Assembly (NCBI RefSeq): GCF_014202225.1
Contig: NZ_JACHGE010000005.1
Coordinates: forward strand, 186,001-250,000
Direction of reading: 5' to 3'
DNA from: Algibacter amylolyticus
GTDB lineage: Bacteria; Bacteroidota; Bacteroidia; Flavobacteriales; Flavobacteriaceae
DNA: 64,000 bases
The position numbers and the translations under genes were made by a program. Of this stretch, positions 1-64,000 are shown piece by piece. Numbering within the stretch: the stretch's first letter is position 1; the number at the start of each line of letters is the position of its first letter. Under the pieces are notes generated by a model. It saw only the letters and a program-made list of their open reading frames with translations. It had not been told where the DNA came from and searched no databases.

Positions 1-1005
1 CTTTGTTGTAATTAAAATAACACCATTGGCCCCTCTAACACCATAAACTGCTGTGGCCGAAGCATCTTTTAATACAGATATGGTTTCAATCTCATTAGGA
101 TCTAAATTATTAATTTCTCGTTCTATACCATCTACTAAAGTTAATGGAGCTCCATTTCCTTGCCATGACGAGTTTCCTCTTATAAATATTTGAGCCGCAT
201 CATCACCAGGCCGCCCACCACTATTAACAGCGGTTAAACCAGGTACTGCACCTTGTAAAGCTTCAGAAATAGTACTCACTGAACCTACTCGTTGAAGCGT
301 TTCTCCTTTTACTGAAGTTACAGCACCTACAAGTGTTTGCTTGGTTTGTTTTGCAAATCCCACAATAACAATCTCATCCAATTTTGAAGTAGATTCTAAC
401 AAAACAATATTGAACTTTTTATTATTTCCTGCAGGAATTTCTTGAGTAACAAAACCTAAATAAGATACTACTAGAACTGATGTTTTATCTTTGATATTTA
501 AAGTAAACTCTCCATCAAAATCAGTTTGAGCACCATTACTCGTGCCTTTTTCAATAATATTTGCACCTGGTAAAGGCTGTCCGTTTTCGTCAGTAACAAT
601 TCCATTTATTTGGTATTTCTGTACATTGGTATTGACTAATGATTTACTTTTAATATAAATTGTATTATTTTCTGTGAACTCAAAACTAAAGTTTTTATCT
701 TCTAGGACTTTACCAACTAATTCTGAAACTTTAATTTCTCCCTTTCTTAAATAAATTTTAGGTGTATTATCAAATAAACTTATAGGATAAACAAAACTAA
801 AATCAGTTTGTTTTTTTATAATTTTAAATACACCTTTAACTGTTACCAATTGATCTTTGTCAATTAATATTTTTTCCTGAGAAAACATGTTCACCGTTGA
901 TAAAGAGAAAACGGTAGTACACATCAAAAATATAAATGTTTTCATAATAAATATTAAGATCCGTTTTCTAGCTAGATAGCGGAGATTAACTAGTTTAATT
1001 TTCAT
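1..1005 (-). CDS. SusC-type TonB-dependent outer-membrane receptor with STN domain (5' part only)
   Basis: The reading frame is open from an ATG at 1005 to the window edge (335 codons), so the C-terminal plug and barrel are missing. In order, the visible protein has a long basic leader with a signal segment (about residues 1-43), an STN domain (about 45-110) typical of receptors that signal to FecR, a CarboxypepD_reg-like domain (about 125-205, with NGIVTDENGQPLPGANI) and the start of the plug, including LVDGIERE and the SusC signature GVRGANGVILITT. The family imports glycans or other large ligands across the outer membrane with a SusD partner, which would lie off-window. The position downstream of a fecR and three secreted hydrolases suggests a polysaccharide utilisation locus. 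Confidence 0.93.
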   Translation of the reverse strand, partial: MKIKLVNLRYLARKRILIFIMKTFIFLMCTTVFSLSTVNMFSQEKILIDKDQLVTVKGVFKIIKKQTDFSFVYPISLFDNTPKIYLRKGEIKVSELVGKVLEDKNFSFEFTENNTIYIKSKSLVNTNVQKYQINGIVTDENGQPLPGANIIEKGTSNGAQTDFDGEFTLNIKDKTSVLVVSYLGFVTQEIPAGNNKKFNIVLLESTSKLDEIVIVGFAKQTKQTLVGAVTSVKGETLQRVGSVSTISEALQGAVPGLTAVNSGGRPGDDAAQIFIRGNSSWQGNGAPLTLVDGIEREINNLDPNEIETISVLKDASATAVYGVRGANGVILITTK

Positions 1006-1112
1006 AAATTGCTTTGTGTTAGTTATACATTAATTTAACTGATACTCTATTTATTAACAGAAACTATAATCTCACACCGCCAAATGCTAATTCTCGTTTC
1101 TTTTTTAAATTT
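1006..1112 (-). promoter_or_regulatory. fecR-susC junction leader, copy A
   Basis: This untranslated stretch lies before the intact susC start. Read on the minus strand it contains CATTTGGCGGTGTGA, then a variable segment, then ATAGAGTATCA and a TAATG-containing stretch ending at the ATG. The same arrangement recurs at 7270-7353 behind the intact fecR. Just upstream of copy A (about 1113-1140) the sequence still resembles the last codons of fecR (ISNKVEYKI then stop, against ITDKKVILN then stop). A fecR therefore probably once lay directly here. Function as a regulatory leader is inferred from conservation. Confidence 0.55.
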
Positions 1113-1145
1113 TATATTCTACCTTATTTGAAATGAGATAAAAAC

Positions 1146-3131
1146 CTAATTTTGTTTTATAAATTTAATTGTTTTTAATAAGCCAAAACTTTTAATTGTC
1201 AAAAAGTACGTTCCTACTTCTAGTTCTTTGACATCAATTGATTGCTCTTCTAAATTAGTTATGTTTTTTAGTTCTAGGTTTTTTACTTTTTTGCCAAATA
1301 ATGAATAAATCGTTAATTGAACTTCTCCTTCACTAAGATTATTTAGATTCAAATTAATCTTATCATTTACTGGATTAGAGTAGATTATAAATTCATTAAT
1401 ATCTCTACCTCTACTGGGCATTGATAAATTGTTATCACTCGTTAACGATATAAATAAATCAATTTCTTCTTGATCAAAAGGCGTTCCATCGGTTCGAAAC
1501 AAATCGTGAAACCAAAGTTCTGGTTCAGGAAATGGATCTCCTGGATTAATAACCTCTCCTCTTTCTCGCTTACCATTTAAACCACCATTTGCATTTGTTC
1601 TGCTACTCCATGGCCAAATAGTACCTGTTTTACCAGATACTAGCCCCCAATTTATTGCCCCAGCATTCAAATCTTTTAAAACGGGAAGGATTGCTTGTAC
1701 AGTACTTCCTTTTTCTCTTGCAAGCCATTCAGTAACTACAACTGGCCTACCACCTTTTTGATAGTTTAAAATTAATGTTCTTACATCTTCTGGTCCTTTA
1801 TAAGTATGAATTGATTGTAAATCTGAGTTTACCTCATTTATTTTACGATTAGTTCCTCCTATACTTCCAGCAGAATTGGACATAATAGGCTGTGATGGGT
1901 TAATTTCTCGTGCCCAAACCCAAGAATTATATACTAACTTATTAGATTTCTCTCTGATGCTTGTATCAGATCCTGCTTCGCCTTCTAAGTCACCGTTTTC
2001 GCCACTTCCTCTCCCAGGCTCATTATAAAGTTCCCACATTAAAACTCTAGCATCATCTTTAAAATGTTCTATTGTTTTTTGTACATAGCCTTTTAACTTT
2101 GCAACTTCTTCAGGCGTAGCCAATCCATCTGCATATCTTAATGCTAACTCTCTTGCTGGAGAATTGACCCAGCCAGAGTTATGCCATGCAATTACAGGTA
2201 AGGGTTGCGGACCTAATTTAGGTTCTGGATAATGGACATCCTCAAAAAACACAAAGAAAGGACGAATTTTATGATTTTGACAAATAGTTAGGAATTGGTC
2301 CATACGATCGTATAAACCTTGTTCATCATCTTCCCAAACTAAATCATGCAGATATACACGTAAAGTATTCATACCCATATCTTCTGCCCATCCTAATTCT
2401 TTATCAATTGTTACAGGATCCCAAGTAGAGGCCTGCCACATTTCAATTTGATTAATAGCTGTAGCTGGGTTATAATTACACCCTACTAACCACGGTAAAT
2501 CATCATACCAATCGTTTATTTTTTCTTTAGTCCATTGTCCTGCAACTGGCACTAAATAATCAATCTCTTCATCTACATCTCCTGTAGGTTCCCATACAAA
2601 AATGGTGTTTTCATCAGGAGTTACACCAGCCGCATCTATATCTCCATTTGCTTCATCCCATCTTACATAGCCTAAAGCATGTTCTGCTCCGTTTTCAAAT
2701 TGTACAGGTACTTTAGGCCGTAATCTAAATTCATTGTTCCCTAAATCTATATATGTAAATTGACCATTATCAAGGTTGCCACCAGTTGCCAACAAACTTC
2801 TATAACTCTTATTGGTAAAGTATTTAAGATTACTATTTCTGGCTTCATCTTCATATACTTTAGCCTTTAAAAGCACTTTGCCTTCTCCATTAATAGTCCA
2901 CTTAAAGGCTGAATATTCTGTATCAGGCGTGTCTGACAAAATGGATAATTGATCATTATTATTTGGATCTAATGTCCAATATTTATCGCTTTTTTTAACC
3001 TTAATATAGCCATAAGTATTGGCTGTTTGGGCATAAGAATTCAGTCCAAAAATAAAAACGATAACGAAAAATAAAACTCCCGTTTTCACTTTTGTTTTTT
3101 TTATTACTTTATCTAAGCTTGAATAATTCAT
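1146..3131 (-). CDS. Secreted clan GH-A glycoside hydrolase with T9SS sorting domain
   Basis: The 661-residue protein begins with a signal peptide (1-35, ending NSYAQ). Residues about 38-185 form a domain shared with the two neighbouring genes. Residues about 200-555 look like a TIM-barrel hydrolase of the GH5/clan GH-A type: the acid/base motif WELYNEP places Glu371, and VVVTEW places the nucleophile Glu468. Residues about 585-661 are a type A T9SS sorting domain, ending in a lysine-rich strand. The enzyme would thus be exported through the outer membrane and probably anchored at the surface. The substrate cannot be read from the sequence; the α-galactosidase-like neighbour makes a galactose-substituted β-glycan possible. 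It lies on the same strand as, and 174 bp from, the small domain protein gene. Confidence 0.85.
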   Translation of the reverse strand: MNYSSLDKVIKKTKVKTGVLFFVIVFIFGLNSYAQTANTYGYIKVKKSDKYWTLDPNNNDQLSILSDTPDTEYSAFKWTINGEGKVLLKAKVYEDEARNSNLKYFTNKSYRSLLATGGNLDNGQFTYIDLGNNEFRLRPKVPVQFENGAEHALGYVRWDEANGDIDAAGVTPDENTIFVWEPTGDVDEEIDYLVPVAGQWTKEKINDWYDDLPWLVGCNYNPATAINQIEMWQASTWDPVTIDKELGWAEDMGMNTLRVYLHDLVWEDDEQGLYDRMDQFLTICQNHKIRPFFVFFEDVHYPEPKLGPQPLPVIAWHNSGWVNSPARELALRYADGLATPEEVAKLKGYVQKTIEHFKDDARVLMWELYNEPGRGSGENGDLEGEAGSDTSIREKSNKLVYNSWVWAREINPSQPIMSNSAGSIGGTNRKINEVNSDLQSIHTYKGPEDVRTLILNYQKGGRPVVVTEWLAREKGSTVQAILPVLKDLNAGAINWGLVSGKTGTIWPWSSRTNANGGLNGKRERGEVINPGDPFPEPELWFHDLFRTDGTPFDQEEIDLFISLTSDNNLSMPSRGRDINEFIIYSNPVNDKINLNLNNLSEGEVQLTIYSLFGKKVKNLELKNITNLEEQSIDVKELEVGTYFLTIKSFGLLKTIKFIKQN

Positions 3132-3305
3132 GTGTTAGTTTAGTTATTATTTTATAAAGTTAAGTTTAGTTAGGCTTAACTCGTTTCCATACTGATCCTT
3201 AATGCTTCTCTTTATTTTTTAGATTTAAAGTTTATTGGTAAATAAATTTTTTTAAAATAAAACACTAAGATTAAAATGATATTAACCTTAGTGCTTAATA
3301 ACTTA

Positions 3306-4073
3306 TTATTTAACTAGTAATTTGAAACTTTGCTTTTTACCTGCATGCTCCAAAGCCAAAATGTACATTCCCGAATTTAATGCAGTAATATTGATTTCTT
3401 TAGTTCCCTTTGGGAAATCATAATCCAAAGATTTTACTTGCTTACCAAGTAAAGAATATATTTTTAAAGAAAGCTTGCCTTCAATTTTAGAACCAAAATT
3501 TAATTTTACAATATCTTGTGCTACTGAAGGATACATTTTGATATCATTACTAATAATATTATCGTTTGTACTTAGTGATGTTACAACTTCCCATGTAAAA
3601 GTTTCATCAGTACCTGCTGCCCCTGACACTATACCTGAAGATATTTTTGGAACACTAGCAGTATAAGCTACAACGTAAGTTCCTTGTGGCATTCCATTTA
3701 TCCCGGTTTTAAATGGTGCTAATTGAAACTCATTATTTGTACCTTTAGTAATTATATACCTTGCATTTCCTAAAGTACCTAAGCCTAATGGAGCATCAAA
3801 ATTACCACCTCCTGTATAATATCTAAGGTAGTTAGGCGTAAATGCTACAGACTGAAAAGAAACTATAACGTTATTTGGATCAGTATCATCAATAACATTA
3901 TAAGTAAGAATAGAATTGGTATCAGCCGTACCAGTAATTGATGAAGGACTAGCATCAGCCAGAGTAACGTAATTTCCATCAGATGTTTTGATGTATCCTG
4001 TGTCTCCATTAGTTTGCCCAAAGCAAACTATTGTGAAAATTGATAATACCATTGTTAATGTAATTTTTTTCAT
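3306..4073 (-). CDS. Small T9SS-secreted protein made of the locus-specific domain
   Basis: The 255-residue product has a signal peptide (1-19), one domain of about 150 residues and a T9SS type A sorting domain (about 175-255, with IYSLLGKQV). The central domain starts GDTGYIKTSDGNYVTLAD and ends TFTWEVV. It aligns in layout with the N-terminal domain of the hydrolase at 1146 and the C-terminal domain of the hydrolase at 4158, where GYIKVKK...W opens and F.W.P closes the domain. It has no catalytic module, so it may be a surface glycan-binding protein. This is inference: I do not recognise the domain as a named carbohydrate-binding family. Confidence 0.8.
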   Translation of the reverse strand: MKKITLTMVLSIFTIVCFGQTNGDTGYIKTSDGNYVTLADASPSSITGTADTNSILTYNVIDDTDPNNVIVSFQSVAFTPNYLRYYTGGGNFDAPLGLGTLGNARYIITKGTNNEFQLAPFKTGINGMPQGTYVVAYTASVPKISSGIVSGAAGTDETFTWEVVTSLSTNDNIISNDIKMYPSVAQDIVKLNFGSKIEGKLSLKIYSLLGKQVKSLDYDFPKGTKEINITALNSGMYILALEHAGKKQSFKLLVK

Positions 4074-4157
4074 GTTATTTAAATTTAATTGTTAATAATT
4101 CTGCTCTATTTTGAATTTGTTATTTCTATCGGAACCAAGACTAATAATGAACTACAA

Positions 4158-6971
4158 TTAATCTTGTTTTAAGAACTTAAAAAACTGCACTTTACCTGCG
4201 TTTTCTATTTTCATGATGTACATACCAGCTTGTAAATTGCCAATATCTATTTCATTTTTACTTGTACTCCCCTTAGATGTTAAATTCTTTTGGCCAACCA
4301 ATTTCCCTAAAATGGAATATATTTTTAATGAAATTTCTGCCGCTTCTAAACCATTTAAGTCAACATAGATTTTATTATAAGCAGGTATAGGGTATATTTT
4401 AATTTCATTATTTAATACATCCTCTTGAATACCTAAGCTAAATTCTGGCACCCAAATAAAAACCGTATTGTCTGTATCTGTTTTACCAGAGGCATCAATA
4501 TCGCCATTAGCTTCATCCCATCTTACGTACCCAATACCGCTAGTATTGTCTCCAAAAGTTATTGGATCAACTGGTCTAAGTCTAAATTCAAAATTTCCTA
4601 AATCTTCAAATGTAAATTGCGCATTTGTTAGATTACCAGCTTCTGCTTTGAGACTTCGGGTACTGTTACTTGTGTAATATTTAAGGTTACTTTTTCTAGA
4701 GTCGTCATTTTCATATTCCTTAGCCTTTAATAACACTTTACCAGCATCATTTTCAGTCCATTTAAACGTTGAATAAATGACGTCTGGAGCATCCGATAAT
4801 GCACTTAATCGGTCTCCATTTTTAGGATCCATTGTCCAAAACTTTCCGTTCTTCTTTACTTTTATGTAGCCATATCCTCCTATGGTTAAATCATCTTCAG
4901 GTTCCGGTACATTTTGTTCAGGAAGCTGCGTTGGGTAAACCTTAAACAATCTTGAAGCATGTGGCGGTAAATAGAACGTCCAATTGTCATTACCTTTCAA
5001 TACATGGAACTCATCTGTCCATAAATTATCAAGCCTTAAATTTGAAGTATTATCTATAATTCTATCAATATCAAAACTTAAAGGAAGTGAGCCCGAAGTA
5101 TGGTTAAATAAAGCGATATACAAAATGCCAGTACTTTCTTCTTTATAATAAAACACATTTGGTGTTAGTTCACTTGCTAGGTCTAAAGGTTCAAAAGAAA
5201 CACCTTTATTTAAAACGTTAAATACTTTTGTTTTTGTAAGGTACTTTAGGGCCATATCCCTTCTGTGAGGATCTGTAAAATCATCAGAAGACTGAAAATA
5301 TCCAGTTATAGCTGCAGCATTGATTTGAGACATGGTAGCTTCTTCATTATCTTCATTTGGATTAAAATCTACATCTCCTGGATCCAAATTATCATAAAGG
5401 TTACCATTACCTAACCACCATCCACCTGCTAGAGCATTCAATTCATATTCGATAGTCTCAAATTTATAGCTTGTATCACCTGAAATTCGTCTTGAATGAC
5501 CATATTGGAATGGAAAATATGGAGAAATAGCTAAGTTTATATGCATTTTACCTTCCAACTTATCAATCAAATTTTTCATTCCAAAATTATAAGCCTGGAC
5601 CCCTGTTTTTATTTCAGGATTATAAAATTTACCCTCAAAACCACCGTAAAAAGTAAAGTCTAATCTAATAAATTGGTTTCCTTGAACTAGGTGGGTGTTC
5701 AAGTTTTTTTCCAATCTTGCTATATTTCCTGGATGAGTGGGGTCAAAAGCATAAACTGTTTTACCCGCATTATTAACAAATTCAACAATATTACCATCAT
5801 GATCTCTTAAAACAAGTTCTCCAAGAGTATAATTTGAAGTTGCGGCATGAACCACTTGGTCTAAATTATCAATGCTACCACATTTCCAAGTGCCATTATA
5901 AGCACCTTTTATTTGATCATTAGCATCCACTTGCTCCCTAAAAGGCTTAAGTGGTTTGTGAATACCTGGAGTATTACCTGCAACAGCAATTACAACTTTT
6001 CCCTCCGTATTCTGAAATCCAGTAGGTTGTAATTCTTCTTTAATGAAAACCGGGATAGACGTTAATTCTGTAGTTGGCCAAACATCTGAAGAGTTTTTAT
6101 TAGCACCATTACCCCAAGTCTTCCAACTAATGATGGTATTCTTATCAAAAGTCAATGAAGCAGCTCTTCCAAGTTTAGGAGTTATACTCCCTATGGTTTT
6201 CGCATATTCTTCTAAACCATTTTTATAGTTATCAAAGAAACCGATCATCATAGTTGATGAAGTAATTACTGTGCCGCTTAATTTCCCATGTTCAAGCTCA
6301 CTGTTTATACTACTCATGGGTGCTCCACACATAACTTCTAAATTAGTTAGTAGGTTATTAACACCTTTAGTCAAAACAGCGCTTCTCCAATTATCATGAG
6401 TCAAAGCACCCAAAACAAAACCATTCCTTGAAGCTACATTATGCAAAGTCGTTACATTATAGCTTCTATTATCTCCATTTATACTTGGGTATTCCCAACG
6501 TACACCATTGGGCTGGAACCAAGGCATTGACATAGTTCTTATCTCTCCACCAACTCCTAAATCCAAAACATTTGCCCCCTGAGCAACCATAGGTGCCATA
6601 TAATTAGTTTCAATGGGGGTCACATGTTCTAAAGTCAATCCAAACCGACATTGATTATTATTATCTAACACAAACCATTGTTTCATGGTAGGAAGCCCCA
6701 AACCAGTATTTACAATAGTTGTTACAGCTCCTAAAACTTGAACCGTTCTATTGGTATACATTCTACTGGTTACTGAATTTGGAATTTTCACCTCTGCATA
6801 AAAATTCATAATTGAAGCATTTCCATTAATATAAGTAGCTTCTCCCGTATCTAGATTGTAAATTATTTCTTGACTTCCTCCTAAGGAAATCGTTGTAGTA
6901 TTTTGCGAAAAACCTTTTAAACAAAAAGAAAAAAATAATAGGTAAATAAAAGTATATATATATATTTTCAT
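4158..6971 (-). CDS. Secreted clan GH-D (α-galactosidase-like) glycoside hydrolase with accessory domain and T9SS tail
   Basis: The 937-residue protein has a signal peptide (1-22), an N-terminal β-rich region, a (β/α)8-type catalytic region, a C-terminal β domain ending near residue 680, the locus-specific domain (about 697-847) and a T9SS sorting domain (about 858-937). Two clan GH-D hallmarks are visible: FIRLDF with the presumed nucleophile Asp438, and RISGD with the presumed acid/base Asp499 in an RxxxD motif. Clan GH-D (GH27, GH31, GH36) contains retaining α-galactosidases and related α-glycosidases. The family assignment is by motif only; α-galactosidase is the best guess, with isomaltodextranase-like activity as an alternative. 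It is first of the three-gene hydrolase group in transcription order. Confidence 0.78.
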   Translation of the reverse strand: MKIYIYTFIYLLFFSFCLKGFSQNTTTISLGGSQEIIYNLDTGEATYINGNASIMNFYAEVKIPNSVTSRMYTNRTVQVLGAVTTIVNTGLGLPTMKQWFVLDNNNQCRFGLTLEHVTPIETNYMAPMVAQGANVLDLGVGGEIRTMSMPWFQPNGVRWEYPSINGDNRSYNVTTLHNVASRNGFVLGALTHDNWRSAVLTKGVNNLLTNLEVMCGAPMSSINSELEHGKLSGTVITSSTMMIGFFDNYKNGLEEYAKTIGSITPKLGRAASLTFDKNTIISWKTWGNGANKNSSDVWPTTELTSIPVFIKEELQPTGFQNTEGKVVIAVAGNTPGIHKPLKPFREQVDANDQIKGAYNGTWKCGSIDNLDQVVHAATSNYTLGELVLRDHDGNIVEFVNNAGKTVYAFDPTHPGNIARLEKNLNTHLVQGNQFIRLDFTFYGGFEGKFYNPEIKTGVQAYNFGMKNLIDKLEGKMHINLAISPYFPFQYGHSRRISGDTSYKFETIEYELNALAGGWWLGNGNLYDNLDPGDVDFNPNEDNEEATMSQINAAAITGYFQSSDDFTDPHRRDMALKYLTKTKVFNVLNKGVSFEPLDLASELTPNVFYYKEESTGILYIALFNHTSGSLPLSFDIDRIIDNTSNLRLDNLWTDEFHVLKGNDNWTFYLPPHASRLFKVYPTQLPEQNVPEPEDDLTIGGYGYIKVKKNGKFWTMDPKNGDRLSALSDAPDVIYSTFKWTENDAGKVLLKAKEYENDDSRKSNLKYYTSNSTRSLKAEAGNLTNAQFTFEDLGNFEFRLRPVDPITFGDNTSGIGYVRWDEANGDIDASGKTDTDNTVFIWVPEFSLGIQEDVLNNEIKIYPIPAYNKIYVDLNGLEAAEISLKIYSILGKLVGQKNLTSKGSTSKNEIDIGNLQAGMYIMKIENAGKVQFFKFLKQD

Positions 6972-7179
6972 ATAAATTATAGATATTAAAAAGAAATTAA
7001 AAATTCATTTAGAAGTGAATATAATATTGAACTTGAAACATTCTTAGAGGAAGCTACTACATACAGTAAAGAGTAACTCCCTATAAAAAACTAAACAAAC
7101 TAAATTCAAACTATATTAATCAAGTATTCATATTGATTTAATAATCAAACCCTTATAACACTTCGTTAAATAAAAATTA

Positions 7180-7269
7180 TTAATAAGAGAAGAGAAATCT
7201 TTTATTAATTCTAAAAAGACTAATTCTAGCTAGAGCGTATGCGTGAGAAATAAATAATTTAATTTCCAT
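7180..7269 (-). pseudogene. Dead 5' fragment of a susC-type gene
   Basis: An ATG at 7269 opens a 29-codon frame whose beginning (MEIKLF..., then LARISLF) resembles the start of the intact susC at 1005 (MKIKLV..., then LARKRILIF). It stops at 7180 where the signal segment should begin. The sequence before it matches the susC leader at 1006-1112. It therefore looks like the stub of a receptor gene that once followed the intact fecR directly, as is usual for FecR-SusC pairs. No further receptor sequence is visible between it and the hydrolase gene at 6971. Confidence 0.6.
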
Positions 7270-7353
7270 AAATCTGTAGTGTGTTGGTTAAACATTAGTT
7301 TAGTTGATACTCTATAAAAGTGATGAGGGATTCACACCGCCAAATGTTAAGGC
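7270..7353 (-). promoter_or_regulatory. fecR-susC junction leader, copy B
   Basis: This is the second copy of the leader found at 1006-1112. The block CATTTGGCGGTGTGA is identical, ATAGAGTATCA is identical and the surrounding bases are about three-quarters alike by eye. It lies between the stop of the intact fecR and the broken susC start. A leader RNA element or a processing/translation control site is possible; the sequence alone does not decide. Confidence 0.5.
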
Positions 7354-7365
7354 CCTATTCCTTTT

Positions 7366-8535
7366 TTAATTTAATATTACTTTTTTATCTGTAATCTCAA
7401 AGTCTTTAATAATTTCGAAATTTTTGATACTATTTAAAATTTCTTCTAAACTTTGACTCTTTCTTAAAACACCGCTGAACATTTCATTTTCGATAGATTT
7501 ATTTTGAAATTCTACATCAACATCATACCATCTAGATAATATAACCATCATCTCTTTAAGAGATTTCTCATCAAAACTAAACACTCCATCTTTCCATGAT
7601 ATTTGATTATAGACATCAACTGTTTTCACTATTAAATCTTTATTTTCTTTATTTAAATTTAATTGCTGTGATGGTTTTAAGTTACTACTTAAATCATCAA
7701 CATTGACGACAACTCTACCTTCAACCAACGTTGTATAAACATTAGATTCATCCTTATAAGCCTTTATATTGAATTCAGTACCTATAACTTCGACTATCTG
7801 AGATTTATTAACAACCTGAAAACTAGCTCCCTTATGTTTAGAACTAGGAGATACTTCAAAATATCCTTCACCATAAACCAGCTCAACTATTCTAGATTCG
7901 CCTTCTTTAAACTTTACTGGGTATTTTAGTTGTGATTCAGAATTTAACCACACTTGAGTCCCATCCGAAAGTTTAACAAAAAATTGCCCACCTCTAGGAA
8001 TGGTTAGATAATTATATTCTGTTTTTTCGAAATCTGACTCGCTTGCTTCATAAATAATTTTCACCCCATCACTATTTGCATTTTGTGTTTGAAGAAAGGT
8101 CCCCTCCTCTAGAGCAACCTGTTCTCCGTTAGCGAGCGTAAGAGTTGCTTTATCTGAACCTGGCTCAACAACTTTATGAACAATTACAGGAGTATTCTCT
8201 TCAACATCGCCCAAATGCATATTATCTTTAAATAAATATGCAAAAACCATCATTCCGACCAAAATAGCTGCAGCCGTATATTTATACACTGATTGGTTCC
8301 TTAATTTATATAAGAACGATTTTTCTTTACGTACTACCATAAGAAGCTGTATCAATAATTTTTCTGTATCCGGATTATTGACACTGTAGTTAATTACATA
8401 ATGTGTTTTTACAAAGTCTTTAAACAACTCTATATTACTCGGAATCTTAATCCATCTAGAAAGCACATCCAAATCATTCGCAGATGCCGATTTCGTTAAA
8501 TACTTTACTATTATTTTTTCTATCTTTGGAGACAT
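7366..8535 (-). CDS. FecR-family anti-sigma/sensor protein (no sigma gene beside it)
   Basis: The 389-residue protein has a short cytoplasmic N-terminal anti-sigma region (about 1-80), one transmembrane helix (about 89-107, AAAILVGMMVFAYLF), a periplasmic FecR domain (about 165-280, with TIPRGGQFFVKLSDGTQVWLNS and GEGYFEV) and the C-terminal β domain (about 315-389) that binds the receptor STN domain. The family relays receptor occupancy to a FecI-type ECF sigma factor. No sigma gene lies upstream: 8536-9090 is non-coding and an integrase region follows. The protein may be orphaned or use a sigma factor encoded elsewhere. Confidence 0.93.
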   Translation of the reverse strand: MSPKIEKIIVKYLTKSASANDLDVLSRWIKIPSNIELFKDFVKTHYVINYSVNNPDTEKLLIQLLMVVRKEKSFLYKLRNQSVYKYTAAAILVGMMVFAYLFKDNMHLGDVEENTPVIVHKVVEPGSDKATLTLANGEQVALEEGTFLQTQNANSDGVKIIYEASESDFEKTEYNYLTIPRGGQFFVKLSDGTQVWLNSESQLKYPVKFKEGESRIVELVYGEGYFEVSPSSKHKGASFQVVNKSQIVEVIGTEFNIKAYKDESNVYTTLVEGRVVVNVDDLSSNLKPSQQLNLNKENKDLIVKTVDVYNQISWKDGVFSFDEKSLKEMMVILSRWYDVDVEFQNKSIENEMFSGVLRKSQSLEEILNSIKNFEIIKDFEITDKKVILN

Positions 8536-9090
8536 TCCTTTATACTTCTTTTATATATTACAATACAAAATTTAAAAACCCTTGCTTTTTTTAAAAATAT
8601 TTTTTAATTTATTGGATATGGCTTTAAAAAGCCCGAATTACTTTGTGCAAAGAAAAAAAGGGACCAATTTGGCATATCTTAAAAAACTATTATCTTCAAT
8701 AGATCTATTAAACAATTAAAACCTAAAAAATTAATAACTTTTTCTGATTCCCCCATCTGGATAATTTTACATAAAATTTGATTGCAACAAAACTATTATG
8801 GTAATAGGATTGTATTCATTATAATTTTTGATGGATCTGTGTTGGATTACTATTACCTGTTATATTTTGAACCTTCTATTCTCTTAAATTCAATAATTAA
8901 ATTGGTGAATTTTTTATTATCTATGGCTTATAATTCAAAACTCGGAGGTCGAAAAAGATTCAATGAGCAAAAATTATCCATAGTAGAGCAAAATAATAAT
9001 GTTTGATATCAATTATATTTAAAACTAATCAATAAAAATAGTGAAATGTTGTATCTATCCTGTACCTAAGTAAAAAAAGAGAAGTTTTTT
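8536..9090. other. AT-rich gap between fecR and the tRNA-Leu-like sequence
   Basis: About 550 bases without a convincing gene. The only frame of note (plus strand, 8782-9006) has no recognisable domain; its last 27 codons, from an internal ATG at 8926, have a basic, vaguely transposase-like composition that is too short to assign. No sigma-factor remnant is recognisable upstream of fecR. Confidence 0.5.
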
Positions 9091-9121
9091 TTACAAAAAA
9101 AAACCGAAGAAAAACTTCGGC
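9091..9121 (-). terminator. Intrinsic terminator after the tRNA-like sequence
   Basis: Read on the minus strand, GCCGAAG and CTTCGGT form a stem around a TTTTT loop, followed by a long T run. It lies directly behind the tRNA-Leu-like sequence, as expected for a once-transcribed tRNA unit. Confidence 0.75.
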
Positions 9122-9125
9122 TTTG

Positions 9126-9209
9126 TACAGACGTAGAAACTCGAACTCCCACACATTGCTGCACCAAATCCTAAGTCTAGCGTGTCTAACAATTCCTCCA
9201 CACATCAAT
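9126..9209 (-). pseudogene. Degenerate tRNA-Leu(TAG)-like sequence
   Basis: The minus strand keeps the core of a type II tRNA: a D arm (GTG...TTAGACAC), an anticodon arm CTAGA-CTTAGGA-TTTGG with anticodon TAG, a long variable arm, and a T loop TTCGAGT. The T stem has a G-A mismatch, the anticodon stem has two wobble pairs, the acceptor stem pairs poorly (one mismatch, two wobbles) and no CCA is encoded. It is most likely a decayed or captured tRNA-Leu, either cargo or an attachment-site scar of the element that carries the integrase at 9339. Confidence 0.65.
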
Positions 9210-9338
9210 AAAATTAGAAGTTAAGCGAACTTGAGCCTAAAATACATGTTTCTCATTTTAGGTTTATGTTCAAGACTTTTTTAATGAAGCGCTTTTACCG
9301 AAATAAAGTGTATACAAAATGTAATGGAAAAATAAGGT

Positions 9339-10598
9339 CTATAAACTTTGATACACCTTCTCTGAATCGTTTTTTGCCTTCAAAAACTGTTCTCTTAATT
9401 TTTTCATATCATCACTCACTTTTCGCTCAATAACCTTAGCGTAAATTTGTGTAGTTGATATTCTAGAATGTCCTAATAATTTTGAGACTGTTTCTATAGG
9501 CATACCATTACTCAATGTTACCGTGGTGGCAAAGGTGTGTCTAGCAATATGGAATGTTAAATTCTTTTTGATACGACATAAATCAGCTATTTCCTTTAGG
9601 TAGGCATTCAATTTTTGGTTTGAGATTTTTGGAAACAAACTTTCTTGAATCTTTGACTTGTTTTTACTTTTATACTTTTCTATGATTTCCAATGCCTGTG
9701 GCAATAACGGGATTCTTATAAACTTAGTTGTTTTCTCTCGTTTATAGTAAATCCATAATTCGCCGTCAATTCCTATGCTAATATTATCTTCAGTTAAACT
9801 AATGACATCTATATAACTCAAACTAGTATAGCAACTGAACACGAACAGATCTTTGACCAATTGCAACCGCTCAATCGTAAATTGCTTCTCTTCTACTGCT
9901 CTCAATTCTTGCAAACTCAAAAAACCTCGCTCTATTTTTATAAATTGAGCTTTGAAATTTATAAAGGGGTCTTTGTCAATCCATCCCAGCTTAAATGCTA
10001 AATTCATCAATTTTCTGAAACGCTCTATATGTTTCATCACCGTATTATTACCCATAGGTTTTTGGTGGTCCTTAGGAGTATGTCCTTTTAAATATTTTTC
10101 AAACTTAATTATGAAGTTATAGTCAAGTTCTTTCAAATAGATGTCAGTGGTCTTATACGTTTTTAATAGAAATTTTGACACATACTTTTGGGTGGTATAG
10201 TAATTTTTTTGAGTGCCCCATTTTAATTTATCCTGCATATCCTCATTATGATACTTAATAATATCAATAACCGAGTGATTTTGCTCATCTTCTCCTAAAT
10301 ACCTTGCTTTTATAACCTGGGAGGTTATAAGCTTATGTTCTAGCTTTAATTCTTGATAGCATTTAAAAATACTACTGTTTACTTCTTCTAAATAGTTGTT
10401 AAGTATTCTGGCGTTCTGGTTAGTGCCTCTAGATCTTCCCTTATGGGCATCCCAATCGGTTACGGAAACTTTTCGTTTTAAACTGATTGTTGCACGTTTG
10501 CCATTTACTGTAATCCTTACATAAATGGAAGCTTGGTTTGCTTTTGCTCTGGAAAAATCTGCCCAGAACAAAATACTGAAAGTTGCTGTTGTTCTCAT
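9339..10598 (-). CDS. Tyrosine recombinase / integrase of the Bacteroides mobile-element type
   Basis: The 419-residue protein has an N-terminal arm-binding domain (about 1-100), a SAM-like core-binding domain (about 115-205) and the catalytic domain (about 225-400). HIARHTFA supplies the HxxR pair, LLGHS the next histidine and TQIYAK the tyrosine nucleophile. At the place of the first catalytic arginine the sequence reads CYTSLSYIDV, with serine, as is known for IntDOT of Bacteroides conjugative transposons. It lies between tRNA-Pro and a tRNA-Leu-like scar. No excisionase, mobilisation or conjugation gene is visible, so this is probably the surviving end of an integrated element. Confidence 0.93.
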   Translation of the reverse strand: MRTTATFSILFWADFSRAKANQASIYVRITVNGKRATISLKRKVSVTDWDAHKGRSRGTNQNARILNNYLEEVNSSIFKCYQELKLEHKLITSQVIKARYLGEDEQNHSVIDIIKYHNEDMQDKLKWGTQKNYYTTQKYVSKFLLKTYKTTDIYLKELDYNFIIKFEKYLKGHTPKDHQKPMGNNTVMKHIERFRKLMNLAFKLGWIDKDPFINFKAQFIKIERGFLSLQELRAVEEKQFTIERLQLVKDLFVFSCYTSLSYIDVISLTEDNISIGIDGELWIYYKREKTTKFIRIPLLPQALEIIEKYKSKNKSKIQESLFPKISNQKLNAYLKEIADLCRIKKNLTFHIARHTFATTVTLSNGMPIETVSKLLGHSRISTTQIYAKVIERKVSDDMKKLREQFLKAKNDSEKVYQSL

Positions 10599-10790
10599 GA
10601 TTTCGTCTTTTTGTTAATACTTATTTAGTACCAGACGAAAGTCAAATCACTTTAAAGATACATTTATTCTATCAACTAATCATTGAATTTTAACAATTCG
10701 GTCAACACTTTTACTAAAATCGATTTGTTATCCGATTTGTTGACTTTTTCAACTGCATTATTTACATTCATATGACACCGTTAAAAACAC

Positions 10791-10824
10791 AAAAACCTGT
10801 AAATCATAAGATTAACAGGTTTTT
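10791..10824 (-). terminator. Terminator downstream of tRNA-Pro
   Basis: On the minus strand AAAACCTGT and ACAGGTTTT pair around an AT-rich loop and are followed by a T run. It lies about 25 bp after the tRNA-Pro 3' end. The symmetric A/T flanks could also make it bidirectional. Confidence 0.8.
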
Positions 10825-10848
10825 GATATAGATTGATATACTATTTTG

Positions 10849-10923
10849 TCGGGGTGGCAGGATTCGAACCTGCGACCTCCGCGTCCCAAACGCGGCGCGA
10901 TAACCGGGCTACGCTACACCCCG
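10849..10923 (-). tRNA. tRNA-Pro (anticodon TGG)
   Basis: The 75-nt minus-strand sequence has a 7-bp acceptor stem (CGGGGTG with CACCCCG), a D arm with AGCCCGGTTATCGCGC, an anticodon stem CCGCG/CGCGG enclosing loop TTTGGGA (anticodon TGG), and a T arm with GGTTCGAATCC. No CCA is encoded. A hairpin terminator follows. It is the nearest intact tRNA to the integrase and a candidate insertion site, although no duplicated 3' end was found in the window. Confidence 0.97.
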
Positions 10924-11049
10924 AATTGGTTATCCTATTTTTAAGGACTGCAAATATATAGTTTTCTTTGAGATATAAAATCTTTTTTTAATTCTTTTTT
11001 ACTTTTTAAAAATAATTTTCTTGATAAATTTTTTACAAAGAATTAATCT

Positions 11050-11057
11050 TAAATTTG
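11050..11057 (+). promoter_or_regulatory. Bacteroidota-type -7 element of the udk operon
   Basis: TAAATTTG matches TAnnTTTG exactly and lies 27 bp before the udk start. A TTG at 11021-11023 is somewhat far away for the -33 element, so only the -7 box is firm. Confidence 0.5.
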
Positions 11058-11084
11058 TTTCATTAAAAAAGTAAAATAATCTTT

Positions 11085-11690
11085 ATGCTAATTATTGGAA
11101 TTGCAGGTGGTACAGGCTGCGGAAAAACAACTGTAGTAAATCAAATATTAAACGAACTTCCAGAAGGCGAAGTGGGTATACTATGGCAAGATTCGTACTA
11201 TAAAGACACCTCACATTTATCCTACGACGAGCGTATAAAAATTAATTTTGACCACCCCAGATCTATAGATTTCGATTTAATTGTAGCGCATTTAAAAGAT
11301 TTAAAAAACAACAAGCCTATAGAGCAACCCGTCTATTCGTTTGTAAAACACAACAGAACTGGCGATGCTATATTAACGCATCCTAGAAAGGTAATGATTG
11401 TAGAAGGTATTTTAATACTTGCCAACCCAGAGTTAAGAGATATGTTCGATATTAAAATATTTGTTCATGCCGATAGTGATGAGCGCTTAATAAGACGATT
11501 AAAACGCGACATAAAAGAAAGAGGACGCGATTTAGACGAGGTTTTAAACCGCTACCAAACCACCTTAAAACCAATGCACAATCAGTTTATTGAGCCTACT
11601 AAGGAATATGCAGATATTATTATCCCAACCAACAAGCACAATACAGTAGCTATAGATATAGTTAGAACCATAATAAACGATAAACTATAA
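11085..11690 (+). CDS. udk: Uridine kinase
   Basis: The 201-residue protein phosphorylates uridine and cytidine in pyrimidine salvage, in the cytoplasm. The P-loop is at residues 8-16 (GGTGCGKTT), followed by the substrate-binding stretch QDSYYKD, FDHP and the VEGILIL strand. The lid motif RRLKRDIKERGRD follows. The length fits bacterial udk (about 200-210 residues). The stop is two bases before the FtsB/DivIC-like gene, and that gene overlaps mutA, so these genes are probably cotranscribed from the -7 box at 11050. Confidence 0.96.
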   Translation: MLIIGIAGGTGCGKTTVVNQILNELPEGEVGILWQDSYYKDTSHLSYDERIKINFDHPRSIDFDLIVAHLKDLKNNKPIEQPVYSFVKHNRTGDAILTHPRKVMIVEGILILANPELRDMFDIKIFVHADSDERLIRRLKRDIKERGRDLDEVLNRYQTTLKPMHNQFIEPTKEYADIIIPTNKHNTVAIDIVRTIINDKL

Positions 11691-11691
11691 C

Positions 11692-12015
11692 ATGGCACTT
11701 CCAAAAAGCAAATATTTAAAGCCTTTTAAAAATATATTCATACTAATATTAGTTGTATTTGTAGTTTGGATGTTGTTTTTTGATGCCAACTCGTGGTTAA
11801 TTCATCATGAATTAAATACAGAAATTGAAGATTTAGAAAACGAAAAAAGCTATTATAAGAAAGAAATAGAAAAGGACGAGAAGGATTTAAAAAAGATAAG
11901 CACCGATGAAGGTTTAGAAAAATTTGCTAGAGAAGAGTACTATATGAAACGTGATAATGAAGAAATTTACATTATTGAGTACGAAGACAGCTTAAAAACT
12001 ACAGATAATGACTAA
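11692..12015 (+). CDS. FtsB/DivIC-like septum formation initiator protein
   Basis: The 107-residue bitopic protein has a short cytoplasmic head, one transmembrane helix (about 15-30, IFILILVVFVVWMLFF) and a charged periplasmic coiled coil (about 38-75), then LEKFAREEYYMKRDNEEIY, the usual tail motif of the family. FtsB/DivIC proteins join the divisome core. The gene starts one base after the udk stop and overlaps mutA by 8 bp. Confidence 0.88.
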   Translation: MALPKSKYLKPFKNIFILILVVFVVWMLFFDANSWLIHHELNTEIEDLENEKSYYKKEIEKDEKDLKKISTDEGLEKFAREEYYMKRDNEEIYIIEYEDSLKTTDND

Positions 12016-13369
12016 AAACTTGTTTGATGGTTTCAATTCGGTTTCTGCTAAACAATGGAAACAAAAAATTCAGTTCGATTTAAAAGGAGCTGACTACAAC
12101 GATACGCTTATTTGGAAAACAAATGAAGACATCGATGTAAAGCCCTTTTATCATGCCGGTGATTTTGAAAAACTACCAAACATATCTAACACCAAAGCAA
12201 CCCAATGGAAAATTTGTCAAACCATTTATGTTGCCGATATTGAAAAGTCAAATTTAAACGCTATTCGTAGTATTGAAGGCGGTGTAGAACAAATTAATTT
12301 CATTATAGCATCAGATGCTGTTTCAATTAAAAATTTAATACAGAATATTAAATTAGATGCCGTAACCCTTCAATTTGAATTACTATTTCTATCTGAAGCC
12401 TACACAACACAATTACAAAACCTAGTACCAAAAGCAAAAATAAAACTAGATTGCATTGGTCAATTAGCTAAAACAGGTAATTGGTTTAAAAATTTAAAAG
12501 ACGATTTAAAAACCTCTGAAAGCCTAATTAGCACCACCAAAGCACTTCATATAAATGGTTCGCTTTACCAAAATGCAGGTGCCACCATGGTGCAGGAACT
12601 GGCTTATACCCTAGCCCACACAAACGAATATTTAAATAGTTTAGAGGCCTCTAAAAGTGATTTATCTTCGCTTAGCGTAACATTTCATGTATCCGTTGGC
12701 ACAAATTACTTTTTTGAAATCGCAAAACTGAGAGCACTAAGGGTGCTATGGAAAACCTTAGCATCAGAATATCAAATTAATTTAGATTGCTCTATTGAAG
12801 TAACTCCAACAAAGCGCAATAAAACGATATACGATTACAACACAAACATGCTGCGCACCACGACTGAAAGTATGAGTGCGGTATTAGGTGGCGCAAATGC
12901 TATTTGCAACTTACCGTATGATTATGTGTACCATAAAAGCAATGAATTTGCCCAACGCATAGCAAGGAACCAACTATTAATTTTGAAGAACGAAAGTTAT
13001 TTTGATAAAGTTAATAATCCTTCAGATGGATCATATTACATTGAAAGTTTAACCGAACAACTCTCTGAAAAAGCCTTGGAGTTATTCAAAAACATTGAAG
13101 CTACTGGTGGTTTTTTAAAACAATTAAAACTAGGCACTATTCAACGAAAAATAAAAGAAAGTGCAGCAAAAGAGCAAGCGCAATTTGATAACGGAGATAT
13201 TATACTATTAGGCACAAATAAACACCCTAATGCTATGGATAAAATGAAAAACGAGTTAGAACTTTATCCTTTTGTTAAAATAAAACCTAGAAAAACGCTT
13301 ATTGAACCCATTATAGAAAATAGATTATCAGAACATTTAGAAAAAAACCGATTAAAAAATGAAAATTAA
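12008..13369 (+). CDS. mutA: Methylmalonyl-CoA mutase small subunit (no cobalamin domain)
   Basis: The 453-residue protein corresponds to the TIM-barrel part of the small MutA subunit and lacks the C-terminal cobalamin-binding domain, as is common in Flavobacteria. Family stretches include GGVEQI, NAGATMVQELAYTLAHTNEYL and ATGGF. It pairs with MutB (14055) to interconvert succinyl-CoA and methylmalonyl-CoA, linking propionate and branched-chain degradation to the TCA cycle. Only MutB carries the catalytic cobalamin. It overlaps the upstream FtsB/DivIC-like gene and the downstream lipoprotein gene, so the three are translationally coupled. Confidence 0.93.
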   Translation: MTKNLFDGFNSVSAKQWKQKIQFDLKGADYNDTLIWKTNEDIDVKPFYHAGDFEKLPNISNTKATQWKICQTIYVADIEKSNLNAIRSIEGGVEQINFIIASDAVSIKNLIQNIKLDAVTLQFELLFLSEAYTTQLQNLVPKAKIKLDCIGQLAKTGNWFKNLKDDLKTSESLISTTKALHINGSLYQNAGATMVQELAYTLAHTNEYLNSLEASKSDLSSLSVTFHVSVGTNYFFEIAKLRALRVLWKTLASEYQINLDCSIEVTPTKRNKTIYDYNTNMLRTTTESMSAVLGGANAICNLPYDYVYHKSNEFAQRIARNQLLILKNESYFDKVNNPSDGSYYIESLTEQLSEKALELFKNIEATGGFLKQLKLGTIQRKIKESAAKEQAQFDNGDIILLGTNKHPNAMDKMKNELELYPFVKIKPRKTLIEPIIENRLSEHLEKNRLKNEN

Positions 13370-14048
13370 AATGAAATCAAAAATCACCACCCTAACATTT
13401 TTATTAGTTATAACGTTATTCAGCTGTAATCAAGGAAGTCAATTTTCAGACTTTAAATATGCCGATAAACCTGCAACCATTACTTGCGAAGGCGTAAATT
13501 TAAAATTATTAAACGAAGCACTTTATAGTTTTGAAGATGATATTGCCAAGCATTACAATAAAGGCAATGGAACTCCTAGGTTAGATCAGGCCTATTCGCA
13601 AATAATAAGAAATTCCATTTATGGCAGATTAAAAATAGAAGATATCGCATCAAAACATACTGTTGCTGTTTTTGAAGCATTAAAAAAGGAAGAAGATCTT
13701 TGGGATGCTAACAACATAAAAAGCCACTTAAACTATAAAAGCAAAGTACTTAACTGCATTTCTAGCTCTATTAAAGATGCAAGTTTAAAAACAACCCTAA
13801 ATGCACTTATATCAACAAATAGTATGGCTCCAAAATTATTTGGACCTGCTATAGTTAACAAATCTAGAAACGCATTAAGCGATAAAAATTTAGCGATGTA
13901 CATCACACTAGATTTATTTTACGCAAAAATGTTCGACATCGATTTTAGTAAAGTAAATTTGGAAAAACCTGAGAAAAAAGTAGATTTCAACGCAGTACCT
14001 GCAACAGAAAAACCAGTAGCAGATCCGCATGCTGGACATAACCACTAA
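13359..14048 (+). CDS. Uncharacterised lipoprotein between mutA and mutB
   Basis: The 229-residue product starts with a lipoprotein signal (lipobox LFSC, Cys about residue 23). Its body is mainly helical, with conserved-looking stretches such as FEDDIAKHYNKG and a run of charged helices, and it ends in DPHAGHNH, a histidine cluster that could bind metal. I do not recognise a family. The start overlaps mutA by 11 bp; a second ATG at 13371 would give a more standard signal peptide and is equally possible. Its place inside the mutA-mutB operon may reflect convenience rather than a mutase role, since lipoproteins leave the cytoplasm. Confidence 0.75.
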   Translation: MKIKMKSKITTLTFLLVITLFSCNQGSQFSDFKYADKPATITCEGVNLKLLNEALYSFEDDIAKHYNKGNGTPRLDQAYSQIIRNSIYGRLKIEDIASKHTVAVFEALKKEEDLWDANNIKSHLNYKSKVLNCISSSIKDASLKTTLNALISTNSMAPKLFGPAIVNKSRNALSDKNLAMYITLDLFYAKMFDIDFSKVNLEKPEKKVDFNAVPATEKPVADPHAGHNH

Positions 14049-14054
14049 ACAGTA

Positions 14055-16250
14055 ATGAGCAGAAAAAATCTTCAACATATCAAAATTAATTCGGAAATTG
14101 AAAATCAAGAGGCTACGCCTTCAACTTTTCAAACAGCCGAAACTATTGATGTGAAATCAACTTACACCAAAGCTGATATTGAAGATTTACAACATTTAAA
14201 TTTTGTGGCAGGAATTGAACCGTATCTTCGAGGGCCTTACAGCACCATGTATGTTAAAAGGCCCTGGACGATACGCCAATATGCTGGATTTTCAACCGCT
14301 GAAGAAAGCAATGCCTTTTACAGAAGAAATTTAGCCGCCGGACAAAAAGGCTTATCCGTTGCTTTCGATTTGGCAACCCACAGAGGCTACGACTCAGACC
14401 ACGAACGCGTTGTTGGCGATGTTGGTAAGGCAGGAGTAGCAATCGATTCGGTTGAGGACATGAAAATACTCTTCGACAAAATACCGTTAGATAAAATGTC
14501 GGTTTCTATGACCATGAATGGCGCCGTACTACCTATTATGGCATTTTATATTGTGGCTGCCGAAGAGCAAGGTGTAAAACCAGAACATTTAGCGGGCACC
14601 ATTCAAAATGATATATTAAAGGAGTTTATGGTGCGTAACACCTACATCTACCCACCTGCACCTTCCATGGAAATTATTTCGGATATATTTAAGTATACCA
14701 GTAAATTCATGCCTAAATTTAATAGCATTAGTATTTCTGGCTACCACATGCAAGAAGCTGGAGCGACCTGCGATATTGAATTGGCTTATACACTAGCCGA
14801 TGGCTTAGAGTATATTCGTAAAGGATTAGCTGCCGGAATGGATATTGACACCTTTGCCCCTAGATTATCATTTTTCTGGGCCATTGGGTTAAACCATTTT
14901 ATGGAAATTGCTAAAATGCGCGCTGCACGAATGCTTTGGGCTAAATTGCTAAAACAATTTAATCCTAAAGACCAAAAATCTTTAAAACTGCGTACCCATT
15001 GCCAAACGTCTGGATGGAGTTTAACCGAACAAGACCCGTTTAACAATGTGGCACGAACAACTATTGAAGCTGCCGCAGCTGTATTTGGTGGCACGCAATC
15101 GCTACATACCAATGCTTTAGATGAAGCTATTGCTTTACCCACCGATTTTTCGGCAAGAATAGCAAGAAACACACAACTATTTTTGCTTGAAGAAACTAAT
15201 ATTACAAAAACAGTTGATCCTTGGGCTGGTAGTTATTACGTTGAAAAACTAACCCATGATATCGCCCATAAAGCATGGACTTTAATTGAAGAAATTGAAG
15301 CCCTTGGTGGGATGACTAAGGCTATTGAAGCCGGTATTCCTAAAATTAGAATTGAAGAAGCTGCCGCTAGAAAGCAAGCCAGAATAGATTCTAATCAAGA
15401 TATTATTGTTGGTGTAAACAAATATGTACTTGAAGAAGAAGCACCAATTACAACACTTGAAGTCGATAACCAAACCGTTAGAAACTCGCAAATAGAGCGA
15501 TTAACTAAGATTAAAGCCGAAAGAAACCCAGAAAAAGTTAAAGCGGCCTTATCAAAATTAACCGAAGCTGCAAAATTTTCGTTAAATTCGGAACATAGAA
15601 ATGCCAATAAAAATCAAGAATCAGCATCAATAGATGGCAATCTAGATGAAAATCACAACTTATTAGCACTTGCAATTATAGCTGCTCGCGAACGTGCAAC
15701 CTTAGGTGAAATTAGTGATGCCTTAGAGGTAGAATTCGGGCGACATAAAGCACAAATAAAATCATTTTCTGGTGTGTATAGTAAAGAAATAAAAGACGAT
15801 AAATCCTTTAAAAAAGCTCAAGAACTAGCCGATGTTTTTGCTGAGCAAGATGGCAGGCGCCCTCGTATTTTGATAGCAAAAATGGGACAAGATGGTCATG
15901 ATCGTGGTGCAAAAGTGGTTGCTACAGGTTATGCCGATGTGGGTTTCGATGTGGATATTAGCCCTTTATTTCAAACACCAAAAGAAGTTGCCAAACAAGC
16001 CGTTGAAAACGATGTGCATATTTTAGGCATTTCATCGTTAGCAGCAGGACATAAAACACTTGTACCGCAAGTTATTCAAGAACTTAAAAACTACGGTCGC
16101 GAAGATATTATGGTTATTGTTGGTGGCGTTGTGCCTAAACAAGATTATCAGTTTTTATTTGATGCCGGAACAGTAGCTGTTTTTGGACCAGGAACAAAAA
16201 TTAGTGAGACTGCCATTCAGGTTTTAGAAATTTTAATTGATGAGGAATAA
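14055..16250 (+). CDS. mutB: Methylmalonyl-CoA mutase large, cobalamin-binding subunit
   Basis: The 731-residue catalytic subunit has the substrate-binding TIM barrel (about 45-560, with [31 protein letters not shown] and the [10 protein letters not shown] stretch) and a C-terminal cobalamin domain (about 595-725). In the latter, DGHDRG provides the axial His615 of the DxHxxG motif. Length and motifs match MutB/Sbm. Residues about 465-560 include a low-complexity linker-like stretch. The gene starts 6 bp after the lipoprotein stop and ends the mutA-lipoprotein-mutB operon; the AraC gene starts 23 bp later. Confidence 0.97.
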
Positions 16251-16273
16251 ACCTTTTAATTCCCCACAATCAA

Positions 16274-17395
16274 ATGGATAACTCAGCTATAATTAGTATT
16301 ACAAGCCTAATCATAGTGGCACTGTTTTCACTTTTTTCTACATTTCTACTTACTGTAAAAACGTCTAAAAAACTTAGCAACCAACTACTCGCTGCATTCT
16401 TAATTGTAACAGCTATAGATATTAGCGTATTTTTTTATCATAATTTTATTGAATTCCCGCATGCAATAGAAATGTTGAGGATGCAAATTTCGAGCTTTAA
16501 GGACCCCTTGCTATTTCTATATATCCTTTCGGTATTATATTCCGATTTTAAGCTAAGGCCAAAGCACCTCGTATTACTACTGCCATGGGTAATTACCATT
16601 CTAATACTTATTCCAAATTTCTTTTTAGTTTCTGAAAAAGCACAAATTCAGTTTCGAATAAACTATACTGAATCTTTTGAAGGGCAATTTATAATTGGAA
16701 TGAATCGCTTTGTTGAAGTACTTTATATTATAGCCGAAATATATTATTTACTAAGATACCGAAAACTACTCTTAGAAAATTACACCAGTAAAGATGCTTT
16801 TTATAATTACCATTGGGTAAAGCAGCTCATTATCTTTATTCTAGTTGGTCAATTACTTACATTTATCAAAGGATACATTCGAGACTCTGGAGATTTTGAT
16901 GTAGAATTCGTAAACATTTTTAGAATCATTCTACTAGCTTTTGGTTTGTTTTTTAGCTTTTGGTTAGTGTTTAAAGCGCTGTTATCTCCCAAACTTTTCA
17001 GAGGTATTGCTGTTGATCTACGCTTATCTAAAGAAATGATTTCTGAAAAGCCGAACGAATTCACTAATCAAATTGAAAGTATTAGATCTTATATGTTAAA
17101 GGAAGAACCTTTTTTAGATGCTTCACTAACTGTAAAAAGTCTTTCAGAAAAAATTGATATTCCACATAGAGAGTTATCTATTATAATAAACCAAGAACTG
17201 GGTCAACACTTTTTCGATTTCATTAATAAATATCGCATTGAAAAAGCCATGTCAATTTTAAAAGACCCTGCAAAAAAGAAACATACCGTTCTCGAAATTT
17301 TGTACGAAGTTGGTTTTAACTCAAAATCTTCATTTAATACGGCGTTTAAAAAACATACCGGAAAAACACCAACAGCCTTCCGTAAAAACCAATAA
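16274..17395 (+). CDS. Membrane-bound AraC-family transcriptional regulator
   Basis: The 373-residue protein has about seven hydrophobic segments in the first 240 residues and an AraC-type double helix-turn-helix domain at about 275-373, including the second-helix signature ILEILYEVGFNSKSSFNTAFKKHTG. Such membrane AraC regulators occur in Flavobacteria next to outer-membrane genes, with the membrane part presumably sensing a ligand or envelope state. The divided array of five half-sites at 17415-17505, between this gene and the receptor gene at 17555, is the natural candidate target. The start ATG is 23 bp after mutB. Confidence 0.9.
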   Translation: MDNSAIISITSLIIVALFSLFSTFLLTVKTSKKLSNQLLAAFLIVTAIDISVFFYHNFIEFPHAIEMLRMQISSFKDPLLFLYILSVLYSDFKLRPKHLVLLLPWVITILILIPNFFLVSEKAQIQFRINYTESFEGQFIIGMNRFVEVLYIIAEIYYLLRYRKLLLENYTSKDAFYNYHWVKQLIIFILVGQLLTFIKGYIRDSGDFDVEFVNIFRIILLAFGLFFSFWLVFKALLSPKLFRGIAVDLRLSKEMISEKPNEFTNQIESIRSYMLKEEPFLDASLTVKSLSEKIDIPHRELSIIINQELGQHFFDFINKYRIEKAMSILKDPAKKKHTVLEILYEVGFNSKSSFNTAFKKHTGKTPTAFRKNQ

Positions 17396-17414
17396 ACACA
17401 GAGGCTTGTAAAAA

Positions 17415-17505
17415 GCCGAACGTTTTAATTAAGAAAGTCGAACGCATTTTATTTTTAGAAATACGTTCGACTTTTTGCATTCGGTCGTGTAAGGTTTCAT
17501 TCGGT
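17415..17505. promoter_or_regulatory. Array of five half-sites, candidate AraC operator
   Basis: Five copies of [AG][CT]CGAA[CT]G occur: forward at 17415 and 17437, inverted at 17463, 17477 and 17497. The two forward copies are 22 bp apart and the last two inverted copies are 20 bp apart, so neighbouring sites face the same side of the helix. The second and third copies also form an 11-bp hairpin (17434-17474, stem AAAGTCGAACG), which could act as a terminator for the regulator gene. A near-match to the -7 box lies at 17508 (GATATTTG), just after the array. Confidence 0.6.
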
Positions 17506-17554
17506 TAGATATTTGTTCCAGATAAAAAAAATCAATCTTAAAACCAACAATCTT

Positions 17555-19930
17555 ATGAAACATGTATTTACTTTAATTCTACTAACACTTCCAACATTAC
17601 TTATAGCACAAATTAGTATTACAGGAAAAATCACAAATCAATCTCAACCCATAGTTTGGGCAAATGTGGCGTTAACGGATTTGGATGGCTACAATAATAC
17701 AGGAAGCATAACCGATGATAATGGAGTATTCCATTTAAAAACAGCACCAGGAACTTACTATCTACATATTAGTTTTATTGGTTACACCAGTTTTAAAAAA
17801 GAAATAATCGTAAAAACTGAATTAAACCTAGGTGAAATTGAATTAAAAGCAAACCAAACACTCGATGAAATTGTTATAACACACCAAAAGAAACTTATAG
17901 AACAAAAGCCAGATCGTATGATTTTTAATGTTGAAAACAGCACAACAGTAATAGGTGGCGATGCTTTAGATGCCTTACGCATTGCACCAGGTTTAAGCGT
18001 ACAAAATAACGGTATTAATTTACTGGGCAGAGGCGCATCTAGAGTCATGGTGAACCATCGATTATTACAACTTTCCGGCGAAGATTTAGTGAGCTATTTA
18101 AACACTATAGCTGCGGGCGATATTAAAAAGATTGAAGTCATAACAACACCTCCCGCAAAATATGAAGCTGCTGGAAATGGTGGACTTATTAATATTATTT
18201 TAAAAAAAGGACAAGTCGATTCTTGGAAAAACACCCTCGCGTTTGCAGATAATATAAACACCTATAATTTTGCAACCCTTAGAAACAGTTTACTATACAA
18301 CAAAAATAAGGTTAGCCTATCGTTTAATGTGAACGGAACCAAAGGTAGTTCTAGAAACATAGAAGATTTTCAGGTGTATTACCCAACGAGTAATTGGGAT
18401 ATCGATATAAATTCAAAAGAAAAGAAAGATAATTTATCAGGGCAATTGCTTTTGGATTATGAGGTAACCGAAAGCACAACCATTGGCATTCAATATTTAG
18501 GAAACTCCAAAACGCCAAATATGTCCGACCGAAGTGTTTCTAGAATTTTTAATGAACAAAACACATTAGACTCATTACTTATTAACAACGGCAATAATCA
18601 ATCTAAAGTAAATAGCCATTTAATAAATGTACATGCCAATACTAAATTAGATAGTTTAGGAAAAAGTATTTCTTTCGATGTCGATTATTTCACGTACCAA
18701 TCCAACCAAAACAGAAATTTTATTACCAATAGTTTTTCAGCTAACAATGAGTTTCAAAATATTAATGCTGCAGCCAATAACTTTACAGATTTAAACATTG
18801 AAAACTTCAGTGCAAAAACAGATATGGAGCATCCAACAACCTTTATTAATCTATCTTATGGCGCCAAAATTAGTAGCATTAAAAACCATAGCGATATTCA
18901 GTTTTTTAATACCATTTCTGGAACTCCCGTTTATGACACTAACATTTCCAACACTTTTAAATACGAAGAAAACAATCAAGCCATTTACATAAGCGGATTA
19001 AAAAAACTAAATGAAAAATGGGACATCCAATTGGGTTTTAGACTAGAACATACAAGAACTAAAGGACACTCTGTACAACTAAACGAAACCAATAGCAATA
19101 ATTATACAAAACTATTTCCATCGCTATACGCTAGCTATAGTAAAAATGAAAACAATAGTTTTTCTATAAGTTATGGTAAACGTATAGAGCGCCCACGTTT
19201 TAGCGATTTAAATCCTTTTAGATCTGTAATTAGTAGTAACACCTTCAGTTTAGGAAATCCATTTTTAAGACCTTCATTTGTAGATAGTTTTGAGTTTAAA
19301 CATACCTATAAAAATAAATATACTACCAATGCATTTTTAAGTATTAAACATGATGGAGCTAGCGTTATTTTTACTTCCGATGTTGAAAACAGCACACAAA
19401 TTGTAACGCGTTCAAATTTCTTCAAACAGCATATGTTTGGCATTGGAGAAAGCTTTTTATTCGATATGTTTTCTTGGTGGCAAAGTCAAAACAGTTTTAA
19501 TGTAATTGGATCGAAAACAGAATTTACACAAAATATTGGGGCGAAACCTAAAAACGGATTCATGTTTAGCGCAAACTCTAGCAATTCATTTACCATAAAT
19601 GATTCTACTAAATTACAACTAGATGCGACTTACAGCTCACCTTTTAAAGCCGGTTTATTTAGCGTAGGAAGCACGTCTAGTATAGATTTAGGAATGAGTA
19701 AGACGTTTTTAGACAAAAACTTACAAGTGGCTATTCTCGTTAAAGATATTTTCAATAGCTCTAGCTTAAACCAATTAGAATCTACGGTTAATAACGTTAA
19801 GCAAGTATATGGACAAAATGATAACAATCGATATATAAGACTAACCGCGAGCTACCGTTTTGGTAATAAAAAGATTAGCGAAAAAAGAAGAAACTTTGGT
19901 AATGAAGAAGAGCGCCGAAGAACTAATTAA
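17555..19930 (+). CDS. TonB-dependent receptor-like outer-membrane β-barrel protein
   Basis: I start at the ATG at 17555 because the signal peptide (MKHVFTLILLTLPTLLIAQ) begins there; 14 further in-frame codons exist upstream. The product, about 791 residues, has a CarboxypepD_reg-like domain (about 20-105), a plug (about 120-225, with GGDALDALRIAPGLSV and VEVITTPPAKYEAAGNGGLINI) and a barrel of the OMP_b-brl_3 type, closing with ...RLTASYRF then a basic tail. No STN domain is present, so it would not signal through FecR. Ligand unknown. Control by the adjacent membrane AraC protein is inferred from the half-site array before it. Confidence 0.9.
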   Translation: MKHVFTLILLTLPTLLIAQISITGKITNQSQPIVWANVALTDLDGYNNTGSITDDNGVFHLKTAPGTYYLHISFIGYTSFKKEIIVKTELNLGEIELKANQTLDEIVITHQKKLIEQKPDRMIFNVENSTTVIGGDALDALRIAPGLSVQNNGINLLGRGASRVMVNHRLLQLSGEDLVSYLNTIAAGDIKKIEVITTPPAKYEAAGNGGLINIILKKGQVDSWKNTLAFADNINTYNFATLRNSLLYNKNKVSLSFNVNGTKGSSRNIEDFQVYYPTSNWDIDINSKEKKDNLSGQLLLDYEVTESTTIGIQYLGNSKTPNMSDRSVSRIFNEQNTLDSLLINNGNNQSKVNSHLINVHANTKLDSLGKSISFDVDYFTYQSNQNRNFITNSFSANNEFQNINAAANNFTDLNIENFSAKTDMEHPTTFINLSYGAKISSIKNHSDIQFFNTISGTPVYDTNISNTFKYEENNQAIYISGLKKLNEKWDIQLGFRLEHTRTKGHSVQLNETNSNNYTKLFPSLYASYSKNENNSFSISYGKRIERPRFSDLNPFRSVISSNTFSLGNPFLRPSFVDSFEFKHTYKNKYTTNAFLSIKHDGASVIFTSDVENSTQIVTRSNFFKQHMFGIGESFLFDMFSWWQSQNSFNVIGSKTEFTQNIGAKPKNGFMFSANSSNSFTINDSTKLQLDATYSSPFKAGLFSVGSTSSIDLGMSKTFLDKNLQVAILVKDIFNSSSLNQLESTVNNVKQVYGQNDNNRYIRLTASYRFGNKKISEKRRNFGNEEERRRTN

Positions 19931-20050
19931 CAAATCGGTTTTAATCTATATAAACTAAGCGGTTCCTGCTATTCAAATAATGTTAACAAATTCCGCTTTT
20001 ATTCCTCGTAAATAATTGTATTTTTACAGCTAATAAAACCAAATCATTTA

Positions 20051-20815
20051 ATGGGTAAAATCATAGCAATTGCTAATCAAAAAGGCGGTGTTGGAAAAAC
20101 AACAACCTCAATAAATTTAGCAGCTTCACTAGGTGTTCTAGAGAAGAAAGTATTACTTATAGATGCTGACCCTCAAGCAAATGCAACTTCTGGAATTGGA
20201 ATTGATGTAGAATCTGTAGACATTGGAACCTATCAACTTTTAGAGCATTCTCATTCTGCAAAAGAAGCTATTGTAAAAACAGAAACACCGAATTTAGATA
20301 TTATTCCGGCGCATATTGACTTAGTTGCAATTGAAATTGAACTAGTTGATAAGGATGAACGCGAATATATGCTTAAAAAAGCGTTACAAGAGATAAAGGA
20401 TGATTATGATTATATCATCATTGATTGTGCGCCATCATTAGGTTTATTAACCTTAAACGCATTAACATCGGCCGATGCTGTAATTATTCCTATTCAATGT
20501 GAATATTTTGCACTAGAAGGTTTAGGAAAGTTATTAAACACAATAAAAAGTGTTCAAAAAATTCATAATGCCAACTTAGATATTGAAGGCTTATTGTTAA
20601 CCATGTACGATTCGCGCTTAAGACTATCAAATCAAGTTGTTGAAGAGGTTCAAAAACACTTTAACGACATGGTGTTTAAAACCATCATTCAAAGAAACGT
20701 AAGACTAAGTGAGGCACCAAGTTATGGCGAAAGTATAATTAATTACGATGCCAGTAGTAAAGGTGCTAACAATTACTTAAGTTTGGCAAAAGAAGTCATT
20801 AATAAAAACGCTTAA
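20051..20815 (+). CDS. parA: Chromosome partitioning ATPase ParA
   Basis: The 254-residue MinD/ParA ATPase carries the deviant Walker A at residues 11-18 (KGGVGKTT), the Walker A' region DADPQANATSG and Walker B DCAPSLG. With ParB (20818, two bases downstream) it separates replicated origins. The length is that of a chromosomal Soj-type ParA without an N-terminal regulatory domain. No parS palindrome was seen within the window. Confidence 0.97.
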   Translation: MGKIIAIANQKGGVGKTTTSINLAASLGVLEKKVLLIDADPQANATSGIGIDVESVDIGTYQLLEHSHSAKEAIVKTETPNLDIIPAHIDLVAIEIELVDKDEREYMLKKALQEIKDDYDYIIIDCAPSLGLLTLNALTSADAVIIPIQCEYFALEGLGKLLNTIKSVQKIHNANLDIEGLLLTMYDSRLRLSNQVVEEVQKHFNDMVFKTIIQRNVRLSEAPSYGESIINYDASSKGANNYLSLAKEVINKNA

Positions 20816-20817
20816 TT

Positions 20818-21732
20818 ATGGCTAAGGCAATTAAAAAACAGGCTTTAGGTAGAGGTTTATCGGCCCTATTGAAAGACCCAAGTAACGATATTCAATCTGC
20901 TCAAGATACCAACGCCGATAAGGTTATTGGTAACATTGTAGAGTTAGATTTAGATTTTATTGAAGTTAACCCGTTTCAGCCTCGTACTAACTTTAGTGAA
21001 GAATCGCTTCGCGAACTTGCATCTTCCATTAAAGAATTGGGCATTATACAGCCCATTACCGTTAGAAAATTAGGCTTAAACAAATACCAATTAGTTTCTG
21101 GAGAACGTCGTTTTAGAGCTTCAAAATCATTAAACTTAGAAACTATTCCTGCCTATGTTAGGATTGCTAACGACCAAGAATCATTGGAAATGGCACTGGT
21201 TGAAAACATTCAGCGTCAAGACTTAGATCCTATTGAAATTGCTTTATCGTACCAACGTTTAATTGACGAAATCAATTTAACACAAGAGCAAATGAGCGAG
21301 CGCGTAGGTAAAAAACGATCTACTATAGCCAATTATTTGCGTTTATTAAAACTAGACCCAATTATTCAAACCGGTATGCGCGATGGTTTTATTTCTATGG
21401 GTCATGGTCGTGCATTAATTGCTATTGAAGACCAAAGTGATCAATTAGATATTTACGAAAACATACTATCCAATAAACTTTCAGTTAGAGAAACCGAAAA
21501 CTTTATTCGCGATTTTAATTCTGATAGTCCAATAAAAAACACCGAAAAAAAGACGGAAGAAGACGATATGCCAAAGTTTGTTAAAAAAGGCATGACGGCA
21601 TTTTCTGAATACTTTGGACATAAAATTGACGTTAAAGTTTCTAAGAATGGTAAAGGGAAAATTACAATTCCGTTTCATTCTGAAGAAGATTTTAACCGTA
21701 TAAAAAAATTAGTTCAAGGTGATTCCAAATAA
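20818..21732 (+). CDS. parB: Chromosome partitioning protein ParB
   Basis: The 304-residue protein has the N-terminal CTPase domain (about 35-125) with the box ELVSGERRFRA in the form QLVSGERRFRA and NIQRQDLDPIE, a helix-turn-helix segment (about 150-180, LTQEQMSERVGKKRSTIANYLRLL), and a C-terminal dimerisation region. The first residues RGLSALL are the usual ParA-stimulating motif. Its 3' end overlaps the following gene by 14 bp. Confidence 0.97.
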   Translation: MAKAIKKQALGRGLSALLKDPSNDIQSAQDTNADKVIGNIVELDLDFIEVNPFQPRTNFSEESLRELASSIKELGIIQPITVRKLGLNKYQLVSGERRFRASKSLNLETIPAYVRIANDQESLEMALVENIQRQDLDPIEIALSYQRLIDEINLTQEQMSERVGKKRSTIANYLRLLKLDPIIQTGMRDGFISMGHGRALIAIEDQSDQLDIYENILSNKLSVRETENFIRDFNSDSPIKNTEKKTEEDDMPKFVKKGMTAFSEYFGHKIDVKVSKNGKGKITIPFHSEEDFNRIKKLVQGDSK

Positions 21733-22342
21733 AATCCTAATAACAGGAATAGTATCATGCTTACTTTGTTTTGCCACTTTTGCACAAGACAAGAAAAAGG
21801 AGAAAGAAGAAAAAGTACTTCCTAAAGAAGTGGTTGTGGACTCCATCGTTAAAGTTAGCGATCCTATTAATCCGCTTTCGCCTGCCAAAGCAGCATTCTA
21901 TTCTGCAATTTTACCTGGTTTAGGTCAAGCTTACAATAAAAAATACTGGAAAATCCCACTTGTTTATGGTGCCATAGGTACGGGGGTATACTTCTACATT
22001 ACTAACAACAAAGAATATAATAGATATAGAGATGCTTATAAAAGCAGACTCGCCGGCTTTACTAACGATGAGTTTTATTTGGACTCTGCTGGTAATCAAT
22101 TAACAACTCCAAGACTATCTACCGATAAACTTGAAGACGCTCAAGAATTTTATCGTCGTAACAAAGAAATTTCACTTTTAGTAACGCTTGGGCTTTATGC
22201 CCTAAATATTATTGATGCCAATGTAGACGCGCATTTATTGCAGTATAACATTGATGAAAACCTATCTTTAGCGCCGCATTATAAATTCAATGAATTTGAT
22301 GCGAAAAGTAATTTCGGACTAACTTTAAACTTTAATTTTTAA
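21719..22342 (+). CDS. DUF5683-type membrane protein
   Basis: The 207-residue product has a signal peptide (1-22), a charged linker, then a hydrophobic DUF5683 core with SPAKAAFYSAILPGLGQAYNKKYWKIP and further membrane segments around 75-90 and 150-170. The start is GTG at 21719 and overlaps parB by 14 bp; no better start exists nearby. The family is of unknown function and commonly lies between parB and dapB in Flavobacteria. Envelope location is inferred. Confidence 0.85.
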   Translation: MIPNKILITGIVSCLLCFATFAQDKKKEKEEKVLPKEVVVDSIVKVSDPINPLSPAKAAFYSAILPGLGQAYNKKYWKIPLVYGAIGTGVYFYITNNKEYNRYRDAYKSRLAGFTNDEFYLDSAGNQLTTPRLSTDKLEDAQEFYRRNKEISLLVTLGLYALNIIDANVDAHLLQYNIDENLSLAPHYKFNEFDAKSNFGLTLNFNF

Positions 22343-22378
22343 CCCTTAATTGGGATTTTATAAACAATACATTTTAAT

Positions 22379-23083
22379 ATGAATATAGCATTACTCGGAT
22401 ACGGAAAAATGGGCAAAACTATTGAGCAAATTGCCATTAAACGCGGACATAAAGTAGTTTTGACTATTGACAAAGGAGACACCAATTACGACATTACTAA
22501 AGCAGATGTTGCTATCGATTTTAGTATTCCTACGGTGGCTTATAGTAATATTGCAAATTGTATTGACAATAATGTACCAGTAATTTCTGGAACTACCGGA
22601 TGGCTAGATAAATATGAAGATGCTGTAGCGTTATGCGAACAGAAAAAAGGTGCTTTTATTTATGCGTCTAACTTTAGTTTAGGTGTAAACATCTTTTTTG
22701 AACTTAATAAAACACTAGCTAAAATGATGAGTGCCTTGAAACAATACAATGTTTCTATGGAAGAAATTCATCACACTCAAAAACTTGATGCGCCTAGTGG
22801 AACTGCAATTACTTTAGCCGATGGCGTAATTGAAAACCACGATGGTTACAAAAACTGGAAACTAGAAGAAAACGGCGAGCAAACCATTCCTATTGCAGCA
22901 AAACGTATTGCCGATGTTCCTGGTACGCATACCGTATCTTACGAAAGCGAAGTAGACACCATAAATATAGAGCATGTTGCACATACTAGACAAGGTTTTG
23001 CTTTAGGTGCTGTTGTTGCAGCAGAGTGGATTGTTGGAAAATCTGGTGTTTTCACAATGAACGATGTGTTAAATATTGGTTAA
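22379..23083 (+). CDS. dapB: 4-hydroxy-tetrahydrodipicolinate reductase
   Basis: The 234-residue enzyme reduces the dapA product with NAD(P)H in lysine and diaminopimelate synthesis. Visible features are the dinucleotide motif LLGYGKMGK at the N-terminus, the GTTGW strand, the catalytic region EEIHHTQKLDAPSGTA and the C-terminal HVAHTRQGFALGAV. It is shorter than the roughly 270-residue proteobacterial enzyme, as usual in Bacteroidota. It supplies precursors for peptidoglycan, fitting the envelope genes downstream. Confidence 0.96.
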   Translation: MNIALLGYGKMGKTIEQIAIKRGHKVVLTIDKGDTNYDITKADVAIDFSIPTVAYSNIANCIDNNVPVISGTTGWLDKYEDAVALCEQKKGAFIYASNFSLGVNIFFELNKTLAKMMSALKQYNVSMEEIHHTQKLDAPSGTAITLADGVIENHDGYKNWKLEENGEQTIPIAAKRIADVPGTHTVSYESEVDTINIEHVAHTRQGFALGAVVAAEWIVGKSGVFTMNDVLNIG

Positions 23084-23148
23084 CACAAAATAATACTGTA
23101 ACAAATAGAACGCTGTTACAACTAACAACAAATTAAAATTTTGAGATT

Positions 23149-24738
23149 ATGACTTGGACACAATGGTTTATATTCATCTTAATAATACAAATAATTCATG
23201 GTTTAGGCACCTGGAAACTATACATTAAAGCAGGAAGACAAGCTTGGGAAGCCTTTGTTCCTGTTTACAATGGTATTGTATTAATGAAAATAATAAACCG
23301 TCCGTGGTGGTGGATTATCCTTTTGTTTCTGCCTATTGTAAATCTTATTATGCTACCCGTTATTTGGGTTGAAACTGCGAGAAGCTTTGGCAAAAACACC
23401 ATAGTAGACACCATTTTAGCGGTTGTTACTTTAGGGTTTTACAATTTCTACTTAAACTATGTTGCCGATGTCAGCTATATAGAAAACAGAAGCTTACAAC
23501 CAAAATCTAGTTCTGGCGATTGGACAAGTTCTATTTTATTCGCTATTGTAGCAGCAACTATTGTACACACGTATTTTATGCAGCCGTTTACTATACCGTC
23601 GTCGTCTTTAGAAAAATCGTTATTGGTAGGCGATTTTCTATTTGTAAGTAAGTTTCATTACGGCGCAAGAGTACCAATGACAACCGTTGGCGCTCCTATG
23701 GTGCACGATACTATTCCTGTTTTAAACAAAAAATCATATTTATTTGATGATCATTTTGAAGACCGCAACACATCCTGGAAAAATAAACTACAACTACCCT
23801 ATTTAAGAATTCCTGGATTTCAAAAAATAAATCGTAACGATATTGTTGTTTTCAATCAGCCGGCAGATACCTTGTTGGATATGAATGATTTTACGCCAGA
23901 TAGAAATTATTACAAACCAATAGATAAGAAAACAAACTTAGTAAAGCGTTGTGTTGGTGTTGCTGGCGATACTCTAGAGGTTAGAGATGGTTATGTTTAT
24001 ATAAACGGCAAGAAAAACGACTTACCAGACCGTGCACATTTACAATTTAGTTACTTGGTGCAACCTAAAACAAATCAATTTAACCCAAACTACATTAAGG
24101 AGCGTTATGATATTACTGATGGTTTTGGCATTATGAATGCTCAAAACACATATTACTTTTCGGCGATTTCAGATGAAGCCTTGGCAACATTTAAAAATCA
24201 TCCTAATGTAAAAAGTATATCATCTAATATTCAAGAAAAAGGCGTTCGCGATGCCGATATTTTTCCACACGATCCCAACTATAATTGGAATGTAGATCAA
24301 TTTGGACCTTTATATATCCCAGAAGAAGGCAAATCGATAGGAATTAACATAGAAAATTTACCGCTATACAAACGTGCTATTACTGAGTACGAAGGCAACA
24401 CATTACAAGTTAAAGGCAATCAAATTCTTATTAATGGTGAAGTAACCGATACTTACACCTTTAAACAAGACTATTATTGGATGATGGGTGATAACCGCCA
24501 TAACTCTATTGATGCAAGACGTTGGGGCTTTGTACCTTTTAATCATGTTATTGGTAAACCTGTATTTATCTGGATGAGCCTTAAAGACATGAATTTATTT
24601 AAACCACGTTGGGAGCGTTTCTTTACTACCGTTAGCGGAACAGGGAAAGCAACCTCATTTTTAATTCCGTTTTTAGTTTTATTATTTGGTTGGATAGGGT
24701 TTAATAAATGGAGAAAGCGTAAAGCAGAAAAAGAATAA
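23149..24738 (+). CDS. lepB: Signal peptidase I, long Bacteroidota form
   Basis: The 529-residue protein begins with hydrophobic helices of a DUF5684-like region (about 1-110), then a transmembrane anchor and the peptidase core. The serine/lysine dyad is placed at Ser153 (PSSSLEKSL, with Leu where most enzymes have Met) and Lys266 (LVKRCVGVAGD); box E is MMGDNRHNSIDARRWGFVP. A large insert separates boxes D and E. It cleaves Sec signal peptides at the inner-membrane surface. Another transmembrane helix (about 500-518) is present near the C-terminus. Confidence 0.95.
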   Translation: MTWTQWFIFILIIQIIHGLGTWKLYIKAGRQAWEAFVPVYNGIVLMKIINRPWWWIILLFLPIVNLIMLPVIWVETARSFGKNTIVDTILAVVTLGFYNFYLNYVADVSYIENRSLQPKSSSGDWTSSILFAIVAATIVHTYFMQPFTIPSSSLEKSLLVGDFLFVSKFHYGARVPMTTVGAPMVHDTIPVLNKKSYLFDDHFEDRNTSWKNKLQLPYLRIPGFQKINRNDIVVFNQPADTLLDMNDFTPDRNYYKPIDKKTNLVKRCVGVAGDTLEVRDGYVYINGKKNDLPDRAHLQFSYLVQPKTNQFNPNYIKERYDITDGFGIMNAQNTYYFSAISDEALATFKNHPNVKSISSNIQEKGVRDADIFPHDPNYNWNVDQFGPLYIPEEGKSIGINIENLPLYKRAITEYEGNTLQVKGNQILINGEVTDTYTFKQDYYWMMGDNRHNSIDARRWGFVPFNHVIGKPVFIWMSLKDMNLFKPRWERFFTTVSGTGKATSFLIPFLVLLFGWIGFNKWRKRKAEKE

Positions 24739-24785
24739 ACTAAAGTATATTTTACGGCTGACTTGTAACGTCACAAACCATATGT

Positions 24786-25514
24786 ATGTCTTTTAAAGCG
24801 GGTATCTTAACTTTTTTTATAGGATTGATAGCTTTCGGTCAAAACCATAATGCTATAGAAGTACCTGCCATTACTAAAGATTTTGTTTTAGGGAAATTCG
24901 ACTATAAAACGCATGCCCAATTTACTAAAGTAGATATGGCTCATGCCTCGAAAACAATTTATTTAAACAAAGACGTGTATTCGGCATTTCTTAAAATGTA
25001 TAACCACGCCAAGGCAGATGGCGTTGATTTAATTATAAAATCTGGTACCAGAAATTTTAAGGAACAGAAAGCCATTTGGGAACGTAAATGGGTAAAATAC
25101 AGCAGCCTTAATCCTATGGACCGAGCTAATAAAATATTAGAGTATAGTTCGATGCCCACAACATCTAGACACCATTGGGGCACCGATATGGATTTAAACA
25201 ATTTTACCAATTCGTATTTTGACCATGGTAAAGGCAAGCTGGAATACCAATGGCTTTTAAAAAACGCTAATACCTATGGTTTTTACCAAGTTTACACGAA
25301 CAAAGCTAATGGAAGAACGGGTTATAATTTAGAGCGTTGGCATTGGTCTTACATGCCCTTAGCTAAAACTTACTTAGAGTTTTATAACAAGCACATAACC
25401 TATTTGGATATTACGGGTTTTAAAGGCTCTAACCTTGCAATAGAATTGAATACTATAACTTTATATGTTAATGGTATTTCCAAAAAAGCTAAAACGGCAT
25501 TTAATAAAGACTAA
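24786..25514 (+). CDS. M15-family D-alanyl-D-alanine carboxypeptidase-like protein
   Basis: The 242-residue protein has a signal peptide (about 1-19) and a VanY/M15B-type zinc peptidase domain: SRHHWGTDMDL gives the SxHxxGxxxD zinc site and ERWHWSY the distal histidine. It presumably trims peptidoglycan stem peptides in the periplasm. It lies downstream of lepB and abuts the WbqC-like gene without a gap. Confidence 0.9.
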   Translation: MSFKAGILTFFIGLIAFGQNHNAIEVPAITKDFVLGKFDYKTHAQFTKVDMAHASKTIYLNKDVYSAFLKMYNHAKADGVDLIIKSGTRNFKEQKAIWERKWVKYSSLNPMDRANKILEYSSMPTTSRHHWGTDMDLNNFTNSYFDHGKGKLEYQWLLKNANTYGFYQVYTNKANGRTGYNLERWHWSYMPLAKTYLEFYNKHITYLDITGFKGSNLAIELNTITLYVNGISKKAKTAFNKD

Positions 25515-26138
25515 ATGAATATTGTTATACATCCAACATACTTCCCTAATATTGCACACTTTGTTGCTATAGCTAACGCGAAAACGGTTGCCTTTGAAAT
25601 GGATGATAATTTCCTGAAACAAACCTACAGAAATCGCGCATACATTTATGGCGCCAACGGTAAATTAGGTTTAAACATCCCCGTTATTCATTCGCAAAAA
25701 AACAGACAAAAACACAGAGACGTTAAAATTTTTAATGAAGATAATTGGCAAAGTTTACATTGGAAATCTTTACTATCGGCCTACAGAACATCCCCCTTTT
25801 TTGAATATTACGAAGATGAACTCCAGCATTTATTTACCGAAAAAGCAGAGTTTTTATTAGATTTTAATTTAAAATGTTTTGAAGTTATTACCGATTGTTT
25901 GCAATTAGATTTAGAGTTAACAAAAACGGAAACCTACCAAAAAACCTACTCTGATAAAACAGACTTTAGACCTCTAGTGCATGCTAAAAAAGAGCCGCTT
26001 TATCCTTTTGAAAGTTACACGCAGGTATTTAATAGTAAACACGGTTACATACCTAATTTAAGTATTTTAGACTTGCTTTTTAACGAGGGTCCAAATGCTT
26101 TAAATTATCTGGAAGCTCAAAACACAACCCTTTTATAA
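25515..26138 (+). CDS. WbqC-like family protein
   Basis: The 207-residue protein opens with NIVIHPTYFPNIAHFVAIANA, a form of the WbqC N-terminus, and contains NRAYIYGANGKLGLNIPV and the WKSLLSAYRTSPFFEYYEDEL block typical of the family. WbqC proteins are linked to O-antigen or surface-glycan sugar biosynthesis, but the reaction is not established. It starts directly after the M15 peptidase stop and shares one base with the next gene, so the three are probably one transcript. Confidence 0.88.
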   Translation: MNIVIHPTYFPNIAHFVAIANAKTVAFEMDDNFLKQTYRNRAYIYGANGKLGLNIPVIHSQKNRQKHRDVKIFNEDNWQSLHWKSLLSAYRTSPFFEYYEDELQHLFTEKAEFLLDFNLKCFEVITDCLQLDLELTKTETYQKTYSDKTDFRPLVHAKKEPLYPFESYTQVFNSKHGYIPNLSILDLLFNEGPNALNYLEAQNTTLL

Positions 26139-26446
26139 TGCTACAAACTTTTGCTCATTATGGTTGTCATTTTTTGTTACCACTTGTGGTGGCATTACTC
26201 TTTTATAAGTCGAATTGGAAATACGCTTATTTAGTAATGATTGCAGGTATGTTAATTGATTTAGACCATTTATTGGCAACGCCTATTTTCGATCCTAACC
26301 GATGTAGTATTGGGTTTCATCCGTTACACTCTAGCTTTGCTATTTTGTTTTATATTTTTTTATGTGTACCAAAGACATCTAGATTGGTAGGCTTAGGTTT
26401 AGTGATTCATATCATTGCTGATACTATTGATTGTTCTTTAATGTAG
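26138..26446 (+). CDS. DUF6122-type small membrane protein
   Basis: The 102-residue protein has three or four hydrophobic segments and conserved polar residues within them: HYGCHF near the start, MLIDLDHLLATPIFDPNRCSIGFHPLH in the middle and IHIIADTIDC at the end. The pattern of His and Asp in membrane helices resembles membrane metal-dependent hydrolases (YdjM/DUF6122). Function is unknown. The stop is 15 bp before an interspersed repeat. Confidence 0.8.
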   Translation: MLQTFAHYGCHFLLPLVVALLFYKSNWKYAYLVMIAGMLIDLDHLLATPIFDPNRCSIGFHPLHSSFAILFYIFLCVPKTSRLVGLGLVIHIIADTIDCSLM

Positions 26447-26460
26447 AATACTAGAGTGAA

Positions 26461-26576
26461 GCGTTGCGCAAGGGATAGTAGAGGAAAGCCCACAGCCCGA
26501 CGCAGGAGGTGCGAGGACTTGTAACGGATAGCCCGACCACCTGTCCTGAGCGGAGTCGAAGGGTGTGGTTGCGCCC
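26461..26576. repeat. Flavobacterial interspersed element, copy 1
   Basis: Conserved ends GCGTTGCGCAAGGGAT and GGTTGCGCCC flank a core with GGATAGCCCGACC. The interior differs from copies 2 and 3 and contains CCTGAGCGGAGTCGAAGG, itself a short sequence often repeated in bacterial genomes. The complementary ends suggest a structured RNA or a mobile miniature element. It lies between the convergent DUF6122 and EEP genes, and could serve as a bidirectional terminator. Confidence 0.7.
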
Positions 26577-26599
26577 AAATTAAAAAAACAGGGTGCTGA

Positions 26600-27622
26600 C
26601 TACTCGAGACTAAGTGTTGTTGTAATGGGATAATGATCGGAATAATGGGCGTTATAGGCTTTAAAACCATTGACGTTAAAGGCTTGGTCGGCAAAAATAA
26701 AATCGATACGAACTGGGAAAAATTTAAAATCGTAAGTTCTGCCAAATCCGTTTCCAGCTTCTTTAAAGGTATCATTTAAATCGCCTCTAATTTGTCGGTA
26801 TACATACGAAAATGCGGTATTATTAAAGTCGCCACAAATAACCATTTTGTATTTGCATTGCTTTTTATGCATTAAAAACAACTCGGTTTGAAATTGTTGC
26901 ATTTTAAAGGTGGAACCAATGCGTTTAAATAAGCGCTCGGAATCTTCCTTTTTTAGACTTTCCACCTTGGTATCGATACGCAAGGACTCGAGGTGGATGT
27001 TATAAAACCTTATGGTGTCTTTGCCTTTTACAACATCGGCAAAAATGGCATTATTAGCTGTATCTGGAAACTCGATTGAGCCGGAATTTATTATTGGAAA
27101 TTTTGAAAAAATAACTTGTCCGTATTTCATTTTTTTTCCAGATAGTTTTTCGAATTTATATTTAAAAAACGATAAATCGATGTTTTTATGCGGATGGTAT
27201 TCCTGTATACTGAGTACATCGGGAGCTTCGGTTTTTATAAAGTCTACAATTTTAGTTTCTACACCCTTTTCTGGAATCCATTGATATAAATTAAACAACC
27301 TTACATTGTAGTTCATGACCTTTATATTATTGGGGCTTTCGACTTTTACCGATGATGAAAATTTATAAAGCGAACCAAAAGAAAAATAGCCAATTAATAA
27401 GGCCACCAACGATAACATAAACTGCCTTTTTAAGCGAAAAACCCAGTACAAAAAGAACACAACATTAATAATAATTAAGAAGGAAACACCTAGGTTTACA
27501 ACGGCTAATATGGAGAATGTTTTTGGTGGTAAAAAAGGTAAAACAAAAGACAGCAAAAGCAGTACAGCTACAACAACATTTACTAGGTAAATGATTTTAT
27601 TTATGAAGCTTAGTTTTTTCAT
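26600..27622 (-). CDS. Membrane-anchored endonuclease/exonuclease/phosphatase-family protein
   Basis: The 340-residue protein has three N-terminal transmembrane helices (about 10-85) and an EEP domain (about 100-340). Its motifs are MNYNVR, QEYHP, NIHLES, CGDFNNTAFS, RIDFIF and the terminal SDHYPI. The family covers nucleases and phosphoesterases, and the membrane anchor hints at a lipid- or surface-linked phosphodiester; the substrate is not deducible. It is the last gene of the minus-strand group that runs from the TPR gene at 33.6 kb. Confidence 0.9.
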   Translation of the reverse strand: MKKLSFINKIIYLVNVVVAVLLLLSFVLPFLPPKTFSILAVVNLGVSFLIIINVVFFLYWVFRLKRQFMLSLVALLIGYFSFGSLYKFSSSVKVESPNNIKVMNYNVRLFNLYQWIPEKGVETKIVDFIKTEAPDVLSIQEYHPHKNIDLSFFKYKFEKLSGKKMKYGQVIFSKFPIINSGSIEFPDTANNAIFADVVKGKDTIRFYNIHLESLRIDTKVESLKKEDSERLFKRIGSTFKMQQFQTELFLMHKKQCKYKMVICGDFNNTAFSYVYRQIRGDLNDTFKEAGNGFGRTYDFKFFPVRIDFIFADQAFNVNGFKAYNAHYSDHYPITTTLSLE

Positions 27623-27662
27623 GAAATTAACTGCTAGGAGACTTTTGACCGTTGACGGTTGA

Positions 27663-28019
27663 TTACTTTAAGTTTCTTTTGAATGCTATCATCATATTCA
27701 TCAAATGAAAGGATTCGTTATAATATTTATTAAATTGTTCTTCTGAAATATATTTTCTCCTAATTGCTTTATGTAAGCAGGTTACAACTTCCGCTAAAGA
27801 CCTAATTGAATACCCCAAAAACTTGTTTTGTTCAGGGTTTGATTGCCCAATAGCGCCTTCTGAAATATTTAAAGCAACAGAATCTACTGCTCTTATTAAT
27901 TGCGAGGATAAATTATAATATTCTTTTTTAGGAAAATTATCAATCAATACATTGATTTCCTCTCCTAAATCCATTGCTTTTTGCCAAATAAGCAGTTTCT
28001 CGAACTTAAATTTACTCAT
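27663..28019 (-). CDS. Four-helix-bundle protein (23S rRNA intervening-sequence protein family)
   Basis: The 118-residue protein matches the family pattern: FEKLLIWQKAMDL at the start, a LSSQLIRAVDSVALNISEGA core, FLGYSIRSLAEV, and a final helix with MMIAFKRNLK. Members were first seen in intervening sequences of 23S rRNA genes but are scattered in Bacteroidota genomes with unknown function. Here it lies between rhomboid and EEP genes, with short pyrimidine-rich tracts at its upstream side, and looks inserted. Confidence 0.9.
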   Translation of the reverse strand: MSKFKFEKLLIWQKAMDLGEEINVLIDNFPKKEYYNLSSQLIRAVDSVALNISEGAIGQSNPEQNKFLGYSIRSLAEVVTCLHKAIRRKYISEEQFNKYYNESFHLMNMMIAFKRNLK

Positions 28020-28072
28020 AACGCAATACGTTTTTTATCTTCTGTCTTCTACCTTCCGACTTCCGTCACTTT

Positions 28073-28951
28073 TCATTTCCCTGCTCTAAATAAAAATTCC
28101 TTTTCTTCTGAAGTTAAACTATCATAACCACTTTTACTGATTTTATCTAGAATGACATCAATTTTTTTCTGATTATTAAAGGCATTAAAATCGGCTTTAG
28201 TATAACCACCAACTTTTCCTTTATTTTTATGAACCGTTTTTAACGGTCCTTTTTTTGATGGTTTAAACATGCTTACCACGCTATCTGTCATACGCTCGAA
28301 ACCTTTTCCTATATCGTTTCCACTAAGTAATTGTTTGGCATAAAAATAACCTAACAAGGCTCCACCTAAATGTGCTAAGTTACCACCTGCATTTCCATAT
28401 ACCGGATCTTTAATACCCGAAAAAACACCTATAACATCCAATGCCACAATGGCGGCTCCAACATACCATAGTTTTAAACTAAATGTAAAAAAACGCATTT
28501 CCTGATTTGGCATGTAAGCGCACAAAAAAATTAGTAACGCTCTCACTGCTGCAGAAGCACCTAATAACCTTGAACTCCCACCAAATACGCCAGGAAACAA
28601 GCTGTAACAAAACATAAACAACAACCCTCCAGAAATAGCACCAAGAAAATAAATATTTATAGCCATTTTAGCACTAAACAAGTTTAAAAACATGCGCCCT
28701 AAAAAGTACAACCATAGCATATTGAATAAGATATGCCAAACATCGTAATGTAAAAAGGCATAGCTAATAATACTCCAAGGTTTCATTATGAAACTAGAAA
28801 AACTACTTGGTAACTCAAACCAAATTAAATCTGTTCTTAAAATAAGCGCCAATAGAAAAACCACCACATTAATGGCTATAATTTTTTCTAGCACATTAAG
28901 GTTTGTAAGTTTGTCTTTTATGTCTTGTGTTAGTGTTGTCATTAATTCCAA
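28073..28951 (-). CDS. Rhomboid-family intramembrane serine protease
   Basis: The 292-residue protein has six or more hydrophobic helices over residues 20-215. The presumed catalytic serine is in LLGASAAVRALL and the histidine in NLAHLGGALLGYF. The usual GxSG motif reads GASA here, so activity is likely but not certain. A basic cytoplasmic tail (about 225-292) follows. The start overlaps the second rhomboid gene by 10 bp, so the pair is translationally coupled. Confidence 0.9.
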   Translation of the reverse strand: MELMTTLTQDIKDKLTNLNVLEKIIAINVVVFLLALILRTDLIWFELPSSFSSFIMKPWSIISYAFLHYDVWHILFNMLWLYFLGRMFLNLFSAKMAINIYFLGAISGGLLFMFCYSLFPGVFGGSSRLLGASAAVRALLIFLCAYMPNQEMRFFTFSLKLWYVGAAIVALDVIGVFSGIKDPVYGNAGGNLAHLGGALLGYFYAKQLLSGNDIGKGFERMTDSVVSMFKPSKKGPLKTVHKNKGKVGGYTKADFNAFNNQKKIDVILDKISKSGYDSLTSEEKEFLFRAGK

Positions 28952-29691
28952 CGGTTGCTGTTAAACTGATTTTTTTTCCAATACCACATAATTAAAAAAC
29001 CTGTTACCGCACCACCAACGTGTGCCATATAAGCCGTATTACTTGGACTAAAGAAAGATTGCCCGGTAACACCAGAAATTAAATCTAAAATAATTATTCC
29101 AGGTATAAAGTATTTAGCTTTTATTGGAATTGGTAAAAATATCATCATTAATTCGGCATTGGGATTCATCATACCAAAAGCAGCCATAACACCCATGATA
29201 CATCCTGAAGCGCCAACCATACTTGCATTATAAGCAGGAAAAATATCTTTAAGCATAGCAACTTGAGCCTGAGAAACTCCCGAACTTACTTGATTACTAG
29301 TTAGCATTTGCTTTATACTTTCTGAGGTTAAACCAGAATCTATTAAAGCATTATAATTAGGAAGATATTGAAAATAATAAAACCCAACTTGCAATAATAC
29401 TGCGCCTAATCCTGCTGAAATATACAGAAACAAAAACCGCTTAGAACCTAGTACTTGCTCAACAGGTGTACCGAACATCCATAAGGCAAACATGTTAAAT
29501 AAAATATGCATAGCACCACCATGCATAAACATGTGGGTTATAATTTGCCAAGGCTGAAAAGCATCATTCTGCGGAAAATACATAGCGAACCATTCGTAGA
29601 ACGTATTCCCATTCCCTATAGTTAATGTACCAATAAACATAATCGCGTTAATGATTATTAAATGTTTAACGGTATCTGAAATTCTCATCAT
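28942..29691 (-). CDS. Rhomboid-family intramembrane serine protease
   Basis: The 249-residue membrane protein carries the canonical motif GASGCIMGVMAAFG (catalytic Ser) and MAHVGGAVTGF (catalytic His), with the family's early helix ending in FMHGGAMHILFNMFALWMFG. It cleaves substrates inside the membrane. The gene lies one base after mutL and overlaps the second rhomboid gene. Confidence 0.94.
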   Translation of the reverse strand: MMRISDTVKHLIIINAIMFIGTLTIGNGNTFYEWFAMYFPQNDAFQPWQIITHMFMHGGAMHILFNMFALWMFGTPVEQVLGSKRFLFLYISAGLGAVLLQVGFYYFQYLPNYNALIDSGLTSESIKQMLTSNQVSSGVSQAQVAMLKDIFPAYNASMVGASGCIMGVMAAFGMMNPNAELMMIFLPIPIKAKYFIPGIIILDLISGVTGQSFFSPSNTAYMAHVGGAVTGFLIMWYWKKNQFNSNRWN

Positions 29692-29692
29692 A

Positions 29693-31543
29693 TTATATAA
29701 ATTTTTTATCTAACTCATCAACACTCATGGTAATAAATGTTGTTCTATTAGTAGGCGATACATTAGGTTCTTTACATGCAAAAAGTTTATTTACCAAATG
29801 CTCTTGCTCATCCTTTTGTAAAGACTGCCCTGTTTTAATGGCTAAACTTTTTGCCATAGATTTTGCTAGCAAATCGGAAGCACTAAAATGACTTTCGGGC
29901 ACTTCGTTCTCTACATCGCTTACTAATTGCTCTAAAATAATAGATACTTCGCTTTCTGGCACACCTACAGGAACTCCGGTAATCTCTACCAACTCTTCCA
30001 TAACGCTAGAAAACACAAAACCTGTATGTTCTAAATCTACTTTTAACTGATTTATAATAACGATATCCTGTGGCGAAAAATGCAGTTGAAGCGGAAAAAG
30101 TAATTGCTGACTAGCCGCTTCCTTGACCGTTAAATTTTTTAAAAAATCTTCATACAACACACGTTGATGTGCTCTATGCTGGTCGATAACCATCATACCA
30201 GATTTAATGGTACTTACAATATATTTGTTATGTAACTGATACGTGGTATGCGTTTTTTCAACCTGCTTATCATCATCAAAAATAGATGCTGTACGTTCTT
30301 CGCTTTCAAAGCTAATGGCACTAAATTCCTGTTTAGAATGATTTCCTTTAGATTCTAGACCTACATATAAACTTTCCCAACTTTCGGTAGGTTCTTTTTT
30401 ATAGTTTGATACTCTTGGCTGTGAAGTTTTTTCTTCTTGAAAAGGGTTAAAACTTCTATCAACCTCAACTTTAGGAACGCTAGTTTCCGTTTTTTTATAG
30501 CTGTACGGTGTGTCTAAATTAGGGTCGCGATCAAAATCTAAAACAGGCGCGATATTAAATTGCCCTAAGCTATGCTTTACGGCAGAACGCAATAAGGCAT
30601 ACAAGGTATGCTCATCGTCAAACTTAATTTCTGTTTTTGTGGGATGTATATTAATATCTATAGTTTGCGGATCGACGGTTAAGTTTAAAAAGTAACTGGC
30701 ATGTGTACCGGTTTTTAGCAACCCTTCGAACGCCGAGGCAATAGCATGATTTAAATAGGCACTTTTAATAAAGCGATTATTAACAAAAAAGTACTGTTCG
30801 CCTCTGGTCTTTTTAGCAAATTCTGGTTTACCTACAAAGCCAGAAATATTTAAAACCTCGGTATCTTCCTCTACGGGAACCAATTTTTCGTTAGTTTTTG
30901 CTCCAAAAATATTAACAATACGATGCCTGTAATTACTTATTGGTAAATTAAAACTTTCGCTTCCGTTATTATACAATGCAAAACTAATACCTGGGTGTGC
31001 TAATGCCACACGATGAAACTCATCGATAATATGGCGTAACTCTACCGTATCGGATTTTAAAAAATTGCGTCGCGCAGGAATATTAAAAAACAGATTTTTT
31101 ACAGAAACGGAGGTTCCTGTAGGTGTAACTACAACATCTTGAGATGTAATATTACTACCCTCGATTACCAAAACATTACCAACATCGTCGGTTTCTTGTT
31201 TGGTTTTTAACTCCACATGCGCAATAGCGGCAATACTAGCTAAAGCTTCACCACGAAAGCCTTTAGTGTGCAGCTGAAATAAATCTTCGGCACTTCTAAT
31301 TTTTGAGGTAGCATGACGCTCAAAACTCAATCTAGCATCGGTAGTACTCATGCCTTTACCATTGTCAATAACTTGCACAAGGGTTTTTCCGGCGTCTTTA
31401 ATAATAAGTTTTATCGTATCTGCTCCGGCATCAATAGCATTTTCTAAAAGCTCTTTAACTACTGACGCTGGGCGCTGTACAACTTCTCCTGCCGCAATTT
31501 GATTTGCCACATGATCGGGTAAAAGCTGTATAATGTCTGCCAT
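29693..31543 (-). CDS. mutL: DNA mismatch repair protein MutL
   Basis: The 616-residue protein has the GHKL ATPase domain with ENAIDAGAD, DNGKGM and TKGFRGEALASI, the transducer domain to about residue 330, a low-complexity linker (about 345-425) and a C-terminal dimerisation domain (about 430-616). In place of the usual nicking motif it has DQHRAHQRVLYED, and the later cysteine/histidine motif (CPHGRP in nicking MutLs) reads SPTNRT. The key metal ligands are therefore altered. Confidence 0.96.
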   Translation of the reverse strand: MADIIQLLPDHVANQIAAGEVVQRPASVVKELLENAIDAGADTIKLIIKDAGKTLVQVIDNGKGMSTTDARLSFERHATSKIRSAEDLFQLHTKGFRGEALASIAAIAHVELKTKQETDDVGNVLVIEGSNITSQDVVVTPTGTSVSVKNLFFNIPARRNFLKSDTVELRHIIDEFHRVALAHPGISFALYNNGSESFNLPISNYRHRIVNIFGAKTNEKLVPVEEDTEVLNISGFVGKPEFAKKTRGEQYFFVNNRFIKSAYLNHAIASAFEGLLKTGTHASYFLNLTVDPQTIDINIHPTKTEIKFDDEHTLYALLRSAVKHSLGQFNIAPVLDFDRDPNLDTPYSYKKTETSVPKVEVDRSFNPFQEEKTSQPRVSNYKKEPTESWESLYVGLESKGNHSKQEFSAISFESEERTASIFDDDKQVEKTHTTYQLHNKYIVSTIKSGMMVIDQHRAHQRVLYEDFLKNLTVKEAASQQLLFPLQLHFSPQDIVIINQLKVDLEHTGFVFSSVMEELVEITGVPVGVPESEVSIILEQLVSDVENEVPESHFSASDLLAKSMAKSLAIKTGQSLQKDEQEHLVNKLFACKEPNVSPTNRTTFITMSVDELDKKFI

Positions 31544-31546
31544 AAA

Positions 31547-31834
31547 TTATTTGGGTAAAAATATAGATAAATCGAAATCGATGATGAATAAAAATACTAA
31601 AACAAGAATTCCAATAATAATTAAAACACGCTTACTAGCTTGGTGGTCTGGGTTGTTTTTATAGTCGTCGAAAGCATCAATAAACTTACCTTTTATACCT
31701 TTATTAGGACCTACGGTTTTTCTGTATTCGTCAAACTTATGTTTAATCTCATAAGGATTACCTTCGCCTTTATCATCATAAGTACGAGGTGTATAACTAA
31801 ATTTTTTGTTTTTACGCAGTTTTAAAATTCCCAT
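31547..31834 (-). CDS. Small single-pass membrane protein, paralogue A
   Basis: About 95 residues from the ATG at 31834, which I prefer to one eight codons upstream because the alignment with the paralogue at 31887 begins here. It has a basic start (LRKNKKFSYTPR), a charged soluble part and one C-terminal transmembrane helix (about 73-92, VLIIIGILVLVFLFIIDF), so most of it faces one side of the inner membrane. The family is not one I recognise. It is three bases before mutL. Confidence 0.75.
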   Translation of the reverse strand: MGILKLRKNKKFSYTPRTYDDKGEGNPYEIKHKFDEYRKTVGPNKGIKGKFIDAFDDYKNNPDHQASKRVLIIIGILVLVFLFIIDFDLSIFLPK

Positions 31835-31886
31835 GATTTCTAAGTTTTTTAGTACCAAATAAGGGTCAAGTTTATTTGGTAGAGTT

Positions 31887-32120
31887 TTACATGTATTTTT
31901 TTTCTAATAAATACATACAAATCAATAATAATACCAAAACCAATAGTAACACCTTCATGGACATAGCACCTCGTGTTTTCACTTTAGTGCTTTTTTCGCG
32001 TTTCCATTTGGAAACAAATTCTTTGGTATTAGAATTGTTATCTAAACTAGAATCCGTTTGATTTTCCTTAGAAAACCTAGGTTGATAATTAAAAGTTTTA
32101 TGCTTACGTTGTTTAAACAA
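31887..32120 (-). CDS. Small single-pass membrane protein, paralogue B
   Basis: The 77-residue product resembles paralogue A: FKQRKHKTFNYQPR at the start matches LKLRKNKKFSYTPR, and a C-terminal transmembrane helix (about 55-73) follows. The start appears to be TTG at 32120, since an in-frame stop lies two codons upstream and the conserved N-terminus requires it. Function is unknown; the pair separates mutL from ribH. Confidence 0.6.
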   Translation of the reverse strand: MFKQRKHKTFNYQPRFSKENQTDSSLDNNSNTKEFVSKWKREKSTKVKTRGAMSMKVLLLVLVLLLICMYLLEKKYM

Positions 32121-32261
32121 AATCTAGTTTTTTGCCAATAAAAATGTTAAATACATTGGCATTGCTCCTCTTTTCAAAAATACTTAAAAGTAGTCAGAAA
32201 CAGAAGCTTTAAAAGCCAAAAAATGTTAACAAACCGCTTATTGAGCCATTTCTAAAAAAAG

Positions 32262-32324
32262 AAAAACTAAATTCCAAATACTTAGAAGACGCTTCTAAGC
32301 ATATCATGGAATTTAGTTTTTTTT
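32262..32324 (-). terminator. Two-part hairpin terminator after ribH
   Basis: An outer stem AAACTAAATTCCA/TGGAATTTAGTTT encloses an inner stem CTTAGAAG/CTTCTAAG with loop ACG. T or A runs flank both sides, so it can end ribH transcription. Confidence 0.7.
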
Positions 32325-32348
32325 GAATATTGAAATTTTTAAAACAAC

Positions 32349-32834
32349 TTAATTGTTTTCTCTAAGTTCTGCCATTTTAATAGCAGCAATAGCCGCTTCT
32401 GTACCTTTGTTACCGTGTTTACCACCAGAGCGATCAATACTTTGCTGTATATTATTATCGGTAAGCACACAGAATATTACTGGTGTTTCGCGCATTACAT
32501 TAAGATCTTTAATACCTTGAGTTACACCTTCGCAAACAAAATCGAAATGCTTAGTTTCACCTTGTATTACACTACCAATTGCAATAACCGCATTTACCAT
32601 TTGTTCTTGCATTTTTTTACAACCGTAAATCAACTCAAAACTTCCTGGTACGTTCCAACGGATAATATTACCTGGTAATACGCCATTATCAATTAAGGCA
32701 TTATAGGCGCCTTCGTATAAACCTTCTGTAATGGTATCGTTCCATTCTGAAACAACAATCCCAAACCGATAATTACTCGCGTTTGGGATTGATGTTTTAT
32801 CGTAATCCGATAAATTTTTATTTGCCGTAGCCAT
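32349..32834 (-). CDS. ribH: 6,7-dimethyl-8-ribityllumazine synthase
   Basis: The 161-residue protein catalyses the penultimate step of riboflavin synthesis in the cytoplasm. Visible family motifs are RFGIVVSEWND, VPGSFE, IAIGSVIQGETKHFDFVCEGVTQG and the catalytic-region stretch RSGGKHGNKGTEAA. Its length is typical. It follows the TPR gene by 14 bp and is probably cotranscribed with it. Confidence 0.97.
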   Translation of the reverse strand: MATANKNLSDYDKTSIPNASNYRFGIVVSEWNDTITEGLYEGAYNALIDNGVLPGNIIRWNVPGSFELIYGCKKMQEQMVNAVIAIGSVIQGETKHFDFVCEGVTQGIKDLNVMRETPVIFCVLTDNNIQQSIDRSGGKHGNKGTEAAIAAIKMAELRENN

Positions 32835-32848
32835 ATATGTTTTAGCTA

Positions 32849-33619
32849 TTATTTGTTTGCTAACACTGTTGCTTTACCAATAAACACATCTACTTGTGCC
32901 GCTTCGGTAGAGTTTGCGTAGTCATTTTTAATTCTTTCAAAGTAAGCTAACGCCTTATCTGCTTTCCCTAACTCTAAAGCAATTGTACCTGCTTTAAATA
33001 AATACATAGGTGTAGTAAATTCGTTGTTACGCATTTCGGCAGCTTGCTCGTAATACCCTAAAGCATCATCGTTTTGGTTAAGTTGCACAAAGGCATCACC
33101 AATATTTCCTTTAGCTAAAGGTGCTAAAATCTCGTCGTTACTTTTAAATTCACCTAAATACTTAACCGCATTTTTGTAATCTTTTAATCTTAAATACGCT
33201 GTACCAGCATAGTAGTTTGCTAAGTTAGCAGAAGGCGTACCACTGTACTCCTCGATAATATCTAACATACCAAATTTACCTTCGCCACCATTTAAAGCTA
33301 AGTTGTATAGAGAATCTTTTGACGCTCCTGTAACAGCTTGATCAAAGTATTTTTGAGCTTGAAACATATCGTTCATAGCCGCTTGTTGTTTTGGCTTTGC
33401 AACATATTCTTTATATGCTAAAGAACCTAAAACAATAACAGCAACAAGACCAATTATAATAAAAATATACTTTTGGTTTTTTGCTACAAAATCTTCTGTT
33501 TTAGAAGCTGTTTCATCAAGTGTGTTAAAAACCTCTGCAGTTGTAGACTCCTCTTCAATATTAGTTTGTTTTTCTACTTCTGTTTTTGGTTTGTAACCTC
33601 TTTTCTTATAAGTTGCCAT
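32849..33619 (-). CDS. Membrane-anchored tetratricopeptide-repeat protein (YfgM-like)
   Basis: The 256-residue protein has a charged cytoplasmic N-terminus (1-48), one transmembrane helix (about 50-68, IFIIIGLVAVIVLGSLAY) and TPR repeats through the periplasmic part, for example NLANYYAGTAYLRLKDYKNAVKYL and GDAFVQLNQNDDALGYYEQAA. Topology and repeats match YfgM-like ancillary proteins of the Sec translocon. Function in Bacteroidota is inferred. A -7 box lies at 33683-33690. Confidence 0.88.
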   Translation of the reverse strand: MATYKKRGYKPKTEVEKQTNIEEESTTAEVFNTLDETASKTEDFVAKNQKYIFIIIGLVAVIVLGSLAYKEYVAKPKQQAAMNDMFQAQKYFDQAVTGASKDSLYNLALNGGEGKFGMLDIIEEYSGTPSANLANYYAGTAYLRLKDYKNAVKYLGEFKSNDEILAPLAKGNIGDAFVQLNQNDDALGYYEQAAEMRNNEFTTPMYLFKAGTIALELGKADKALAYFERIKNDYANSTEAAQVDVFIGKATVLANK

Positions 33620-33682
33620 GTATTTAGTCTATATGATATGGTCCTAACAAAAATATATAGGACACATTTTATTAATGTGGCG

Positions 33683-33690
33683 CAAAAATA
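33683..33690 (-). promoter_or_regulatory. -7 promoter element of the TPR-ribH operon
   Basis: On the minus strand TATTTTTG matches TAnnTTTG exactly, about 65 bp before the TPR start. The leader carries a GTCCTA/TAGGAC inverted repeat (33641-33663). Confidence 0.5.
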
Positions 33691-33794
33691 TAATTTTTCT
33701 TCATAACTAAAAGCCTATTTATTTGATATTTTTCAATAATTTGCACTTCTTATCTAGAGTTTAACCTCTAAAGGCCCTCAAAGTTGCTTTTTCT

Positions 33795-34877
33795 ATGATT
33801 TTAAAATCGCTTTCTTTACTTAATTATAAAAACTTCGATAGTAAATCGTTCATTTTCAATGATAAAATAAATTGTATTGTTGGTAATAATGGTATAGGCA
33901 AAACGAATGTACTAGATGCGATTTATCATTTATCCTTCGGAAAAAGTTATTTTAATCCTGTAGCTACGCAAAATATTAAGCATGATGAAGAGTTTTTTGT
34001 GATTAATGGCGACTATAATAAGGATGAAAAAACCGAAAAAGTAGCGATAAGTTTAAAACGCGGGCAAAAAAAGGTGATTAAGCGCAACGGAAAGGCTTAC
34101 GATAAATTTAGCGAGCATATTGGCTTTTTGCCTTTAGTAATAATATCGCCTGCCGATAGAGATTTAATTATTGAAGGTAGTACCACGAGACGAAAGTTTA
34201 TTGACTCGGTAATTTCGCAAAGCGATAAAAGCTATTTAAATCATCTAATTAACTACAACAAAATACTAGCACAACGTAATGCATTATTAAAATATTTTGC
34301 ATTAAACCATACCTTTAATAAGGACACTTTAGAAGTTTATAATTCGCAGTTAACCGAATACGGAACGGTAATTTTCGAAAAAAGAGATGCCTTTTTAAAA
34401 GCTTTTATTCCCATTTTTAAATCGAGATACGAAGCCATTAGCAATGGCAACGAAACTGTAGATTTAATTTATGATAGCCATTTATTTGAAGATAACTTAA
34501 ACACACTTTTAATGGCTGCTATTAATAAAGATAGAGCCTTACAATACACTAGTGTTGGTATACATAAAGACGATTTACATTTTAATATAGCAGAACATCC
34601 TATTAAAAAATTTGGAAGCCAAGGGCAACAAAAATCGTTTTTAATAGCCTTAAAACTAGCACAATTCGATTTTATAAAAAACCAAAGTGGTGTGAATCCT
34701 ATTTTATTGCTAGATGATATTTTTGATAAACTAGACGAACAACGTGTAGCACAAATTATTAAACTGGTGGACGATGAAAATTTTGGACAACTCTTTATTA
34801 GCGATACGCATGCAGAACGCACTGAAAATGCTGTAAAACAGGTACATCAATCGTTCGAGATTTTTAAGTTGGAATAG
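33795..34877 (+). CDS. recF: DNA replication and repair protein RecF
   Basis: The 360-residue SMC-like ATPase carries Walker [14 protein letters not shown] near residue 30, the signature [10 protein letters not shown] and Walker [14 protein letters not shown]. It loads RecA at gaps with RecOR. It is divergent from the TPR gene and is not next to dnaA/dnaN or gyrB. Confidence 0.96.
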
Positions 34878-34892
34878 CCATTTATTTCTCCC

Positions 34893-34923
34893 TTGACTTT
34901 ATTGAGAATTTCGACTACTTTCG
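34893..34923 (+). promoter_or_regulatory. Promoter of the DUF1275 gene
   Basis: TTG at 34893 and TACTTTCG at 34916-34923 are 20 bp apart, one base from the TAnnTTTG consensus. The same arrangement with nearly identical sequence recurs at 35806-35836. Confidence 0.5.
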
Positions 34924-35026
34924 CTTATCGCTAAATATAAATTAGAGGTATCCAACATGTTTTTAGCATGAAAACCAGTTGGTATTCTTAGAAACATTGT
35001 TTACTATTTAAACTAAAGAAAACTAA

Positions 35027-35767
35027 ATGTTTAGACATCAAGGAAAAAGCAGAACTTTAAAACATAATTTACGTATTGCCACTGTTCTATCTTTTGTTGC
35101 AGGCATAGTAAATGTTACGGGCTTTTTAGCGTATAAGCATTTAACCACTAATGTAACCGGTCATTTTGCGCTATTTATTAACGATGTTGCTACTTTTCAA
35201 TTCTGGAAAGGCACTATATATTTCCTGTACATTTTCTCTTTTCTATTCGGGTCTTTTGTGTCTAGTTTTTTAATTGAGCAGTTTAGAGAAAACAAAAAGC
35301 TAAATGTTTTTTTTCTGCCAACTTTAATTGAATGTTTAATTTTAATATCAATTGGGCTTTTAAGTAATGTTATGGCTTTAAAATCTGCAGATTTAATTGT
35401 GTGCTTACTGCTTTTTGCAATGGGGCTTCAAAACTCTTTTGTAACTAAAATTTCGAATGCTGTGGTAAGAACAACGCATCTTACTGGCCTATTTACTGAT
35501 TTAGGCATTGATATTTCGCAATTATTCTTCCCCAATCTACATAAAGAAAGAGAAAAACTAAAGGCTAATATTAAATTGAGGATTTATATTATTTTATTCT
35601 TTTTTGCTGGTGGTTTAGTGGGTGGCTTTCTTTATTCTAAAGTCGATTGGAAATTAAACACACTGCTTTTTGCCGCTTTAGTTTTATTGAGCAGTTTATT
35701 TTATGACGATATTAAGTATAGCTTAATAAAAAACAGAAGAAAGCATAAGCAAAGTAATCGGTGTTAA
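35027..35767 (+). CDS. YoaK/DUF1275-family membrane protein
   Basis: The 246-residue protein has six or seven hydrophobic segments and the family pattern near the start: FVAGIVNVTGFLAYKHLTTNVTGH, then AMGLQNSFVTKISNAVVRTTHLTGLFTDLGID. Function is unknown; transport is often proposed. It has its own promoter at 34893 and no operon partner. Confidence 0.9.
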   Translation: MFRHQGKSRTLKHNLRIATVLSFVAGIVNVTGFLAYKHLTTNVTGHFALFINDVATFQFWKGTIYFLYIFSFLFGSFVSSFLIEQFRENKKLNVFFLPTLIECLILISIGLLSNVMALKSADLIVCLLLFAMGLQNSFVTKISNAVVRTTHLTGLFTDLGIDISQLFFPNLHKEREKLKANIKLRIYIILFFFAGGLVGGFLYSKVDWKLNTLLFAALVLLSSLFYDDIKYSLIKNRRKHKQSNRC

Positions 35768-35805
35768 TCCGAAGTCATATTTAAACTAGCGTTTAAAAGA
35801 ACTTT

Positions 35806-35836
35806 TTGACTTTGTAAAAAATTTCGACTACCTTCG
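35806..35836 (+). promoter_or_regulatory. Promoter of the frameshifted gene at 35904
   Basis: TTG at 35806 and TACCTTCG at 35829-35836 are 20 bp apart. The surrounding bases, including ATTTCGACTAC, match the promoter at 34893 closely. Confidence 0.5.
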
Positions 35837-35903
35837 TTTACCCTCGGATATAAAACAATAAAACGAATTCATTTCCGAGAAAAAGTTGTAAAACATTTAA
35901 GAG

Positions 35904-36411
35904 ATGCGAATAATACCAACATTAATTCTGACATTATTAGTTTCAATAAACATTTTTTCTCAGGAAGCTTATATAAAACTACCACAAGCAAAAACTCAAA
36001 AACCATCCGTCATATTCAACAAAAATATTATTGGAAATGAATATTTTATAAAAAGTTTGGGAACTTCAGAGGATGAGTTAAAATCCAAAATCAATGAAAT
36101 GTCAATATTAATGGAGATTCCGAATAAAGAAAGCATTGATTATTATAATCTCACCGAACAAGGTATCTTATTTGTGGATTTAAAAACAATTCCAGTTAGC
36201 AAAAAGCAATCGGAATTGAATCAATTTTTTGGATTGAAAAAAAAAAGGAAAAATCTATATAGATGGCTACTTATTAGAAAGCGAAAAATATAATATAGCA
36301 TTAATTGGTATTACTGAAATTGAAATTGTTGAACCAAATACCGCAAATGGACTTAAAAGTCGAGTTCTAAATATATGGACTTTACCGAAAAAGGAAAGAT
36401 ATGGGAAATAA
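35904..36411 (+). pseudogene. Secreted protein gene interrupted by a frameshift in a 10-A tract
   Basis: The first frame codes for a signal peptide (MRIIPTLILTLLVSINIFS) and about 110 residues, then meets ten consecutive A bases at 36237-36246. Removing one A gives LKKKGKIYIDGYLLESEKY, which continues to a stop at 36411, so the intact protein would be about 168 residues. I do not recognise a family. The break may be an old mutation, a phase-variable tract, or a homopolymer sequencing error. Confidence 0.75.
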
Positions 36412-36625
36412 TCTCCTTGGATTGAAAAAACGTTTTACAAAACAGTATCTAAAAAATTGCTAATTTTAGCCAAACTAATGTTAGTTGTTCGTTTATTAGC
36501 TTATGATTTTCCTTCGAAAAACCCTCGCACACAAACACGAACCTTTCCATATAAATAAACGGCAAACGAACCTCTCCAAAAACTAAATAACTTTCCATTT
36601 AAAAAACAAACTAGCCAACATACCC

Positions 36626-36777
36626 GCGTTAGGGATAAAAGCGGCATCCTTTTTAAAGCTTGCCAAAATACAACTTGAGTTAGTCTATAATTTAACAGAT
36701 TGCGACATCGATAACTCTTAGCCGCAACAACTTTAAAAAGATATAGCGGATAGCCCGACCCTTTTCGGGTAACGCCC
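36626..36777. repeat. Flavobacterial interspersed element, copy 2
   Basis: The element starts GCGTTAGGGATAAAAGCGGC and ends GGGTAACGCCC. It contains TTTTTAAAGCTT, a CTATAATTTAACAGATT block and AACAACTTTAAAAAGATATA followed by GCGGATAGCCCGACCC. These blocks are shared in order with copy 3. No protein is encoded; the long minus-strand frame here is a by-product. Confidence 0.8.
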
Positions 36778-36854
36778 AAAAAACATGGCTAGAATTGGAC
36801 TTAATTTTATACTTTTAAACAAAATTTAAATTACATATATAAGTTAACCGCACC

Positions 36855-37151
36855 ATGGCAAAACGAAACAACGAAAACCTAAGTATTAGTGACGCTTTAA
36901 AAGAGTTTGTTGAAACTAATAGGCTTGAAAAAGGATTAAACAAAGTAAATGTTGCTGAGGCATGGGCTAACCTTATGGGGAATGGGGTTAATAATTATAC
37001 CACCTCGGTAAATCTAGAACGTGAAACGCTTTATGTACAATTGAGTTCCAGTGTTTTAAGGGAGGAATTAAGCTATGGCAAGGCGAAAATAATTACCATG
37101 CTTAATGAGGAACTAGGCAAAGAAATTATTAAAAAACTGGTTTTAAGATAA
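36855..37151 (+). CDS. DUF721/DciA-like protein
   Basis: The 98-residue protein matches the DUF721 pattern: a leading helix (LSISDALKEFVETNRLEKGLNKV), a conserved VAEAWANLMG and the β-strand region TLYVQLSSSVLREELSYGK. In other bacteria DciA, which contains this domain, loads the replicative helicase DnaB. The role is inferred from the family. Confidence 0.88.
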   Translation: MAKRNNENLSISDALKEFVETNRLEKGLNKVNVAEAWANLMGNGVNNYTTSVNLERETLYVQLSSSVLREELSYGKAKIITMLNEELGKEIIKKLVLR

Positions 37152-37213
37152 TTAGATATTATGGGTTGGCATAAAAATTTCACAAAAAAGATAAGACTTA
37201 TTCTTTTTTACAT

Positions 37214-37221
37214 TATATTTG
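37214..37221 (+). promoter_or_regulatory. -7 element of the first cold-shock gene
   Basis: TATATTTG is an exact TAnnTTTG match, 28 bp before the ATG. The leader TTATTATAATACAAATACA is shared with the next csp gene in slightly changed form. Confidence 0.5.
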
Positions 37222-37249
37222 TTGCTTAATTTATTATAATACAAATACA

Positions 37250-37441
37250 ATGAGTAAAGGTACCGTAAAATTTTTCAATGATTCTAAAGGATTTGGTTTC
37301 ATAGTTGAAGAAGACAACAACAAAGAACATTTCGTACACATTTCAGGACTTATCGATGAAATTCGTGAAGGTGATGTTGTAGAATTCGATCTACAAGAAG
37401 GTAGAAAAGGATTAAACGCCGTAAACGTAAAAGTAGTCTAA
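37250..37441 (+). CDS. Cold-shock-domain protein 1
   Basis: The 63-residue cold-shock domain carries both RNA-binding motifs, KGFGFI and FVHIS, and is nearly identical to the two following genes. These proteins melt mRNA structure; whether this copy is cold-induced cannot be told. A terminator follows at 37471. Confidence 0.95.
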   Translation: MSKGTVKFFNDSKGFGFIVEEDNNKEHFVHISGLIDEIREGDVVEFDLQEGRKGLNAVNVKVV

Positions 37442-37470
37442 CGATATACTATTTCACAATTACAAGTAGG

Positions 37471-37500
37471 GCCTATCATTTATTTTGATAGGCTTTTTTT
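37471..37500 (+). terminator. Terminator of cold-shock gene 1
   Basis: GCCTATCA and TGATAGGC form an 8-bp stem with loop TTTATTT and a following T run. Confidence 0.9.
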
Positions 37501-37530
37501 GTTTATAGTGTTTTATAACTTAATTGGCTG

Positions 37531-37538
37531 TACCTTTG
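37531..37538 (+). promoter_or_regulatory. -7 element of the second cold-shock gene
   Basis: TACCTTTG is an exact TAnnTTTG match, about 30 bp before the ATG at 37569, so the upstream in-frame ATG at 37524 is outside the transcript. Confidence 0.5.
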
Positions 37539-37568
37539 CTGCATATTAATTATTATAATACAATAACA

Positions 37569-37760
37569 ATGAGTAAAGGTATCGTAAAATTTTTCAATGA
37601 TTCTAAAGGATTTGGATTCATAACTGAAGATGACAACAACAAAGAACATTTCGTACACATTTCTGGATTAGTTGATGAAATTCGTGAAGGTGATGCAGTA
37701 GAATTCGATTTACAAGAAGGTAAAAAAGGATTAAACGCCGTAAACGTAAAAGTAATCTAA
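37569..37760 (+). CDS. Cold-shock-domain protein 2
   Basis: The 63-residue protein differs from copy 1 at only a few positions and keeps KGFGFI and FVHIS. I start at 37569, not at an upstream ATG, because the -7 box at 37531 and the family start (MSKG) require it. The downstream sequence, including the hairpin, also resembles that of copy 1, so the whole unit was duplicated. Confidence 0.95.
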   Translation: MSKGIVKFFNDSKGFGFITEDDNNKEHFVHISGLVDEIREGDAVEFDLQEGKKGLNAVNVKVI

Positions 37761-37790
37761 GGATATACTATATAACAATTACAATTAAAA

Positions 37791-37820
37791 GCTTATCATT
37801 TATTTGATAGGCTTTTTTTT
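37791..37820 (+). terminator. Terminator of cold-shock gene 2
   Basis: The stem CTTATCA/TGATAGG around TTTATT is followed by a T run; it is a slightly altered copy of the terminator at 37471. Confidence 0.85.
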
Positions 37821-38002
37821 TGGTTTAATATGAAGCCTCTCTGAGCATACGGAAAGCGCAGAACTACAGAAAAACAAATTGTTTTTAGAATCTAATATGC
37901 GGCAAGAGTATTCTAGTCCTTCCATATGAAAGGATTTAGTATGTTTTTTTTGTGGCACGACCTTTGCAATCCATATAATATTATTAATTAAAATATATTA
38001 CA

Positions 38003-38194
38003 ATGAGTAAAGGAACAGTAAAATTCTTCAACGATTCTAAAGGATTCGGATTTATAACTGAAGAAGGTTCAAACACCGAACATTTTGTTCACATTTCTGG
38101 ATTAATCGATGAAGTTCGCGAAGGTGACATAGTTGAGTTTGATTTACAGGAAGGTAGAAAAGGCTTAAATGCCGTAAACGTAAAAGTAGTTTAG
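38003..38194 (+). CDS. Cold-shock-domain protein 3
   Basis: This third 63-residue copy keeps both RNA-binding motifs but differs more (EEGSNTEH in the loop). Its leader (ATTATTAATTAAAATATATT) and terminator are unlike those of copies 1 and 2, so it is an older duplicate, perhaps with separate control. A promoter-like GACCTTTG lies about 40 bp upstream of the ATG. Confidence 0.95.
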   Translation: MSKGTVKFFNDSKGFGFITEEGSNTEHFVHISGLIDEVREGDIVEFDLQEGRKGLNAVNVKVV

Positions 38195-38223
38195 TAAAAC
38201 ATACAGTACTTTTTTAAAACAAA

Positions 38224-38254
38224 AAATCTCGCAACTTAGTTGCGAGATTTTTTT
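38224..38254. terminator. Terminator between csp3 and ndk
   Basis: AATCTCGCAAC and GTTGCGAGATT pair perfectly around TTA, with A and T runs on both sides, so it can serve the convergent csp3 and ndk genes. Confidence 0.93.
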
Positions 38255-38276
38255 ATGTTTTATTATGGTGTAATAA

Positions 38277-38696
38277 CTAAAATTGGTCTCTTCCTGAAAA
38301 ATGGAAAGCGCCTTCGATAGCTGCGTTATCATCACTATCACTACCATGTACTGCATTTTCACTTATAGAATCTGCAAACATTTTTCTGATAGTGCCTTCG
38401 GCAGCATCAGCAGGATTTGTAGCACCTATTAATGCTCTAAAATCATCTACAGCATTTTCTTTTTCTAAAATAGCAGCAACAATTGGTCCGCGAGTCATGT
38501 ACTCTACTAATTCTGGAAAGAATGGACGCTCATTATGTATCGCGTAAAACTCTTCTGCATCTGCAGTTGTCATTTGTGTTAATTTCATTGCTACAATTCT
38601 AAACCCTGAAGCTGAAATTTTTTCTAATATTGCACCGATGTGTCCTTTCTCAACAGCATCTGGCTTAAGCATTGTAAATGTTCTATTTGTTGCCAT
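38277..38696 (-). CDS. ndk: Nucleoside diphosphate kinase
   Basis: The 139-residue enzyme balances NTP pools. It carries [16 protein letters not shown] at the start, [31 protein letters not shown] with the catalytic histidine, and FHF near the end. The length is typical. An exact -7 box lies at 38717. Confidence 0.97.
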
Positions 38697-38716
38697 TATA
38701 TTGTTTTAATTTTGTG

Positions 38717-38724
38717 CAAAAATA
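38717..38724 (-). promoter_or_regulatory. -7 element of ndk
   Basis: TATTTTTG on the minus strand matches TAnnTTTG exactly, about 20 bp before the ndk start. Confidence 0.5.
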
Positions 38725-38744
38725 CATTTAAATATTATTTTTAT

Positions 38745-39776
38745 CTAATACTTTTGTAAAAGTTCTTGTAGTATAATATTTTCATTTCCACGCATTTCCA
38801 TTTTTATTGCTTTTGTATCAAAATTTACTTTTAGCAAACCGAAACTAATTTGACTTACCACTTTACCAATTCTATATTGATTAGGCTCCGAACTAAAATT
38901 AGAATACGAATGTGTTAATCCACTTGATGTAAAATCTATTAATGGATAGTTTACACCATCAACAATAGTTTTAGAAAATTCTGAAATATGTCGGTCTCCA
39001 GAAAGCAATAAAACGCCTTTTGCTTGAGTTTTTTTTATGAGCTGCTTTAATTTATCGACTTCGTGAGGAAAATTACCCCAAGTTTCAAACCCATGTTCTG
39101 TAGATAAAAACTGAATACTGCTAACAATTATATTAAAATCTGCGTTTGTTGTTTCTAGTTCTTTCTCTAGCCATTGCCATTGTTGGTTTCCTAAAACAGT
39201 ACCTTCTCCATAATTATTTGGCTTATACCTTTTTGCAACTATGTCATCATCAGTCAAGGCCGTTCTAAAATAACGTGTATCTAAAACTATAATTTTTATT
39301 GCGCCTTTTTCTGTTTCGATAACTTCTGAATGATAAATGCCTTCTCTATGCCTTCTGAAATCATGTTCTGGCACATTTAAGAAATCTAAAAATAATTCTT
39401 GACTTTGCTGTTTTGCTTTAAACTCTGCACCACCATCGTTTAAACCATAATCATGATCGTCCCAAGTGGCCAAAACTTTAGTGCTTTGGGTTAGTTTTTT
39501 ATACTCGGGCTGTTTTAATAATTGGTTGTAATCATCTTCCATTTCCTGTCTGTCAGCGGTATCAGAATATACATTATCGCCTCCCCAAATCCATAGGTTT
39601 GGTTTATTACTTAAAATATCATCCCAAAGTATATTCTCAATTCCTTGCTTATTACATGAGCCAAAAGCAATTACAAAATCACTACTTGTATCAACTTGAG
39701 CAGCTGTTTTATGTTTTACAGATTTACACGAAAAAATAAACACACTCAAAACAATACACTTAAATATAAACTTCAT
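38745..39776 (-). CDS. PhoD-like phosphatase lipoprotein
   Basis: The 343-residue protein has a lipoprotein signal (lipobox IFSC, Cys about residue 17) and a PhoD-like metallophosphatase core. Metal-ligand motifs are AFGSCN, WIWGGDNVYSD, ATWDDHDYG, VLDTRYFR and LLSGDRHISEF. Such enzymes hydrolyse phosphodiesters or monoesters outside the cytoplasm. No Tat twin-arginine is seen, unlike classical PhoD; lipoprotein export replaces it. Confidence 0.9.
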   Translation of the reverse strand: MKFIFKCIVLSVFIFSCKSVKHKTAAQVDTSSDFVIAFGSCNKQGIENILWDDILSNKPNLWIWGGDNVYSDTADRQEMEDDYNQLLKQPEYKKLTQSTKVLATWDDHDYGLNDGGAEFKAKQQSQELFLDFLNVPEHDFRRHREGIYHSEVIETEKGAIKIIVLDTRYFRTALTDDDIVAKRYKPNNYGEGTVLGNQQWQWLEKELETTNADFNIIVSSIQFLSTEHGFETWGNFPHEVDKLKQLIKKTQAKGVLLLSGDRHISEFSKTIVDGVNYPLIDFTSSGLTHSYSNFSSEPNQYRIGKVVSQISFGLLKVNFDTKAIKMEMRGNENIILQELLQKY

Positions 39777-39861
39777 TTTAAATAAATTTATAGGTTTAGA
39801 TGCTATAAATGTACGTTAATCCATTTAAAGTATATATTATTAAATTGTATATTCGTGGCCT

Positions 39862-40881
39862 ATGAAAACACAAGATATTACATGCATAAAACAGCTATTA
39901 TCATCGGCTAAAAAAATAGTAATTGTACCGCATAAAAACCCCGATGGCGATGCTATTGGCTCTACTTTGGGACTTTACCACTATTTAGTTAAAGGCAATC
40001 ATGATGTTACCGTTATAACACCTAATGATTATCCGCATTTTTTAAAATGGATTCCTGGAAACGAAAGCATTTTAAAACACGATACACAAAAGGAGGTTTG
40101 TGAAGATTTAATTAAAAATGCCGACATTATTTTTACTTTAGATTTTAATGCTTTTCATAGAACCGGACAGATGGAAACTGTTTTAACAAACAGTAAAGCT
40201 TTAAAAATTATGATTGACCATCATCAAGCACCAGATGATTATGCGACTTATACCTACAGCGATGTTAGTATGAGTTCCACTTGCGAAATGGTATACAATT
40301 TTATTGACTTTTTAGGCGATGAAAACTTGGTAGATAGCATCATTGCAACTTGTCTTTATGTAGGTATTATGACAGATACAGGTTCGTTTAGGTTTAGATC
40401 TACCACCAGTAAAACACACGCTATAATTTCTAAACTCATAGATAAAGGGGCCAATAATAATGAAATACACAATAACGTTTACGATACTAACAGCTATGAA
40501 CGTTTGCAATTATTAGGCTGTGCGCTAACTAATTTAAAGGTGATCCCTGAGTCTAGAGCGGCATATATTACGCTTTCGCAAGACGAGCTGCAACAGTATA
40601 ACTATAAAAAAGGAGATACCGAAGGTGTTGTTAATTATGGTTTATCGTTAGATGGTGTGGTACTTGCTGCAATTTTTATTGAAGATAGAAAAGAAGGTAT
40701 TATAAAAATATCTTTACGTTCTAAAGGCAATTTCTCTGTAAACGAAATGTCTAGAGCACATTTTGAAGGTGGCGGTCATACCAACGCTGCAGGTGGCAAA
40801 AGTGATTTATCCTTACAAGAAACGGTTGAAAAATTTATTAGTATATTGCCTAGTTATAACAAAGCACTAAATAATGAATAA
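39862..40881 (+). CDS. nrnA: Bifunctional oligoribonuclease / pAp phosphatase (NrnA-like, DHH family)
   Basis: The 339-residue protein contains the DHH motifs HKNPDGDAIGSTLG, FTLDFNAFHRTG, MIDHHQAP and TDTGSFRFRST, and the DHHA1 C-terminal motif FEGGGHTNAAGG. NrnA degrades nanoRNA and 3'-phosphoadenosine 5'-phosphate. Its last codons overlap gldI by 8 bp; a -7-like TATATTCG is at 39848. Confidence 0.93.
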   Translation: MKTQDITCIKQLLSSAKKIVIVPHKNPDGDAIGSTLGLYHYLVKGNHDVTVITPNDYPHFLKWIPGNESILKHDTQKEVCEDLIKNADIIFTLDFNAFHRTGQMETVLTNSKALKIMIDHHQAPDDYATYTYSDVSMSSTCEMVYNFIDFLGDENLVDSIIATCLYVGIMTDTGSFRFRSTTSKTHAIISKLIDKGANNNEIHNNVYDTNSYERLQLLGCALTNLKVIPESRAAYITLSQDELQQYNYKKGDTEGVVNYGLSLDGVVLAAIFIEDRKEGIIKISLRSKGNFSVNEMSRAHFEGGGHTNAAGGKSDLSLQETVEKFISILPSYNKALNNE

Positions 40882-41416
40882 ATTACTCACCATAGCCATA
40901 GTTTTACTAGTATTTAGCTGCAAAACTCCTGAAGCAAGACGCCCAATTTCGGTAACATCGGGTTCTTTTATTGATGCCTCCGTGGAGCGCAATAAAAAAT
41001 TAAATGCAAAAGAAAAAGCATCTATTGAAAAACTAATGAGCCTTGAGCAAAAGGATTACATTGCTTCAGAAAGTGGTTTTTGGTATTATTACAATAATAA
41101 AGTTGAAGTAGACTCTTTAAAAACACCCGGTTTTGGAGATGTTATTAATTACAACTATAATATAAAAGCTCTTAATGGTAGCGTTATTTACTCGACCGAC
41201 GAGTTAAAAACACAAACCTATGCCATGGATAAAGAAGAGTTATTTACTGGACTTCGCGAGGGTTTAAAGCTCATGAAATCTGGTGAAACTGTTACTTTCC
41301 TTTTCCCTTCGCAAAAAGCTTATGGCTATTATGGAGATGAAAATAAAATTGGAAGAAATACACCTCTAATCTGCGAGGTAACCGTAAATTCTATTACCCT
41401 AAATCAATCCCATTAA
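40874..41416 (+). CDS. gldI: Gliding-motility-associated peptidyl-prolyl isomerase lipoprotein GldI
   Basis: The 180-residue protein has a lipoprotein signal (lipobox VFSC, Cys about residue 16) and an FKBP-type domain (about 75-175, with GDVINYNYN, EELFTGLREGLKLMKSGE and FLFPSQKAYGYYGD). GldI is needed for gliding in Flavobacterium johnsoniae, probably by folding envelope proteins. It is sandwiched between nrnA and the cyclophilin/FKBP gene. Confidence 0.92.
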   Translation: MNKLLTIAIVLLVFSCKTPEARRPISVTSGSFIDASVERNKKLNAKEKASIEKLMSLEQKDYIASESGFWYYYNNKVEVDSLKTPGFGDVINYNYNIKALNGSVIYSTDELKTQTYAMDKEELFTGLREGLKLMKSGETVTFLFPSQKAYGYYGDENKIGRNTPLICEVTVNSITLNQSH

Positions 41417-41417
41417 C

Positions 41418-42542
41418 ATGTTATCAATACGTTTTATTAAAGTTTTATTGCTTGTTTTTGCAATGTATTTAACCTCCTGTAAAGCACAATACCCAGACCT
41501 AGAAGACGGTATGTACGCCGAGTTTGTAACAAGCAAAGGAGTTATGGTTGCTAAACTAGAGCAAGAGCTAGCGCCTATTTCGGTTGCAAATTTTGTATCC
41601 TTAGCCGAAGGTAATAACACCATGGTTAACGAAAAATACAAAAAGAAAAAGTTTTATAACGGTGTTATTTTCCATCGTGTTATCGATAAATTCATGATTC
41701 AAAGTGGCGACCCTAACGGTACAGGGCAAGGTGGACCAGGTTATAAGTTTAATGGCGAGTTTAACGAAGCCTTAAAACACGACCAACCAGGAATTCTTTC
41801 TATGGCTAATTCTGGACCTAACACAAATGGTAGTCAGTTTTTTATAACCGAAGTTCCAAAACCTCATCTTGATAATAAATACAATGTATTTGGTAAATTG
41901 GTTATTGGTTTAGATATTCAAGACTCCATATCGAATGTAAAAACAGATAACAGAGATAAGCCTTTAGAAGATGTAACTATTGAAGAATTGAATATTATAA
42001 GAAAAGGAAAAGCCGCGAAACAATTTGATGCTCCTTCGGTATTTAAAAATCATTTTGCTGAAGCTGAACGTATTGAAAAAGAAAAAAAGGCTAAAGCAGA
42101 AGCGATATTACAAGCTACATTAGATAAATTCGAAATGCAAAAATCCAAGGCTACTGCTCTAGAGTCTGGTTTAAAATATTATATCTCTGAAAAAGGAAAC
42201 GGCGAAGGCTTAACCGAAAACACACCGGTATTAACCCATTATGCGGTGTATTTTGAAAATGGAAAACTACTAGAAACTAGCAAATTGGAAATTGCTGAAG
42301 AATTAGATGCTGTTAACGAAAAACGTAAAGCAGCAAATAGGTATAAACCTATTACTGCCGATATTGGTCCAGATGCTCAAATGATAGCAGGTTTTAAAGA
42401 GGGCTTGCAGCAATTAAACGTTGGCGATAAGGCTACATTATTTATTCCTTACCATTTAGCCTACGGCGAAGCGGGATCTAGAGGTATACCGCCAAAATCT
42501 AATATTATTTTTGAAGTTGAAATCTTAGAACTTCTTAAATAA
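41418..42542 (+). CDS. Cyclophilin-FKBP fusion peptidyl-prolyl isomerase lipoprotein
   Basis: The 374-residue protein has a lipoprotein signal (lipobox LTSC, Cys about residue 17), a cyclophilin domain (about 28-195, with FHRVIDKFMIQSGDPNGTG and FGKLVIGLD), a charged linker helix (about 205-240) and a C-terminal FKBP domain (about 245-374, with GFKEGLQQLNVGDKATLFIP and AYGEAGSRGIPP). It starts one base after gldI, giving three proline isomerase domains in two adjacent genes. Confidence 0.94.
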   Translation: MLSIRFIKVLLLVFAMYLTSCKAQYPDLEDGMYAEFVTSKGVMVAKLEQELAPISVANFVSLAEGNNTMVNEKYKKKKFYNGVIFHRVIDKFMIQSGDPNGTGQGGPGYKFNGEFNEALKHDQPGILSMANSGPNTNGSQFFITEVPKPHLDNKYNVFGKLVIGLDIQDSISNVKTDNRDKPLEDVTIEELNIIRKGKAAKQFDAPSVFKNHFAEAERIEKEKKAKAEAILQATLDKFEMQKSKATALESGLKYYISEKGNGEGLTENTPVLTHYAVYFENGKLLETSKLEIAEELDAVNEKRKAANRYKPITADIGPDAQMIAGFKEGLQQLNVGDKATLFIPYHLAYGEAGSRGIPPKSNIIFEVEILELLK

Positions 42543-42597
42543 ATTTTAACATTAATACCTCTTTAAACCCTTATATTTACAGCGTAAAACAAAACCT

Positions 42598-43527
42598 ATG
42601 CAAGTATTAAAATTTGATTGGAACCCAATAACTGGGATTGATATTATTGGAAATTTCAAACTCCACTTTTACAGCCTTATGTGGGTTATTGCATTTATTA
42701 TAGGTTGGTATATCATGAAACGTATTTTCACTAAAGAAAAAGTGTCTTTAGATTATTTAGACCCTCTTTTTATCTATACCGTTTTAGCTACTATGCTTGG
42801 AGCACGACTTGGGCATGTTTTATTTTATCAATCGGAATTAATCTCTGAAGATTTTTTTAGCATCTTTCTGCCTTTTAAATTTAAAGGTGGTTTTGAGTTT
42901 ACAGGGTTTCAAGGGCTAGCTAGCCATGGTGCTGCCATTGGTATTATTGTTGGAATGTACTTGTACAGAAAAAAATATACTTACAAATCTTTACTCTGGA
43001 TTTTAGACCGTATTGTAATTACCGTAGCTTCTGGAGCTGTTTTTATTAGAATAGGAAACTTTATAAATTCTGAAATTATAGGAAAGGTAACCGATTCTAA
43101 TTTTGGGGTACGTTTTATACAAGACCAATATTATAAAAGGGAAATTGTACAGCGTACAGGTATAAACGATGTACAAAAAGCCTATAGCGCTGTAACCGAT
43201 AATGCACAGTTTCAAAATTTATTAGAGGCTGTTCCTTATAGACACCCATCGCAGCTTTACGAATCGTTTTGCTACATTTTTGTATTTTTAATTTTATTGT
43301 ACTTCTACACCAAGACTAGCAAAAAAGACCAACCAGGATTTTTATTTGGTTTGTTTTTAGTTTTACTGTGGAGCATTCGTTTCTTTATAGAATTTACAAA
43401 AGAACCTCAAGGCGAAGAATACATTAATTGGTTTGGTTTAAATACTGGACAATGGTTAAGCATACCTTTTGTATTAATAGGGCTTTATTTTATGTTTGTT
43501 TATAAGCCCAAAACAGCAGGTAATTAA
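42598..43527 (+). CDS. lgt: Prolipoprotein diacylglyceryl transferase
   Basis: The 309-residue membrane enzyme attaches diacylglycerol to the lipobox cysteine of prolipoproteins, and the neighbouring lipoproteins are its clients. Visible are several transmembrane helices, the family motifs ATMLGARLGHVLFY, SHGAAIGIIVGMY, RIGNFINSEIIG and RHPSQLYESFCY. The terminal region is typical in length. Confidence 0.96.
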   Translation: MQVLKFDWNPITGIDIIGNFKLHFYSLMWVIAFIIGWYIMKRIFTKEKVSLDYLDPLFIYTVLATMLGARLGHVLFYQSELISEDFFSIFLPFKFKGGFEFTGFQGLASHGAAIGIIVGMYLYRKKYTYKSLLWILDRIVITVASGAVFIRIGNFINSEIIGKVTDSNFGVRFIQDQYYKREIVQRTGINDVQKAYSAVTDNAQFQNLLEAVPYRHPSQLYESFCYIFVFLILLYFYTKTSKKDQPGFLFGLFLVLLWSIRFFIEFTKEPQGEEYINWFGLNTGQWLSIPFVLIGLYFMFVYKPKTAGN

Positions 43528-43569
43528 AATTTCAAATAACAAAAACTAAATTCCAAAAAAAGGAGATTT

Positions 43570-44058
43570 ATGATGACTTTGAAACCTAACATTATAGCGC
43601 TTCTCTTATTTTTAGGTGTTTCTTTATTAAGCTGTAAGGAGGACAAAAAAGTTATAAAACAAACCGAAATTAGCTTTACTAAAGAAGGTGAATTAAGTAT
43701 TATAAAAGCCTCCGACGCTACAGCAATAAAGCTTGATATTGAAATTGCTGATACCGATTTTGACATTCAAACTGGCTTAATGTACAGAAATTCAATGGCC
43801 AATAACCAGGGCATGCTTTTTGTCTTTGATGATGAAAAAGAGCGTTTCTTCTACATGAAAAACACCAAAATCCCTTTAGACCTTATTTATATTAATGCTA
43901 ACAAAATCATTGTTAGCTTTCAGAAAAACGCGAAACCTTTTGATGAATCTTCACTCCCATCAAACACACCTGCTAAATATGTATTAGAAGTTAATGCTGG
44001 TTTAGTTGATGTTTGGGGTATTGCTGTTGGAGACCAAATTATATATGAGACTAAATAG
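43570..44058 (+). CDS. DUF192-domain lipoprotein
   Basis: The 162-residue protein has a lipoprotein signal (lipobox LLSC, Cys about residue 22) and a DUF192 domain with QTGLMYRNSMANNQGMLFVFDDEKERFFYMKNTKIPLDLIY. An AGGAG lies 5 bp before the start, unusual for this genome. Function of the family is unknown; it is a compact β-barrel fold. Confidence 0.88.
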   Translation: MMTLKPNIIALLLFLGVSLLSCKEDKKVIKQTEISFTKEGELSIIKASDATAIKLDIEIADTDFDIQTGLMYRNSMANNQGMLFVFDDEKERFFYMKNTKIPLDLIYINANKIIVSFQKNAKPFDESSLPSNTPAKYVLEVNAGLVDVWGIAVGDQIIYETK

Positions 44059-44333
44059 CCTAAACTAAACCTCCAAAATGGTTTTACAAAAGGCACTACT
44101 AACATGCAATAGCTGTCTTTTAACAGCAGGATTCCACTTTAATGCCTAAGCGCCATCTCTAACAGGCACACTACAATAATCGCCTTAACCATTTTTAATT
44201 AGGTTAATGTAAGACACATAAACCTAAATAAATTAAATGTTATAATTACATTTAATAAAAAATTATTACTTTAGGCACATTAAAGTTAGTATAGCTTTAC
44301 ACTGAATAATAAACCGCTACAATTTAATATATC

Positions 44334-45164
44334 ATGAATAAACTACTCTCCATACTTTGTACCTTAATTATACTTGTTGCCTGCAAAAACAGCAGCAATA
44401 AAGAAGACGAGACCGAGGTAGTTTCCAATAAAACCAAGTCTTTAATGGCCATATTTGCGCATCCAGATGATGAGATTGTAATCTCCCCGTTGCTTACAAA
44501 ATATGCAAATGAAGGCGTAACAATTAATTTAGTGTTTGTTACAGATGGCTCTAAAGGTGTTGCAGAACATGCCAATATACCAGTAGGAGATTCCCTTGCT
44601 AAAGTGCGCATGGAAGAGGCCTTGTGCGTTACAAAAACCTTGGGTATTAACCCACCTATTTTTTTGAAGTATACCGATGGCGATCTCGCTTTATATGAAA
44701 ACTTATATGCCTTAGATGACAAAATTGATAGCTTATTTACTAAACACAACCCTAATGTTGTAATTACTTTTGGACCGGGTGGAGAATACGGGCATTCCGA
44801 TCATAGGATAGTGAGTAATATTGTAACAGAAGTTTTTCAAAGAGAAGCATCGGAAACTCTAAACCACCTACTCTTTTATGGTTTTCCTAAAGAAGCGCAA
44901 GCGGATGACCTAAAATTAAAATCGAAAGTAGGTAATTGGTTTAATGAGAATTGGAAAACTACCCAAAAAAGATTTCTTACTCATAGAATTCCTTTTAACG
45001 AAAACGAATTAACCATAGCACATAAAGGGGCTAGTTGCCACAAATCTCAATACACTCCTGACACTATAGATGATTTATTTACTATAATGAAACAAACAGA
45101 TAGCGCCATCTATTTAAGGTCCTGGAATGGATCTAAAACGTTAAAGGATAATATTTTCGATTAA
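44334..45164 (+). CDS. PIG-L-family deacetylase lipoprotein
   Basis: The 276-residue protein has a lipoprotein signal (lipobox LVAC, Cys about residue 17) and a PIG-L/LmbE zinc deacetylase fold: AIFAHPDDEIVISP near the start supplies two metal ligands and GEYGHSDHRIV the third. Members remove N-acetyl groups from amino sugars. Its lipid anchor places it in the envelope. The acyltransferase-like gene follows 54 bp later. Confidence 0.92.
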   Translation: MNKLLSILCTLIILVACKNSSNKEDETEVVSNKTKSLMAIFAHPDDEIVISPLLTKYANEGVTINLVFVTDGSKGVAEHANIPVGDSLAKVRMEEALCVTKTLGINPPIFLKYTDGDLALYENLYALDDKIDSLFTKHNPNVVITFGPGGEYGHSDHRIVSNIVTEVFQREASETLNHLLFYGFPKEAQADDLKLKSKVGNWFNENWKTTQKRFLTHRIPFNENELTIAHKGASCHKSQYTPDTIDDLFTIMKQTDSAIYLRSWNGSKTLKDNIFD

Positions 45165-45218
45165 CCCAAAAGTATCTAAGTGTAAAACAAGTAGAACTAA
45201 ATTAATTTAAAGCAACGC

Positions 45219-46322
45219 ATGACTAATACTAAATCAAACAGACTTCTTTCTCTAGATACACTTCGCGGCTTTGATATGTTTTGGATTATAGGTGGACAGT
45301 CTTTATTTCTGGCGCTTAACGCGAAAACAGAATGGGCTTGGTTACAAAGCATGACCACGCAATTACATCATGCCGAATGGGAAGGTTTTCATGCCTTCGA
45401 TCTTATATTTCCACTTTTTATGTTTATTTCTGGAGTGGCTATTCCGTACTCTGTATTTGGAAAACTAGAAAAGGGTACACAAAAATCGCAACTATACTTA
45501 AAAATTCTTAGAAGAGCGGTTATACTCATAATTCTGGGTATGGTTTACAATGGTGTATTAAGTTTTGAATTTGATAATTTAAGAGTGGCTAGCGTTTTAG
45601 GACAAATTGGACTTGCCTATTTAATAGCCGCAATTATAGCTATTAACCCCCAATCTTTTAAAGCTATTGCCATTTGGACAACAGGCATACTTGTGGGATA
45701 TGGCATTTTACAATTATTTATTCCTGTTCCGGGGCATGGTGCTGGCATTTTAACTCCAGAAGGTAGCATTAATGGCTATATAGACCGATTGTTTTTACCA
45801 GGGCAGCTTTACGGAAAAGTATTTGATCCGGAAGGTATACTTTGTACCTTTTCTGCTTCTGCCATTATACTTATGGGAACTTTAGCTGGAATTACATTAC
45901 GCTCTAAAAGCACAAAACCTTATGAAAAGATAACTAAGCTTACTAGCATTGGTGTGCTTTTAATAGTACTAGCATTGGTTTTAGATAATTGGTACCCAAT
46001 AATAAAGTCTGTATGGACCTCCACATTCAACCTGTTAGCAGGAGGCATAAGTTTCCTTTTACTTGCTTTATTTTACTTAATTATTGATGTGTGGCAGCTC
46101 AAGAGATGGACCTTCTTTTTTAGAGTTATTGGTATGAATTCTATTATCATTTATATGGCTACGGTCTTAATTGATTTTAGACATACATCGCGGGTTGTAT
46201 TTGGCGGGTTTGCCAATATTTTTGGCGATTATAGTGCGGTTGTACTTGTAATGGGCTTTATTTTTATAGAATGGTTATTTCTGTATTTCCTTTATAAAAA
46301 GAATGTTTTTCTTAAAGTTTAA
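45219..46322 (+). CDS. Multi-pass acyltransferase-like protein (DUF5009 / heparan-α-glucosaminide N-acetyltransferase type)
   Basis: The 367-residue membrane protein begins RLLSLDTLRGFDMFWIIGG, the family start, with the catalytic-region HAFDLIFPLFMFISGVA and about ten hydrophobic helices. Related proteins acetylate amino sugars across a membrane. With the deacetylase at 44334 it could form an acetylation/deacetylation pair for a surface or captured amino sugar; this is inference. Confidence 0.86.
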   Translation: MTNTKSNRLLSLDTLRGFDMFWIIGGQSLFLALNAKTEWAWLQSMTTQLHHAEWEGFHAFDLIFPLFMFISGVAIPYSVFGKLEKGTQKSQLYLKILRRAVILIILGMVYNGVLSFEFDNLRVASVLGQIGLAYLIAAIIAINPQSFKAIAIWTTGILVGYGILQLFIPVPGHGAGILTPEGSINGYIDRLFLPGQLYGKVFDPEGILCTFSASAIILMGTLAGITLRSKSTKPYEKITKLTSIGVLLIVLALVLDNWYPIIKSVWTSTFNLLAGGISFLLLALFYLIIDVWQLKRWTFFFRVIGMNSIIIYMATVLIDFRHTSRVVFGGFANIFGDYSAVVLVMGFIFIEWLFLYFLYKKNVFLKV

Positions 46323-46445
46323 TGTTCCACTGGCCTATTGCATAACACTACAGCCTTTTTGTTAATTACATGGTGGTGCTTTTCTAGTATTATCGGCAAA
46401 AAGACTTGCTTTACTTTTAATGCACACGAACTTTAGCGGATAGTT

Positions 46446-46593
46446 GCGTTAGGGATTGAAACGGCATCCTTTTTAAAGCTTAAAACTTATACTTGGTGAA
46501 TACTATAATTTAACAGATTACAACTTTACAGGCTCCTTTAAACAACAACTTTAAAAAGATATAGTGGAAAGCCCGACCCTTGTGGTAACGCCC
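46446..46593. repeat. Flavobacterial interspersed element, copy 3
   Basis: It starts GCGTTAGGGATTGAAACGGC and ends GTGGTAACGCCC, and shares internal blocks with copy 2 in the same order (TTTTTAAAGCTT, CTATAATTTAACAGATT, AACAACTTTAAAAAGATATA, then GTGGAAAGCCCGACCC). It lies in the roughly 380-bp gap between two convergent genes (ending 46322 and 46705). The rest of the gap holds only a terminator. Confidence 0.8.
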
Positions 46594-46656
46594 AACTTCT
46601 CGATACCATTTTAGTTACCATCAAAATTACTCGAAGTGACGATATTCCATAAAAAA

Positions 46657-46686
46657 AGCCTGCTAACAAATGTTAACAGGCTCTTT
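46657..46686 (-). terminator. Terminator of secDF
   Basis: AGCCTGCTAACA and TGTTAACAGGCT pair with one mismatch around AA; the minus-strand end has a T run. It is 19 bp after the secDF stop. Confidence 0.8.
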
Positions 46687-46704
46687 TATAAAGAAAAATT
46701 TGAG

Positions 46705-49698
46705 TTAGTCGTTCTTCTTTTCCTTGTCTTCTAATTTATTTACAGAATCATACATTATTGGCGTTGCAATAAATAATGATGAATAGGTACCCACTACAAC
46801 ACCTACTATTAATGCATACATAAATCCTCTTATTGAATCGCCTCCAAAAATAAAGATGGCTAACAACACTACTAAAGTTGTTAATGAGGTATTTAATGTT
46901 CTACTTAATGTACTGCTTAATGATGCATTTACTACTTTATCGAATTTCCAGTTGGTGTGCTCGTTAAAGAATTCACGAATTCTATCGAATACAACCACGG
47001 TATCATTTAATGAGTAACCAATTACGGTTAGTATTGCTGCAATGAACGCTTGATTTATTTCCATATTAAACGGCATAAACTTGTACGTTAAAGAGAATAC
47101 ACCTAACACAAGTATAACATCGTGAAATACTGCTGCTACGGCTCCTAATGAATATTGCCATTTCTTGAAACGGAATAAGATGTATAGGAATACTACGATT
47201 AAAGATCCTAAAATTGCCCAGAATGATGCTTGTTTAATATCATCGGCAATGGTTGGTGTTACTTTGTAAGACTCTAATAAACCTACTTGCTTGTTCTCGT
47301 CGTTTAAATCGATAAATTGCTCGTAGCTTGTACCCTCTAAATGTGGAACTAAAGCTGTGTAAAGCGCTTTTCTGATTTCCTCATCGACTTGAGAACCCGA
47401 CTCGTTTACTTTGTACTTAGTTGTTATTTTTAACTGGTTAGCATCTCCAAAAGTTTTTGCATCTGCACTACCAAATACATCTGGTTGTGATAATAGATCT
47501 GTAATTTCTGAAGCGCTAATGTCTTGCGCAAAACGTACTTGATACGTTCTACCTCCAACAAAATCGACACCTTGGTTTAACCCGTTAATAGCTAAAGATG
47601 CTAAACTTACAAGAATTAAAGCTCCTGAAATGATGTAGGCTACTTTACGTTTTGATAAAAACTCGATGTTGATGTTTCTGAAAAGGTTTTTAGTAAGTCC
47701 TGTTGAGAACTCTAATTTACCTCCACGGTTTGAATACCAATCGATTAATAATCTTGTTATGAAAATTGCCGTAAATAAAGATGTTGCAATACCTATTAAT
47801 AATGTTGTTGCGAAACCTTTAATTGGCCCTGTACCAAAAACAAATAAGATTAATGCGGTTAAACCGGTTGTAATGTTGGCATCTAAGATTGAAGATAATG
47901 CATTACTAAACCCATCGCTAATAGCTTCTGCTTGTCCTTTACCTTTCGATAGTTCCTCTCGAATACGCTCGAAAATAAGTACGTTAGCATCCACCGACAT
48001 ACCAATGGTTAAAACGATACCCGCAATACCAGGTAATGTTAATACGGCTCCTAATCCTGATAAAATACCGAAGATTAATAAAAGGTTTAATAACATGGCG
48101 ATATCTGCAAATGCTCCTGCTTTTCCGTAATAGAAAATCATCCATATTAATACTAAAGCCAATGCAATTAAGAATGACATTGTACCACTCTCTATAGCCT
48201 CTTTACCTAAAGATGGTCCTACAACCTCACTTTGAATAATATCTGCAGATGCTGGTAATTTACCGGCACGTAATACGTTTGCTAAATCGATAGCTTCGTT
48301 TAATGAAAAATCTCCAGAAATAGAAGAACTACCACCAGCAATTGGTCCTGTAGTTACTCCTGGTGCAGAATACACAACATCATCTAAAACAATAGCGATT
48401 TGGCTACCTTGTGCGTATGCTTTTCCAGTCATTTCTTCCCAGATTTTAGCACCTTTAGCATTCATTTGCATAGATACTTCAGATTTTCCTGTAGCACCAA
48501 ATTGGTTTCTTGCATCGGTAACAACCGCTCCACTTAATTGTGGTACGTTTTCTCTGTTTCCTATTAATGCATATAAATCAACAAGCTCGCTACCTTTTTC
48601 TGGCTTACCAAAAACAAACTTAGTATAACGTTGGTCTGCTGGAAGTAATGCTCTTACTTGTGGCTTGTTTAAGTAATCTAATACTGTTTCTTTATCTTTA
48701 ATTTCGAACTTAGCGATAATTGGTCCGCCTTGGTAACCAAGACCTCTAATTAATTTACCAAGTGGATTGTTAGTATCTACTGCTGTAGAATCTGTTTCTG
48801 CATCTCCTAATAAATCATCAATTTGATCGTTTTGTGCATTCTCTTCATCTTGTGGCTCAACCTCAGCAACATTATCTGCAACAACAAGATCTTTTAAAAC
48901 CGCATTGGCTTGGTCTATAAATTGGTAAAATTGCTCACCTTTATAAGCATCCCAAAATTCTAATTGTGCTGTACTTTGTAATAATCCTGTAGCACGTTCT
49001 ACATCCTTAACACCTGGTAACTCTACTAAAATACGACCAGAGTTTCCTAAACGTTGAATGTTTGGAGATGTTACACCAAACTCATCAATACGTTTACGTA
49101 ACACCTCGAAAGCAGAAACGATAGACTCATCAATTTTAGTTTCGATAATGCTTTTTACATCACTATCAGACATACTTCCATCTATCTCACCATCTAACTC
49201 TCTAGTATAAAAGATATCTGGAGACGCTAATTTAGTATCGCCTTTAATAGCATCAAAAGCCGTAAAGAAATCTTCTAAATACGTGTTTTGACTATTTTTC
49301 TGTAGCTCTGAAGCATCTTCTAAAGCTTTATTAAAAACAGGATCTGTAGTGTTGTTTGCTAATCCTTTTAAGATATCTTTTACAGATACTTGAAGAATAA
49401 CGTTAATACCACCTTTTAAATCTAAACCAAGATTCATGGCTTTTTGCTTCACTTCATTATAAGTGAATTTCGCAACACCAATATTATAAACGGTATCTGT
49501 TCCTTTTTCTTGAAGATAGTTAGCCTCTTCTTGACTACGAAGTGCACGATAATCTGGTTCTGACTCAGATATTTTGTTAATCGCAACTTCTTGTGCTTCT
49601 TTTTCAACTGAATTTGCTGTGAATGTGAATGATAATTGGTAAAGACTTACCAAACCAAACAAAATAGCAAATAGTTTTACTAATCCTTTGTTTTGCAT
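46705..49698 (-). CDS. secDF: Fused protein translocase subunit SecDF
   Basis: The 997-residue protein joins SecD (about 1-660) and SecF (about 690-985) in one chain. SecD has an N-terminal helix, a large periplasmic P1 region (about 50-500) and five helices with GMSVDANVLIFERIREEL, the proton-relay helix. SecF has its own P4-type loop and NDTVVVFDRIREFF. It uses the proton gradient to complete Sec export. The N-terminal loop contains an acidic low-complexity insertion (around residues 285-315). Promoter at 49748. Confidence 0.97.
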   Translation of the reverse strand: MQNKGLVKLFAILFGLVSLYQLSFTFTANSVEKEAQEVAINKISESEPDYRALRSQEEANYLQEKGTDTVYNIGVAKFTYNEVKQKAMNLGLDLKGGINVILQVSVKDILKGLANNTTDPVFNKALEDASELQKNSQNTYLEDFFTAFDAIKGDTKLASPDIFYTRELDGEIDGSMSDSDVKSIIETKIDESIVSAFEVLRKRIDEFGVTSPNIQRLGNSGRILVELPGVKDVERATGLLQSTAQLEFWDAYKGEQFYQFIDQANAVLKDLVVADNVAEVEPQDEENAQNDQIDDLLGDAETDSTAVDTNNPLGKLIRGLGYQGGPIIAKFEIKDKETVLDYLNKPQVRALLPADQRYTKFVFGKPEKGSELVDLYALIGNRENVPQLSGAVVTDARNQFGATGKSEVSMQMNAKGAKIWEEMTGKAYAQGSQIAIVLDDVVYSAPGVTTGPIAGGSSSISGDFSLNEAIDLANVLRAGKLPASADIIQSEVVGPSLGKEAIESGTMSFLIALALVLIWMIFYYGKAGAFADIAMLLNLLLIFGILSGLGAVLTLPGIAGIVLTIGMSVDANVLIFERIREELSKGKGQAEAISDGFSNALSSILDANITTGLTALILFVFGTGPIKGFATTLLIGIATSLFTAIFITRLLIDWYSNRGGKLEFSTGLTKNLFRNINIEFLSKRKVAYIISGALILVSLASLAINGLNQGVDFVGGRTYQVRFAQDISASEITDLLSQPDVFGSADAKTFGDANQLKITTKYKVNESGSQVDEEIRKALYTALVPHLEGTSYEQFIDLNDENKQVGLLESYKVTPTIADDIKQASFWAILGSLIVVFLYILFRFKKWQYSLGAVAAVFHDVILVLGVFSLTYKFMPFNMEINQAFIAAILTVIGYSLNDTVVVFDRIREFFNEHTNWKFDKVVNASLSSTLSRTLNTSLTTLVVLLAIFIFGGDSIRGFMYALIVGVVVGTYSSLFIATPIMYDSVNKLEDKEKKND

Positions 49699-49747
49699 TG
49701 TTATACTTTTTACGTCAAATTTTTAAACCTGAATATTTCAGGGCGAG

Positions 49748-49778
49748 CAAATATAGAATTTACTACAGGATTTGACAA
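49748..49778 (-). promoter_or_regulatory. Promoter of secDF
   Basis: On the minus strand TTG (49778-49776) and TATATTTG (49755-49748) are 20 bp apart. A perfect inverted repeat CCTGAATATTTCAGG lies at 49728-49742, right where transcription should begin, and could bind a regulator. Confidence 0.65.
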
Positions 49779-49928
49779 TTTTATTTTTTTGAATATGATT
49801 TTAATGAATTCGTTAGTATTAACGCTTGTTATAACTTGAATTCTAAGCTGTGAAGTACGTATTAAATAGACTACATTTCTTTTTAAAAGTCACCATAGAA
49901 ACTTTACAAGAAACAAGTTATTAACGTT

Positions 49929-50540
49929 TTAGCATTTGGGTCCTGCCCTAACCTCGGGAATAGTGTGTAACGGACTGCTTAATTGAATAGCAACCTCTCT
50001 ACGATTTATATAAGCAACCTGTAAAAGGTTTTCCTGATATGAATAAGCTAAATAACCAACACTTAAAAAATTAGGATCTAAAAAACGGTCGCTTTTAACT
50101 TTAACTTCTAAGCTTATTGCTCCATCGAAATCCCAACCAGAATCCTGTCCTTTATGTATTTCGTAAACATCAAGATAATAACTAACATCTGAATCGTTAA
50201 ATGGAAATTGAGATGAATTCTTATCTTGAGTGGTAAGCTTAAGCGATAATTGGCTTTCTTTAGCTAGCGTTTGCTTAATATGGGTAATATCGGCATCACT
50301 GTAATAGGTGATTTTTAATGTACCATTAGCTTTAGAAAGTACTTGTATTTTTTGAGCGCCTAAATCTTGCAATTGAAGTGTTAAAGCAGCAACAGTTTTT
50401 TCGGTTTGATAAGTTGTTAAATCGGCATCCTGAAATTGAAGTACAATTTCTTGATTAGCCACCACCATTTGTTGTTGGGAAACAGCACCAAATAAGGTAA
50501 GACTAAAAATTAATATACTAATACACCATCTTGCAATCAT
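49929..50540 (-). CDS. Uncharacterised exported protein downstream of the SecD-domain lipoprotein
   Basis: The 203-residue product has a signal peptide (1-22) and no recognised domain. Residues about 35-95 (YQTEKTVAALTLQLQDLGAQ, then a β hairpin and HIKQTLAKE) have the β-α-β spacing of the small periplasmic domain of SecD, but this is only a resemblance. It sits between secDF and the SecD-domain lipoprotein on the same strand, so a role near the translocon is possible. The tail ends GPKC. Confidence 0.65.
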   Translation of the reverse strand: MIARWCISILIFSLTLFGAVSQQQMVVANQEIVLQFQDADLTTYQTEKTVAALTLQLQDLGAQKIQVLSKANGTLKITYYSDADITHIKQTLAKESQLSLKLTTQDKNSSQFPFNDSDVSYYLDVYEIHKGQDSGWDFDGAISLEVKVKSDRFLDPNFLSVGYLAYSYQENLLQVAYINRREVAIQLSSPLHTIPEVRAGPKC

Positions 50541-50579
50541 GCACCAAATATAAAGAAATTATTATCATTTTGAAGTAAT

Positions 50580-51494
50580 CTAATTATTTACCCGATTTAG
50601 CTTAGGTATTTTTCCTTTAGAAGACAATATAATTGCTAAATCATGAGCTTCTTCTATGGTGAAATTCCCACTAATCTCCGATCTCCCTCCTTTAATTGCT
50701 CCTGCAGCAACACCTGGAGCAGTGTATACTAAATCATTAATAGTAATGGCTATAAAAGTACTATTTAGAAAGGCATTTTCCGTAATTCTTTCCCAAGTTA
50801 AAGCCCCTTTATCATTCATTGCTATAGCTACAACAGGTCTACCAATAGGTCCAAAACTATGCATTGCATCCGTTATAGACGCACCCGTAAGAGGCGGTCT
50901 TCCATCTCTATTGGACTTTGCTGCATACAAAGGATGATGCCCGATCTCATCTGCAACTCCCCATAAAAACTTAACATTCAGGAAATCTTCAGGAATAAGA
51001 AACCTTACTTCTTTATTTCCTAGCATCTTATTTACAGACGCTGTATCTTCTGCTTTAAATTGAAAAACTATTGGTCCTCCTGGATAGCCCTGAGATGCTA
51101 TTTTACTCAATAGAGGCTGCACTTGAATGCTATCCTCTAGAGTAGTATCCATGAAAAACTCATTAACATCTATCATAAAATCATGAAAATCGTTTCCTTT
51201 AAATAATTCCCAAAACTCTAATTTTCCTTGATTAAGGATTAAACTATTTAAACGTATTGAATCTAAATTAATAGCCTTAACATTTATATGTAATCTATCT
51301 CCTTTTTGATTTGTAATAGAGTTTTCAACCCCATAACTATCGAGCCTTTTCTTTAAAACTTTTATCGTTTCTAAGATATTTCTCTGAGATGTTTTATTTT
51401 CAAATTCATAAGTAAAAGAATACTCTTTCTTTTCTTTGAAAACATTACAGGAAGTAACAATGAGTATTAAAATTAGGTATGCGATTTTTTTCAT
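50580..51494 (-). CDS. Lipoprotein consisting of a free-standing SecD periplasmic (P1) domain
   Basis: I start at the ATG at 51494 because the lipoprotein signal begins there (lipobox VTSC, Cys about residue 16). From about residue 20 to the end it parallels the SecDF P1 region block by block: LEFWELFKG with LEFWDAYKG, GYPGGPIV with GYQGGPII, LTGASITDA with LSGAVVTDA, IAITINDLVYTAPGVAAGAI with IAIVLDDVVYSAPGVTTGPI, and SGNFTIEEA with SGDFSLNEA. It stops just where SecD enters the membrane, so it has no channel or proton path. It may be an outer-leaf assistant to SecDF; function unknown. Confidence 0.85.
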   Translation of the reverse strand: MKKIAYLILILIVTSCNVFKEKKEYSFTYEFENKTSQRNILETIKVLKKRLDSYGVENSITNQKGDRLHINVKAINLDSIRLNSLILNQGKLEFWELFKGNDFHDFMIDVNEFFMDTTLEDSIQVQPLLSKIASQGYPGGPIVFQFKAEDTASVNKMLGNKEVRFLIPEDFLNVKFLWGVADEIGHHPLYAAKSNRDGRPPLTGASITDAMHSFGPIGRPVVAIAMNDKGALTWERITENAFLNSTFIAITINDLVYTAPGVAAGAIKGGRSEISGNFTIEEAHDLAIILSSKGKIPKLNRVNN

Positions 51495-51505
51495 AAGCAC
51501 AAAAT

Positions 51506-51535
51506 AAAAAAAGGCTATCATTAAAAATGATAGCC
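51506..51535 (-). terminator. Terminator of mdh
   Basis: On the minus strand GGGCTATCATT and AATGATAGCC pair around TTT and are followed by a T run. It separates mdh from the lipoprotein gene at 51494. Confidence 0.92.
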
Positions 51536-51561
51536 CAAATATATTTAAAAAGAAGTTATTA

Positions 51562-52488
51562 CTATAACTCTAATAATCCATTAGTCTTTTTAACACCTTC
51601 TGCACTAGCTTGCATATGTGCTTTTTCAGCATCGCTTAATGGAATATCAACAATACTTTCAATACCGTTTCTTCCTAAAATTACAGGAACTCCAATACAG
51701 ATATCGTTTAAACCATATTCACCTTCTAAAAATGTAGAACAAGGGAACATTTTCTTTTGGTCGCAAGCAATAGCTTGAACTAAACCACTTACAGCAGCTC
51801 CTGGCGCATACCAAGCAGAAGTTCCTAATAAACCTGTTAATGTTGCTCCACCTACTTTAGTATCTGCAGCTACTTGCTCTAAACGTTCTTCGCTTAAAAA
51901 CTCAGAAACTCTAATACTGTTTCTTGTTGCATGACTTGTTAATGGCACCATACCTTTATCGCTATGACCTCCTATAACCATACCATCGATATCGCTAATT
52001 GGCGCTTCCATAGCTTCAGCTAATCTGTACTTAAAACGTGCAGAATCTAAAGCACCACCCATTCCAATAATTCTGTTTTTAGGGATGTTTAAAGATTTAT
52101 GCGCTAAATACGTCATAGTATCCATTGGGTTACTTACCACAATAAGCACCATGTTTGGAGAATGCTCAAGTAAGCTAGTTGATACCGCTTTTACAATACC
52201 AGCATTAATACCAATTAATTCTTCGCGAGTCATTCCTGGTTTACGAGGAATTCCAGAAGTAATTACACAAATGTCACTATTTGCCGTTTTGCTGTAATCG
52301 TTTGTTACACCTGTTATTTTTGTATCAAAACCATTTAAAGATGCACATTGCATTAAATCCATGGCTTTACCTTCAGCATAACCTTCTTTAATGTCTAACA
52401 ATACAACTTCTGATGCAAAATCTTTAATAGCAATATACTCAGCACAACTTGCTCCTACTGCTCCTGCTCCAACTACGGTAACTTTCAT
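51562..52488 (-). CDS. mdh: Malate dehydrogenase (LDH-like type)
   Basis: The 308-residue TCA-cycle enzyme carries the NAD-binding motif GAGAVGASCAEY near the start, the arginine-containing loop SGIPRKPGMTREEL, VVSNPMD, GMGGALDSARFKYRLAE and the catalytic-histidine region VIGGHSDKGMVPL. Length and loop match LDH-type bacterial malate dehydrogenases. Confidence 0.96.
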   Translation of the reverse strand: MKVTVVGAGAVGASCAEYIAIKDFASEVVLLDIKEGYAEGKAMDLMQCASLNGFDTKITGVTNDYSKTANSDICVITSGIPRKPGMTREELIGINAGIVKAVSTSLLEHSPNMVLIVVSNPMDTMTYLAHKSLNIPKNRIIGMGGALDSARFKYRLAEAMEAPISDIDGMVIGGHSDKGMVPLTSHATRNSIRVSEFLSEERLEQVAADTKVGGATLTGLLGTSAWYAPGAAVSGLVQAIACDQKKMFPCSTFLEGEYGLNDICIGVPVILGRNGIESIVDIPLSDAEKAHMQASAEGVKKTNGLLEL

Positions 52489-52685
52489 AATATTTATTTT
52501 AATTAGTGTTTTATTTGTTTAAATCGTTGTTCAAAATTCGGGATATAATAGCATGAATAACATGACTATCGTCATAAACCTTATTAATTTTCAAGATTAT
52601 AGCAAATAAAAGCTTACCAAAAATAAAATTGATTTGGCCTGAAAATTAACTACCGCTAAATTACAAATTAAAACGCTGTAAACGA

Positions 52686-52718
52686 AAAAAGCACAAGATA
52701 AAATCTTGTGCTTTTTTT
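52686..52718 (-). terminator. Terminator of the DUF6588 gene
   Basis: AAGCACAAGAT and ATCTTGTGCTT pair around AAA with A and T runs on both sides. It follows the minus-strand gene ending at 52774 and could also act on plus-strand readthrough. Confidence 0.9.
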
Positions 52719-52773
52719 AAAACAAAAATTAAATATAACTAACTAAAAATTAACTTTCTTTTGATGTGACTTC

Positions 52774-53787
52774 CTAACGGAAACCAAAATTAACACCTAC
52801 AGAAAACGAGTCGAATTCCGATACATGGTATTCTGCATTAAGTCTGAAAAAACCTAACTTTAATTTTGTTCCTATAGTACCTCTAACAGCTGCAACATCG
52901 CTTGATATTGAAAACGGATCTACAATTGGATCTGATGACACAGGTCCGTTAGTTACAATATAGGTACCTAACAAATCAGATTCTGAGGTTCCTTTAATAT
53001 AGCCTAAACCACCATAAAAATTTATTACTGGTAATTTGGTAGATGCTATTAATTGAAACAACCAGGTGTTTGTATTGTTTTCTATACTTTGATCGTTACC
53101 ATCAATTCCTGACGATTCTGTTAAATCGTAAGCAGCATCAATATGTGTATAAGCCACTAAACCTGAAACTGCCACTGGCAACAATTTATCTGCTGGCAAC
53201 CAATTGGTAAACTCTACTTGTAAACCACCACCATACATGCTTAATGAAACATCGTCGGTTTCTATTTTAGGAACAAAACGTCCTTTTATTTCAATACCTT
53301 TTCCTAAACCTAAAGCGCCTTGTAAAAATGCGGTAGGCAATAAATTACCACTACCTTCACCTATACCTGATGGCAATTCAATTCTTTCTGTTTGATTACC
53401 AAATATTGGATCATCATATTCAACTTCAACAAAAACCGCTGGATCATTTTCTCCTAAAACAGAAGCAACCATTTGTGACGACGGTCCTGTTTCAAAAGAA
53501 ACATTTTGATAATCGTCTGTATTTAAATTAAACATTTTATTTTCATCTTTCACCGAAGCCGCATTAACAATAACAGAAATCTCGAAACCGCCTAAAGGTT
53601 TAGCAACTGCTGTATTAAACCAGTTGGCATTCATACTATGCATTAAGCCATTAGTTCCTGGTGCTAAATAATCGTTAGCAAAACGTTCGGCATCTTCAAC
53701 ACCGGCGGCTAATAAAGCATCAATATCTTGTGCTTTTGAAGTAATTGTTACAAAACAGAGTAACATAAGTAAGGATACTTTTTTCAT
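52774..53787 (-). CDS. DUF6588-type outer-membrane β-barrel protein
   Basis: The 337-residue product has a signal peptide (1-19), an N-terminal helix with DIDALLAAGVEDAERFANDY, a conserved GLMHSMNANWFNTA and alternating strands ending in an aromatic-arginine terminus (VGVNFGFR) typical of outer-membrane barrels. The family has no known function. It is unlinked to the FecR system upstream; a 95-bp gap separates them. Confidence 0.82.
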   Translation of the reverse strand: MKKVSLLMLLCFVTITSKAQDIDALLAAGVEDAERFANDYLAPGTNGLMHSMNANWFNTAVAKPLGGFEISVIVNAASVKDENKMFNLNTDDYQNVSFETGPSSQMVASVLGENDPAVFVEVEYDDPIFGNQTERIELPSGIGEGSGNLLPTAFLQGALGLGKGIEIKGRFVPKIETDDVSLSMYGGGLQVEFTNWLPADKLLPVAVSGLVAYTHIDAAYDLTESSGIDGNDQSIENNTNTWLFQLIASTKLPVINFYGGLGYIKGTSESDLLGTYIVTNGPVSSDPIVDPFSISSDVAAVRGTIGTKLKLGFFRLNAEYHVSEFDSFSVGVNFGFR

Positions 53788-53882
53788 CTTTCAATATTAA
53801 TTTGGTTTTACAAACATAGAAAAAAAAATTACAGAATATGTCATTTTATCGAAAAAAAATGTACTTAAACGGATTTTTTATT

Positions 53883-56429
53883 CTAAAAATTACATCTAAA
53901 GCTAATATTTGGGGTAAGCCCTAGCGATTTATTTTCAATTTTAATCGCTGCATCAGCATTGTTTGGATCTACCTCATAGTAGGTATTTATAATATTCTTT
54001 CTATTTAATAAATTAATAACGCCTATTCTTACTGAAGATTTTACAGTTTTTATAGCGTTAAAAGAATAACTAAGCGAAGCATCTAAACGGATAAAATCAT
54101 CTTGATTTTCACCATTAGGGGTATCATAATTCACATAAATATTATTACCGTCCTGAACGGTTTCATTAGCCTCTACTGGTTTTGTAAAGGGTTGTCCAGA
54201 ACGCCAAATACCTCCTGCAGATACTTTTAAATTTTTAATTACATCATAATTTAATGCTAACGAAACAGAATGCCGTATATCTACATTATTAGGAAATATA
54301 GATGGTGTAAGCGTTTTAAATTCATAATCATTTATGCTGTAGGTATAACTTAACCAAGTACTATATTTTGCTGCTGTTTTATTAATTAGAAACTCAACAC
54401 CTTTCGCATCATAGCTTCCTGTAGCATTTAAATATTGAAAATTATTGTAAAACCCTTGATTAGAAACCGTAATACCATCGACCGTTTTGTAAAAACCTTC
54501 AACATCTACAATCAAATTATTATGACTATACTCAAAACCAAAAGCGGCTTGTTTACTTTCTGAAATAGGGATAGATTCATTATTAGCCAAAATCCATCTT
54601 CGGTTTTCCACCCCTAAAAAATCATCTTGAAAATCAATTATTTGAGTAGCCGATTGGTTTTTAAACTCACCTTGCAGTTTTAAAGCAAATTGGTTTGATA
54701 ACTTTTGCCTCACATTTAAACGCGGCTCAATAAGAAGCTTATTAAACTTTTGAAAATAATTACCCCTTACTCCTATTCTTAAATACGTATTGTCTTTATT
54801 ATATTCTATTTCGCCAAAAATCGCATGATTTAGTAGAACATCTTTTTTAGTTTTATTGTAGGCAGGCGCACTTACCTCTGTACTATTTAAAATACCTATT
54901 TCACTAAATTGATAACCATTTAATACATTAAAAGCGTCATTAATTTTAAAATTAGTTTTTAGTTTTATACCTGTTTCTAAAACCTCGTTTGCTTGGGTTA
55001 ATTTTTGATCTGTTTCTATTCTGTAATCCACCGCATCCACATTATATTTAGAATAGAAAGCTGTAAAATCTGTTGAAAATCGCGAAGTCCATTTACCGTT
55101 CCAACTCGCCCCAAAACCTAAATTTTCTTGTTTTAAATTACTTGTTTTAGCTTCAGACTGATTCTCACTATTGGTGAAACTTTCTGTATAATCTAAATTA
55201 TTATATATGCCAATTACGTTAGCTCTAACTTTATGATTTTCATTTAAATCGAAAAGCAGTTTTGCTGTATAATCGTAAAACACAAAATCTGACGACCGAT
55301 TACTCTCGGTTATATTATCGCTATTGGTTGTGAGTTCGCTATCTTGAAAACTTCGCTCAAAATAATTATCATACGTAGGTGTATTTAACATATCTGTAAA
55401 CGAACGCCTGCCAGAAATATGAAGTGCTAATTTTTTACTCAATGGTATTTTAAGAAACGCATCGGCATGAATTAAATTTGCTCCAAATCCGCCCGAAACC
55501 TTATCGTCTATTTTATTTTTAGTAGACATAGTTATGGTGCTTGAAACCCCATCGCTAAACTCGCTAGATGTTCCGTTTTTTGTAACCACAACCTTATCGG
55601 TTAAATAAGGATTATAGGCAGAAATGAGTCCGAAAAAATGCCCCGAATGATACATTTTAATATGATCCCAAAGTATTAAATTTTGGTCGTTAGTACCGCC
55701 ACGAACATTAATATTAGCAATACTTTCGTCTACACTTTCAACACCGGGTAAAGCTTGAATGGATTGTAGAATATCCGGTTCTATTAGCCCTGGAAGAATT
55801 CCGAATTTCTCAGTATTTAAAACCGTGCTTCCATCAATATACTTTTGCAAACCAGTAGTTAAATACTTTTCAATTAATATTTGATTTAAAGCTTCATTCT
55901 GCTCAACCATAGCTATAGTTTTACAGTCTTCATTTAAAAAAAGCAACTCTTTTACAGCTAACACTTGTGCTTTAAAACCCAAAAAGGAGATTATTAATTG
56001 CTCATTTATGCCTACATTTTCAAGCCGAAATGCGCCATCATCATTTGCTATAACACCTTTAGTGGTATTTTGTATTAAAACTGAAGCCCCAAAAAGTGGT
56101 TCTTTATCAGTTTCAGAAATTAAAACCCCACAAACAGTTACTTTTTTTTCTATTGTAGAAATCGTTATGTAACGCTCGTTTAAAAACTTAAAATTAAGAA
56201 TGGTTTCTTTATTAAGATGTTTAATAATAGTTTCTAGAGCATCTGTTTCTTGAGGTTTATTAACCAAAATCGAGCTAATTTCATTTAGCGAATACGAAAA
56301 CTTAACATCAAACTTTCCCTCTAAATTTACAATAAGATTGGATAGTTCTATTTTTTCTTGAGCCTGTATAGCAAAAGAAAAACTAAACACCATTAAAAGT
56401 AAAGCGACTAAAGGTTTATTTAGATTCAT
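53883..56429 (-). CDS. TonB-dependent receptor with STN signalling domain (FecA-like)
   Basis: The 848-residue protein has a signal peptide (1-23), an STN-type domain (about 25-95), a CarboxypepD_reg-like domain (about 98-180), a plug (about 195-310, with ALPGVESVDESIANINVRGGTNDQ) and a barrel ending TPNISFRCNF. Its 5' end overlaps the FecR gene by 14 bp, so the two are coupled. The STN domain should contact the FecR C-terminus when substrate binds. The substrate is not deducible; the His-rich regulon protein at 62004 makes a metal complex one possibility. Confidence 0.94.
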   Translation of the reverse strand: MNLNKPLVALLLMVFSFSFAIQAQEKIELSNLIVNLEGKFDVKFSYSLNEISSILVNKPQETDALETIIKHLNKETILNFKFLNERYITISTIEKKVTVCGVLISETDKEPLFGASVLIQNTTKGVIANDDGAFRLENVGINEQLIISFLGFKAQVLAVKELLFLNEDCKTIAMVEQNEALNQILIEKYLTTGLQKYIDGSTVLNTEKFGILPGLIEPDILQSIQALPGVESVDESIANINVRGGTNDQNLILWDHIKMYHSGHFFGLISAYNPYLTDKVVVTKNGTSSEFSDGVSSTITMSTKNKIDDKVSGGFGANLIHADAFLKIPLSKKLALHISGRRSFTDMLNTPTYDNYFERSFQDSELTTNSDNITESNRSSDFVFYDYTAKLLFDLNENHKVRANVIGIYNNLDYTESFTNSENQSEAKTSNLKQENLGFGASWNGKWTSRFSTDFTAFYSKYNVDAVDYRIETDQKLTQANEVLETGIKLKTNFKINDAFNVLNGYQFSEIGILNSTEVSAPAYNKTKKDVLLNHAIFGEIEYNKDNTYLRIGVRGNYFQKFNKLLIEPRLNVRQKLSNQFALKLQGEFKNQSATQIIDFQDDFLGVENRRWILANNESIPISESKQAAFGFEYSHNNLIVDVEGFYKTVDGITVSNQGFYNNFQYLNATGSYDAKGVEFLINKTAAKYSTWLSYTYSINDYEFKTLTPSIFPNNVDIRHSVSLALNYDVIKNLKVSAGGIWRSGQPFTKPVEANETVQDGNNIYVNYDTPNGENQDDFIRLDASLSYSFNAIKTVKSSVRIGVINLLNRKNIINTYYEVDPNNADAAIKIENKSLGLTPNISFRCNF

Positions 56430-57330
56430 AGTTATAAAACTCCACTTTTTTACCGTTTATTTTATAGCTTAACTTTAAAGGAATAGTTACAGATTGTAAC
56501 GCTATATTTTTATCGGAATGCGTAAAACTACCTGAAAACAACTCCGATGTATTAACACCTTCTGTATTAATTTGAATATCGTATTGCGCTTCCAACTCAG
56601 CAATAACTTGCCAAAGTGGTACATTATCAAAACTAGATTCTTTGGCTAACCACGACGGGCTTTTGGCGTTAAAATCTTTAATATCTACAACCTCACCATC
56701 AACTACTCTAAAGGTTTTACCCGGTTTTAAAATAACTTCACCTTGATTACTTGTAACACTTACAGAACCTTCATAACAGGCAACTTCAAAATACTTATCG
56801 CGTTGCTTTACATTAAACTGAGTACCTAGCACTTGTATAAATCCGGCGCTGGTTTGCACTGTAAATTTCTCGCCCTTGGTTACCTTAAAAAAGGCTTCTC
56901 CTTTTAACTCAAGAGACCTGTTAGATGCCCATTCTTTTTTGTTATACGATAATTTAGACTGTGCATTTAATATAACCTCGGAGTCATCAGGTAAATTAAA
57001 AGTTTCAGTTTGGGCTATTTGCGTTTCAAAGGAGTTTACATTATTAAAGAATAGAAAATAAGACGATGTTAATAGCACCACCAAAACAGCAGCAATTTTC
57101 ATAAACGTTTTAAAGTTTAAAGAAATTACCTTAGGCGCTTCCTTAACAAAGGTCCTTTTCTTAAAGTCTGCCAACGCTTGTTCTGCATTTACTTTTGGTG
57201 CTTCTAATTGTTTAGCATAAAACCCTGTTTTTTCTAAAACCGAAAAATCTTCGTCTGGATACAAGTTCTTAATCTCTTCGGCAGACAGCTCTCCGTTAAA
57301 CCACCTTAATATGTCTTGTTCTTTATTCAT
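56416..57330 (-). CDS. FecR-family anti-sigma/sensor protein
   Basis: I prefer the ATG at 57330 (MNKEQDILRWFNGELSAEEI) to an in-frame TTG at 57348, because the ECF promoter at 57352 would leave almost no leader for the latter. The product, about 304 residues, has an N-terminal anti-sigma part, one transmembrane helix (about 82-97, IAAVLVVLLTSSYFLFF), a FecR domain (about 105-205, with FNLPDDSEVILNAQSKLSYN) and a C-terminal STN-binding part. It keeps the sigma factor at 57390 inactive until the receptor is occupied. Confidence 0.93.
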   Translation of the reverse strand: MNKEQDILRWFNGELSAEEIKNLYPDEDFSVLEKTGFYAKQLEAPKVNAEQALADFKKRTFVKEAPKVISLNFKTFMKIAAVLVVLLTSSYFLFFNNVNSFETQIAQTETFNLPDDSEVILNAQSKLSYNKKEWASNRSLELKGEAFFKVTKGEKFTVQTSAGFIQVLGTQFNVKQRDKYFEVACYEGSVSVTSNQGEVILKPGKTFRVVDGEVVDIKDFNAKSPSWLAKESSFDNVPLWQVIAELEAQYDIQINTEGVNTSELFSGSFTHSDKNIALQSVTIPLKLSYKINGKKVEFYNYESK

Positions 57331-57351
57331 TTTTGTGATGCTTTTCAATAT

Positions 57352-57379
57352 TAAGACACCTATATATTAGTTTACCCTA
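57352..57379 (-). promoter_or_regulatory. ECF-type promoter before fecR
   Basis: Minus-strand TTAGGGTAA-N12-GTGTCTTA lies between the sigma stop and the fecR start. It matches the elements at 58021 and 61927 in both boxes and in spacing, so the anti-sigma and receptor genes are probably driven by the sigma factor they control. Confidence 0.7.
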
Positions 57380-57389
57380 ACGTTTAAGT

Positions 57390-57911
57390 TCAAAATTTTA
57401 CTTCTTCAATCTTATTACGCAGTATTTTTAGAGCGCCAGACATCCGTTTTTCAACGGTTTTTTGAGAAACTCCAAGTATTTCGGCTATTTCTCTATATTT
57501 TTTATCTTCTATTCTATTCAATAAAAAAACTTCTCGCTGCTCGTTACTTAAATCGGCAATTACGCTTTGTAACTTCATTTTAAATTCATCTTCCTCTAAC
57601 AAATATTCCGGACTTAAATCCGTTCTATCCATATAAGGTGCTTCTTTTGCGTAACTCATAACCACCTTGTTATGTCGTATAGTATTTAAAAATAAATTAT
57701 TGACTGTAGTAAATAAATATGTTTTTGCTTTTGTAAAATCTATTTTAGAACAGTTTTCCCATATTTTTGCAAAAGCATCTTGCACTAAATCTAATGAAGC
57801 AGCAGAATCGCCACATTTATAAAATGCAAAATTATTAACAGACTGAATATGTTTTAAATAAAAAGAGTTGAAGCTAGACTCTTCACATAAATTAGGTTTG
57901 GGGCCGCTCAT
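57390..57911 (-). CDS. ECF-type RNA polymerase sigma factor (FecI-like)
   Basis: I start at the ATG at 57911 (MSGPKPNLCEESSF); an upstream in-frame ATG would add 20 hydrophobic residues not found in the family. The product, about 173 residues, has σ2 (about 15-75, with DLVQDAFAKIWEN) and σ4 (about 110-165, with LSNEQREVFLLNRIEDKKYREIAEILGVSQKTV in the usual order). It is followed by fecR and the receptor. A housekeeping -7 box at 57936 precedes it, so it is made constitutively and released by signalling. Confidence 0.95.
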   Translation of the reverse strand: MSGPKPNLCEESSFNSFYLKHIQSVNNFAFYKCGDSAASLDLVQDAFAKIWENCSKIDFTKAKTYLFTTVNNLFLNTIRHNKVVMSYAKEAPYMDRTDLSPEYLLEEDEFKMKLQSVIADLSNEQREVFLLNRIEDKKYREIAEILGVSQKTVEKRMSGALKILRNKIEEVKF

Positions 57912-57935
57912 ATATTTAAGATCATTTATTTGAAA

Positions 57936-57943
57936 CAAAAATA
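57936..57943 (-). promoter_or_regulatory. -7 element of the ECF sigma gene
   Basis: TATTTTTG on the minus strand matches TAnnTTTG exactly and lies about 25 bp before the start at 57911. It differs from the ECF promoter, separating sigma synthesis from the regulon. Confidence 0.5.
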
Positions 57944-58020
57944 TAACAAAATAAACTAACAGATAACACATTAATAAATAGTGAGTTATATTTTATTTCA
58001 AATTATTTTAAAAAAAACAG

Positions 58021-58048
58021 TAGGGTAATTTATAAGTTAAGAGTCTTA
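58021..58048 (+). promoter_or_regulatory. ECF-type promoter before the repeat lipoprotein
   Basis: TAGGGTAA-N12-GAGTCTTA matches the fecR promoter and the element at 61927, differing by one base in the -10 box. It lies 64 bp before the lipoprotein start and faces away from the sigma operon. Confidence 0.7.
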
Positions 58049-58112
58049 TATACAGAAAGCGTAAAAAATCGCTATGAAAAAGAAATTTATAAATATCCAA
58101 AAAATTAAAATC

Positions 58113-59165
58113 ATGAAACATTTAAAATTTTTAACTGCAACCCTAATAGTATCTATTTTATCCTTTACCTCATGTCAAGATGAAATTGATAGCGAAAACG
58201 GAAACCGAGAAAACACAAATAGCGCAGCATCGCCAACTGCAAATAATTTAGAACGCTCCTCTATGTACGATGGTAGTTTTGATGATTTTTTAGATGGCGT
58301 ATCTTGTTCATCTATATTACTACCCGTTACTGCAACAATCAACAATACCGAAATTACAATCATTAACGAATCTCAATACAACTTAGTTTTAAATATTCTT
58401 GGAGAATTTACTAATGACGATGATAGTATTGAACTTCAATTCCCTTTCTCGGTAAGACTTAGTAATTATACCGAAGTGGAAATAACAAATCAAACGGAGT
58501 ATGATGCCGTTATAAACGCTTGCGAAACTGCCGAAAATGAGCTTAAAAACGCCATTAACTGTATAGACATTAATTTCCCTATAACCATTTTAACTTTCGA
58601 TTTAAACGTGGAGCAAACAGGAAGTATTGTTATAGAATCTGAACAACAATTATATACCTACATGAACAACTTTGATGACAATACATTGTTTTCTGTAAAC
58701 TATCCAATTACAGCTACTTTAAATAACGACACTGTTATTGAAATTACTAGCGATATGGATTTACAGGCTAGTATTACCGAATGTTTAGGTACAGATGAAA
58801 CGATGGCTGAAGCCGAAGAAAATGCTCTTGAGTTAGAGGCTATTTTATTAGAAAGTAAGTTTAAAGTAGAATCTCTTGTCTCTGCTGGTGTAGATTCTGC
58901 TAACGAATTTGCCGATTACACCATAGATTTTGCAAACAATTTAACTTGTACTGCAGAAAATACAGTAAACGCAACTATCCAAGATATTGAAGGCACTTAC
59001 GAAGTTGCTTCAGAACTTGAAGTATTCTTATCCTTAACTTTTTCTGGGAATGCAACATTTGAATTATTAAATAACACTTGGGAAGTAACAAGCTATTCAA
59101 ACAACACAATTAGCCTACAAAGCTCAACAAATACCGCAATAACTCTAGTACTAAATAAAATCTAA
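58113..59165 (+). CDS. Secreted lipoprotein with internal repeats
   Basis: I start at the ATG at 58113, where the lipoprotein signal begins (lipobox FTSC, Cys about residue 21); 13 more in-frame codons lie upstream. The product, about 350 residues, contains repeated units opening with LPVTATINNTEITI, FPFSVRLSNYTEVEI, FPITILTFDLN and YPITATLNNDTVIEI, each about 60-75 residues, several ending in a cysteine. A helical segment (about 235-275) and a C-terminal β domain follow. Its divergent ECF promoter links it to the receptor system. Function unknown. Confidence 0.8.
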   Translation: MKHLKFLTATLIVSILSFTSCQDEIDSENGNRENTNSAASPTANNLERSSMYDGSFDDFLDGVSCSSILLPVTATINNTEITIINESQYNLVLNILGEFTNDDDSIELQFPFSVRLSNYTEVEITNQTEYDAVINACETAENELKNAINCIDINFPITILTFDLNVEQTGSIVIESEQQLYTYMNNFDDNTLFSVNYPITATLNNDTVIEITSDMDLQASITECLGTDETMAEAEENALELEAILLESKFKVESLVSAGVDSANEFADYTIDFANNLTCTAENTVNATIQDIEGTYEVASELEVFLSLTFSGNATFELLNNTWEVTSYSNNTISLQSSTNTAITLVLNKI

Positions 59166-59202
59166 AACTAGACAAGTATTTGTTGCGTATGTTATGGTAA
59201 AG

Positions 59203-59235
59203 CAGCTACCTTCTCCCAAAGGGTAGCTGTTTTTA
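59203..59235 (+). terminator. Terminator of the repeat lipoprotein gene
   Basis: CAGCTACC and GGTAGCTG pair around a TTCTCCCAAAG loop and are followed by TTTTT. It lies just upstream of the next start (59252), where it could also act as an attenuator. Confidence 0.85.
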
Positions 59236-59251
59236 ACAAAAAAATTATAAA

Positions 59252-60034
59252 ATGAAATATAGAGCATTAATAGTAATTGTAGTTTTAACCCTCGTTTTTG
59301 GATGTTCTAAAGACGAATCTAGCACAACTGAAGAAGATCAAATTTTTAACATTGATAAAAATTTAAACCGCCAAACAACTGGAAGTTCGGCAAACGATTT
59401 GTTATCGGACGCTGCTTTTAAAAGCATGGTTATAGAATTAGTTTATGTTGAAGGTTTTGAACCGAACCAAACTACTATTGATAATTTTATTTCATTTTTA
59501 AATAACAGAACATTTAAACCAAATGGCATAACCGTTGAAAAACGAGAAATCGCATCTCCTGGTAAAGACACTTATACTATTAACGACATTGCAGATATAG
59601 AAAAAGCAGAACGCACGCTATATAACACTGTCGATAAAATTGCGGTTTGGGCCCTTTTTATTGATGGTAAATCCGATAAAGATTCTGGCTCTAGTGTTGT
59701 ATTAGGAACAGCTTATTGGAACACGTCTTTTGTTATTTTTGAAGAAACCCTTCATGGTTTTAGCAACAGTACTTTTGAACCAAATAGAGCCTTGCTAGAA
59801 ACCACAGTTATTAATCATGAATTCGGGCATATTTTAGGACTTACCAATTTAGGAAGCACCATGCAAGAAGATCATGAAGACGAAGAACACGAAAAACATT
59901 GCAATGAAGAAAGCTGTTTAATGTATTGGGCTGCAGAATCTGGCGCAAACATTTCAAACATGGTAAATATGAGTGCCGCACCTCAACTAGATGCGCAATG
60001 TATTGCCGATTTACAGGCCAACGGCGGTAAATAA
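59252..60034 (+). CDS. Zinc-metallopeptidase-like lipoprotein
   Basis: The 260-residue protein has a lipoprotein signal (lipobox VFGC, Cys about residue 18) and a zincin core with HEFGHILGLTN, i.e. HExxHxxGxxN; metzincins normally have His or Asp at the last position. A Met-turn-like ESCLMYWAAESG follows after a His- and acid-rich stretch (MQEDHEDEEHEKHC). It may be active with another third ligand, or use the histidine-rich insert. It is probably cotranscribed with the β-barrel gene 31 bp downstream. Confidence 0.82.
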   Translation: MKYRALIVIVVLTLVFGCSKDESSTTEEDQIFNIDKNLNRQTTGSSANDLLSDAAFKSMVIELVYVEGFEPNQTTIDNFISFLNNRTFKPNGITVEKREIASPGKDTYTINDIADIEKAERTLYNTVDKIAVWALFIDGKSDKDSGSSVVLGTAYWNTSFVIFEETLHGFSNSTFEPNRALLETTVINHEFGHILGLTNLGSTMQEDHEDEEHEKHCNEESCLMYWAAESGANISNMVNMSAAPQLDAQCIADLQANGGK

Positions 60035-60065
60035 AACATTTTATTCACACTTAAATTTTAATATA

Positions 60066-60650
60066 ATGAGAACTAAATTTATAACTTTAGTAGTAACCCT
60101 ATGTGCTATTTTTAGCATAAACGCACAAGACAAACACACCTCTAACACAGGTATAAAACTAGGATACAACCTTGCAGCCGTTAGTTTTGATGGCGAAACA
60201 GAAACCGGACAACGCCATAGTTTTCAGGGAGGGTTTTATTCTGAATCCTTTTTAAATCAAGCTGTAGCCTTACAAATTGAGCTATTATACTCGCAACAAG
60301 GCTACGAGCTAAAAGATGACGGTGGCACATTCACCCAAAAATTAGATTATATCAACCTACCCTTAATGCTTAAAATATATCCAATTAATAGTTTCTTTTT
60401 AGAAGCTGGACCTCAAGTTGGCTATGCTATTTCTCATAAAGAAGAATTTGATAGTAGCTTTGGCTTCTTTGATACTACCCAAGAGTTTGAACCTAATAGT
60501 TTTGATTATGGTGTTAATGTTGGTGCTGGTTTTAAAACTGATTCTGGTTTTAACATAGGCGCTAGATATACCCATGGCTTAGGTGAAATATATGAAGACA
60601 ATTCGCCTCAAAATAGAGTACTTCAATTTTATTTAGGTTTTAACTTTTAA
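60066..60650 (+). CDS. Outer-membrane β-barrel protein (PorT-like fold)
   Basis: I start at the ATG at 60066 because the signal peptide (MRTKFITLVVTLCAIFSINAQ) begins there. The mature part, about 175 residues, has the repeated strand pattern of the outer-membrane β-barrel_2 family: GIKLGYNLAAVSF, YSQQGYELKD, LDYINLPLMLKIYP, GVNVGAGFKT and the C-terminal FYLGFNF. No specific function can be assigned. Confidence 0.88.
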   Translation: MRTKFITLVVTLCAIFSINAQDKHTSNTGIKLGYNLAAVSFDGETETGQRHSFQGGFYSESFLNQAVALQIELLYSQQGYELKDDGGTFTQKLDYINLPLMLKIYPINSFFLEAGPQVGYAISHKEEFDSSFGFFDTTQEFEPNSFDYGVNVGAGFKTDSGFNIGARYTHGLGEIYEDNSPQNRVLQFYLGFNF

Positions 60651-60803
60651 ACAAACTAATGCTTATCTCAATTGTTTTTTAACAAAATAACCGATTGATA
60701 ATCTGACACTTAAACTCAACAATAAAATTATTTAAAAAAAACCAAAACCGACCTAATTTCAATTTCGTAGGTATTGGTACAAAACAAAAAAAACACATTT
60801 ATT

Positions 60804-61844
60804 ATGAAACCATTAAAATCAAAACAATTTTTAGCAACAATAGCCCTAACATCAGTATTAGCATTCTCTTGTAGTAATGATGACGATGATAACAACATGG
60901 ATATGGGCCCAACTAGCTCTACCACGATTTACGCATCAAACAATTCCGATGGTAACGTTACTATATACGATGTAACCGATTCGGCAAATATTACAACAAA
61001 AACATTAATTACATCATCTACGGCTGCCGATGGTATTTACTTTGATAGCAACTCCGATGCTGTAATTCAAGCATCTCGATCTGGTTTAGGTCTTGAAGGG
61101 TTTACAAACATCTCTGCGCTTTTAAATAATGCTACTGTAAATGCAGACCTTAACGGAACTAACGATATGTCTAGCCCTAGAGAACTTGCCGTTAACGGAA
61201 ACACATATGTTGTTGCAGATAATGCCGATGTAGATGGCGACGCAAATACACCAGATGGTAAATTATTTATCTATACGCGTAGTGGAAATTCTTTTACTCT
61301 TAGAAACACCATTACAACCGATTTTAAACTTTGGGGTATCACCTTTAAAGACAATGATTTATATGCTGTTGTAGATGCAACAAACGAACTTGCCGTTTAT
61401 ACAGATTTTGCATCTAACACAAGCGATGCTACTTTAAGTGCTTCTAAAAGAATTGTTATAGAAGGTATTGTTAGAACTCATGGTTTAACCTACGATAGCG
61501 CTTCAGATGTTATGGTAATGACGGATATTGCTGCTGCTACCAACGGACAAGATGATGGTGCTTTTCATATTATAGAAAACTTTACAAGTAAATTTAACAG
61601 TACTGCAAACGGGGCAACCTTAGCTGCATCACAACAAACAAGAGTATCTGGAGCTGCAACGCTATTAGGTAACCCTGTAGATGTTGCTTACGATGCCGAT
61701 ACGCAAACTGTATTTATTGCCGAAGCCGGTAATGGTGGTGGTAGAATTTTAGCCTTTAACAACATAGGTTCTGGCGGAAACATTACACCTGCATTTAATA
61801 ACAGTTTAGCTTCAGCATCTTCAGTATTTATTTCTAAAAACTAA
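60804..61844 (+). CDS. β-propeller-like lipoprotein
   Basis: I start at the ATG at 60804, where a lipoprotein signal begins (lipobox AFSC, Cys about residue 23). The 346-residue product is Asp/Asn/Thr-rich with repeated β units such as TIYASNNSDGNVTIYDVTD, NDLYAVVDATNELAVYTDF and VAYDADTQTVFIAEAGNGGG, which look like propeller blades. The sequence after the cysteine is acidic, typical of surface-exposed lipoproteins in Bacteroidota. Function unknown. A terminator follows at 61871. Confidence 0.8.
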   Translation: MKPLKSKQFLATIALTSVLAFSCSNDDDDNNMDMGPTSSTTIYASNNSDGNVTIYDVTDSANITTKTLITSSTAADGIYFDSNSDAVIQASRSGLGLEGFTNISALLNNATVNADLNGTNDMSSPRELAVNGNTYVVADNADVDGDANTPDGKLFIYTRSGNSFTLRNTITTDFKLWGITFKDNDLYAVVDATNELAVYTDFASNTSDATLSASKRIVIEGIVRTHGLTYDSASDVMVMTDIAAATNGQDDGAFHIIENFTSKFNSTANGATLAASQQTRVSGAATLLGNPVDVAYDADTQTVFIAEAGNGGGRILAFNNIGSGGNITPAFNNSLASASSVFISKN

Positions 61845-61870
61845 AATATTAATTAGATTAATCCTCACTA

Positions 61871-61897
61871 AAGAGCACTTTCTAGTGCTCTTTTTTA
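61871..61897 (+). terminator. Terminator of the β-propeller lipoprotein gene
   Basis: AAGAGCACT and AGTGCTCTT pair around TTCT and are followed by a T run. It insulates the ECF promoter at 61927. Confidence 0.93.
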
Positions 61898-61926
61898 TTT
61901 AATATAATATCTATTAAAAAAAAGCG

Positions 61927-61954
61927 TAGGGTAAACTATTTGTTAGGTGTCTTA
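61927..61954 (+). promoter_or_regulatory. ECF-type promoter before the His/Tyr-rich protein
   Basis: TAGGGTAA-N12-GTGTCTTA is essentially identical to the fecR promoter at 57352, even in the flanking AC TA and TGAAAGC bases. It ends 49 bp before the start at 62004. Confidence 0.7.
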
Positions 61955-62003
61955 TTAATGAAAGCTCAAATAGAGCAAATTAATAACTTTAAAATTATAC
62001 GTC

Positions 62004-62465
62004 ATGAAAATATTTAAAACATTAGTATTCATTTTAATTATCAGTTTTTCATTTACAATACAGGCTCAAGAAGTTGAAACTGAAAACAAAACGACTGTAG
62101 ATAAAAAATCATACTACCAAAAGCGCGCTGCAGAAGACGCTAAATTCGAACAGCAGTTTAAAGCAGAAAATGAAGAAGAAAGCGAAGACTTTTGGCAAGA
62201 ACAAAAAGCTTACGAAAAAGAATTAAAGAAAAAAGACAGACAAGCCTACAAGGCTTATATGAAAGGTAAAAGAGATGCCTATGCAGAGCATTATGAGCAT
62301 TGCGATAACCATTGTCATCATAACGCACATTACTACTCACACGCATCGTTTTACTATTACGGATACGACGGGTATTATTATAACAGACAACCACAAAGAA
62401 GAAGCACAATAAACACCCGAGTAAGTTTGGGTGCACCAAGAGTACGCGTAGGTTTAGGAATATAA
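62004..62465 (+). CDS. Secreted His/Cys/Tyr-rich protein of the ECF regulon
   Basis: The 153-residue product has a signal peptide (1-21), a highly charged helical part (about 30-92) and a C-terminal part with HYEHCDNHCHHNAHYYSH followed by a run of Tyr and Gly, then a basic end. The histidines and cysteines would suit metal binding. No family is recognised. An ECF promoter shared with fecR suggests that it is an output of the same signal. Confidence 0.78.
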   Translation: MKIFKTLVFILIISFSFTIQAQEVETENKTTVDKKSYYQKRAAEDAKFEQQFKAENEEESEDFWQEQKAYEKELKKKDRQAYKAYMKGKRDAYAEHYEHCDNHCHHNAHYYSHASFYYYGYDGYYYNRQPQRRSTINTRVSLGAPRVRVGLGI

Positions 62466-62511
62466 AATTGTATTTGGATTAGTCAAAATTTGCCCCAATA
62501 CCTACCAATAA

Positions 62512-62540
62512 AAATGCCGCTTAAATTAAGCGGCATTTTT
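62512..62540 (-). terminator. Terminator of gyrB
   Basis: ATGCCGCTTAA and TTAAGCGGCAT pair almost without a loop, with A and T runs on both sides. It lies between the convergent genes ending at 62465 and 62562. Confidence 0.92.
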
Positions 62541-62561
62541 CATTATATATGTATCGATGTT

Positions 62562-64000
<1,439 letters not shown>

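Follow-up and report, generated by a model that had tools for sequence, protein, structure and literature searches.

Genes and features of the cassette

The window, that is the whole stretch of 64,000 nucleotides of Algibacter amylolyticus DNA that was analysed, contains a cassette with a core of six genes: those for a sigma factor, FecR and a TonB receptor with an STN-like domain and, divergently, those for a repeat lipoprotein, a metzincin-like protease and an outer-membrane barrel. For comparison, 80 named relatives (the best of 95 relatives of the sigma factor) were added to the window, giving 81 loci that share ancestry and whose counts are not independent. The features are the following:

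53883-56429, minus strand: TonB-dependent receptor whose N-terminal domain is STN-like, with CarbopepD (NTE) and plug domains (PF13715 and PF07715, both scoring above cut-off)
56416-57330, minus strand: FecR-type sigma regulator, 304 aa (PF04773, 69.5 bits; PF16344, 30 bits; both above cut-off)
57352-57379, minus strand: predicted sigma-dependent promoter of the fecR-receptor operon (exact motif in the gap between the sigma stop and the fecR start)
57390-57911, minus strand: ECF sigma factor, FecI-like, 173 aa (Pfam Sigma70_r2, PF04542, and Sigma70_r4_2, PF08281, both above cut-off)
57936-57943, minus strand: TATTTTTG, a -7 box of the housekeeping type (TAnnTTTG) upstream of the sigma gene
58021-58048, plus strand: predicted sigma-dependent promoter of the divergent lipoprotein gene (exact motif)
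58113-59165, plus strand: repeat lipoprotein with beta-beta-beta-alpha repeats and a C-terminal barrel-like domain (from the ORF, an alignment and a model of mean pLDDT 66)
59252-60034, plus strand: metzincin-like putative zinc protease, a lipoprotein (from an alignment; HExxHxxGL ... HC-x4-CLM)
60066-60650, plus strand: outer-membrane beta-barrel protein (PF13568, 87.3 bits; homologue in 71 of the 81 loci)
61927-61954, plus strand: predicted sigma-dependent promoter of the His/Tyr-rich protein gene (exact motif; 27 of the 81 loci have a site ahead of a homologue)
62004-62465, plus strand: His/Tyr-rich protein with a signal peptide, 153 aa (ORF; 16 of 149 family genomes have a homologue)

The sigma factor reaches the cut-off of TIGR02985 (127.2 bits, cut-off 126.4). 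Its identification as the iron-citrate FecI proper was rejected (NCBIfam NF041727, 52.9 bits against an equivalog cut-off of 260). In the receptor, the plug domain scores 24.0 bits (cut-off 23.9), and the N-terminal part matches FecR_C at 26.7 bits in one relative, L145 (cut-off 24.4), and below the cut-off in the window and in L118, L188 and L153, while Pfam STN itself finds no match in the receptor. In a model of this N-terminal part, with a mean pLDDT of 86, Foldseek matched 1zzv, the signalling domain of FecA (E 0.13; TM 0.71 when scaled to the length of the target). From these mostly sub-threshold FecR_C matches and the Foldseek match, the receptor appears to carry a domain that resembles the STN signalling domain. 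A SusC/RagA receptor (TIGR04056) was excluded, the score being 47.3 bits against a cut-off of 368.25.

The repeat lipoprotein has no Pfam match above cut-off. Its start codon at 58113 fits the signal peptide and the relatives; an earlier ATG, at 58074, lies 25 bases from the site at 58021. Foldseek compares its C-terminal domain with potempins (8ehc and 8ehd, E 0.08-0.13, TM 0.64-0.70 by target length). The same C-terminus, run as a profile against PDB sequences, did not bring up 8ehc or 8ehd; it matched 40 residues in a flagellin-type chain (E 0.0002, though no single stretch passed by itself) and gave two matches with E above 0.3. Because it was made on a model of middling confidence, the fold comparison is a lead only. 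In the putative protease, both halves of the motif are retained in 80/80 homologues of these loci; the PDB profile search with its alignment returned a single weak unrelated match (E 0.37). The protein was not accepted as an archaemetzincin (NF033823, 19.4 bits against a cut-off of 145), the zinc-site-like motif being present nonetheless. Two neighbouring genes were not retained as members of the cassette: the DUF6588 gene (52774-53787), whose homologues occur in 28 of the 81 loci, those with gyrB or mdh-like neighbours, and a lipoprotein gene at 60804-61844, noticed in the window and L109 only.

Predicted promoter sites in the window and in the genome

The original prediction claimed three near-identical promoters, two of them with common flanking bases, and the window scan bears out the three sites: TAGGGTAA-N12-G[TA]GTCTTA occurs with 0 mismatches, all boxes exact and the spacing of N12 kept, at 57352-57379, 58021-58048 and 61927-61954, and the flanking bases are common to two of these sites. 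The scan, allowing up to 3 mismatches, found nothing in the window beyond the three exact sites. Since shuffled windows contain on average 1.19 matches at this tolerance, and 11 shuffles out of 100 reach 3, three such matches alone would be unremarkable; yet each of the three fits the motif without a mismatch. In the whole genome (4,351,189 bases) the only exact copies are these three, all inside one 4.6 kb section of the window; one match with 1 mismatch follows (C2:125481, a TTGTCTTA variant), and then two with 2 mismatches. The weaker matches carry no meaning, because with up to 3 mismatches the motif gives 73 and the reversed-pattern control 70. From the end of the site to the start codon the distance is 21 bases for fecR (57330), 64 for the lipoprotein (58113) and 49 for the His/Tyr-rich gene (62004). 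The site at 58021 may also drive the downstream protease-like and barrel genes.

The sigma gene itself is preceded by an ordinary -7 box, TAnnTTTG at 57936-57943 (minus strand), as had been proposed. This box is found within 150 bases upstream of 39 of the 81 sigma genes, where 12.1 are expected; a -33 box is not enriched (1/81 against 1.6 expected), and in none of the 81 loci does an ECF site in sense orientation stand upstream of the sigma gene.

Distribution of the motif and alternative readings

The comparison across genomes that the original prediction called for covered 149 genomes of the family, 15 with and 134 without a close sigma homologue (identity of at least 63%). The motif tracks the sigma gene: in a slightly relaxed form it is present in 15/15 genomes with the close homologue and in 2/134 without it (Fisher p ~1e-18, with shared ancestry ignored), and a widespread motif independent of the sigma factor was not seen among these 149 genomes. 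In the sampled family genomes the relaxed motif gives 46 sites and its reversed counterpart 2, and a matrix search over 1.30 Mb gave 213 matches against 6 for the reversed matrix. A chance origin of the motif is ruled out by these controls together with that on the whole genome.

At the level of the loci, a site lies before fecR in 81/81, pointing at fecR and 16-23 bases ahead of its start codon, and another before the divergent repeat lipoprotein in 81/81 (lowest best score 16.2); in one genome, G131, the fecR site reads GTTATA instead of GTCTTA. Across the loci the spacer bases vary and the boxes are constant, and the sites are retained down to 63% sigma identity (L188). Moreover, the His/Tyr-rich gene is preceded by a site with no more than 1 mismatch in all 11 of the sampled genomes that carry both the sigma gene and this gene, and in G024 and G131 gene and site are found together at unlinked places. 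A site also stands before the small protein gene at C2:125545 of the genome to which the window belongs and before its only homologue found (G024), so that at least one further predicted target likely lies elsewhere in the genome. Three other sites (in G110:C2, in G115:C85 and that of G119) have no ATG-started ORF of more than 25 aa within 300 bases.

These observations bear on the idea that the three look-alikes are functionless, left by the shared ancestry of neighbouring DNA or by a recent duplication, for which the flanking bases common to two sites would speak. The variable spacers between fixed boxes already contradict it, as do the persistence of the sites in L188 and their company with the His/Tyr-rich gene at unlinked places, and it is considered extremely improbable. 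A binding site for a transcription factor, in place of a sigma promoter, is a somewhat less remote reading but still very improbable. Motif matching alone does not distinguish the two; however, there are two boxes at a fixed spacing with GTC at -10, a triplet common at this position in many ECF promoters, the sites before fecR are aimed at their target at a narrow distance, and among the 81 loci the cassette has no other conserved regulator gene.

A third alternative accepts the sites as real ECF promoters and supposes that several overlapping ECF sigmas read them, the regulon being shared and not owned by the sigma factor at 57390. An overlap of ECF regulons has been proposed, in the account of PMC9723704, for Flavobacterium psychrophilum; more distant sigma homologues have the same -35 box, and those of G045 and G008:C49 show a site of the GTC type towards the lipoprotein or the divergent gene. 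Furthermore, a first look in the own genome gave 22 candidate relatives of the sigma factor. Against this, just 1 of the 22 passes E <= 1e-20, which leaves the genome without a close competitor, and the motif is rare outside the genomes with the close homologue: G044, the only other sampled species of the genus, has neither. This alternative is unlikely. Some genomes do speak against a regulon owned by the sigma factor at 57390: G119 holds a single site in the absence of a close homologue, in G045 a site adjoins a 43% homologue, and in G008 an exact match adjoins a second sigma of 53% identity and the orthologous locus has sites with 1 mismatch.

In the sampled distant homologues the -35 box GTAGGGT is kept in most cases and GTT replaces GTC at -10, with exceptions. 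Position 79 of the sigma factor, placed in region 2.4 by eye, is K or R in 96/96 sigmas of the GTC class and A in 13/15 of the GTT class, some places being counted twice, and by a one-residue measure residues 65, 45, 1 and 128 separate the classes better. Three cases speak against position 79 as a residue of -10 specificity: L046 combines K with two GTT sites; L045, also with K, shows GTT ahead of fecR but GTC towards the lipoprotein; and L088, the second sigma of G008, carries A although only its fecR site is of the GTT type, the divergent one having GTC. A broader picture can be drawn, tentatively, of a family of circuits in the Flavobacteriaceae, in which a FecI-like sigma, a FecR and an STN-like receptor would each time be coupled to their own beta-beta-beta-alpha repeat lipoprotein and not to an importer. 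The -35 GTAGGGT would be common and the -10 largely class-specific (GTC or GTT), maybe depending partly on whether residue 79 is basic or an alanine. In the class of the window, the lipoprotein and the putative zinc protease would possibly be inhibitor and enzyme, some species adding a membrane microprotein of 30-43 aa with its own sigma site. This picture is doubtful, and slightly more so because of the mixed locus G008:C49.

Proposed regulon and comparison with known systems

The cassette is, in all likelihood, a cell-surface signalling system similar to FecI-FecR-FecA with its own sigma-specific regulon, and the sigma factor very probably turns on, through one promoter sequence, a conserved group of few genes whose products are secreted or surface proteins. 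In the proposed mechanism, a ligand would bind the TonB-dependent receptor, whose STN-like N-terminal domain would pass the signal to the inner-membrane protein FecR, which in turn would free or activate the sigma factor. With RNA polymerase, the sigma factor would recognise GTAGGGTAA-N12-NDGTCTTA, the sites that we infer it to read, and so transcribe fecR and the receptor gene, the divergent repeat lipoprotein gene, probably with the two genes that follow, for the protease-like and barrel proteins (predicted operon extents), the His/Tyr-rich gene and, at another place in the genome, the gene of a small membrane or coiled-coil protein. The sigma gene would have a housekeeping-type promoter and stand outside its own regulon, so that the predicted feedback acts on regulator and receptor. 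The claim that the anti-sigma, the receptor and two outputs are under the sigma factor at 57390 is supported by the co-occurrence and by the 81/81 loci; for FecR the neutral label of regulator is preferable to that of inhibitor, as E. coli FecR is described as also needed for FecI activity (PMC9249621).

The outputs look like surface or secreted proteins rather than an importer, which suggests that in flavobacteria signalling of the FecIR type can control surface proteins instead of nutrient import. Few ECF promoters have been defined in Bacteroidetes; Bacteroides thetaiotaomicron is reported to encode 50 ECF sigmas (PMC12596196). With a sharp promoter, a specific sigma, conserved targets and species with and without the system, the assignment of sigma to promoter becomes directly testable.

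As described in PMC9249621 and PMC7186176, E. coli FecI-FecR-FecA and PupI-PupR-PupB likewise consist of an ECF sigma, a FecR regulator and a TonB receptor, the last with an N-terminal signalling domain to which the STN-like domain of the window would correspond; there, the receptor gene is under the sigma and the sigma gene is not autoregulated. Judged from sequence only, the cassette of the window would be like FecI, with a predicted promoter before the receptor operon (81/81) and none of this kind before the sigma gene (0/81). Unlike in FecI-FecR-FecA, fecR too, and not the receptor gene only, lies behind the predicted sigma site, the conserved outputs comprise a repeat lipoprotein together with protease-like and barrel proteins and no visible importer, and the promoter boxes differ. 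TIGR02985 (Sig70_bacteroi1, RNA polymerase sigma-70 factor), to which the sigma belongs by score, is a family name to which the sources consulted attach no promoter sequence. Within the phylum, SM6 of F. psychrophilum and PM2 of B. thetaiotaomicron are presented as alternative promoters and suspected targets of alternative sigmas (PMC9723704, PMC7366714). Set against the window motif by their descriptions in these sources, both differ from it, SM6 by its CGT box and T9SS genes (PMC9723704) and PM2 by its near-palindromic form and link to oxidative stress (PMC7366714).

Sigma factor presence and the promoter motif

The FecI-like ECF sigma factor of the window had originally been predicted to serve three near-identical promoters, which lie around its gene as follows:

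57352-57379, minus strand, predicted promoter before fecR
57390-57911, minus strand, sigma factor gene
58021-58048, plus strand, predicted promoter before the repeat lipoprotein gene
61927-61954, plus strand, predicted promoter before the His/Tyr-rich gene

A pattern search of the window recovered all three at these positions with 0 mismatches to the motif (a -35 box, 12 bases and the -10 box G[TA]GTCTTA). Three matches at up to three mismatches are unremarkable in 64 kb, being reached in 11 of 100 shuffles, and at the same tolerance the own genome (4.35 Mb) contains 73 matches against 70 for the reversed pattern. Exact copies in this genome are only the three, all inside 4.6 kb, followed by one site with a single mismatch at C2:125481 (contig C2) and two sites with two mismatches.

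Among 149 sampled Flavobacteriaceae genomes, the own one included, a close homologue of the sigma factor (at least 63% identity) was found in 15; the cut was placed at a visible gap in the identities, the next sigma factors reaching at most 56%. The motif, relaxed to TAGGGTAA-N13-DGTCTTA after the relatives had been seen, occurs at 46 places in 17 genomes, against 2 places for the reversed pattern. The proposal of one sigma regulon is supported by this distribution, since all 15 sigma-bearing genomes are positive, as are 2 of the 134 others (Fisher p 9e-19, kinship ignored), and in 14 of the 15 a match lies at the sigma locus itself. In genome G008 the exact match adjoins a second sigma gene (53%), and the orthologous locus carries two sites with one mismatch. 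As for the motif-bearing genomes devoid of a close sigma factor, the site of G045 stands 5' of a similar lipoprotein gene, beside a 43% homologue, and that of G119 has no ORF longer than 25 aa behind it. Of the window's genus one more species (G044) was sampled, and it has neither motif nor close sigma factor. For evidence drawn from sequence alone, the predicted link between sigma factor and promoter is strong.

Position of the sites at the sigma loci

The window and the best 80 of 95 sigma relatives in named genomes were compared (sigma factors 63-98% identical); these 81 loci are not independent, because they partly overlap the genome sample and include many close Flavobacterium species. 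The source of the window is evidently a close relative of Algibacter pectinivorans (locus L109), since the sigma factors are 98% identical. Within the roughly 140 bases that follow the sigma stop codon the relaxed motif is present with at most one mismatch in 79 of the 81 loci and, as the remaining two have the site at +227 and +255, fecR is preceded by a site in all 81, 16-23 bases from its start codon. A scoring matrix was built from these fecR sites (which score at least 23.9), so that the other promoters had no part in it. It detects 91 sites 5' of the divergent lipoprotein gene, in 81/81 loci (lowest best score 16.2), and 27 sites 5' of His/Tyr-rich homologues in 27 loci, including all 26 where this ORF was clustered. 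Overall the matrix matches 213 times over 1.30 Mb of sequence and its reversed form 6 times; 13 of the 213 are left over, nine of them second, tandem sites 5' of the lipoprotein gene, and weak ones (12.1-17.4) lie inside sigma genes (three, one antisense) and inside fecR (one). Across the sites the boxes are constant and the spacer is variable. A further high-scoring site, absent from the window, belongs to the barrel gene of A. pectinivorans (score 30.6, 2701 bases before the sigma stop codon).

Tandem sites 150-169 bases apart precede the lipoprotein gene in 14 loci, the window having a single site there and no tandem pair. A predicted hydrophobic peptide of 30-43 aa is encoded between them in 12 of the 14 (L110, L113, L114, L123, L136, L137, L141, L143, L149, L151, L157, L177), its start lying 26-30 bases past the upstream site in seven of these; in L139 and L142 the intervening stretch fits no such micro-ORF. 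Placed behind its own predicted sigma site, the micro-ORF is a candidate membrane microprotein.

By title or abstract start, no description of the motif or of the gene cassette was found among the papers listed by searches of open-access literature, and among the matches listed no open-access paper with similar letter strings is titled on Bacteroidetes promoters.

Predicted distant targets and the wider sigma family

The His/Tyr-rich protein has homologues in 16 of the 149 genomes, and in all 11 close-sigma genomes holding the gene it is preceded by a site with at most one mismatch; in G024 and G131 gene and site are far from the sigma gene. Among genomes with no close sigma factor, G002 shows a site with two mismatches, G056 a GTAGGGT...TTGTTAT variant with five, and G120, G086 and G030 no site upstream of the gene. 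The unlinked site at C2:125481 lies 5' of the gene for a 146 aa membrane/coiled-coil protein (site and gene at C2:125481-125982, corresponding to 1501-2005 of locus L004), which has no family match above cut-off and whose sole other homologue found, in G024, is likewise behind a site. In G124 a site precedes the gene for a protein that, judged by eye, resembles secreted proteases of M4 type; G124 has two further sites, C155:418 and C155:1693.

Related sigma-fecR-receptor loci (L045-L060, L077, L088, L093) have a GTAGGGT -35 box and a -10 box mostly of the GTT class. Among 15 3.5-kb loci with sigma factors of 47-54% identity (L046-L060), TAGGG plus a -10 box follows the sigma stop codon in 13, always as GTT, such a pair being missing in L055 and L057; a divergent site, likewise GTT, is found in 8 of the 15. 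GTT stands on both sides in L077 (sigma 56%), L045 (63%) and G008:C49 (53%) are mixed, with GTT (GTT-like in the latter) before fecR and GTC in the divergent site, L093 (43%) is contrary, with GTC on both sides, and L080 (48%) has no site. Sigma residue 79 is K/R in 96/96 GTC-class factors and A in 13/15 of the GTT class, a pattern contradicted by L046 and G008:C49. When 18 distinct loci of the more distant sigma kind were searched with a profile of the window's lipoprotein, 13 contained a match; the protease profile has no match at such loci, only six of which, of 20 kb, were long enough for the test.

Cassette proteins and predicted feedback

The order barrel-protease-lipoprotein / sigma-fecR-receptor is conserved in most of the 81 loci (sigma 81, fecR 81, lipoprotein 80, receptor 80, protease 80, barrel 71). 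In L136 the lipoprotein-side genes are missing at a contig end, in L111 the receptor did not group with the others when the proteins were clustered, and in L146 and L167 protease and barrel are swapped. The six genes seem to form a single functional unit, since their surroundings differ between loci: some cassettes adjoin genes that by eye resemble gyrB and malate dehydrogenase genes, others one that resembles a phosphomutase gene. In L146 (Flavobacteriaceae bacterium MAR_2010_72) a second sigma-fecR-receptor set adjoins the cassette. A lipoprotein gene between the barrel and His/Tyr-rich genes (60804-61844) was noticed only in the window and in L109.

The N-terminal domain of the receptor matches FecR_C, above cut-off in L145 only (five proteins tried). 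A structural model of it (pLDDT 86) is similar to 1zzv, the signalling domain of FecA, with a TM score of 0.71 (by target length) at E 0.13; this ranks behind a stronger match to NTE domains that covers the second domain. The FecR_C matches fit the STN fold that is included in the C-terminal part of PupR (PMC7186176). The lipoprotein model (pLDDT 66) is made up of roughly four beta-beta-beta-alpha units with a barrel at the C-terminus, and has a weak likeness to lipocalins and potempin E, the latter in the C-terminal domain (58839-59162), next to the gene of the metzincin-like protease. Potempin E is a protease inhibitor. Speculatively, the lipoprotein might bind the neighbouring protease-like protein, which retains HExxHxxGL and HC-x4-CLM in 80/80 homologues and passed no family cut-off in profile searches.

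No sense site lies upstream of the sigma gene in any of the 81 loci, and the predicted feedback would for this reason cover fecR and the receptor and not the sigma factor; TAnnTTTG is present within 150 bases upstream of the sigma gene in 39 of the 81 (12.1 expected). In E. coli, as described in PMC9249621, fecIR is without autoregulation and FecR is also required for FecI activity, so that the feedback need not be negative.
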